From Candidatus Gastranaerophilales bacterium (GTDB lineage: Bacteria > Cyanobacteriota > Vampirovibrionia > Gastranaerophilales > Gastranaerophilaceae): DNA of 33,209 bases. Numbering within the stretch: position 1 is the first letter of the stretch; each line of letters begins with the position of its first letter. The stretch covers positions 1 to 33,209 of the forward strand of contig CALUSW010000016.1 of assembly GCA_944323535.1 (NCBI GenBank), given 5' to 3'. Below are positions 1 through 33,209 of the stretch, in pieces. The notes under the pieces are model-generated. The model did no database searches. It was not told where the DNA came from and was given only the letters and a program-made list of their open reading frames with translations. A program made the translations under genes and the position numbers.

Positions 1-1062
1 TAACCCTGTAAAAGTTGCAAATAAAAAAATCAACAAATTATAACTTGTTTTGTTTCTAATTCTAAAAAAAATATAAATAATTGATAAAATAATTATGAAA
101 TATAATAATAAATGGGGTTTTATATATATGTATATAAAATTTGTAAGAAAAGGTTTTAAATTTTCCTGAATAAGAAAAAGCCACATTTTTGAATTAACGT
201 AATATCCTCCCCAATTGTCTAGCGAATCATAATTTGAAAAGAATATATAACATAATCCTCCAATAAACATAACAATGTTTATAATTAATAATTGAGAAAA
301 TAGACGCTTATTTTTTTTAGCAAAATCAGCATCATTGCAAGATTTTTCTTGTATTAGATTTAATTTTGTTTTAATTTTTTCTATAAATTCATATAAGTAA
401 CACTTAGAAAACATAATAAATGTTAATATAAATACCAATATGAATGCGGACATACAGTATAATTCATTTGTCATACTTACTAAAAAGGCTAGAATAACAC
501 AAACTATAAACTTCCGACCGGATAAAAATTCTTTATTAATAAAAATTTTAGCCAAAATATAGACTAATAAAGAATAAAAGGCTAAGTTAAAACTCCAATC
601 GAAAAATACAAAAGTTTCACTTACATTCATATAAGAATCTGCATATGGTGAATAATTATTAAAAAGTATAAATAATAAAATCAAGAAAGTTATAAAAAAA
701 GATTTAATATTTTTAATAGATTTTTTTGGTGAAAACAAATAAAAAGCTTTTGCATAAATAAAAGTCATAACTATAATAGCAAATGATTTAAAATATGCCA
801 GTATAGTATTTTGAATATCATTTAAATTAATTTGTGTAAAAATAGTAGGCAATATTTTATAAAAACAAATTATTAGAGATATTGAAATAAATCTACCTTG
901 GCTAAAAAGCCAGTGAATATCTTTAAAAATTAAAAATCTGTCATGGCCAATAAGGATATCATATTTCATATAATTTATAAGAAAAAAGAAAGCGGCTAAA
1001 ATTGAACATATATTAACTAGTAGAAAAAAATTAGATTTTAAAAAACTTTTAACAGATTTCAT
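1..1062 (-). CDS. Polytopic membrane protein, 3' end outside the window (possibly DUF6056-like)
   Basis: An uninterrupted frame of 354 codons runs from an ATG at 1062 down to base 1 on the minus strand without a stop, so the C-terminus lies outside the window. The translation begins MKSVKSFLKSNFFLLVNICS and is dominated by hydrophobic segments (roughly residues 10-32, 55-75, 90-107, 125-140, 160-185, 190-212, 245-262 and 300-340), separated by short polar loops. After the first segment there is a loop with G-H-D near residue 40 and a G-R-F near residue 56. That acidic-loop plus GRF arrangement resembles multi-pass glycosyltransferase-like or DUF6056-type envelope proteins, but this is only resemblance. 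No enzyme motif was recognised. Base composition is even more AT-rich than its neighbours. No strong Shine-Dalgarno sequence was seen before the ATG. Confidence 0.75.
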   Translation of the reverse strand, partial: MKSVKSFLKSNFFLLVNICSILAAFFFLINYMKYDILIGHDRFLIFKDIHWLFSQGRFISISLIICFYKILPTIFTQINLNDIQNTILAYFKSFAIIVMTFIYAKAFYLFSPKKSIKNIKSFFITFLILLFILFNNYSPYADSYMNVSETFVFFDWSFNLAFYSLLVYILAKIFINKEFLSGRKFIVCVILAFLVSMTNELYCMSAFILVFILTFIMFSKCYLYEFIEKIKTKLNLIQEKSCNDADFAKKNKRLFSQLLIINIVMFIGGLCYIFFSNYDSLDNWGGYYVNSKMWLFLIQENLKPFLTNFIYIYIKPHLLLYFIIILSIIYIFFRIRNKTSYNLLIFLFATFTGL

Positions 1063-1103
1063 TCCTAACTATCCTTGTTTATCTTCCAAAGAATTATTAT
1101 AAC

Positions 1104-1135
1104 AAAAAGGCTGGCACTTTAATACCAACCTTTTT
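1104..1135 (-). terminator. Rho-independent terminator after hppA
   Basis: Arms AAAAAGGCTGG and CCAACCTTTTT pair across a 10-base loop with one G-U pair. On the minus strand the hairpin ends in a T run 14 bases after the hppA stop. The symmetric A and T tails mean it could also work on the plus strand. Confidence 0.75.
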
Positions 1136-1148
1136 GAATATTTTATTA

Positions 1149-3569
1149 TTATTTCCCGGAGGGAATTCTCATTCCGTAGAAAGAACGGATAACAAATATA
1201 ACCGCAATTATAAACAGGATAACTCCGGCAACGGGTGCGGCCTGATTAAATGCCGGTGCAATTGCTATTTCCATTGCTAAAAGTCCGAATAATGTCGTGA
1301 ATTTAATAATAGGATTCATAGCAACGGATGAAGTATCTTTAAACGGATCGCCTACTGTATCTCCCACTACGGTTGCGTCATGCAGCGGAGTACCTTTTTC
1401 ATTTAAGTCAACTTCAACAATTTTCTTTGCGTTATCCCAGCATCCTCCTGCATTTGCCATAAATACAGCCTGGAACAAACCGAAAATAGCAATACCGATT
1501 AAATAGCTTACAAAGAATGAAACCGGATTGAAGTTATTTGTCAACGGAGCTGACAGGCATGCAAACGAAAGTGCAAATGCAAATAAAGCTATAAATATGT
1601 TAAGCATACCTTTCTGTGCGTATTCAGTACATATTTTTACAACTTCTTTTGAATTATCAACATTTGCTTTTTTATCATCGCTGTCACCAAGTTTAATGTG
1701 TGTTGAAATATATTCGACAGCTCTGTAAGCGCCTGTTGTAACTGCCTGCATTGAAGCTCCGGAGAACCAATATATTACGGCACCGCCCATTAATAAACCT
1801 AATATTGTATAAGGATTTAACAGATTTAATATAGCTTCCGGCGCAATTCCAAGAGTTTCTTTAATAACCAGTATTAAAGAGAATATCATTGTAGTAGCAC
1901 CAACAACAGCTGTTCCGATTAATACAGGTTTTGAAGTTGCTTTAAATGTATTTCCGGCTCCGTCATTTTGCTCAAGATATTTTTTTGCCGTATCAAAATT
2001 AGGTTCAAAACCGAAATCATTTTTTATTTCATCTTTGATATTCGGAATTTCTTCTATTAATGATAATTCATAAACAGATTGCGCGTTATCAGTTACCGGT
2101 CCATAACTGTCAACTGCAATTGTAACGGGTCCCATTCCCAAAAATCCGAAGGCAACAAGACCGAATGCAAATACAGAAGAGTAAATCATTATATCAGGCG
2201 ATATATGAATACTTGCAAAGTATGAAATTGCCATAAGGACAACTATAACAAGTCCAATCCAGAATCCTGAGAAGTTTCCGGATACTATACCCGATAGAAT
2301 GGTTAAAGAAGCACCGCCTTCTTTAGATGCTGTTACAACTTCACATGTATGTTTTGCTTTAGGACTTGTAAATACTTTTGTAAATTCAGGAATTAAAGCA
2401 GCACCAAGAGTACCGCAGCTTATAATTATTGATAAAGTCAGCCATAAATTATTCGGCATTGAGCCTAATAAATATTTACTTACACCAAAGGTCATACAAA
2501 TAGATAGTATTGAAGTTAACCAAACAAGATTTGTTAAAGGTGCTTCAAAATCAAATTCCGGTTTATTTGCAAATAAGATTTTATTCAGAAGTCCGTTTAC
2601 GGCATAAGCAACAACGGAAGTGATTATCATTAAATATCTCATTACAAAAATCCATGTTAATAATTGGATTTGGTATTCCGGAAAAACACCGAGAAGTATA
2701 AAGCTTACAAGAGCAACACCTGTTACTCCGTATGTTTCAAATCCGTCTGCCGTAGGTCCGATTGAATCGCCTGCGTTATCTCCGGTACAATCGGCAATAA
2801 CTCCGGGATTTCTGGGGTCGTCTTCTTTTATACCGAATCTTATTTTCATAAGGTCAGATCCGATATCTGCAATTTTTGTAAAGATACCGCCTGCAACACG
2901 CAGAGCAGAAGCACCCAGTGATTCACCTATAGCAAAACCTATAAAACAGGCACCTGCCAGATGTCCGGGGACAAATAATAATATGCAGAGCATAACTATA
3001 AGTTCAACGCTTACCAGCAAAACACCTATACTCATACCGGCTTTTAACGGAATATTTAATATATCCAACGGTTTATTTTTAAGAGCAGTAAAGGAAGTTC
3101 TTGCATTTGCAAGAGTATTCATTCTTATTCCGAACCAGGCAACACCGTATGAGCCAAGAATACCGACAACGGATGCTGCAAGAATGATTAATACATTTTT
3201 TACGCTCATTTCCTGTAAAAATCCAAAGTAAAAAGCAATACATATTGCAATTAATACTTCAAGTACTATTAAAAACTTACCTTGTTGAATTAAATAGGTT
3301 TTACAGGTTTCAAAGATGGTGTTTCCAATGTCCGTCATGGATTTATGGGCTTTAATCCCTTTTATTTGGTTGTAGGCAATTAACCCCCATATTAATCCAA
3401 GTACGGAAACTACAATTCCGATAATAAGCAAATTAAAATTCTCGCCTTGTATAGCCGGAACTTTGAGATTTGCCTCTCCCGCAAAAGCAGGAATGCCCAT
3501 TAAGATTAAAGCGGAAAGTAATGCAGTAATCTTTGATAATGAGCATTTGCATTTTTTGAAAAATGACAT
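1149..3569 (-). CDS. hppA: Membrane-bound proton-translocating pyrophosphatase, K+-independent type
   Basis: Hydrolyses pyrophosphate in the inner membrane and couples this to ion pumping, recovering energy from biosynthetic PPi. The 806-residue protein has about 16 hydrophobic segments. The pyrophosphate/Mg site is visible as EDDPRNPGVIAD (residues 249-260) followed by GDNAGD, a central DNAQS motif (494-498) and a C-terminal GDTVGDPFKDTSS. The position that decides potassium dependence is Lys543 in GNTFKATSK, where K+-dependent enzymes carry Ala; this predicts K+ independence. The motif DCTGDNAGDSIGPTADGFE departs from the classical plant or Rhodospirillum form and matches what I recall of a divergent, Na+-regulated H+-PPase clade (Chlorobium limicola type). 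The N-terminus (KKCKCSLSKITALLSALILM...AFA) looks like an added signal-like segment. AAGGAGA lies just before the ATG. It is monocistronic between its own terminator and that of hydA. Confidence 0.95.
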   Translation of the reverse strand: MSFFKKCKCSLSKITALLSALILMGIPAFAGEANLKVPAIQGENFNLLIIGIVVSVLGLIWGLIAYNQIKGIKAHKSMTDIGNTIFETCKTYLIQQGKFLIVLEVLIAICIAFYFGFLQEMSVKNVLIILAASVVGILGSYGVAWFGIRMNTLANARTSFTALKNKPLDILNIPLKAGMSIGVLLVSVELIVMLCILLFVPGHLAGACFIGFAIGESLGASALRVAGGIFTKIADIGSDLMKIRFGIKEDDPRNPGVIADCTGDNAGDSIGPTADGFETYGVTGVALVSFILLGVFPEYQIQLLTWIFVMRYLMIITSVVAYAVNGLLNKILFANKPEFDFEAPLTNLVWLTSILSICMTFGVSKYLLGSMPNNLWLTLSIIISCGTLGAALIPEFTKVFTSPKAKHTCEVVTASKEGGASLTILSGIVSGNFSGFWIGLVIVVLMAISYFASIHISPDIMIYSSVFAFGLVAFGFLGMGPVTIAVDSYGPVTDNAQSVYELSLIEEIPNIKDEIKNDFGFEPNFDTAKKYLEQNDGAGNTFKATSKPVLIGTAVVGATTMIFSLILVIKETLGIAPEAILNLLNPYTILGLLMGGAVIYWFSGASMQAVTTGAYRAVEYISTHIKLGDSDDKKANVDNSKEVVKICTEYAQKGMLNIFIALFAFALSFACLSAPLTNNFNPVSFFVSYLIGIAIFGLFQAVFMANAGGCWDNAKKIVEVDLNEKGTPLHDATVVGDTVGDPFKDTSSVAMNPIIKFTTLFGLLAMEIAIAPAFNQAAPVAGVILFIIAVIFVIRSFYGMRIPSGK

Positions 3570-3602
3570 TATACTCTCCTTTATTTTATAAATACAACTT
3601 CT

Positions 3603-3631
3603 ATTATATATTATTATTAAATTTTTAACTA
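3603..3631 (-). promoter_or_regulatory. Likely hppA promoter
   Basis: On the minus strand a perfect TATAAT (plus-strand 3603-3608) lies 17 bases after a weak -35 TAGTTA. A start point near 3596 would give a leader of about 27 bases that contains the AAGGAGA ribosome binding site. Confidence 0.45.
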
Positions 3632-3731
3632 TCTCATTAACATTATTTAATCTGCAGCATTATAAATACAGCGTTGTATAAATTGAAAATTTAATATGAA
3701 ACATTAGATTATTTTTCTGTTTTAATACTCA

Positions 3732-3770
3732 AAAAATATCACACTGTTTTAATTTCAGTGTGATATTTTT
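3732..3770 (-). terminator. Terminator after the hydrogenase operon
   Basis: A perfect 15-bp inverted repeat (AAAAATATCACACTG and its complement) flanks a 9-base loop. It begins 25 bases past the hydA stop on the minus strand and ends in TTTTT. The A tract on the other side makes it potentially bidirectional. Confidence 0.85.
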
Positions 3771-3795
3771 ATATTGGTTTATCTGTCATATAGAC

Positions 3796-5547
3796 TTATA
3801 TGTCTTTATATGAACCTTTGAATTTGTCTGAATATGTAGTGTGAAGAAGGTGATGAGCCTTTTCGCTCCCGGGTTTTCCGCCCAGGCATTCATTATATAG
3901 TTTGATAATGTCTGGATTTTGGTGCGAGCGTCTTAATTCCAAATGTCTGTCTTCTTCATAAAGTCCTTCGGCTCTTTTTTCCTTTATTGAGGAATCAGAG
4001 CAGCTTACAGGCTGTCCTCCTCCGTTTACACATCCGCCGGGGCACGCCATAACTTCTAAAATATGGAAATCGGCTGTGCCGTTTTTAACCTCTTTTAAAG
4101 ATTTTTCTGCTTCTTTTAATGTTGATACAACTCTTACTTTCACAGGAGTTCCTTTTATATCAACTATAGAATCTTTTGTCCTTGAATTTGCATCGACTCC
4201 CCTTAAAGTAGTAATATCAACTTTAGAAAGTTCTTCTCCGGTTACAAAGTGATACGCGGTTCTTACTGCAGCTTCCGCAACACCTCCTGAGGCTCCGAAT
4301 ATAGTTCCTGCACCTGTATATTGTCCGAAAGGAGAATTTGCTTCTTCTTCCTTTAATTTCTTAAAATCAATACCGGCTGCCTTAATCATTTTTGCAAATT
4401 CTTTTGTTGTAAGAACAAAATCGGTTTCATTTATAAGCTGTTCTCTTATTGCTTCATATTTCTTTGCCGTGCAGGGCATTATGGAGACAACAACTATATT
4501 ATCTTTTGTATAACCTTCATAGTATTTTGGAAGAAATTCTTTTAATACGGGAGAAAGCATTCCCTGTGGAGATTTACAGGTTGATAAATGCTCAAGTAAT
4601 TCAGGGTGCTGGGTTTCAAGATATCTTACCCACGCAGGGCAGCAGGATGTGAATAACGGCAGATTTTTATTCTGTGTTAATCTTTCAACAAATTCATTTG
4701 CTTCTTCCATGATAGTTAAATCAGCAGAGAAGTTTGTATCAAAAATTAAGTCAAAGCCTAATAATCTTGCTGCTGCATATATTTTGCCTATTGTATTTTC
4801 TCCGGGTTCTAAGTTAAATTCTTCACCAAGAGCAACTCTTACAGAGGGAGCTATTTGAACAACAACTTTTTTAGCAGGGTCATTAATTTTTTCCCAGACA
4901 GCATCAATGCTTGATTTTATTGTAAGCGCTCCTGTCGGGCATACGCTCTGGCATTGACCGCAAAATACGCAGTCAACCTGGCTTAAAAATCTTCCGTTCA
5001 TAGGTTCTATTCTTGTATTGGAACCGCGGTTTACAAAGCCTAAAACGCTGTGGCCCTGAAATTCGCTGCAAGCTCTTACGCAGGCGCCGCATAGAATACA
5101 TTTTGAAGGGTCCCTGACAAGCGACGGATTATAATCATCAACGGGGAGATAATCTTCTTTTTCAAGTTTTGGAAATCTTATTTCCGTTATTCCGTATTCC
5201 ATTGCATATTTTTGCAGTTCACAGCTTCCCGATTTATCACAGGTTAAACATTCACATTTATGGTTTGCGAGTAATAATTCCAATACGGTTTTTCTTATTT
5301 TTCTTACTTTCTCGGTATTTAAATGAATTTTTAAACCTGCTTCTGGCGGCATTGTGCAAGAGGATTGAATTCCTCTGCCTTCTATCTCAACTACGCACAT
5401 ACGGCAGGCGCCGAATGATGTTAAATCGGGACGATAGCAAAATGTCGGAACATTTAATCCTGCTTTTCTTATTACTTCGAGAAGATTCGGTTCATCAGAA
5501 AAAGCAACTTCCCTTCCGTCTATAAATAATGTTTTATTATCTGTCAT
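3796..5547 (-). CDS. hydA: [FeFe] hydrogenase catalytic subunit of the trimeric HydABC/HndABCD type
   Basis: Cytoplasmic catalytic subunit that makes or consumes H2 at the H-cluster. Domains in order in the 583-residue protein: N-terminal [2Fe-2S] ferredoxin fold (Cys37, 48, 51, 64); a His-Cys cluster segment (HKCECLTCDKSGSC); two [4Fe-4S] motifs, CILCGACVRAC and CVFCGQCQSVC; then the H-cluster domain with all three signatures, TSCCPAWV (about residue 300), MPCTAKKYEA (about 357) and EVMACPGGCVNGGGQP (about 500). A small-subunit-like tail with EDRHLELRRSHQNP closes the protein. All cluster ligands are present, so it should be active if the HydEFG maturases exist elsewhere. It is the last gene of a set with the NuoF- and NuoE-like subunits, 19 bases after hydB, with AAGGAT before the ATG. 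Length and architecture match group A3 enzymes, known to bifurcate electrons between ferredoxin and NAD(P). Confidence 0.96.
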   Translation of the reverse strand: MTDNKTLFIDGREVAFSDEPNLLEVIRKAGLNVPTFCYRPDLTSFGACRMCVVEIEGRGIQSSCTMPPEAGLKIHLNTEKVRKIRKTVLELLLANHKCECLTCDKSGSCELQKYAMEYGITEIRFPKLEKEDYLPVDDYNPSLVRDPSKCILCGACVRACSEFQGHSVLGFVNRGSNTRIEPMNGRFLSQVDCVFCGQCQSVCPTGALTIKSSIDAVWEKINDPAKKVVVQIAPSVRVALGEEFNLEPGENTIGKIYAAARLLGFDLIFDTNFSADLTIMEEANEFVERLTQNKNLPLFTSCCPAWVRYLETQHPELLEHLSTCKSPQGMLSPVLKEFLPKYYEGYTKDNIVVVSIMPCTAKKYEAIREQLINETDFVLTTKEFAKMIKAAGIDFKKLKEEEANSPFGQYTGAGTIFGASGGVAEAAVRTAYHFVTGEELSKVDITTLRGVDANSRTKDSIVDIKGTPVKVRVVSTLKEAEKSLKEVKNGTADFHILEVMACPGGCVNGGGQPVSCSDSSIKEKRAEGLYEEDRHLELRRSHQNPDIIKLYNECLGGKPGSEKAHHLLHTTYSDKFKGSYKDI

Positions 5548-5566
5548 AATTCTATCCTTATCCTTT

Positions 5567-7429
5567 TTATTCTAAGACTATTGCTCTAAACGGACAATTC
5601 GTCAAACAAGCTTCACATTTAATACATTTTTCCTGATTGATATGGTGAGGATTTTTTACTGTTCCTTCAATAGCACCGACAGGGCAGACTCTTGAACATT
5701 TTGTGCAGCCTTTGCACAAATCTTCGTTTATTACAACTTTCTTCATAGCAGTACATACACCTGCAGGACATTTTTTATCTTTAATGTGAGCAATATATTC
5801 ATCTTTAAAATATTTCAGAGTAGAAAGAACAGGATTTGGAGCTGTTTTGCCAAGTCCGCATAAAGATCCGTCTTTTACTACTTTTGCAAGCTCTTCAAGC
5901 TCGTCTAAGTCTTTCATTTCACCTTTGCCTGCTACAATTTTTTCTAATATTTTAAGTAGGTTTTTTGTTCCTTCTCTGCAGGGAACACATTTTCCGCAGC
6001 TTTCGTGCTGGGTAAAATTCATGAAAAATCTTGCAACTTCGACTATACAAGTTTTGTCACTCATAACTACAAGTCCGCCTGAACCGACCATTGCACCTGC
6101 TTTAATGAGGTTATCATAGTCCATCGGAATATCAAGGTGTTCTTCCGTCAAACATCCTCCGGAAGGCCCGCCTATTTGAACGGCTTTAAATTTTTTACCG
6201 TCCCTCATTCCGCCGCCTATATCAAATATAATTTCTCTCAAGGTTGTTCCCATAGGAACTTCTATAAGACCGGTATTGTTAACATCTCCGGTAAGCGCAA
6301 ATGTTTTTGTTCCTTTAGATGTTTCTGTTCCCATCTTTGCAAACCAATCTGCACCTTTAAGAAGTATAACAGGAACGTTTGCAAGCGTTTCAACGTTATT
6401 AATTAATGTGGGTCTTCCAAATAAACCTTTATTTGCAGGGAACGGGGGTTTTGGTCTTGGCATACCTCTTTCGCCTTCTATTGATGCGATTAAAGCGGTT
6501 TCTTCACCGCATACAAAGGCTCCTGCCCCTTCTTTTATGTGGATATCCAGTGAAAAATTACTTCCCATAATATTTTTTCCTAAGAAGTTTCTTTCTTCTG
6601 CATCTTTTATGGCTTTTCTTAAACGTTTAATGGCAAGAGGATATTCAGCTCTTACATATATATAACCTTCATCTGCACCTATTGCAAATGCGGCAATAGC
6701 CATACCTTCGAGGAGTTTATGGGGGTCGCCTTCCATTACGCTTCTATCCATAAATGCACCCGGATCGCCTTCATCTCCGTTGCATACAATATAAGATTTT
6801 CCTCCTCTGTTGGCAGCAGTAAATCTCCATTTTCTTCCTGTCGGAAAACCTCCGCCGCCTCTGCCTCTTAATCCTGATTTTTCTATTGTTTCTATAACAC
6901 TTTCAGGATTGTTTTCTTCTATAACTTTAGCAAGAGCTTCATAACCTCTTACCGCAATTGCTTCATCAATACATTCCGCATTGATATTTCCGCAGTTTGC
7001 AAGGGCTGTTCTTGTTTGTTTTGCATAGAAGTTAATGTGTTCATCATCCGGCACATGCTGGTGTGTTTTAGGATCAACATATAAAAGCCTTTCAACAGGT
7101 TTGTTATTTTTTATATGACTTTCAAATATTTCTTCGACATCACTTTCTTTAACTTTTACATAAGTAATTTTTTTATCGGGGATTACAACAAGAACTCCCT
7201 GTTCACAAAAACCGTGGCATCCTGTCGGAACGGTTGTCATTTTATCATATTGGGTTAAAATTGATACATTAGCGCCAAGCTCTTTAAATTTTTCTATAAC
7301 TCTTAGCGAACCGTTAGCAACGCAGCCTGTTCCTGCGCAGACCAACACTCTTAATCCCTGTGATTTTATTAATTCTTTTGCTTTATTTTGTTCTTCAAGT
7401 ATATTTATATTCAGCTTTACTTTTTCCAT
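5567..7429 (-). CDS. hydB: NuoF-like flavoprotein subunit of the bifurcating hydrogenase
   Basis: Binds FMN and NAD(H) and is the flavin centre of the trimeric hydrogenase. In the 620 residues: an N-terminal thioredoxin-like [2Fe-2S] domain (Cys31, 36, 71, 75); the FMN loop GLRGRGGGGFPTGRKW (about 186-201) and CNGDEGDPGAFMDR; the NADH-site segment GAGAFVCGEETALI; an SLBB-like region; the [4Fe-4S] motif ESCGKCVPCREGT with its fourth Cys in SLCGLG; and a C-terminal two-cluster ferredoxin (CKGCTKCSRVCP, CIKCEACLTNCP; last about 58 residues). This extended form, with additions at both ends, is that of HydB/HndC and distinguishes it from the plain NuoF of complex I. Its ATG overlaps the hydC stop in TAATG, implying coupled translation and equal stoichiometry. 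Confidence 0.95.
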   Translation of the reverse strand: MEKVKLNINILEEQNKAKELIKSQGLRVLVCAGTGCVANGSLRVIEKFKELGANVSILTQYDKMTTVPTGCHGFCEQGVLVVIPDKKITYVKVKESDVEEIFESHIKNNKPVERLLYVDPKTHQHVPDDEHINFYAKQTRTALANCGNINAECIDEAIAVRGYEALAKVIEENNPESVIETIEKSGLRGRGGGGFPTGRKWRFTAANRGGKSYIVCNGDEGDPGAFMDRSVMEGDPHKLLEGMAIAAFAIGADEGYIYVRAEYPLAIKRLRKAIKDAEERNFLGKNIMGSNFSLDIHIKEGAGAFVCGEETALIASIEGERGMPRPKPPFPANKGLFGRPTLINNVETLANVPVILLKGADWFAKMGTETSKGTKTFALTGDVNNTGLIEVPMGTTLREIIFDIGGGMRDGKKFKAVQIGGPSGGCLTEEHLDIPMDYDNLIKAGAMVGSGGLVVMSDKTCIVEVARFFMNFTQHESCGKCVPCREGTKNLLKILEKIVAGKGEMKDLDELEELAKVVKDGSLCGLGKTAPNPVLSTLKYFKDEYIAHIKDKKCPAGVCTAMKKVVINEDLCKGCTKCSRVCPVGAIEGTVKNPHHINQEKCIKCEACLTNCPFRAIVLE

Positions 7430-7920
7430 TATTTATCTTCCTTTATTAATGTATCCAATATAATTGTGATAGCATCCGAAGTCATTTGCGGGTATACTTT
7501 ATCGTTTATTACAACAACCGGAGCAAGTCCGCATGCACCTAAACAACTGACTGTTTCCAGAGAAAACAATCCGTTTTCGCTGGTAAGCTGTTTGTCTTTC
7601 ATGTTTAATTTTGCTCTTATAGCGTTTAAAACAGGCATTGAACCTCTAACGTGGCATGCTGTTCCGTCGCAAACCTTAATTTCATACTTTCCCTTAGGTT
7701 CCAGTGAAAATTGAGCATAAAAAGTTGCCACCCCAAACACTGTTGCGGGTGACAGTCCTTCTATTTTTTTCCCTATGTATATCATTGCATCTTCGGGCAA
7801 ATAACGATATACTTCCTGAACTTTTTGCAAAATGGCAATTAAATTTGATTTTTTGCCGCCAAATGATTGGATTATTTCATCCAATTTCGCCGTACTGACT
7901 GCGGGATTTCCTGCACTCAT
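7429..7920 (-). CDS. hydC: NuoE-like [2Fe-2S] subunit of the bifurcating hydrogenase
   Basis: Small thioredoxin-fold electron-transfer subunit of 163 residues. The [2Fe-2S] ligands are Cys84 and Cys89 (CDGTAC) and Cys126 and Cys130 (CLGAC), with the family motif VFGVATFYAQF before them. It is the first hydrogenase gene, preceded by AGGAG and an ATG. Only 33 bases separate it from the upstream TPR gene on the same strand. No separate promoter is evident in that gap, so the hydrogenase genes are probably read through from the TPR gene. The name follows the Thermotoga-type HydABC scheme; HndA is the equivalent in Desulfovibrio. Confidence 0.94.
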   Translation of the reverse strand: MSAGNPAVSTAKLDEIIQSFGGKKSNLIAILQKVQEVYRYLPEDAMIYIGKKIEGLSPATVFGVATFYAQFSLEPKGKYEIKVCDGTACHVRGSMPVLNAIRAKLNMKDKQLTSENGLFSLETVSCLGACGLAPVVVINDKVYPQMTSDAITIILDTLIKEDK

Positions 7921-7953
7921 TTGTAACTCCTATTCTATATAAATAATTTCCTT

Positions 7954-9351
7954 TTACTCAATTATATCATCAAAATTATATTTTTTTGTCAATTTTTCGG
8001 CTTTATCCGTCTTGCCTGCTTTTCTGTATGCTGCTGTTAATATTACTTTATATTTATTGTCAATTTCGGGATTTAGTTTTATTGCTCTGTTAATATATTT
8101 TATTGTTTTATTTACCGCTTTTTTATTTGTTCCGAAATACCAGTATAAAGATGCAATATCACAATTTGCGCAGGCTTCATCTTTACTGTATTTTATATAA
8201 TTTTCAAAATATTTATCGGCTTGATTGTAAGAATTTGTCAGAATATTAATAAGACCAAGTCCGAGATATATTTCAGGAGTGTATGGCGCTTTATTCATTG
8301 CTGATGATGAATATTCTTTTACTTTTAATAAATATATCTTATTTTTTGTATCAAGATATTTTGCAGCATAAGCTCTTGCTATTTCCATATAAGTATATGC
8401 TTTATCCGGATTAACAGAAATTGCTTTTTTAAAATATTGTTCAGCAAGTTTATCGTTAAGTCCCGATTGAAGATACCCGATATCTATATTTGCGCTTATA
8501 TCATACGGGTATTCTTTTAGTCTTTGTTTTCTTTCCTGCAAAGATAAATCCGCATAATTTTTATAAAAAATGGTATATAAATTTGAGACAGGAAATTTTT
8601 CATTTTCTTCGGCAGCTTTTTTATAAAATTCTATAGCTTTTTCTTTATCCTTTCCGTTGTATTCATAATATTTTGCAATATTTTGATACATGGCTGCAAG
8701 CATTTTATGGTTTTTATAATCTGCTGCATTTTCAAGTTCGTCTATGCCTTTTTGAAGATATTCAAAAGATTTATCATAATTTTGATTTCTTCTTTCAATT
8801 AATGCTAAATCATTATAAACACCTGCTTTTATGATATTATATTTCTTATCTTCTTCATTTTTGCATAGCTCAAGAGCCTTATTATATGCATTAAGTGCAT
8901 AATCTTTTATACCGGAATTATAATATGCAAATCCCATGTTCATATGTAATTTTGCAAGTTCGTACTTATCGGTTTGAGGATTTTTTTCCTTTAACTCAAG
9001 TGCCTGTTTATAATAATCAAGAGTTATGTTTTTGTTTCTGTATGTGTTTGAATAAATATTCCCCATCATGCTTAATATATTCGACCTTAATTCAAAATCA
9101 GGATTTTTTTGCCCGTCATTTTTATCCAATGCACTGTTGCAGTACGATTTAGCTGCTTTACTGTCATTAAGATAATATGTTATTTTGCATAAGTAAAAAT
9201 AATTTTCTGCTGTCGGATTTTCTTTTAATAAACCTGTATATTCAATGTATTTGTTTTCTAAATCCGAATTAAATATGTATTCCGGATTTTCAGCATATGC
9301 AAAATTTTGTAATGATAACAGTAATGTAAAAAATATCAAAAACTTTTTCAT
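7954..9351 (-). CDS. Exported TPR-repeat protein upstream of the hydrogenase genes
   Basis: 465 residues with a clear Sec signal peptide (MKKFLIFFTLLLSLQNFAYA, cleavage probably after AYA). The rest is helical tetratricopeptide repeats, about eight to ten, recognisable by spaced A-Y-N-K-A-L-E-L type units (ALNAYNKALELCKN, AEQYFKKAISVNPDKA, INRAIKLNPEID). TPR arrays are protein-binding scaffolds; no catalytic domain is seen, so the function is unknown. It is probably periplasmic or outer-membrane associated because no transmembrane segment follows the signal. It sits divergent from another exported TPR gene at 9492 and 33 bases upstream of hydC. A periplasmic protein and a cytoplasmic hydrogenase need not share a function; co-transcription may be incidental. 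GAGGA precedes the ATG. Confidence 0.85.
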   Translation of the reverse strand: MKKFLIFFTLLLSLQNFAYAENPEYIFNSDLENKYIEYTGLLKENPTAENYFYLCKITYYLNDSKAAKSYCNSALDKNDGQKNPDFELRSNILSMMGNIYSNTYRNKNITLDYYKQALELKEKNPQTDKYELAKLHMNMGFAYYNSGIKDYALNAYNKALELCKNEEDKKYNIIKAGVYNDLALIERRNQNYDKSFEYLQKGIDELENAADYKNHKMLAAMYQNIAKYYEYNGKDKEKAIEFYKKAAEENEKFPVSNLYTIFYKNYADLSLQERKQRLKEYPYDISANIDIGYLQSGLNDKLAEQYFKKAISVNPDKAYTYMEIARAYAAKYLDTKNKIYLLKVKEYSSSAMNKAPYTPEIYLGLGLINILTNSYNQADKYFENYIKYSKDEACANCDIASLYWYFGTNKKAVNKTIKYINRAIKLNPEIDNKYKVILTAAYRKAGKTDKAEKLTKKYNFDDIIE

Positions 9352-9451
9352 TTTATATCCTCATAAAAAATGTCCGGTTAGAAATAATAATAACATATTT
9401 TCAATTAAACATATAAAATGTTCTTTTATACTATATGCATATTCTTATGCT

Positions 9452-9460
9452 TGTTATAAA
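9452..9460 (+). promoter_or_regulatory. Possible extended -10 promoter for the 9492 operon
   Basis: TGTTATAAA (TGn followed by TATAAA) lies 31 bases before the ATG, and AAGGAG at 9475-9480 is the ribosome binding site. No good -35 was seen, consistent with an extended -10 type, but AT richness makes this weak evidence. Confidence 0.35.
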
Positions 9461-9491
9461 ATGAATATGATATTAAGGAGACTAGTCGTTT

Positions 9492-11615
9492 ATGAAAAAA
9501 GTTTTATGGCTTTTTATATGCGTATTACTTATTCAAAATCCGTTTTTTGCGCAGACTGTTTATGATGATAATTATCAGGAGAATCCTAATTATCTGCAAG
9601 GATTGAAATATCTTGAAAGTTCTCAGTATTCAAGTGCAATAAATGAATTTAAAAAGGCCATAAGAGTCAATCCTCTGGATACATCTTCATTAATAGGGCT
9701 TTCTAATTCATATAATATGAGAGCCGAATATTACAATAATACGGTAAAGGCTACGGAAAATGCCATATCCGATTTAAAATCGGCGATTTTCTTCATAAAA
9801 TATTTTGCTGATAATTCTAATTTTACATCGGCTCAGTCATTGCTAGCAATGGAAAAAAATCTTTCGGTACTTGAAAATGCATCAAAAAAAATTATGACTC
9901 CCGAAACAATACTTTCGGAAGCTAAAGCTTCGAGAGCAAAAGGTGAATTTGCAGCTGCCGGATATGATTATTACAGAATAATTTCAAATCCTGAATTTAC
10001 ATATGAGGCGAGCTGCGGTTTAGGTGATATTTTTAAAATATTTAACAGACCTGATAAGGCTCTTTCTTTGTACCAAAAAGCTTTAACTGCAAATCCTGAT
10101 AATACTGAAATACATCTTAAGCTGGCAAGGACGTATGAGCAGGTTAATGATTATTCTTCTTCCTTGAAAGAATACAGTATTGCACTTGATAATTCATCTG
10201 AAAAAGAAGAAATTTTAAATTCTCTTGAAAGAATATGGCAAAAAAAAGTTGATGAAAATCCAAAGGATGCAGAGGCACATGCAAATCTTGGTGTGGTATA
10301 TCAAAAACAAAAAAGATATCAGGAGGCTCTGGCAGAATATCAAAAAGCCCAGAGTTTAAACCCTGCTAATTTGAATACAAGAATTAATATTGCAACTTTA
10401 TATCAGGAACAAAAAAATTATAATGCTGCTATAAATATATATGATTCAATTTTGCAAATGCAGCCTCAAAACCCTAAAATTCTGGCATATAAAGCAGATT
10501 GCTTGAAAGCTCTTAAAAGAAATAATGAAGCAATATCTTTATATAAAACTGCTCTAAATCTTGATCCTAAAAATACAAAGATTAGGGCTTCACTGTTTGA
10601 ACTGCTAAAAGATACTATGCCGGCAGAAGAAGTATTGAGTTTCTTATATAAAAATGTTCAAAATAGTCCCATGGACGCAAATGCATATTATGAATTTGCT
10701 TATGAGCTCCATAAAGCAAATAAACTTGATGATGCAATTGTGTATTATCAACAGACTATTAAAATGGACAAAAATAAAACCGATGCATATGTAAATCTTG
10801 CGCAGGTATACAGACAAAAGAAAAATTATGCAGAGGCATACAGAGTTATGCAGCAGGCTCAGGCTATTGCTCCTGAAAATGAATTTGTAAAAAAACAATA
10901 TGAAATTGTTGCAAAAGAGTATTCCGCCAATAATTATAATATTGCTTCAAATGCATTTCAAAGCGGAGATTACAGAAGGGCAATAAATGAATATATGAAA
11001 ATAAACCCGCCTACTGTTGATTCTTTAATCGGTATTGCCGCTTCTTACCAATCATTATCCGATAATGCACATGCTATTGAATACTACAAAAAGGCTATGG
11101 AACTTGATAATAAAAACGATGAAATCCCGTTCTATATTGCATCTATTTATGCGAATAACAATGATTTTGATAACGCAAAGCAGTATATAGAAATATCTTT
11201 AAATAAAAATCCTTCAAATAAACAGGCAAAAGAATTATCTTCTTACATTAATGATAAAATGACTGAAGGATTGCTGTCAAAAGCTGTAGAGCTATATGAT
11301 TCAAAACAGTATAATGAATCCATATCATTATTCAACGATATAATTAAAATTAATCCGTCCAATGCAAACGTTTATTATTACAGGGCATTAGCATATGATG
11401 CCGTTAATAACTATAAAAAAGCAATAGAAGATTATAAATCAACATTAAAATATGCCCCGGATATGTATATAGCTTATTATTCTCTCGGTGTTGATTATGA
11501 CTCAATAAACAATTATCAGGAGGCTAAAGAAAACTATAAAAAATATGTTGAATTGTGTATGGAAGATAATGATTACAAGCAGTATGCGGAAAAACGAATA
11601 CAAGAGATAAACTAA
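9492..11615 (+). CDS. Large exported TPR-repeat protein
   Basis: 707 residues with a signal peptide (MKKVLWLFICVLLIQNPFFA, cleavage near FFA-QT). It then consists of TPR units from about residue 30 to the end, at least twelve, for example ALSLYQKALTANPDNTEIHL, ALAEYQKAQSLNPANL, AISLYKTALNLDPKN and AIEDYKSTLKYAPDMYIAYY. A low-scoring stretch at about residues 85-140 separates the first repeat from the main array. No enzymatic domain, lipobox or further membrane span is visible, so it should be a soluble periplasmic scaffold. The start is supported by AAGGAG 11 bases upstream. Its stop overlaps the dusB start (TAATG), placing it first in a three-gene operon. The pairing of an envelope scaffold with a tRNA-modifying enzyme has no obvious functional logic. 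Confidence 0.85.
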   Translation: MKKVLWLFICVLLIQNPFFAQTVYDDNYQENPNYLQGLKYLESSQYSSAINEFKKAIRVNPLDTSSLIGLSNSYNMRAEYYNNTVKATENAISDLKSAIFFIKYFADNSNFTSAQSLLAMEKNLSVLENASKKIMTPETILSEAKASRAKGEFAAAGYDYYRIISNPEFTYEASCGLGDIFKIFNRPDKALSLYQKALTANPDNTEIHLKLARTYEQVNDYSSSLKEYSIALDNSSEKEEILNSLERIWQKKVDENPKDAEAHANLGVVYQKQKRYQEALAEYQKAQSLNPANLNTRINIATLYQEQKNYNAAINIYDSILQMQPQNPKILAYKADCLKALKRNNEAISLYKTALNLDPKNTKIRASLFELLKDTMPAEEVLSFLYKNVQNSPMDANAYYEFAYELHKANKLDDAIVYYQQTIKMDKNKTDAYVNLAQVYRQKKNYAEAYRVMQQAQAIAPENEFVKKQYEIVAKEYSANNYNIASNAFQSGDYRRAINEYMKINPPTVDSLIGIAASYQSLSDNAHAIEYYKKAMELDNKNDEIPFYIASIYANNNDFDNAKQYIEISLNKNPSNKQAKELSSYINDKMTEGLLSKAVELYDSKQYNESISLFNDIIKINPSNANVYYYRALAYDAVNNYKKAIEDYKSTLKYAPDMYIAYYSLGVDYDSINNYQEAKENYKKYVELCMEDNDYKQYAEKRIQEIN

Positions 11616-12604
11616 TGCAGGTAAAACCCGATAAAAAGCAAATAATAATCGGAAATGTTAAAATTAACAGTGTAGTTTCTCTTGCTCCGTTAGCCGGAAT
11701 TACAGATTTTGTATTAAGACAGCTTATAAGAGAGTATTCTCACAATTGCCTTTTAACCACCGAGATGATAAGTTCTGAGGCTCTTGTACAAAAGGCAGAT
11801 GTTAATATTACTGCAACAAATGAAAAAGAAAAGCCGGTTGCATTTCAAATATCAGGTCATAAACCGGCACTAATGGCAAAAGCTGCAAAAATACTTGAGC
11901 CAAAAGCTTCGATAATTGATATTAATATGGGCTGTCCTATAAATAAAATTGTCAAAGGACATGACGGCTGCGATTTAATGAGAAACCCTATGCTTGCTAA
12001 AGATATCGTTATGGCTGTAAAAGAAGCAGTAAATATTCCGGTAACCTGCAAATTTCGTCTGGGCTGGAGTCAGGATACAAAAAACTTTATAGAATTTGCA
12101 CAAATTATGCAGGAAGCAGGAGCTGCTGCCGTTACCATACATGCCAGAACCCGCTCTCAATTATACTCCGGCGAAGCGGATTGGACTTCCCTTTCACAAT
12201 TAAAAGGAGAAATTGATATTCCTTATTTTGCTAACGGAGATATTATAAGTCCTCAAAGTGCAAAACAGTGTCTTGAAATAACCAAAGCTGACGGCATTGC
12301 AATAGGAAGAGCTGCAATGGGAGATATTTCTTTAATATATAGAATTGAAAAGTATCTCAATGAAAATGTTTTATTACCGGAGCCTGACATAAATTTAAAA
12401 CTTTCTATGCTTAAAAAACATCTTGATTCTCAAATTGCTTTTCGCGGAGAAGAAACAGGCATTAAATTTTTCAGAAAATTTTATCCTTCATATATCCGTG
12501 GTATAAGAGGCGGCGCCGAATATAGACATAAACTTGTAACGGAAATACAATATAATAAGATAGTTGATTTATTGGATGAAATTTCTTTAAATGCCAAAAG
12601 TTGA
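11615..12604 (+). CDS. dusB: tRNA-dihydrouridine synthase
   Basis: Flavin-dependent reduction of uridine to dihydrouridine in the tRNA D-loop. The 329-residue TIM barrel starts with the FMN-binding strand VSLAPLAGITDFVLR. It carries TEMISSEAL, the NMGCP motif with conserved Cys107 that serves as proton donor in the family, KFRLGW, the HARTRSQLYSG segment typical of the DusB subgroup, and the phosphate-binding end PYFANGDI plus GIAIGRAAMGD. A short helical C-terminal domain follows (HLDSQIAFRGEETGIKFFRK). Length and motif order fit DusB rather than DusA or DusC. The ATG shares bases with the preceding stop, with AAGAG just upstream, so translation is coupled to the TPR gene. Confidence 0.93.
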   Translation: MQVKPDKKQIIIGNVKINSVVSLAPLAGITDFVLRQLIREYSHNCLLTTEMISSEALVQKADVNITATNEKEKPVAFQISGHKPALMAKAAKILEPKASIIDINMGCPINKIVKGHDGCDLMRNPMLAKDIVMAVKEAVNIPVTCKFRLGWSQDTKNFIEFAQIMQEAGAAAVTIHARTRSQLYSGEADWTSLSQLKGEIDIPYFANGDIISPQSAKQCLEITKADGIAIGRAAMGDISLIYRIEKYLNENVLLPEPDINLKLSMLKKHLDSQIAFRGEETGIKFFRKFYPSYIRGIRGGAEYRHKLVTEIQYNKIVDLLDEISLNAKS

Positions 12605-12872
12605 TAAAAAATTCTATGTTTATATAATTCTAACAGTTAATAATAAGTTGTATTGCGGATATACTGACGATGTTGAAAGAAGATATAAGCTTCATAAAGA
12701 AGGTAAAGCCGCAAAATATACAAAGGCAAATAAGCCGTTTAAACTTGTTTATGTTCAAGAATTTAATACTAAAAATGAAGCGATAAAAGAGGAATGCCGT
12801 ATAAAAAAACTAACAAGAAAACAAAAAGAAGAATTAGTTAATATGCCTGTTTTTTCGCTGCCGGTATGCTGA
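12591..12872 (+). CDS. GIY-YIG domain protein, UPF0213/YhbQ-like
   Basis: 93 residues forming a single GIY-YIG nuclease fold. The first motif is YVYII (residues 9-13) and the second YCGYT (near 24-28). An Arg follows in VERRYKLH, and the conserved Glu is in EAIKEECRIKKL. This stand-alone family is widespread; members are structure-selective nucleases or of uncertain role. The gene starts 14 bases inside dusB in another frame with no visible Shine-Dalgarno sequence, so its translation probably depends on ribosomes finishing dusB. It converges on queH with one base between the two stop codons. Confidence 0.88.
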   Translation: MPKVDKKFYVYIILTVNNKLYCGYTDDVERRYKLHKEGKAAKYTKANKPFKLVYVQEFNTKNEAIKEECRIKKLTRKQKEELVNMPVFSLPVC

Positions 12873-12873
12873 A

Positions 12874-13419
12874 CTAAAACATACTAAACTCACAGCCGCA
12901 GTATGTTTGCCTGTAGAAATTTTCTTCTTTTGCTATTTTCATTGTTTTTAAAAAACCGTCCTGTTTCTTAAAATCTATATCAAGAAAAGTTAATTCAAAT
13001 TTTTTTGCAATATCTTTTGCTATATCAAAAATAACATTTGATTGTTTATGAGGACTTACGGTTAAAGTAGTTGTAAAATACTTATATTCCAGTTGAAAAG
13101 CTTTTAAAGCAGTAAAATACAATCTGTATTCAAAGCATCTTGCACAGCGTTTCCCCCTTTCAGGTTCATTTTCAAGCCCTATTATACAGTTATACCAGCC
13201 TTCAGCATCCTGCTTATCAACTATAAGTTCAACTTTCTTTTTTTTCGCATATTTGACTAATTCGTTTAATCTTTTATCAAATTCTTCGGGCGGAAAAATA
13301 TTGGGATTAAAAAAATATAATACAGGTTCAAACCCTGATTCCCTGAGTTTTTCAATCGGATATGCACTGCATGTGGCGCAGCAGGCATGCAAAAGAACTT
13401 TACTGTGATTACTGCTCAC
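12874..13419 (-). CDS. queH: Epoxyqueuosine reductase QueH
   Basis: Catalyses the last step of queuosine synthesis, reducing epoxyqueuosine to queuosine in tRNA; it is the non-B12 alternative to QueG. The 181-residue protein carries the family cysteines: the CC pair Cys13-Cys14 in LLHACCATC, a CxxC in RCARCFEYRL, and a C-terminal YCGCEFS. The family motif TTTLTVSPHKQ is intact. Translation starts at a GTG that lies 11 bases inside the VKOR-DsbA gene, with AGGGA a few bases before it, so the two are coupled. An ATG start is not available at a sensible position. Its presence fits the tRNA-modification theme with dusB across the convergent junction. Confidence 0.92.
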   Translation of the reverse strand: MSSNHSKVLLHACCATCSAYPIEKLRESGFEPVLYFFNPNIFPPEEFDKRLNELVKYAKKKKVELIVDKQDAEGWYNCIIGLENEPERGKRCARCFEYRLYFTALKAFQLEYKYFTTTLTVSPHKQSNVIFDIAKDIAKKFELTFLDIDFKKQDGFLKTMKIAKEENFYRQTYCGCEFSMF

Positions 13420-14602
13420 TTTGTTTTTCCCTGCCGCCCTGCTCTATTACGGCTTGTTTTAATGCTGGATAAGATCCTATTCCCATTATTTTTCTCATAC
13501 CTATGAGAAAGGTCGGTGTTCCTGTAATACCTTTGGAATCGGCTTCTCTTATTGATTCTTGCAGTTCTTCCGCTATTTTTTCACTATTTGCATCTTCTTT
13601 TAGTTTTTTTATATCAAAATCCAATAAACGTGCTTTTTCTATTATTTCTTTTTCATTCTCAGGACTTTGTTCAAATAAAATATCCGACATCTGCCAGTAC
13701 ATATTCTGTTTAGCTGCCGCCAGAGCATATTTTGATTTTATGCAGGAGTTTTTATGTCCTTCATGCTGCATATTATGATTACATGCTCTTTCCAGAGGTA
13801 CATTATGCTGAATAACTTTTACATTTTCAAATTCCATAACAATCCTGTGTAAATACAGATTTGCAAGAAAACACCCGCCGCAATTATAATCAATATATTC
13901 ATGTATTATAACATCAGCTTCTTTCGGTCCCATTGTGTTTCCGTCAGTAATTGAATCATAGTTTTTAAAATATTTTTTCATTTCTATTTGTTCTGCGGTT
14001 TGAGGTGATAATATGTTTGTTTGATATGTAAATAATAAAATACCTGCAAATATAGACATAACAATAACAAAAGAAATGGCATATTTTTTTACTTTTATGG
14101 CTTCGATAAAATCATTTATGCTTATTTTAACTTCTTTTAATATAGAAATGCCTTTTGTTTTGGAAATAATGGCAATTAATAGGTCAATAAAATAAGTCAT
14201 AAAACAAAATATACATATTGAATTTATTTTAAAGACAGAAATACCTCCTAAAATCATTGACATAATAAAAGAAAACAAAGCAATGCAGAAGATATAAGAA
14301 GCCGGATTTTTGAAAACTTCTAAAAATCCGAGAAATCTTATATTTTTTATCTTATCAACAAAGGACATAAACAAAAAGAAAATATAAAGAATTACTCCCC
14401 ATAAAGACAGAGGAACTCCTAAAAACTGCGAATAAGAGGTCTTTGCGACACTGTCGCAATCCATCATATCGTTTATTGCACATATACTTGGTGCCGCATC
14501 AACTGCAAAATTTGCATTGTAATATACAACACATAATTCTATTGACAGAGCAAGCCCGATTAAAGCTAAAAGTACAATTAATATTCTTTTTGTTTTTGTC
14601 AT
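13409..14602 (-). CDS. VKOR-DsbA fusion, disulfide-bond forming membrane protein
   Basis: Makes disulfide bonds in exported proteins: the VKOR domain reoxidises a thioredoxin-like domain and passes electrons to a quinone. The 397 residues comprise about four to five membrane segments, with the VKOR loop pair Cys41 and Cys49, the conserved Ser/Trp region (GVPLSLWG) and the quinone-side Cys130-x-x-Cys133 (CIFC). A fifth span lies at about 174-194. The extracytoplasmic DsbA-like domain has the active site C241-G-G-C244 and a cis-proline motif GITGTPTFLIG. All catalytic cysteines are present. VKOR fused to a C-terminal thioredoxin-like domain is typical of Cyanobacteria. The gene lies 8 bases after korB, with AGGTGA overlapping the korB end, and overlaps queH. 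Its setting with O2-sensitive KorAB in a presumed anaerobe raises the question of the electron acceptor. Confidence 0.93.
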   Translation of the reverse strand: MTKTKRILIVLLALIGLALSIELCVVYYNANFAVDAAPSICAINDMMDCDSVAKTSYSQFLGVPLSLWGVILYIFFLFMSFVDKIKNIRFLGFLEVFKNPASYIFCIALFSFIMSMILGGISVFKINSICIFCFMTYFIDLLIAIISKTKGISILKEVKISINDFIEAIKVKKYAISFVIVMSIFAGILLFTYQTNILSPQTAEQIEMKKYFKNYDSITDGNTMGPKEADVIIHEYIDYNCGGCFLANLYLHRIVMEFENVKVIQHNVPLERACNHNMQHEGHKNSCIKSKYALAAAKQNMYWQMSDILFEQSPENEKEIIEKARLLDFDIKKLKEDANSEKIAEELQESIREADSKGITGTPTFLIGMRKIMGIGSYPALKQAVIEQGGREKQSEQ

Positions 14603-14610
14603 ATATTCAC

Positions 14611-15465
14611 CTATTGAAATTGTTTAATTACTTCTTTTATTGTATAGTTATCACCTGCTTTTTGTTTTGCAATGGAAATAACTTCTTTGTATCGTTCTTC
14701 ATAAGTGGGTCTGTGTGTATCATAGAAAATTCCTGTATAAAGACCGTCAGGAGAAAATGCATATCGCATTGCGTCAACTCTGTCTTTTGTATCATGTTCT
14801 TCCGGTAAATATTTTACCAGCTCTTTTATTTTTTCAAAAGAAGAAACTTTATTGTATTGAACACAAGGTGAAATAATATGGATAAAAGAAAAGCCTTTAT
14901 GTTTTAAACCGTTTAGAATTAAATGCTCCAGTTGTTTTACATCTCCGGAATATCCGCGTGCAACATAAGACGCGTTAAATGAAAGAGCCATTAAGACAGG
15001 ATTTATTCTGTCTGCCGTCCATGCATAAGGATTGCATTTGGTTGTAGTACCGATTCTTGAAGTAGGCGAACATTGTCCCTTTGTTAATGCATAAATTTCA
15101 TTATCCATCATTATATACGTAATATTGGGATTTTTACGGCTGGCGTGAATAAAATGATTACCTCCGATGCTTAATCCGTCGCCGTCACCTCCGACAGCAA
15201 TTACATTTATTTCCGGTTTTGCCTGCTTTAATCCTATTGCAACGGGTAAAGCTCTGCCGTGAATAGAGTGAAATCCGTATGTCGACATAAAGAAAGGAAA
15301 TCTGCTTGAACAGCCTATTCCCGAGACAATTGCTGTCTCATGTGTCTGATAATTCAATTGAGCCATAGCTTTTCTTAATGCCATTATTACTGCATGGTTG
15401 CCGCATCCCGGGCACCATGACGGTTTTACTTTACCTTTATAATCTATTGCTTCCATTTGTTTCAT
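14611..15465 (-). CDS. korB: 2-oxoacid:ferredoxin oxidoreductase, beta (TPP-binding) subunit
   Basis: Thiamine-pyrophosphate subunit of a ferredoxin-linked 2-oxoacid oxidoreductase, most likely acting on 2-oxoglutarate. The 284-residue protein starts with PSWCPGCGNHAV (cluster and TPP region). It has the TPP/Mg motif GGDGDGLSIGGNHFIHASRKN, then IMMDNEIYALTKGQCSPTS and TTTKCNPYAW with a further cluster cysteine. The two-subunit arrangement with a fused gamma-alpha partner and no separate ferredoxin-like delta subunit fits KorAB/OorAB-type enzymes rather than four-subunit pyruvate or indolepyruvate enzymes. Substrate specificity cannot be fixed from sequence alone. It lies 12 bases after korA with AGAGG before its ATG. 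Confidence 0.9.
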   Translation of the reverse strand: MKQMEAIDYKGKVKPSWCPGCGNHAVIMALRKAMAQLNYQTHETAIVSGIGCSSRFPFFMSTYGFHSIHGRALPVAIGLKQAKPEINVIAVGGDGDGLSIGGNHFIHASRKNPNITYIMMDNEIYALTKGQCSPTSRIGTTTKCNPYAWTADRINPVLMALSFNASYVARGYSGDVKQLEHLILNGLKHKGFSFIHIISPCVQYNKVSSFEKIKELVKYLPEEHDTKDRVDAMRYAFSPDGLYTGIFYDTHRPTYEERYKEVISIAKQKAGDNYTIKEVIKQFQ

Positions 15466-15477
15466 AATAACCTCTTC

Positions 15478-17268
15478 TTAAAAATGAGTATGTTTATTAG
15501 TTGCCAGTTCTAATTTTTCCTGTTGCAGTCTTGCAACTTTATTTATTTCGTCAAATATTTCTTCCGGTGTAAATGGAGTACCGTCATACTTTAAGAACTC
15601 AAGTATTTCGGTTCCTTTATTTATATGTGTGCACCTTTCAACAATTGTTGATTTAAACTGGGCATTGTAATTTGCTTCAATTACAATAATAACTTCTTTG
15701 TTCTTTATAAAATTTTTAATCCAGTCCGTAGGAAGCGGATATAGCGTTCTTGGATATAAAGCCTGAACTTTAATACCTTTTTCTGCTGCTTTATCAATTG
15801 CTTCAAAAACAGGACCGGATGTTGAACCCCAGCTTATAATACCGATAGCGGCATCGTCGCTTCCGTATGTTTTAGCTTTTGAAAATTGTCCGGCAGCCGT
15901 TTCAAGCTTTCTGAATCTTTTTTCCGTCATTTGTCTGTGAACGGCAGGTTCAGGAGTAGGTGCATTTGAAACGGTATGTTCAAGTCCTGTTACTACGTGC
16001 TCTCCATACAAATCGCCGGGACAACTGATAGGGGATATTCCGCTTTCGGTATCTTCGTATCTGTTATAAATATCTCCTTCTTTTAAAACGGGTTTTTGTC
16101 TGTCTACTATTTTTAATTTGTCGAAGTCAATTAAATCAACACATTCTCTTCTCGGTCCCAAAGATGCATCAGAAAGAATAATAACAGGGACCTGATATTG
16201 CTCTGCAAAATTGAATGCATTAATTGTCTGGTAAAAACAATCTGCTACATTCATAGGCGCCAGAACTATTTTCGGGCAATCGCCATGTGTTCCGTAAATA
16301 GCGGCACATAAATCACTTTGTTCGGTTTTTGTAGGAACTCCCGTACTCGGTCCGCATCTTTGAACATCTGCAATAACTAAAGGCAGTTCTGCCATAGAAG
16401 CGAGTCCTATTCCCTCCTGCATTAAAGAAAACCCCGGTCCTGATGTTGCTGTCATTGATTTTATGCCGGCAAAAGATGCGCCCATTGCATAATTAACAGC
16501 GGCAATTTCATCTTCGCATTGCACCATTTTGCCGCCGAATTTAGGAAGCTCTTTTGCAAGCCATTCCATTATTTCTGTTGCGGGAGTAATAGGATATCCG
16601 GAGAAAAATCTGCATCCGGCAACTATAGCGGCAAGCCCTATAGCTTCATTTCCGGACATTATTAGTTTTGCTCCCGTCTGCGCCATTTGAACTTTTGAAT
16701 AATCATCCGTTCTTTTTAAATTATTTTTTACATAATCCAATCCTGATTTTAAAGCTTTTTTGTTTGAATCAATTACTTCCTGCGGTTTATTTTTGTACCT
16801 TAACTCTATATCATTATTTATTTGTTCTTCTAAATGAAGGTTGTTAAGTAACCCTACCGCAATACCAAGAGCAACCATATTTCTTGACCGCTCGGAGTTC
16901 AAGGCTTTTGCAAGTTCCGTCAGAGGAATATCATAAATATTTATATCAGAACGTTTTTCTTTTAGTTCCGGAATTAAATTTTTATCATATATTAAAATTC
17001 CGTTCTTTGTTATTCTGTTAAGACCTTCATATATTGTATCTTCGTCAAGGCAGATTAATATATCGGTGTCGCCTGTTGCGGTTAATGCTTTATGTTCGCT
17101 TATTCTAAGCGTATAATAACATTTTCCGTCGCCTCTTATTTCAGACGGAAATGCTCTATATGTTGTAACGTAATATCCTTTTCTTGCTGTTGCATATGAT
17201 AAAATATCGCCGGAACTTATTATTCCCTGTCCTGAAGTTCCCGATATCTTTATTCTTAAATCTTTCAT
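15478..17268 (-). CDS. korA: 2-oxoacid:ferredoxin oxidoreductase, fused gamma-alpha subunit
   Basis: Pairs with the beta subunit to oxidise a 2-oxoacid to acyl-CoA and CO2 with reduction of ferredoxin in the cytoplasm. Residues 1 to about 185 are the gamma domain (GTSGQGIISSGDILSYA, FPSEIRGDGKCYYTLRIS). From about 205 the alpha domain follows, with GNEAIGLAAIVAGCRFFSGY, PITPATEIMEWLA, EDEIAAVNYAMGAS, TSGPGFSLMQEG and the C-terminal transketolase-like part. At 596 residues the fused length is usual for KorA/OorA homologues. The start ATG is 11 bases after AGGAGG; an in-between ATG is immediately followed by TAA and is not a usable start. First gene of the korA-korB-VKOR-queH operon, behind a TTGACA promoter. 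Confidence 0.9.
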   Translation of the reverse strand: MKDLRIKISGTSGQGIISSGDILSYATARKGYYVTTYRAFPSEIRGDGKCYYTLRISEHKALTATGDTDILICLDEDTIYEGLNRITKNGILIYDKNLIPELKEKRSDINIYDIPLTELAKALNSERSRNMVALGIAVGLLNNLHLEEQINNDIELRYKNKPQEVIDSNKKALKSGLDYVKNNLKRTDDYSKVQMAQTGAKLIMSGNEAIGLAAIVAGCRFFSGYPITPATEIMEWLAKELPKFGGKMVQCEDEIAAVNYAMGASFAGIKSMTATSGPGFSLMQEGIGLASMAELPLVIADVQRCGPSTGVPTKTEQSDLCAAIYGTHGDCPKIVLAPMNVADCFYQTINAFNFAEQYQVPVIILSDASLGPRRECVDLIDFDKLKIVDRQKPVLKEGDIYNRYEDTESGISPISCPGDLYGEHVVTGLEHTVSNAPTPEPAVHRQMTEKRFRKLETAAGQFSKAKTYGSDDAAIGIISWGSTSGPVFEAIDKAAEKGIKVQALYPRTLYPLPTDWIKNFIKNKEVIIVIEANYNAQFKSTIVERCTHINKGTEILEFLKYDGTPFTPEEIFDEINKVARLQQEKLELATNKHTHF

Positions 17269-17331
17269 GAATTACATATCCTCCTGTTTATAATTTTATT
17301 ACTAAATTACGTAATGATAAGTATATTAATT

Positions 17332-17360
17332 TTTGTAAATATTAAACTTTTTATTGTCAA
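17332..17360 (-). promoter_or_regulatory. Promoter of the kor operon
   Basis: On the minus strand TTGACA (17360-17355) is followed after 17 bases by TACAAA (17337-17332), leaving a leader of roughly 57 bases. The -35 overlaps that of the divergent promoter for the 17419 gene. A 10-bp palindrome ATTACGTAAT at 17306-17315 sits just downstream and could be an operator. Confidence 0.6.
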
Positions 17361-17381
17361 AAAAACTTATTTATGTATTTT
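17354..17381 (+). promoter_or_regulatory. Promoter of the 116-aa protein gene
   Basis: TTGTCA (17354-17359), a 16-base spacer and TATTTT (17376-17381) precede a start point near 17388 and AAGGAG at 17407-17412. The -35 box is the same sequence block used in the opposite direction by the kor promoter. Confidence 0.5.
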
Positions 17382-17418
17382 CCACAATTAAAAGTACATA
17401 ATTTATAAGGAGTATATT

Positions 17419-17769
17419 ATGAAAGTACCTTACATTAAAGCAACATTTCAGGAAGCAGCATATAATCTTGGTAATAAAATTAAAACAGTAACTCAAACAA
17501 ATAAAGATAATTATGTAATAGACAGACTTTTTGCTGCAAATAATAAAATAGGTGACTTATATACAGGTACAAAGGCTTCGAAAATTCTCAATAAGGTAGG
17601 ATATAAGGCTTCGAAAGATTGGGAGTCAATGCATAAATTTCAAAACTTTTTATTAAAAAATTCTGATAAAGTTTCAAAATATGCTGTTATTGGAGCTGCT
17701 GCCGCAGCAGCTGTTGCTGTAACTGCTGCATTAGCAAAGGCTTTTGAATCTACAAACTCTAATGATTAA
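17419..17769 (+). CDS. Small protein with C-terminal Ala-rich membrane segment, unknown function
   Basis: Not recognised. 116 residues: a basic, mostly helical region (about 1-87; 13 Lys to residue 80) rich in Asn, Lys and Thr, then a 20-residue hydrophobic segment rich in Ala and Val (YAVIGAAAAAAVAVTAALAKAF, about 88-109; here split in words as Ala6-Val-Ala-Val), and a short polar tail ESTNSND. This looks like a tail-anchored or peripheral membrane protein, or an amphipathic polymer- or vesicle-binding protein. There is no N-terminal signal peptide and no cysteine. It is a true gene by context: own promoter, ideal AAGGAG six bases before the ATG, and a perfect terminator 20 bases after the stop. 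This isolated arrangement suggests a well-expressed stand-alone protein. Confidence 0.8.
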   Translation: MKVPYIKATFQEAAYNLGNKIKTVTQTNKDNYVIDRLFAANNKIGDLYTGTKASKILNKVGYKASKDWESMHKFQNFLLKNSDKVSKYAVIGAAAAAAVAVTAALAKAFESTNSND

Positions 17770-17788
17770 TATACAATGGTTTATAACT

Positions 17789-17814
17789 AAAAAGACCGCA
17801 TATGCGGTCTTTTT
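17789..17814. terminator. Bidirectional terminator between convergent genes
   Basis: Perfect palindrome AAAAAGACCGC-ATAT-GCGGTCTTTTT: an 11-bp stem and 4-base loop with A and T tails on both sides. It ends the 116-aa gene on the plus strand. On the minus strand the aminotransferase stop codon (17813-17815) overlaps its edge, so the last codons of that gene abut the hairpin. Confidence 0.92.
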
Positions 17815-18994
17815 ATATTTCTTTTATTGAGTCTGCAAGTCTTTTAATACCGGTTCTTATTGTAGCGGCATCCGCATTTGTATAGTTTAATCTCAATGTA
17901 TTTACTTTTTGGGGATTAACATAGAAAGGATGTCCCGGAACAAATGCAACTTTTTTCTCAATTGCTTTATCAAAAAGTTTTAATACATCCATACCTTCAG
18001 GAAGAGTAACCCAGGTGAACATTCCGCCTTTTGGTCTTGTAAATTTGATATCTTTCGGGAAAAATTCCTCCATAGCTTCAACCATTGTATAAGCCTGCTT
18101 TTTATAAAGAGTTTTTATTTTTTCTATATGCTTATCAAGGTCATTGTTGTATAAATAATCTGCAATTAAATATTGTCCGAATATATTTGAATGTAAATCA
18201 GAAGCCTGTTTTGCCGTTTCAAGCATTTTTATAATTTCACTGTTTCCAATAATATAACCGAGCCTCATTCCAGGGGTAACGATTTTTGAAAAGGAACCTA
18301 AATATAAATTCTTTTCACTTTTATTCAATCCGATATACGGAATTCTTTCCCCTTCTTCAAATCTTAATTCTCCGTACGGGTCATCCTGAATTAAAATCAT
18401 ATCCTCATCTTTAATAACTTCAAAAACTTTTTCTCTGTTTTCCTTTGTATATGTTAATCCTGTGGGGTTTTGGAAATTAGGAATTAAGTATGCGGCTTTT
18501 GGTTTATATGTTTTTACTGTATTTTTTAAATCTTCAATATCAAGTCCGTCATCGTTTAGTTTTGTTTGTACAAAGTCTGCTTTATACATACAAAAAGCTT
18601 GTAATAATCCCAGATAGGAAGGCTTTTCAACCATAACTTTATCACCGTCATTGATAAAAACTTTCCCTATTAAATCTAAAGCTTGCTGCGAACCAGTTGT
18701 TATTATTATATTATCTATTGTAATATCCATTCCCCAGATTCTGTTGTACCTGTCGGCAATATATTGTCTTAAACTGTCAAGTCCCAATGTCGTAGAATAT
18801 TGATATATTTTAGCTCCGTAAGTATCTGCTATTCTGTTCATTGAAATTTTTAATGCTTCCTGAGGAAATGAAATCGGATTAGGAAGCCCTCCCGCAAACG
18901 ATATAATTTCGGGATCCTGAGTTACTTTTAAAATCTCTCTTATAAAAGATGACGGTGTATTTTTTATCCTTTCTGAAAAATATTTTTCAAACAT
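17813..18994 (-). CDS. PLP-dependent class I/II aminotransferase (2-aminoadipate/aromatic type)
   Basis: Fold-type I aminotransferase of 393 residues from the ATG at 18994. An in-frame TTG at 19012 would add six residues, but the ATG has AGGAAG at the right distance and is preferred. Visible motifs: SFAGGLPNPISFP near the N-terminus, YQYSTTLGLDSLRQYIA, the N-P-T-G substrate loop (NFQNPTGLTY), DDPYGELRF with the pyridine-binding Asp, and SFSKIVTPGMRLGY with Schiff-base Lys237 and the phosphate-binding Arg. This is the MocR-like/LysN group without the regulator's HTH domain; members act on 2-aminoadipate, aromatic or branched-chain amino acids. The substrate is not decidable here. It lies 63 bases downstream of the EamA transporter on the same strand, hinting at shared amino-acid metabolism. 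Confidence 0.9.
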   Translation of the reverse strand: MFEKYFSERIKNTPSSFIREILKVTQDPEIISFAGGLPNPISFPQEALKISMNRIADTYGAKIYQYSTTLGLDSLRQYIADRYNRIWGMDITIDNIIITTGSQQALDLIGKVFINDGDKVMVEKPSYLGLLQAFCMYKADFVQTKLNDDGLDIEDLKNTVKTYKPKAAYLIPNFQNPTGLTYTKENREKVFEVIKDEDMILIQDDPYGELRFEEGERIPYIGLNKSEKNLYLGSFSKIVTPGMRLGYIIGNSEIIKMLETAKQASDLHSNIFGQYLIADYLYNNDLDKHIEKIKTLYKKQAYTMVEAMEEFFPKDIKFTRPKGGMFTWVTLPEGMDVLKLFDKAIEKKVAFVPGHPFYVNPQKVNTLRLNYTNADAATIRTGIKRLADSIKEI

Positions 18995-19057
18995 AATTAC
19001 TTCCTGTTCCAATCCCTTGTTATAATGCTCCGGTTAATTTACAAAATAATTATAGTA

Positions 19058-19936
19058 TTATTTTATTTTTTTTACAACGATTAATAAAACTCCCGTTAAA
19101 ATTGCGGCAATTCCAATTATTATCCTTAAAGTTAATTCTTCATGGAAAAAGATTACACCGAAAAATACTGCTGTTAATGGTTCCAAAGCCCCCAAAATAG
19201 CGGTTGTGGTTGAGCCGATTAGCTTAATTGCGATGGTTATGGTTTCTATTGATACAATAGTCGGAAATATGGCAAGAGCCAGAGTAAAAAGCCATAATAC
19301 AGGATTATCAGGGATTTGCAGCTTTGTGCAAAAGTTTAAATTTACTATATAGACGGAAAGTCCGAAAAGCATAACATAAAAACTTAATTTTTCGCTTTTT
19401 ATGTGCTGCAATATTTTATTTTTTTTCACAAATACAATATAGAGTGCATACAGCAGTGCTGATAAGAGTACAATTCCTATTCCCTTTAAACTGAGTGCGG
19501 CACCGCTTCCGCCTTTATACAGCAGAATAATTCCTGATGATGTGAGTAAAATAGAAAATAATGTCGTTTTTGTCAGCTTTTCATTATAGAAAACCGCCAT
19601 TATAACGGCAACAATAACAGGATATATAAATAAAATCGTACATGCAATTCCGGCTTCTATATATTTAAAAGCGGTAAAAAGAGTCAATGAAGAAAAAGAA
19701 AAAAATAAAGCAACAATTAAAAGAGGAAAAAATTCTTTTACCGATATTTTTAAATTTGTTTTTTTTACAAGTTTAAGCCATATATAATATATTATGCAGG
19801 CAAAAAAGTAGCGGTAAAACAAAACCGAATTAACGCCTATCCCGGCAGAATATAACGGCAGCGCAAATAAAGGATTTGTTCCGTAGCTTGTTGATGCAAC
19901 GGCACCATATATTGTTCCGGCAAGTTTTCTTCTCAT
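19058..19936 (-). CDS. EamA/DMT-family transporter
   Basis: 292-residue inner-membrane protein with ten predicted spans arranged as two five-span EamA repeats (about 1-145 and 150-290). The repeat signatures are AFKYIEAGIACTILFIYPVI followed by FYNEKLT in the first half, and STTTAILGALEPLTAVFFGV followed by FFHEEL in the second. Members export amino acids or other metabolites; the substrate cannot be predicted. GGGGAG eight bases before the ATG supports the start. Upstream, between it and nth, is a region of strong hairpins (19974-20078) that would be part of its leader if transcription starts beyond them. It may be co-transcribed with the aminotransferase downstream. Confidence 0.88.
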   Translation of the reverse strand: MRRKLAGTIYGAVASTSYGTNPLFALPLYSAGIGVNSVLFYRYFFACIIYYIWLKLVKKTNLKISVKEFFPLLIVALFFSFSSLTLFTAFKYIEAGIACTILFIYPVIVAVIMAVFYNEKLTKTTLFSILLTSSGIILLYKGGSGAALSLKGIGIVLLSALLYALYIVFVKKNKILQHIKSEKLSFYVMLFGLSVYIVNLNFCTKLQIPDNPVLWLFTLALAIFPTIVSIETITIAIKLIGSTTTAILGALEPLTAVFFGVIFFHEELTLRIIIGIAAILTGVLLIVVKKIK

Positions 19937-19973
19937 TAAAGCTCCCCTTTAGTGCAACAAATTATGTCCGAAC

Positions 19974-20078
19974 AAAATTTCACGATAGGCCGGCGGCGTG
20001 AGTGAAATTTTGAGAGTGGCGTATTGAAAAGGTGAGTATTAAAGTGGAAATGTTGAATTTTCACTTTAATACGACACT
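19974..20078. repeat. Tandem inverted repeats between the EamA gene and nth
   Basis: Two hairpins stand side by side. The first has 10-bp perfect arms AAAATTTCAC (19974-19983) and GTGAAATTTT (20002-20011) around a GC-rich 18-base loop containing GCCGGCGGC. The second is a 15-bp stem with one G-U pair (20036-20050 with 20058-20072) and a 7-base loop. An outer pair AGTGGCGTATT (20015-20025) and AATACGACACT (20068-20078), matching at ten of eleven positions, encloses the second hairpin and competes with its base. There is no T run, so it is not an ordinary terminator. It may be a palindromic extragenic repeat, a remnant of insertion-sequence ends, or a structured leader of the EamA mRNA. Confidence 0.7.
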
Positions 20079-20133
20079 AGATTATATTATTAAAATTTTT
20101 AAAAAATCAATACATTTTTGATAAAATAAACTT

Positions 20134-20787
20134 ATGATTAAAAACTTTAAAAAGATTATCGCTTCAATAAAAAAAATGAATCTTCCTCAAACTGATTTTG
20201 TAAGGTTTATGGAAAATATCCATGATCCTTTTATTGTCTTAATTGCCTGTATATTGTCACTGCGGACAAATGATAAAACAACATATCCAGCAACAATGCG
20301 AATGCTTAAGCTCGGAAAAACACCTAAAGATTTTTTAAGTGTTAAATTTGAAGATTTAGAAAAAGCAATTTATCCTGTCGGTTTTTATAAAAATAAGGCT
20401 AAACAGATTTTAGATATTGCATATGAACTGTATCATAATTACAACAGTATAGTTCCAAAAGAAATTGATGAACTTATAAAATTTAAAGGTGTCGGAAGAA
20501 AAACCGCTAATTTGGTACAATCAAAAGGATATAATCTTCCCAGTATATGCGTGGATGTTCATGTTCACAGAATTTCAAACAGACTTGGTCTTGTATGTAC
20601 AAAAGAACCTGAAGAAACAGAATATGCTCTAAAGTCAAATCTGCCTGAAGCTTGCTGGTCTGAGATAAATACTCTGTTTGTAACACTGGGTCAGAATGTC
20701 TGTAAACCCTCTAAGCCTGATTGCGGCAAATGCAAGCTGCATTCTTATTGCAAATTTTTCAAAGAAAAGAATACGTCAGAAATATAA
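20134..20787 (+). CDS. nth: Endonuclease III-type DNA glycosylase/AP lyase
   Basis: Removes oxidised pyrimidines and cleaves the abasic site in base-excision repair. The 217-residue protein has the helix-hairpin-helix FKGVGRKTANLV with catalytic Lys123, the catalytic Asp141 in CVDVHVHRISNRLGLV, and a C-terminal [4Fe-4S] loop Cys190-x6-Cys197-x2-Cys200-x5-Cys206. The helix that usually reads L-S-x-Q-T-x-D reads LSLRTND here, with Arg in place of Gln; to my recollection this variant is common in archaeal-type Nth proteins, and it may alter lesion choice. No Shine-Dalgarno sequence is visible before the ATG. It stands alone on the plus strand between two minus-strand operons. Confidence 0.93.
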   Translation: MIKNFKKIIASIKKMNLPQTDFVRFMENIHDPFIVLIACILSLRTNDKTTYPATMRMLKLGKTPKDFLSVKFEDLEKAIYPVGFYKNKAKQILDIAYELYHNYNSIVPKEIDELIKFKGVGRKTANLVQSKGYNLPSICVDVHVHRISNRLGLVCTKEPEETEYALKSNLPEACWSEINTLFVTLGQNVCKPSKPDCGKCKLHSYCKFFKEKNTSEI

Positions 20788-20867
20788 TCAGGTATTGCAA
20801 GCTGCCCTGCCGGCACCGCCGCTCATAATGGTCTTATAGTGAATTCTTCCTGACAAATTAAATATTA

Positions 20868-22172
20868 CTATTCTTTCGGCATACAGCAGTTTTTGTATTT
20901 TTTACCGCTTCCGCAGGGACATTTATCATTTCTACCTACGTGAGAATAGTCCACACCTTCTTTTGTTTTGTTTGTTTCTTTTGTATTAACAACATTCATC
21001 ATTTGTTCAAAAATTTTTGAAGCGTATAAAACACTTGCTGAAGAAAATATCTTTTTCTCAACAGAATCGGATTTGTAATAATTCAATAATTCTTCTAATG
21101 TATAAGATGTTTCAAGTATTTTATTTGTTCTTTCAATAAAATTTGCATACTTTTGCGCAAGTCTTTTTATTATATTGGCAGGAACTTTGTCGTTTTCAAA
21201 AAAACTTTTTATACAGTCTTTGTAGCCCTGTATTGTTTTATAATCTTCGACTTCATATATTTTACATAATGTCTGGTAAAAAGGAAGAACAAAAAGTCCT
21301 AATTCTTTATCATAAATAATTCCTATATCATATATTTCAGAATGAGAAGAGAATCCCTCCAGTGATTTTTCCATAAAGTCGGAATAAGAATTTTTAAAAT
21401 CCTGCACTGTATAATATCTGTTGTTTTCAACATATTTTATATTATCTTCTATATCCTGTTTCTCGGGCATTATTCCTTCGTCACAGTATACATTAAACAT
21501 ATTTATAAGATTATCGGCATAAATATTTGTTGTAATTACTTCATCTTTTTGGAAGCACTCAAGAAATTTTTTACCGAAATCTTCTACAAGTTTTTCTATT
21601 TGTTCTTGTTTTTTAGGATTTTGTTCGTAAGCATCCTCAGGCTTTTCAATTATTTTTGCTATTGCATATTTATATACATCTTCTTTATTTATACTTGATA
21701 AAACATTTGATATTTCAAGAAGATAAAATTCATCTTTCATAGGGAAAATACGGCAAAGAGCATACTGTCCCGGAGTTATTCCTCTAAAATTATTCATTTT
21801 AACAAGAGATAAAACTTTATACATTTTTTCGTTTACAAGATTATATAACTCAAATCCGTTGCTTAAAACCCTCCTGATTTCAAATACGGAGGAAAAAGAC
21901 ATAGATAGCGCATTTAATATTTCTTTTTCTGTATCTGTTGTTTCATTTTTTTCGAGAAATAACTGCAGTATTGTTTTTCTGTCTTTTGTCAGACGCCTTT
22001 CAAAAATGTACGGAATAATTAATGCCTGAATTCTTGCTCTGTCTGCATTTCTGGCAGATAAGGTAGCAAGATATTCTTCAAAATCAGGTTTTATATTTTC
22101 ATCATTAATAACGAAATTCATTAATTTTGTTATAGTATCCGAGATAACCGCTAATTTTTCTATAACTGACAT
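20868..22172 (-). CDS. Large helical protein with C-terminal SEC-C zinc motif
   Basis: 434 residues. Only the last 23 are recognisable: VGRNDKCPCGSGKKYKNCC with ligands Cys418, Cys420, Cys429 and Cys430, the metal-binding motif first known from SecA and found at the end of many unrelated proteins. The preceding 400 residues are predicted mostly alpha-helical and charged, with no signal peptide, membrane span or known catalytic motif, so a cytoplasmic protein is expected. SEC-C tails commonly mediate zinc-dependent protein or ribosome contacts. It is the last gene of the six-gene operon, starting four bases after the pgeF stop. A function is not proposed. Confidence 0.85.
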   Translation of the reverse strand: MSVIEKLAVISDTITKLMNFVINDENIKPDFEEYLATLSARNADRARIQALIIPYIFERRLTKDRKTILQLFLEKNETTDTEKEILNALSMSFSSVFEIRRVLSNGFELYNLVNEKMYKVLSLVKMNNFRGITPGQYALCRIFPMKDEFYLLEISNVLSSINKEDVYKYAIAKIIEKPEDAYEQNPKKQEQIEKLVEDFGKKFLECFQKDEVITTNIYADNLINMFNVYCDEGIMPEKQDIEDNIKYVENNRYYTVQDFKNSYSDFMEKSLEGFSSHSEIYDIGIIYDKELGLFVLPFYQTLCKIYEVEDYKTIQGYKDCIKSFFENDKVPANIIKRLAQKYANFIERTNKILETSYTLEELLNYYKSDSVEKKIFSSASVLYASKIFEQMMNVVNTKETNKTKEGVDYSHVGRNDKCPCGSGKKYKNCCMPKE

Positions 22173-22176
22173 ATAT

Positions 22177-22914
22177 CTATCCCCTTTTTATTTTTAAAAC
22201 GGCAGAGTGTCTTGCCGTCATACCTTTTTCTTTTCTATATGAAAAAAATATATCAGACATGCAGCATGTGCAATAGTCACAAATATCTATATTTTCTATT
22301 CCTTCTGATAACAATTGGTCATTGTTTAATAATTTCAAATCTATAAAATATTTGTCCGATTTTTTTTCATAAAACTTAACAGCTAAATCATCTTTTATTA
22401 ATTGTTTAAAAACGTTTTCATCAGTTTCAAAACAGCATTTGCCTATTGCGGGGCCGATTAGTGCAATGATATCAGAGCTTTTAATATTAAACTCTTTTTT
22501 CATAACGATAACTGTTTTTCTCAAAATATGAGCGGCCGTTCCTCTCCAGCCTGCGTGAACAATGGCTCCTGTATTATCTTTAGGGCTGTATAAAATAACC
22601 GGAACACAGTCAGCGAAATTCATTAGTAACAAACTTCCTTCTATATTGCTGATTAAAGCATCCATATTGTCATAAAAGTATCTGCCGTTTTTGACTATGC
22701 TTATATTATCGCTGTGTATTTGGTTTGCGGTAATAATGTCGGGGCAGAATAATTTCTGCTTTAAAAATACTCTGTTTTCTGCGGCTTCTTTTTCTAAATC
22801 TTTGCGTGAGGACGGTGTAAGAACAAAATCTCTTGTTGTGAAGAAACAGTCATAATCACTTAATAAAGAAGATTTTAAAATTTTTTTGCCGTAAAAATAA
22901 TCAAAATAGAACAT
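22177..22914 (-). CDS. pgeF: Purine nucleoside phosphorylase YfiH/PgeF, 'laccase domain' protein
   Basis: 245-residue cytosolic enzyme of the YfiH/DUF152 family, known from other bacteria as a zinc-dependent purine nucleoside phosphorylase with adenosine deaminase side activity, and linked to peptidoglycan editing in E. coli. Visible conserved elements: NQIHSDN, the central MNFADCVPVILY, HAGWRGTAAHIL, IGPAIGKCCFE and the C-terminal FFSYRKE. The metal ligands (His in QIHSD, Cys in ADC, His in HAGW) are intact. Its ATG overlaps the upp stop by one base, which puts two nucleobase-salvage genes in direct translational coupling and favours the nucleoside phosphorylase role here. Confidence 0.93.
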   Translation of the reverse strand: MFYFDYFYGKKILKSSLLSDYDCFFTTRDFVLTPSSRKDLEKEAAENRVFLKQKLFCPDIITANQIHSDNISIVKNGRYFYDNMDALISNIEGSLLLMNFADCVPVILYSPKDNTGAIVHAGWRGTAAHILRKTVIVMKKEFNIKSSDIIALIGPAIGKCCFETDENVFKQLIKDDLAVKFYEKKSDKYFIDLKLLNNDQLLSEGIENIDICDYCTCCMSDIFFSYRKEKGMTARHSAVLKIKRG

Positions 22915-23576
22915 TAATTTTCAACCGTATTAAAGATTCTGTCGCCTGCGTCGCCAAGACCCGGAAGGATATAACCATTATTATTAAGGCCTCTGTCGAT
23001 GCTTGCTGTTATAATTTTTACTTCCGGATATAATTTTTGTACTTTTTCAAGACCTTCAGGAGCACTTATAAGACTTACAAATCTTATGTTTTTTTGAGGT
23101 ACTTTTTTATTTGCAAAAAGTTTTATTGCATCAATAGCAGAATTACCCGTTGCAAGCATAGGATCCAATATAAGTATTATTTTATTTTCAGGATTATCAA
23201 ACTCAACCGGAATTTTATTATAATACCAAACGGGAGTCAGGGTATCCTCATCTCTGTACATACCTATATGTCTGACCGTTGCAAAGGGCATAATTTCGTT
23301 GGCTATATCAGAAAAAATCAGACCTGCCCTTAAAATCGGTGCAATAATTACTTCTTTATCCGATTTTAAAGTCTTAGTATCACATACTTCAAGCGGGGTC
23401 TGAACTTTTATGCTTTCGAGTTCCAAATCTTCTGTTGCTTTATAAAATAATAAATATGTAATTCTTCTGATTGCATTTCTGAAAACTTCGGCACTGGTTT
23501 CTTTATTTCTTATTATACTCAAATTATGGCAGCATAAAGGATGATTAATTACAAAAACATTTTTAAATTCATTCAT
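22914..23576 (-). CDS. upp: Uracil phosphoribosyltransferase
   Basis: Converts uracil and PRPP to UMP in pyrimidine salvage. The frame is open to a TTG at 23609, but the ATG at 23576 is chosen: it gives a 220-residue protein starting MNEFKNVFVINHPL, as in other UPRTs. It overlaps the mlaD stop by 8 bases (ATGAATGA) and has AGAGG upstream. Motifs: APILRAGLIFSD, the PRPP loop ILDPMLATGNSA, and the uracil-binding end GYILPGLGDAGDRIFNT. All are intact. It is part of the lgt-mlaD-upp-pgeF operon and is coupled to pgeF downstream. Confidence 0.95.
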   Translation of the reverse strand: MNEFKNVFVINHPLCCHNLSIIRNKETSAEVFRNAIRRITYLLFYKATEDLELESIKVQTPLEVCDTKTLKSDKEVIIAPILRAGLIFSDIANEIMPFATVRHIGMYRDEDTLTPVWYYNKIPVEFDNPENKIILILDPMLATGNSAIDAIKLFANKKVPQKNIRFVSLISAPEGLEKVQKLYPEVKIITASIDRGLNNNGYILPGLGDAGDRIFNTVEN

Positions 23577-24255
23577 TTTTTTCAGCCTCTTGATTTTCAT
23601 TTCCCTCAAGTGTAATTTCTTCTGCGGTATTTTCCGTTTTCTTTTTTATGTAGTCTGCTGTTCTTTCAGTTAGTTTATAAATGATTACAGACTGTACTGT
23701 ATTTACTGTCCCCGTATAATCGGAAATATCTTTTACCAGAGAACTCTGTTTCAGAAGTTTTTTATTATTAAGTAAATCAGCTGCCTGTATTGTTCTTCCG
23801 ACACCTCCGTAAATATCAATCATAGTATTTGCAACCAGTCTTTGTCCGTCCCAGAAATCCTGTATTCTATATGATTCAACAGGTAGAATTATCTCTTTTT
23901 CGAGGGTTTCCGAAGCAGTCTGCGGATTTAATTCAAGCGAGGTTGAACCCCCCAGTCCGTAGAATGCAATAGCGGCAGAAGTTCTTTTTGGTATTGTTAC
24001 ATCATCTTTTGTTACGAGGAAAGAAACAAATACTTTATTATCAAAAATTTTAACGTCGCGTACGTAGCCTATATTTATGCCCATTAATCTTACTGGGGAG
24101 CCTTTTACCAGACCTCCGACATCATCAAAAAAAATATAATAAGTATTTCTTACATTTTCTTTAATTGTTGTATTATATATGAAATAAAACAAAGCGCCGG
24201 ATATAACTATCAGCCATAATATTATTTCAAAAAACCATATATATTTTCTCTTCAT
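23569..24255 (-). CDS. mlaD: MCE/MlaD-family lipid transport protein
   Basis: 228 residues from the ATG at 24255; an in-frame TTG at 24291 would overlap lgt but lacks support. One N-terminal membrane anchor (about residues 5-28) is followed by a single MCE domain (about 38-115) with the family pattern YYIFFDDVGGLVKGSPVRLM, GINIGYVRDV and a glycine-rich end YGLGGSTSLELNP. Then comes an extended helical tail with a Glu-rich end. In MlaD-type systems this periplasmic protein forms a hexameric ring that passes phospholipids between the two membranes, so its presence argues for an outer membrane. The MlaE permease and MlaF ATPase genes are not in the window. No clear Shine-Dalgarno sequence is seen. 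Confidence 0.88.
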   Translation of the reverse strand: MKRKYIWFFEIILWLIVISGALFYFIYNTTIKENVRNTYYIFFDDVGGLVKGSPVRLMGINIGYVRDVKIFDNKVFVSFLVTKDDVTIPKRTSAAIAFYGLGGSTSLELNPQTASETLEKEIILPVESYRIQDFWDGQRLVANTMIDIYGGVGRTIQAADLLNNKKLLKQSSLVKDISDYTGTVNTVQSVIIYKLTERTADYIKKKTENTAEEITLEGNENQEAEKNE

Positions 24256-24283
24256 TACAATATTATAAATCAAATTAATTCTA

Positions 24284-25078
24284 TTACACAATATTTGATT
24301 TTTTATTATTTATGGTAAAAAGACCGATTATTGAGATGACAAGAAAAAATAAAGCAGCTATGTGTGCGGCATGAATATTATTTATACTTAAAACACTGTC
24401 TATTCGTATTGTTTCTGTTAAGAGCCTTGCTATTGAGTATAAAAGCATATATAAGAAAAAGATAAAACCGTCTTTTCTGTTTTTACTTCTTGCCAAAAAC
24501 AAATATAAAATTATAAATATAATGATATTTAAAATTGATTCATATAAAAATGCGGGATGAAAATATTCATAAGCTCTGTATTCTATAGGTCTAAGAGTAT
24601 AAGGAATATACAATTTCCATGGCAGTGAACAGGGAAGCCCGAAAGCTTCGGAATTGAAAAAATTCCCCCATCTGCCTATAGCCTGGCCAATAATCAGCCC
24701 GAAAGAAAATAAATCCGCATATCTTAAAAAGTTAAGCTTATTGTCTTTTGTATAGCAATATACAGCCAGTATTCCTCCCAAAATCGCACCATGTATTGAA
24801 ATTCCTCCGTTCCATATTGCAGGTATTTCAAAAGGATTTGCCATAAAATATTTATAATCTAAAATTACGTAATATAATCTTGCACATATAATTCCTATTA
24901 TTATTGCAAGAAAAGAAATATCGCATATACTGTCAACTGAAATTTCTTTAAAATATTTTTTCCTTAATAGAAGAATAACAAATAATCCGATTAAAATGGA
25001 CAAAGCCATAATAATACCATAATAATGAATATCAATTGACGCGATACTAAAAGCTATATGTCCCGGCGATTTAAACAT
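24284..25078 (-). CDS. lgt: Prolipoprotein diacylglyceryl transferase
   Basis: Attaches diacylglycerol to the lipobox cysteine of prolipoproteins in the inner membrane. 264 residues with seven hydrophobic spans. The signature GRWGNFFNSEAFGLP is intact, as are the first-half IHGAILGGILAVY and the HPAFLYES segment, which carry the catalytic His and Arg/Glu residues of the family. The ATG follows the stop of the upstream TPR gene immediately (TAAATG). Its partner LspA is not in the window. Confidence 0.95.
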   Translation of the reverse strand: MFKSPGHIAFSIASIDIHYYGIIMALSILIGLFVILLLRKKYFKEISVDSICDISFLAIIIGIICARLYYVILDYKYFMANPFEIPAIWNGGISIHGAILGGILAVYCYTKDNKLNFLRYADLFSFGLIIGQAIGRWGNFFNSEAFGLPCSLPWKLYIPYTLRPIEYRAYEYFHPAFLYESILNIIIFIILYLFLARSKNRKDGFIFFLYMLLYSIARLLTETIRIDSVLSINNIHAAHIAALFFLVISIIGLFTINNKKSNIV

Positions 25079-25675
25079 TTATTGTTCTTCTTGCTTTATA
25101 CTTTCAGAAACCGCATTATTCACTTCTTGAGATTTACTGTCATATAACTGTGTATATTCTTTTATTTTTTCATTTAATTCTGTAATTTTATTGTTTATTT
25201 GATCTGTTTCTGCTGCCTTAATATCCTTTACCAGATAAGTGTTATAAGTCTCAACCGCATCAGCGGCTTTATTATTAAATTCTGAAATTTCTTCAAGTGT
25301 AAGCTCTGGAATATTACCGTTTTCATCAGGTTCTTTTTCTATTATCTGATATGCAATTGCTTCTTTCGCAATTGCCAGAGTATAATAGGCATCATAAAAA
25401 TCGGGTTTTAATCTCAGAACATTATTCAGCTCTTCAATTGCTTCATTGTATTTACCGATTTCATTATATGCAACAGCCAGATTGTAATGAGTCTGATATA
25501 TATCATTGTCTAAATCAAGGCTGGATTTTAAGCGGCAAATGGCCGTTTCCGTATCACCTTTATCCATATAATCAGCTGCTTTATTGTTTAATTCCTGTAT
25601 CGCTAAATTATTTATACAAGCGGTAGTTATTACAGACATAAAAAGTATTGTAAATAACAACAATATTTTTTTCAT
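25079..25675 (-). CDS. Small exported TPR protein, possible lipoprotein
   Basis: 198 residues. The N-terminus MKKILLLFTILFMSVITTAC is a signal sequence with Cys20 at a lipobox-like position, but residue -3 is Thr instead of Leu/Val/Ile, so lipidation is uncertain. Two to three TPR units follow (ELNNKAADYMDKGDTETAIC, QTHYNLAVAYNEIGKYNEAI, AYYTLAIAKEAIAY), then a charged coiled-coil-like tail ending QEEQ. It is the first gene of the operon and lies directly before lgt, the enzyme that would modify it. AGGGGA precedes the ATG. Probably an envelope scaffold; no specific function is proposed. Confidence 0.82.
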   Translation of the reverse strand: MKKILLLFTILFMSVITTACINNLAIQELNNKAADYMDKGDTETAICRLKSSLDLDNDIYQTHYNLAVAYNEIGKYNEAIEELNNVLRLKPDFYDAYYTLAIAKEAIAYQIIEKEPDENGNIPELTLEEISEFNNKAADAVETYNTYLVKDIKAAETDQINNKITELNEKIKEYTQLYDSKSQEVNNAVSESIKQEEQ

Positions 25676-25699
25676 AATATTCCCCTATAACTCTTTAAC

Positions 25700-25728
25700 A
25701 ATATAAATGCAAAATGAAAATTTTGCAA
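25700..25728 (-). promoter_or_regulatory. Promoter of the TPR-lgt-mlaD-upp-pgeF operon
   Basis: On the minus strand TTGCAA (25728-25723), a 17-base spacer and TATATT (25705-25700) give a start near 25693 and a leader of about 18 bases with AGGGGA. TTGCAA is palindromic and also serves the divergent promoter. Confidence 0.6.
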
Positions 25729-25750
25729 TATTTTTAAATTAGTATACAAT
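25723..25750 (+). promoter_or_regulatory. Promoter of the zinc finger-ruvX operon
   Basis: TTGCAA (25723-25728), a 16-base spacer and TACAAT (25745-25750). The expected start point near 25757 falls inside the GGAGGAG at 25755-25761, so the upstream purine block would lie at the very 5' end of the message. Confidence 0.5.
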
Positions 25751-25782
25751 AATTGGAGGAGTAAATTTGTTAAGAGATAGTC

Positions 25783-26055
25783 ATGAGCGATTCGGAAAAA
25801 ATAGTTTCTTTGAAACAGGCAAGAAAAAAAACAAAAGAAGTTAAAAACGATGAAACTTCTAAACAGTCAGAGCTTGTATATTGCAGTTTTTGCGGCAGAC
25901 CTAATACTCAGGTTGCCAAAATGGTTCAGGGCCCCGGGGTTAATATATGCTCAGAGTGTACTATGATAGCTGTCCAATATTTAATATTAGAAGATAAACT
26001 GCCCTCCGGCGAAGCTCAGAAAATACTTGATATATTCTGGAGTAAAATAAAATAA
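25783..26055 (+). CDS. Stand-alone ClpX-type C4 zinc finger protein
   Basis: 90 residues: a basic N-terminal stretch (Lys-rich to about residue 28), then the zinc-binding domain normally found at the N-terminus of ClpX. Ligands are Cys34 and Cys37 (YCSFCGRP) and Cys56 and Cys59 (ICSECT), with the connecting VAKMVQGPGVNIC typical of ClpX. A short helical tail follows and there is no AAA+ domain. In ClpX this domain dimerises and binds substrates or adaptors, so a free copy could act as an adaptor or as a DNA/RNA-binding finger; this is inference. The ATG has only AAGAGA at usable distance; the stronger GGAGGAG is 21 bases away and points to a TTG in another frame. Its stop overlaps the next ATG (TAATG). 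Confidence 0.85.
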   Translation: MSDSEKIVSLKQARKKTKEVKNDETSKQSELVYCSFCGRPNTQVAKMVQGPGVNICSECTMIAVQYLILEDKLPSGEAQKILDIFWSKIK

Positions 26056-27692
26056 TGACACAGCTTTCAAAGCTTCAAATCAGAGCGAAAGTTCTTTCTG
26101 TTATTTCCGAAATAAAAACTTTAAGAAATTTTAATGAAGATGCGATTGCTAAATATAAATCGGAACTTGAACAAATTTCTGATAAAAAAGCTTTGTTTGA
26201 TATTTTTTTGAAAGAATTTGTTAAAATGCAGGAAGCTGAATATATTTTTTCCGCCTGCCTTTTAAAAGAAATTGTGCCCGAAGAATATATAAATAGTAAA
26301 GTTCTTGAAGAATTAAAATCTTCTTCATTATCTGATGAATATAAATATAAACTGGTTCAGCTCTTAAGAATAACGGGCGGAACCGATAATTTTAGCGAAA
26401 TACCTTCCTATTTTGATAATCCTGAAGAAATTCTGGATTTAGAAACAAAAAAGTTATTGGAAAAAGCTGTTGTAAATCCTGAAGCAATGCTTGATTTTCT
26501 TGATTTTGTTTCAGCTGTTTCTCAAAATGACAGGAATTTATTGCTAAATTCACTAAGCCAGGATTATACAGGCGATGAACTGGCAAATATTATATATCCG
26601 ATTTTATATTCAGGGTTTGAAGATTCTTTTATACTGGACTGCGTAAAAATTTTAATAAATTCCAGGTCTTCGCTTGCTATTGCTCCTTTTGAGTATTTAA
26701 TAAAAACAAGTAACAATGAAGATATAGTTAATAATTGCAGGCTAGGTCTTAAACAATTAAAATTGGCAGGAGCTTCAAAAGAAAATGCTGATAAATATTT
26801 TAACAATATAATTAAAGACTCTTCTCCGGCAGAATTTTTTACTACAATACCTGATGGAGCGGGAAATCAGGCTTTGTTGATTTCAAGAGTTACTTCTAAA
26901 GGGAAATATCATCTTTCTGCTGTTGTTATTAATGATGTTTCGGGAATAATTGACTGCTTCGGTTTCTATAATATTTCTCCGGATGAATTGTACAGAGTAA
27001 TAGATAAATTCTATCAAACAGAGGGAAAATATAAAGTTCCTGCAGAATATTCAAAAACAAAAATTCAGACTGCTGTTGATATAACAATAAAACAAAAAAG
27101 AAAATTCCCTTATGAATTTATATGCTGGAATGTTTTGCTTAATGATGTAAATTTAATGGCAGATTCTTTAGAAAATATAATTTCTAAAAAGTCTTCTGCA
27201 GTGAATATTTCAAAAGATGAAATCCTTACGTTGCTTACAAAAGACTTTACTTTAAGGTGGTTTATATCTCCTTCGGAGAATGATGTAATTAAAAAAATGG
27301 TTGATGTCTTTTATAATATGTCTGATATTGACATTTCTTTTATAAATCAGGAAATAAAAAATAAATTTAATACAATATTTGATGATAATTCCAGTAATAT
27401 CTGGCAGTCAAGATTGTATAATTTAATATATTTGCTGCAGGAAAATTCATACTCAAATGAAGCTGATTGTTTTTATACTATTGTAAAAAATAATGAATAC
27501 TTTAATTTATTTAAATATGTTCTTATACAAAGAAGTATTTTTAATCATTTTATTTCTTTAAGAGAATTATGCAAAGAATCTTTGCTTGCAACAAATATAT
27601 TCAGAAAAAAGAATTTGAATGAGCAAAAACATGATATTAAAAAAATTGATAATTTGATAAAATTAATGAAAAAAAGCTGGATAGATGGATAA
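26055..27692 (+). CDS. Large helical (HEAT-like) protein, unknown function
   Basis: Not recognised. 545 residues without signal peptide, membrane span or cysteine motif. Residues 1 to about 260 are repeating helix pairs resembling HEAT/Armadillo units, with unit-like phrases such as LLKEIVPEEYINSKVLEELK and DCVKILINSRSSLAIAPFEYL. A middle part (about 268-320) looks like an alpha/beta insert (ALLISRVTSKGKYHLSAVVI, then DCFGFYNIS). The rest is again helical. It is locked between the zinc finger gene (one shared base, GGAG ten bases before the ATG) and ruvX (8-base overlap ATGGATAA), so all three are made together. The HEAT-like assignment is a visual judgement of helix periodicity. It may be a lineage-specific partner of RuvX or of the zinc finger protein. 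Confidence 0.8.
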   Translation: MTQLSKLQIRAKVLSVISEIKTLRNFNEDAIAKYKSELEQISDKKALFDIFLKEFVKMQEAEYIFSACLLKEIVPEEYINSKVLEELKSSSLSDEYKYKLVQLLRITGGTDNFSEIPSYFDNPEEILDLETKKLLEKAVVNPEAMLDFLDFVSAVSQNDRNLLLNSLSQDYTGDELANIIYPILYSGFEDSFILDCVKILINSRSSLAIAPFEYLIKTSNNEDIVNNCRLGLKQLKLAGASKENADKYFNNIIKDSSPAEFFTTIPDGAGNQALLISRVTSKGKYHLSAVVINDVSGIIDCFGFYNISPDELYRVIDKFYQTEGKYKVPAEYSKTKIQTAVDITIKQKRKFPYEFICWNVLLNDVNLMADSLENIISKKSSAVNISKDEILTLLTKDFTLRWFISPSENDVIKKMVDVFYNMSDIDISFINQEIKNKFNTIFDDNSSNIWQSRLYNLIYLLQENSYSNEADCFYTIVKNNEYFNLFKYVLIQRSIFNHFISLRELCKESLLATNIFRKKNLNEQKHDIKKIDNLIKLMKKSWIDG

Positions 27693-28089
27693 AATATTAG
27701 GACTTGATATTGGAAAAAAACGTATAGGTATAGCATTAAGTGACGCTCTGGGGCTGATTGCTCATCCTGTTGAAACTATAGACAGACAACCGGAAAATTC
27801 AGCAATTGAAAAAATTAAAAAAATTTGCAATGATAACAATGTAAAAAAAATAGTTGCCGGACTTCCTAAAAACATGAATAATACTATAGGAGAACAGGCA
27901 CAAGATTGCATAGAATTTGCAAATAATTTTAAAAGTGAATATGAAGTAATTTTTGAAGATGAAAGATTAACAAGCAGACAGGCGGAATATATACTGGCAA
28001 ATACCGGTCATAAATATACAAAAAATAAACAGCTTGTTGATTTAAAAAGTGCGTGTATAATACTTCAGCAGTATCTTGATAGAAAGTGA
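27685..28089 (+). CDS. ruvX: Putative pre-16S rRNA nuclease / Holliday junction resolvase-like RuvX
   Basis: 134-residue RNase H-fold protein of the YqgF/RuvX family, known to take part in 16S rRNA 5'-end maturation and also tested as a junction resolvase. The first motif is LGLDIGKKRIGIALSD with catalytic Asp8. IVAGLPKNMNNTIGEQA, the FEDERLTSRQAE motif and a C-terminal Asp in LVDLKSACIILQQYL complete the active site. Length is typical. The ATG overlaps the end of the helical protein. DUF1292 follows after six bases, an order also common near ruvX in Firmicutes. Confidence 0.94.
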   Translation: MDKILGLDIGKKRIGIALSDALGLIAHPVETIDRQPENSAIEKIKKICNDNNVKKIVAGLPKNMNNTIGEQAQDCIEFANNFKSEYEVIFEDERLTSRQAEYILANTGHKYTKNKQLVDLKSACIILQQYLDRK

Positions 28090-28095
28090 GAAAAT

Positions 28096-28368
28096 ATGAC
28101 TGAAAAAACTGATAACTTAATTGAAACATTTGATGAAGAAGGAAATAAAGTTTCTTTTGAACTTCTGGATATTGTATCTGTTGATGATATAGAATATGCA
28201 CTTCTTCTGCCTGTTGATTATGAAGAAGATTCGGAAGAAAATGAAGTTCTTGTAATGCGTCTTAAAAAAGAAGGCGAAGACTTTTCTTTTGAAGCAATTG
28301 AAGATGATGATGAATTTAATAAAATTGCCCAATATATAGAAGAACTTGAAGACGAATTGGACGAATAG
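28096..28368 (+). CDS. DUF1292 family acidic protein
   Basis: 90 residues, strongly acidic (Glu and Asp throughout, C-terminus EELEDELDE). It matches DUF1292/YrzB-like proteins: an N-terminal beta-rich part with FDEEGNKVSFELLDIVSVDD, then YALLLPVDYEED and the Glu-rich end. The function of the family is unknown, but it commonly follows ruvX. AAAGTGAG overlapping the ruvX stop serves as ribosome binding site. Last gene of the operon. Confidence 0.9.
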   Translation: MTEKTDNLIETFDEEGNKVSFELLDIVSVDDIEYALLLPVDYEEDSEENEVLVMRLKKEGEDFSFEAIEDDDEFNKIAQYIEELEDELDE

Positions 28369-28386
28369 TTTTATAGATGATGATAT

Positions 28387-28911
28387 TTAATCATTTTTAC
28401 AAGTAAACTGCTGTTGGCGGATGTCTTTTGTTATTATTTTCCAGTTTGAAATTAGTTTTTCCGTATTATATTTGGCATTTGCAGGACTTGTTGAAAGCAT
28501 TTTGTTGCAGCTGTAATGATTGAATAAATCAGGAAAATATTTTTTAAAAACCGTAAATGCAGTTGATCCGTTTAAATATATGGTTTTAATATTAGGATAT
28601 TTTTTTAATAAATCAGAAATGTCATTTGGATAAATATTTAATATGTCAGAATCCAGACTTCCTTCTCTGGTGCAGTATTTAATTGTGTCCCAAACTGCAA
28701 TTTTATTGTTTAACAGAGTTTTTATTTTTTCTTTATATTCACAATTATATAAATCTTTGTTATTGCAAATAGCACCGATAACTTTCCAAAACCTGTTTTG
28801 AGGGTGTGCATAATATTGCTGCATTTCTAAAGATTTAACACCCGGCATAGAACCGAGAATTAAGACCCTGGAATTTTTATCTATTATAGCCTTTAGACTT
28901 TTACATTTCAT
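28387..28911 (-). CDS. DNA-deoxyinosine/uracil glycosylase family protein
   Basis: 174-residue member of the uracil-DNA glycosylase superfamily, closest to the hypoxanthine (deoxyinosine) DNA glycosylase group. Motif 1 is LILGSMPGVKSLEMQQYYAHPQNRFW (given in halves: GSMPGVKSLE, then YYAHPQNRFW), with Asn in the catalytic loop. It is followed by VWDTIKYCTREGSLDSDI, a beta-strand IKTIYLNGSTA and the motif 2 loop LSTSPANAKY. It would remove deaminated bases in base-excision repair, complementing Nth elsewhere in the window. No Shine-Dalgarno sequence is clear before the ATG. It converges on the DUF1292 gene with 18 bases between stops. Confidence 0.88.
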   Translation of the reverse strand: MKCKSLKAIIDKNSRVLILGSMPGVKSLEMQQYYAHPQNRFWKVIGAICNNKDLYNCEYKEKIKTLLNNKIAVWDTIKYCTREGSLDSDILNIYPNDISDLLKKYPNIKTIYLNGSTAFTVFKKYFPDLFNHYSCNKMLSTSPANAKYNTEKLISNWKIITKDIRQQQFTCKND

Positions 28912-28956
28912 AATATTTACTTTAGCATAAAGGAACTTGTACGGAAAAATTTAATC

Positions 28957-28973
28957 ATGTTATTCTGAATTTA
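28957..28973 (+). repeat. Repeat module ATGTyATTCTGAATTTA, copy 1
   Basis: Matches 29446-29462 at 16 of 17 positions. This is the left half of an ATTCTGAA...TTTCAGAAT palindrome family that recurs through the intergenic region. Confidence 0.75.
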
Positions 28974-29040
28974 GTTCATAATCTTGCCGGTTGCAGATGT
29001 AAACCGCAAGTCAGTAAGATGCAGAAACACCGGACAGGGG

Positions 29041-29060
29041 ATAAAATCACGTTTCGACAT
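29041..29060 (+). repeat. 20-bp repeat module, left copy
   Basis: ATAAAATCACGTTTCGACAT is present exactly, in reverse complement, at 33109-33128. Similarity extends on both sides: upstream ATCTTGCCG (28981-28989) and downstream yGTCT...CGGwTTTTGCA also recur. Confidence 0.9.
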
Positions 29061-29114
29061 CGTCTCAACGGATTTTGCAGCCAGTTCAGCATGACTGATT
29101 GGTTTATTAATGTC

Positions 29115-29135
29115 ATCCCGAACTCGTTTCGGGAT
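29115..29135 (+). repeat. Palindromic repeat unit (ATCCCGAA hairpin)
   Basis: An 8-bp stem ATCCCGAA/TTCGGGAT with a 5-base loop, preceded by TGTC and followed by CTTACCAATTGG. The same layout, with T/A changes in the stem, occurs in split form at 29446-29462 and 29514-29540, so these are members of one palindromic family. Confidence 0.75.
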
Positions 29136-29445
29136 CTTACCAATTGGAAATGCAGGCTTCAAACTGGTCAGACCCTGAAACCGTCTTGAATTTTCCTTAC
29201 GGCTCAGGCAATCCGCTTCTTGGATTTGCTTTGCGCTCACAGAACTTCGCCTGCGGGGCTTTGCCCCTGTCGGTTTTTTCTGTTCGCTTACCGGACTCGT
29301 TTCACTCCGTCCGTCCGCAAATCCGCTACATTCCGTAAAAACTTTTTAGCTTTTACTTCATTTCACCTGCCTCTCGCCTTTTCGGCATTTCGCTTCGCTT
29401 CAGCTTACGGAAAATCCGCAGTTCAGGGTGACAACGAATGAAAAA

Positions 29446-29540
29446 ATGTCATTCTGAATTTACAGCTCTTCTTGTTGCCGACAATAGGAGGCTACAAGGG
29501 AGGGTACTCGAAGAGTATTTCAGAATCTTATCAATTGGGA
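29446..29540 (+). repeat. Palindromic repeat unit, copy 2, interrupted
   Basis: TGTCATTCTGAATTTA (left half) and TTTCAGAATCTTATCAATTGG (right half; first 20 shown elsewhere as TTTCAGAATCTTATCAATTG) correspond to the unit at 29111-29146. The halves are separated by about 50 bases ending in a small TACTC-GAA-GAGTA hairpin at 29505-29517. Bases 29504-29529 recur inverted at 33184-33209 with 24 of 26 identical. Confidence 0.75.
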
Positions 29541-29550
29541 ATAAAAACTT

Positions 29551-29628
29551 CAAACGAACAAGATTGCAGGTTGGGTGGAATGCAGTGAAACCCAACAATA
29601 ATAATTCGTTTGGATTAAAACCCAACCT
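29551..29628 (+). repeat. GTTGGG/CCCAAC-type palindromic repeat
   Basis: CAAACGAA (29551-29558) pairs with TTCGTTTG (29605-29612) and encloses AGGTTGGG (29568-29575) with CCCAAC (29591-29596). A third arm, CCCAACCT (29621-29628), competes for the same partner. To my recollection, AGGTTGGGT...AAACCCAAC repeats are widespread intergenic palindromes in Cyanobacteria and some other bacteria. Confidence 0.65.
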
Positions 29629-29809
29629 ACAACTTCAACTTCCCTCACTTATTTAAATTATTATTAATTTTACTATTTTTATATTTGTTGTCTATTTGTG
29701 TTTTAAGAGCTGTTTATCCGGGTAAAATAGCTTAATTTGAAAATAAAAGGAATTTTATCAGGTAAAAAAATAAAACAGTATATGCCTTATTAACAGATAT
29801 AAAAGAAAA

Positions 29810-29833
29810 ACAGAAAATTATACAATTTTCTGT
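29810..29833 (-). terminator. Orphan terminator-like hairpin on the minus strand
   Basis: A perfect 10-bp stem ACAGAAAATT/AATTTTCTGT with a 4-base loop. Only the minus strand has a following T-rich tract (TTTTTCTTTTAT after the 3' arm's final T), so it would stop transcripts running leftward, although no minus-strand gene ends nearby. Confidence 0.45.
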
Positions 29834-29913
29834 CTGAATGTGTTTTAATACGATCTATCTTGTTGAATAAGATAATATAAAATTCCTTATTTGTATATTA
29901 GCCATTCTTCCTA

Positions 29914-29943
29914 TTGAAAAAATTTATTTTTGTGATATATAAT
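29914..29943 (+). promoter_or_regulatory. Promoter of the helicase-nuclease gene
   Basis: TTGAAA (29914-29919), an 18-base spacer and TATAAT (29938-29943); a TG two bases upstream of the overlapping TATATA adds extended -10 character. A second TATAAT at 29974-29979 lies only seven bases before the ATG and, if used, would give a nearly leaderless message. Confidence 0.55.
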
Positions 29944-29986
29944 CTCTCTATTTCTTATTTACCGGATTTAATATATAATTAATGTT

Positions 29987-32900
29987 ATGGAAATGAAATT
30001 GAATATTCCCGAAAATAATATTAAATCTGGTATAAAGCCGAATGTAAAGCAGGAAGAATGTATCAGAACGTTAGATGGGCCCGTGATGGTATTGGCGGGA
30101 CCCGGAACGGGCAAAACATATACAATTATCGAACGTATAGCTTATATGATACATGAAGGAATTGTTCCAGGGGCAATACTGTGTTTAACATATTCTGAAG
30201 CTGCGGCTAATGAAATGAAAGCAAGGCTGGTAAAAGAAATAGGAACAACTGCTTCTGCCGTAACCGTAAATACTTATCATGCTTTTTGTAATGATATTAT
30301 AAAACAATATCCGTATGAATTTGAAATGCTTGACGGAGTAGGCTTGGTTGATGATGTTACAAAACGTTCCATTATGCAAGAAACCCTTGATATTGTACAG
30401 CCTGAATATTATCGTACAAGGTGGGGTGATTGTTATTATTTTATACCTGAACTTCTAAAAGCTGTTGATGAACTTAAATCTAATCAAATCACGAAAGAAG
30501 AATATTTTAATACATTAAACTCTCATCCTGATTGGATGGGAAAAATGCAGGCGCTTGAGATTGAATATGCCGAACGTGAACAAAAAGGAAAACTTGTAAA
30601 AACATTTTTAAATTCTTTTGAAACACATAAAAGAAAAATAGGAAAGGCAAAAGAAGTTTGGCAAGTATTTGAGCAATATGATATTAAATTAAAACAAAAT
30701 AATTTTATTGATTTTAATGATATGATTAATATGGTTTTGGAGGCTTTTGACAATAATGAGTCTTTCCTTAAAAAAGTTGCTTCAAAATTCAAATATTTTC
30801 TTGTTGATGAATATCAGGATACGAATTATTCTCAAAATAAGATTGTTTTTCAACTTGCAAAAGGGGCGGACAGCAGAAATATTTTTGTAGTCGGTGATGA
30901 TGATCAGATAATATATGAATTTCAAGGAGCTAAAACCGATACTCTTGAAAAATTTCTTAATTTGTTCCCTGATACTAAAGTAATATGCCTAAATGAGAAT
31001 AACCGTTCTACTCAAAATATTTTGGATTTCAGTTATAGTATAATATCACAGGATAAAACCAGACTTGAATATAATCCTGAATTTAAAAAATTTAATATTT
31101 CAAAAAAATTAACGGCAAAAAATCCTAAAATAGTTCCTCTTAATAAAAAAATTCAAGTACATGGGTTTGCGGATTTAAAACAGGAAAACAATTTTATTAT
31201 AGACTCTATAGAAAATCTGATAAAATCAGATGTTTTTCCATTAAATAACGAGGGAGAAAAAGATTTATCGAAAATAGCTGTTTTAACGCGTGAAAATAAC
31301 GAACTTGAGGAATTTGCAAATCTTCTTGAAGCACGCAATATAAACTTCCAAATTAAAGAATCTAAAAACATTTTCGATATTAAAGCTTCTTTGCTGATAT
31401 ATTTTTATTTAAAAGCACTTGAAAACAGCTATTATTACAGTGATAAATTATTCGGACTGCTGCTTTGTGCTCCTTTTAATTTTGATAATAAAGATATGAC
31501 TTTTTTAATTCAGCAAAATAAAATAAATCATAATGATTTAATAACGAATATAAGAAATAATTTAGACTCGTATAAATGGCAGGCTCCGGATAAAGTAAAG
31601 AAATTTATTCATGATTTTGACAAATTATTAAAATTAAAAAACGTATTAAATGTCAGGGATTTAATTATAGAAACGGTTAATATTACCGGACTTTTAGCGT
31701 ATTTTCTAGAAAATGACATTGATAAAAGCGAGAATATATATGCCGTAAAAAAAATTACCGATGAAGCTCAATCATATATGTATCTGCATAAAGGATGTAA
31801 AATCTCAGACTTTCTCGACCATTTGGATAGTGCCTTTAAAAGTAATATTCCTATTGTTATTGATAAAGACGATTATATCCAAAATGCGGTGCAGCTTATT
31901 ACCTTACATGGTTCTAAAGGCAGAGAATTTGATTATATATTTATGCCGCATTTAATATCAAAAAAATGGGAGGATAAAAGAGTAAATAATTCTATGTCGC
32001 TGCCTGTTGACAAAGATTGCGCAGAGACGGATGAAGAAACTGCAAGAAAATCAGAGCAGTTGCGATTACTTTTTGTCGGAACTACAAGGGCAAAACATTC
32101 TTTAATAATGTCATATTCCAATTCCATAGACGGACAGCCCAGAGAACTTACTTCATATCTGTCGGCACCTGTACAGGATGAAAATCTTGTTGAAACTTAT
32201 AACCATGAATTGGAAAAAGATGATTACATTAATGAAATTGTATCCTCTTTAACAAAACAATCTTTTGATTATACTGCGGCATTTGAAGGCGAAATAAAGG
32301 CAAGAACAAAAGATTTTATAATAAGTCCCAGTACGCTCAATTCATATATAGCCTGTCCCAGAGCATTTTTATATTCCAAAGTTCTTGAAATACCGGTGCT
32401 TGATAAAGATACAGAAAATGCTCACTACGGTACGGCTGTTCATTCAGTTTTAAAATGGGCTGTACAATATGCCCAAACTAATGAAAGGTATCCGGATTTA
32501 GATTTAATGAAAGAAATTTTTATTAAAAATCTTTCAATGCAGGAATTTGATACTCTGCAAAAAAGAGAAGAATTTGAAAAAAGAGGTTTAAAATGTCTGG
32601 ATAAATATTATCCGCAGATGCTTTCAACTCCTTTTAACCGTATTTCTTCCACCGAATATTCATTTAATTATGTTCCCGTTGAAAACCATTTTTTGAAGGG
32701 ATTTATTGACCGTATTGAAAAAAATAAAGACGGGACATTGGAAGTTTATGATTATAAAACAGGCGGTGCAAAATCAAAATCTCAGATTGCTGACGGCAAA
32801 ACCTATGAAAATTACTTAAATCAGCTAAGATTTTATAAATATGCGCTTGAAATCCTTGATAATAATACAAAAGTTGTTCGTGCCGGGTTGATTTTTGTGG

Positions 32901-33079
32901 AGGAACCGGACAATAATTTCTATATAGAATTAACTGATAAAGATAATCAAATTATTAAAGACAAAATAGATTATGTTTACACAAATATTGAAAACCTGAA
33001 TTTTGAGCCGCCCAAGCCGGAAGAAAGAAGCTGTGAATATTGTGACTACAGACATCTTTGCAAATTGAATGAACTATAA
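29987..33079 (+). CDS. SF1 (UvrD/PcrA-like) helicase fused to RecB/AddB-type Fe-S nuclease
   Basis: 1030 residues. The helicase comes first: Walker A GPGTGKT (38-44), LTYSEAAANEMKAR, the DEYQDTN Walker B, GDDDQIIYEFQGA, NNRST, TLHGSKGREFD and LLFVGTTRAK. From about residue 770 a PD-(D/E)xK nuclease follows: SPSTLNSYIACPRAFLY, HYGTAVHSVL with the leading His, GFIDRIE and VYDYKTG with the catalytic Asp and Lys. Four cysteines (one in IACP, three in CEYCDYRHLC near the end) match the Fe-S staple of AddB and Cas4 nucleases. One chain thus carries all parts needed for DNA end resection, like one half of AdnAB or AddAB, but no partner gene is adjacent. No Shine-Dalgarno sequence precedes the ATG; an ATG two codons later is the only close alternative. 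Inverted repeat modules lie on both sides. Confidence 0.93.
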   Translation: MEMKLNIPENNIKSGIKPNVKQEECIRTLDGPVMVLAGPGTGKTYTIIERIAYMIHEGIVPGAILCLTYSEAAANEMKARLVKEIGTTASAVTVNTYHAFCNDIIKQYPYEFEMLDGVGLVDDVTKRSIMQETLDIVQPEYYRTRWGDCYYFIPELLKAVDELKSNQITKEEYFNTLNSHPDWMGKMQALEIEYAEREQKGKLVKTFLNSFETHKRKIGKAKEVWQVFEQYDIKLKQNNFIDFNDMINMVLEAFDNNESFLKKVASKFKYFLVDEYQDTNYSQNKIVFQLAKGADSRNIFVVGDDDQIIYEFQGAKTDTLEKFLNLFPDTKVICLNENNRSTQNILDFSYSIISQDKTRLEYNPEFKKFNISKKLTAKNPKIVPLNKKIQVHGFADLKQENNFIIDSIENLIKSDVFPLNNEGEKDLSKIAVLTRENNELEEFANLLEARNINFQIKESKNIFDIKASLLIYFYLKALENSYYYSDKLFGLLLCAPFNFDNKDMTFLIQQNKINHNDLITNIRNNLDSYKWQAPDKVKKFIHDFDKLLKLKNVLNVRDLIIETVNITGLLAYFLENDIDKSENIYAVKKITDEAQSYMYLHKGCKISDFLDHLDSAFKSNIPIVIDKDDYIQNAVQLITLHGSKGREFDYIFMPHLISKKWEDKRVNNSMSLPVDKDCAETDEETARKSEQLRLLFVGTTRAKHSLIMSYSNSIDGQPRELTSYLSAPVQDENLVETYNHELEKDDYINEIVSSLTKQSFDYTAAFEGEIKARTKDFIISPSTLNSYIACPRAFLYSKVLEIPVLDKDTENAHYGTAVHSVLKWAVQYAQTNERYPDLDLMKEIFIKNLSMQEFDTLQKREEFEKRGLKCLDKYYPQMLSTPFNRISSTEYSFNYVPVENHFLKGFIDRIEKNKDGTLEVYDYKTGGAKSKSQIADGKTYENYLNQLRFYKYALEILDNNTKVVRAGLIFVEEPDNNFYIELTDKDNQIIKDKIDYVYTNIENLNFEPPKPEERSCEYCDYRHLCKLNEL

Positions 33080-33089
33080 ATATAGTGTT

Positions 33090-33209
33090 TGCAAAAACCG
33101 CCAAGACAATGTCGAAACGTGATTTTATGTTCTGCCCTGTTTTTCGGAATTTTACCAAAAAGCAAATATAACTCTAAGTCGGCAAGATGCTGAAATACTC
33201 TTCGAGCAC
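33090..33209 (-). repeat. Inverted copy of the 29-kb repeat modules, continuing past the window
   Basis: Read on the minus strand, 33209-33184 matches 29504-29529 (24/26), followed by CTTGCCG as at 28983-28989. Then 33128-33109 is identical to 29041-29060, ending in a GTCT...CGG-TTTTTGCA segment that matches 29062-29079. Module order differs from the left locus, so this is a rearranged rather than a simple duplicate. It begins about ten bases after the helicase stop; no coding sequence is seen in it. Confidence 0.8.

Follow-up and report, generated by a model that had tools for sequence, protein, structure and literature searches.

Inverted repeats that bracket a helicase-nuclease gene in a Gastranaerophilales genome are members of a dispersed family of paired hairpins

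A contig of 33,209 nucleotides from a "Candidatus Gastranaerophilales bacterium," analyzed here as a whole (the window), ends with a helicase gene that is bracketed by inverted repeats, which raises the question of whether the repeats explain its position. A sequence-only reading proposed that the bracketed gene may have moved as a unit or been inverted by recombination between the repeats. The modules on which it relied were confirmed: a 20-bp module at 29041 to 29060 (+ strand) recurs at 33109 to 33128 (− strand) with 0 mismatches (0.00 expected in 100 dinucleotide shuffles), and a 26-bp module at 29504 to 29529 (+) recurs at 33184 to 33209 (−) with 24 of 26 matches (0.00 expected in shuffled sequence). 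Both flank the helicase gene in opposite orientation, as described, and chance is excluded by the shuffles. The 20-bp module extends into the window's longest inverted repeat, whose 66-nt arms (29014 to 29079 and 33090 to 33155) are 79% complementary. The features of the locus are as follows.

25079 to 28368: end of a conserved block (g23, ClpX zinc finger, a 545-aa gene, RuvX, and DUF1292), collinear in congeners; synteny ends at 28368
28387 to 28911, − strand: DNA-deoxyinosine glycosylase gene (TIGR04274, 167 bits versus a cut-off of 80), located after the conserved block and before the left repeats
28959 to 29095: element 1, with a short-loop hairpin (28959 to 28988), a 54-bp core (28974 to 29027), and a cassette-C hairpin on the − strand to 29095
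29112 to 29432: element 2, with a short-loop hairpin (29112 to 29141, GTCATCCCGAACTCGTTTCGGGATCTTACC), a core (29127 to 29180), and a long cassette-D hairpin on the − strand to 29432
29448 to 29571: element 3, with a cassette-B hairpin (29448 to 29532, + strand) plus spacer; the second hairpin is lost; contains the 26-bp module
29987 to 33079, + strand: UvrD-type helicase with a C-terminal PD-(D/E)XK nuclease, 1,030 aa (Pfam UvrD N, UvrD_C, and PDDEXK_1)
33090 to 33209: right-hand element, with a cassette-C hairpin (5' half decayed), a 54-bp core (33142 to 33195), and a cassette-B hairpin on the − strand, cut by the contig end

Two hairpins arranged head to head form the unit of these repeats, [TGTC-ATNCTGAA-loop-TTCAGN'AT-CTTACC]-24 bp-[inverse]. 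Comparison of copies side by side shows that a single hairpin consists of a TGTC tag, an 8-bp stem (AT-N-C-T/C-GAA), a loop, the second half of the stem, and a 3' tail, CTTACC, which is followed by A or G in most copies. The tag, with T preceding GTC, is present in 47 of 51 hairpins, and the first stem pair is A-T in 28 of 30. The inner 15-mers of both hairpins, together with the 24 bp that separate them, form the core, whose length is 54 bp in 28 of the 29 copies despite wide sequence divergence. Loops are either 5 nt long or occupied by a cassette, i.e., C (∼55 nt), B (∼58 nt), or D (∼240 nt; ∼130 nt when shortened), and many copies carry such cassettes. Start-to-start spacing is nearly constant within each genome: 38 to 39 in the source genome, 79 or 109 in G008, and ∼45 in G024. 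Some elements have, at their outer edge, half-hairpins (the tag and first stem side) in tandem with a spacing of 19 to 20 bp, as if reiterated (L089:47-325 and L036:1054-1780).

At the helicase locus, the left cluster reads short-C', short-D', B-(lost) and the right cluster C-B' (cut), with an intact counterpart of the latter (C-core-B') on contig C35 of the source genome (L041:262-456). Element 1, which contains the 20-bp module, was delimited by the arm scan, the core pattern, a covariance-model match (E of 5e-7), and alignment of the C cassette. Element 2 matched the model with an E of 2e-10 and retains an outer ACCC/GGGT stem around its ∼240-nt loop, and the B hairpin of element 3 has a DNA fold z of −3.5. 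Cassette C contains the 20-bp module, and the 26-bp module comes from cassette B and its stem. The modules therefore differ in order and orientation around the helicase gene because interchangeable loop cassettes occupy different hairpin arms, which accounts for all of the difference in order that had been described as a permutation.

The repeats are not specific to the helicase gene. The source genome (G000; other G labels denote the genomes compared and L labels extracted loci) comprises 121 contigs and 1.90 Mb, and with the 604-bp left cluster as the query, 91 matches were found in it, many at contig ends. A covariance model built on the 30-nt hairpin found at least 75 short-loop copies (E of ≤0.01) in 38 clusters, and a single cluster can hold as many as 7 of them; the counts from this model are lower limits, because scoring was limited to 150 candidates in each genome and mostly missed long-loop forms. 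Most resolved clusters do not overlap a large open reading frame (ORF). Of the 37 clusters on contigs of known length, 23 lie <500 bp from a contig end, versus 6.4% expected, and the family thus accounts for where the assembly breaks; position 33209, within the right repeat, is one such break, being the end of contig C16. The 38 clusters come near to an occurrence of the repeats at most intergenic regions, which the sequence-only reading had named as the finding that would make the bracketing a coincidence. The flanking repeats are members of a genome-wide paired-hairpin family, the bracketing is ordinary, and what appeared to be a helicase transposon is one instance of that family. A composite transposon, which would have inverted ends around a transposase and a target-site duplication, was rejected, as only the helicase-nuclease gene, and no transposase, lies between the clusters and the repeats are genome-wide; an inversion switch was rejected for want of an internal mobility gene and, again, because of the genome-wide repeats.

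Gene order in the genus bears on whether the gene nevertheless moved with its repeats. The block ending with RuvX and DUF1292 is collinear in five to six congeners. In G004, G006, G010, G012, and G013, DUF1292 is followed by a convergent glutamate dehydrogenase (GDH) gene, an amidase gene, and further genes; the adjacency of DUF1292 and GDH is direct in four of these, and one 246-aa gene lies between them in G004. Everything past 28368 in the source genome is new relative to these five. Its own GDH and amidase genes are on contig C77, which has two other genes and further hairpins on its DUF1292-facing side. Contig C16 followed by C77 would preserve the ancestral order, and the simplest reading is therefore that extra DNA was inserted between DUF1292 and GDH in the source lineage, with a predicted C16-C77 junction. 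Repeats may also have settled in this interval, which would leave the helicase gene between two clusters. The deoxyinosine glycosylase gene is patchy (present in three of eight relatives searched) and does not adjoin RuvX-DUF1292 in the congeners examined.

The helicase-nuclease gene is the only one of its type in the source genome, and the genus survey found orthologues (62 to 81%) in several congeners. As a named defense gene it was rejected: PADLOC returned generic UvrD matches only (GajB and others), and no NCBIfam equivalog cut-off was reached. The congener orthologues are located elsewhere, with different neighbors in nearly every congener, and no paired-hairpin repeats were found near them or near the DUF1292-GDH junction; the gene thus changes neighbors without repeats. 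A control gene beside the repeat cluster on C22 behaves similarly: its source-genome neighbor is missing in eight of eight congeners, each of which has a different downstream flank. Neighbor change is therefore common in the genus; no special explanation of the bracketing is called for. Movement or inversion of the helicase gene as a unit between flanking inverted repeats is highly improbable. The inverted modules on both sides and the lineage-specific position of the gene, where congeners have GDH after DUF1292, would fit it, but besides the 38 clusters, the repeat-free congener loci, and the lability at the unrelated C22 site, the deoxyinosine glycosylase gene is also new in the source genome yet lies outside the bracket, and the contig ends within the right repeat. 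The earlier proposal is partly supported in that the gene has a lineage-specific position, but the bracketing is no evidence for this; for inversion by recombination between the repeats, no evidence was found. With gene order also unstable at this second site, there is no indication that the repeats were responsible for moving or inverting the helicase gene.

The hairpins are under pairing constraint. Double changes within stems numbered 25, versus 8.1 ± 2.2 in shuffles (reached in 0 of 500); outer stems around cassettes B and C match in 120 of 128 cells (1 of 5,000 shuffles); and D-cassette arms are also paired (ACCC/GGGT, ATGC/GCAT, and ATCC/GGAT). Mutational copying of one stem side from the other would give the same covariation, and selection is thus not proven by covariation alone. 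No covariation was found between the two hairpins of an element (2 double changes versus 10.5 shuffled), and a single long hairpin built from both arms was rejected on this anticorrelation: stems covary within a hairpin, not across the pair.

Partner stems are drawn from a small set (ACCCTGAA, ATCCCGAA, ATTCCGAA, ATTCTGAA, and a few others), and identical partners are nearly absent. No identical-stem pair occurred among 27 pairs in the source genome (5.0 expected; p ∼0.003) or among 10 in the congener G008 (p ∼0.006). Among the matches listed from at least 118 loci in many phyla, 97 pairs are head to head, 33 tail to tail, and 23 head to tail; 95 of the 97 head-to-head pairs have different stems, and 2 have identical ones (25 ± 3.4 expected), while direct-orientation neighbors in the same loci are identical in 12 of 23 cases. 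The numbers of heterodimers may be too high if perfect long palindromes drop out of short-read assemblies, so that only mismatched pairs stay visible. Many loci are indeed on contigs of metagenome-assembled genomes (MAGs), and clusters are located at contig ends. We nevertheless consider such an artifact unlikely as the explanation, as the rule holds in isolate-genome contigs too (e.g., L129 and L137-type loci) and is also kept by pairs with long spacers. Inverted repeats of ∼60 bp are usually spanned by assemblers, and the one exact homodimer seen, of a ATGCTGAA-type hairpin on an IMG/VR viral contig (L266:1524-1590), was assembled normally.

Among known palindromic repeats, the paired hairpins match the transposase-less CGTC/TGTC superfamily of repetitive extragenic palindromes (REPs), of which they would form an under-studied branch with long loops and clustering as variations. 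CGTC REPs (Di Nocera et al. 2013, PMC3733652) have 8- to 9-bp stems with A-T first pairs and compensatory changes, loops of 4 to 5 nt with few exceptions, a short 3' tail that is mostly CCA directly after the stem, and predominantly head-to-head dimers; they lack a dedicated transposase and occur in several phyla. The repeats described here share with the TGTC variant the altered tag, the 8-bp A-T-first stem, the 5-nt loop of the short form, covarying stems, head-to-head pairing, heterodimers (as in CGTC-2 and CGTC-3), lack of transposase association (here for Y1_Tnp genes), and occurrence in several phyla (PMC3733652). They differ in that loops in the source genome also measure ∼55 to 240 nt and carry interchangeable cassettes, the spacer in that genome is fixed at 24 bp, the 3' tail is longer (CTTACC rather than CCA), identical partners are almost wholly avoided, and hairpins are often clustered, whereas clusters of CGTC REPs tend to be rare, although Neisseria and Wolbachia members cluster (PMC3733652). 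The host, whose genome size, low G+C content, and fellow carriers of the 26-mer described below suggest a gut Melainabacteria (Gastranaerophilales) lineage, is outside the list of CGTC phyla in that survey. The heterodimer tendency is known in part, because heterodimers are reported to predominate in CGTC-2 and CGTC-3 (and homodimers in other CGTC families; PMC3733652); its strength and breadth here appear new, given the assembly caveat. Rickettsial RPE-4 and RPE-6 and neisserial dRS3, named as CGTC members (PMC3733652), are alike by description, including mosaic intergenic clusters in Neisseria, but occur in other hosts.

GTAG REPs, REPINs, and BIMEs, which are associated with RAYT transposases, are likewise palindromes located between genes, where they form inverted pairs and mosaic clusters (PMC3116915, PMC2817692), and the source genome has a RAYT-like gene. 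This intact Y1_Tnp gene (RAYT type, 179 aa; one intact copy in the genome) is on contig C8 and adjoins a C/B element, and Y1_Tnp genes occur in four of eight hairpin-rich genomes, as might be expected if the transposase moved the paired hairpins. That it does so is very unlikely: the gene has inverted GTAG hairpins of its own at both ends (GTAGGGTGCAATTTTTTGCACC), with only four copies in the genome; no RAYT gene is flanked by paired hairpins, which carry a TGTC rather than a GTAG tag; and Y1_Tnp presence does not track hairpin number (p of 0.10 and 0.40), with 34 to 65 hairpins and no Y1_Tnp in G008, G018, G021, and G024 and the reverse in G004 and G013 (p of 0.40). The paired hairpins lack RAYT association, in agreement with published CGTC repeats (PMC3733652). 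Further copies of the GTAG hairpin end contigs C54 and C77, and the RAYT-like transposase is thus probably multicopy and collapsed in the assembly (L259:7503-7545, L042:876-946, and L035:1119-1750). Retention of the hairpins as terminators or 3'-end stabilizers, spread by ordinary duplication and gene conversion, would be consistent with covariation within hairpins and with the location of most resolved clusters outside large ORFs. It is a doubtful explanation, however, since a terminator needs neither the pair form nor a fixed spacer nor avoidance of identical partners, the stems lack a following T-run, an Rfam search with the repeats gave no match, and the hairpins are missing from most congeners.

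Very probably, the flanking repeats represent a non-coding, non-autonomous paired-hairpin element that is dispersed through the genome and belongs with the CGTC/TGTC REP superfamily. Its copy number, dispersal, architecture, covariation within hairpins, near absence of identical partners, and lack of RAYT association were observed directly; no empty and filled site pair was found for the element, and its movement was therefore not observed. We postulate that the hairpin pair is the spreading unit, that it may spread as single-stranded hairpins exposed during replication or transcription, and that the mobilizing activity may be supplied in trans. Inverted neighbors with identical stems would form one long palindrome and might be purged by SbcCD-type palindrome-directed cleavage or deletion, leaving heterodimers. 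The rule that inverted pairs have no identical stems is sharp and testable, can separate a requirement of mobilization from purging of palindromes, and bears on the spread of CGTC REPs, for which no enzyme is known. The long-loop cassettes extend the transposase-less REP superfamily.

Short-loop hairpins number at least 75 in the source genome, 35 in G008, and 19 to 91 in six genomes that belong to other families within the order, versus 0 to 5 in the other congeners among the first 16 genomes; the model favors the source genome because it was built from source-genome copies. Exact matches to the 26-mer GTCATGCTGAACTTGTTTCAGCATCT were found in at least 118 stretches of the species-wide collection, mostly of Bacteroidota, Treponema, and Gastranaerophilales, and also in single MAG contigs labeled Nanoarchaeota, Daviesbacteria, Nitrospirae, Caldiserica, and others, where binning errors are possible. 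A literature search by repeat sequence returned unrelated primer papers only. It is conceivable, although we advance it tentatively and would not call it probable, that one near-identical paired-hairpin element inhabits many bacterial phyla, with stems complementary to themselves but not to each other and the loop as a cargo slot of up to ∼240 nt; such an element would be mobile, non-autonomous, and widespread, with no known mobilizer. Cassette C was not found in viral contigs. Outside the source genome, to which the long cassettes are largely confined, G030 and G043 have partial D-like matches, and weak matches occur singly elsewhere. Degenerate, GC-rich relatives of cassette D (GGACGGACGGAGTGAAACGAGTCC) also occur outside clear hairpins (L044:400-812 and L036:430-600).
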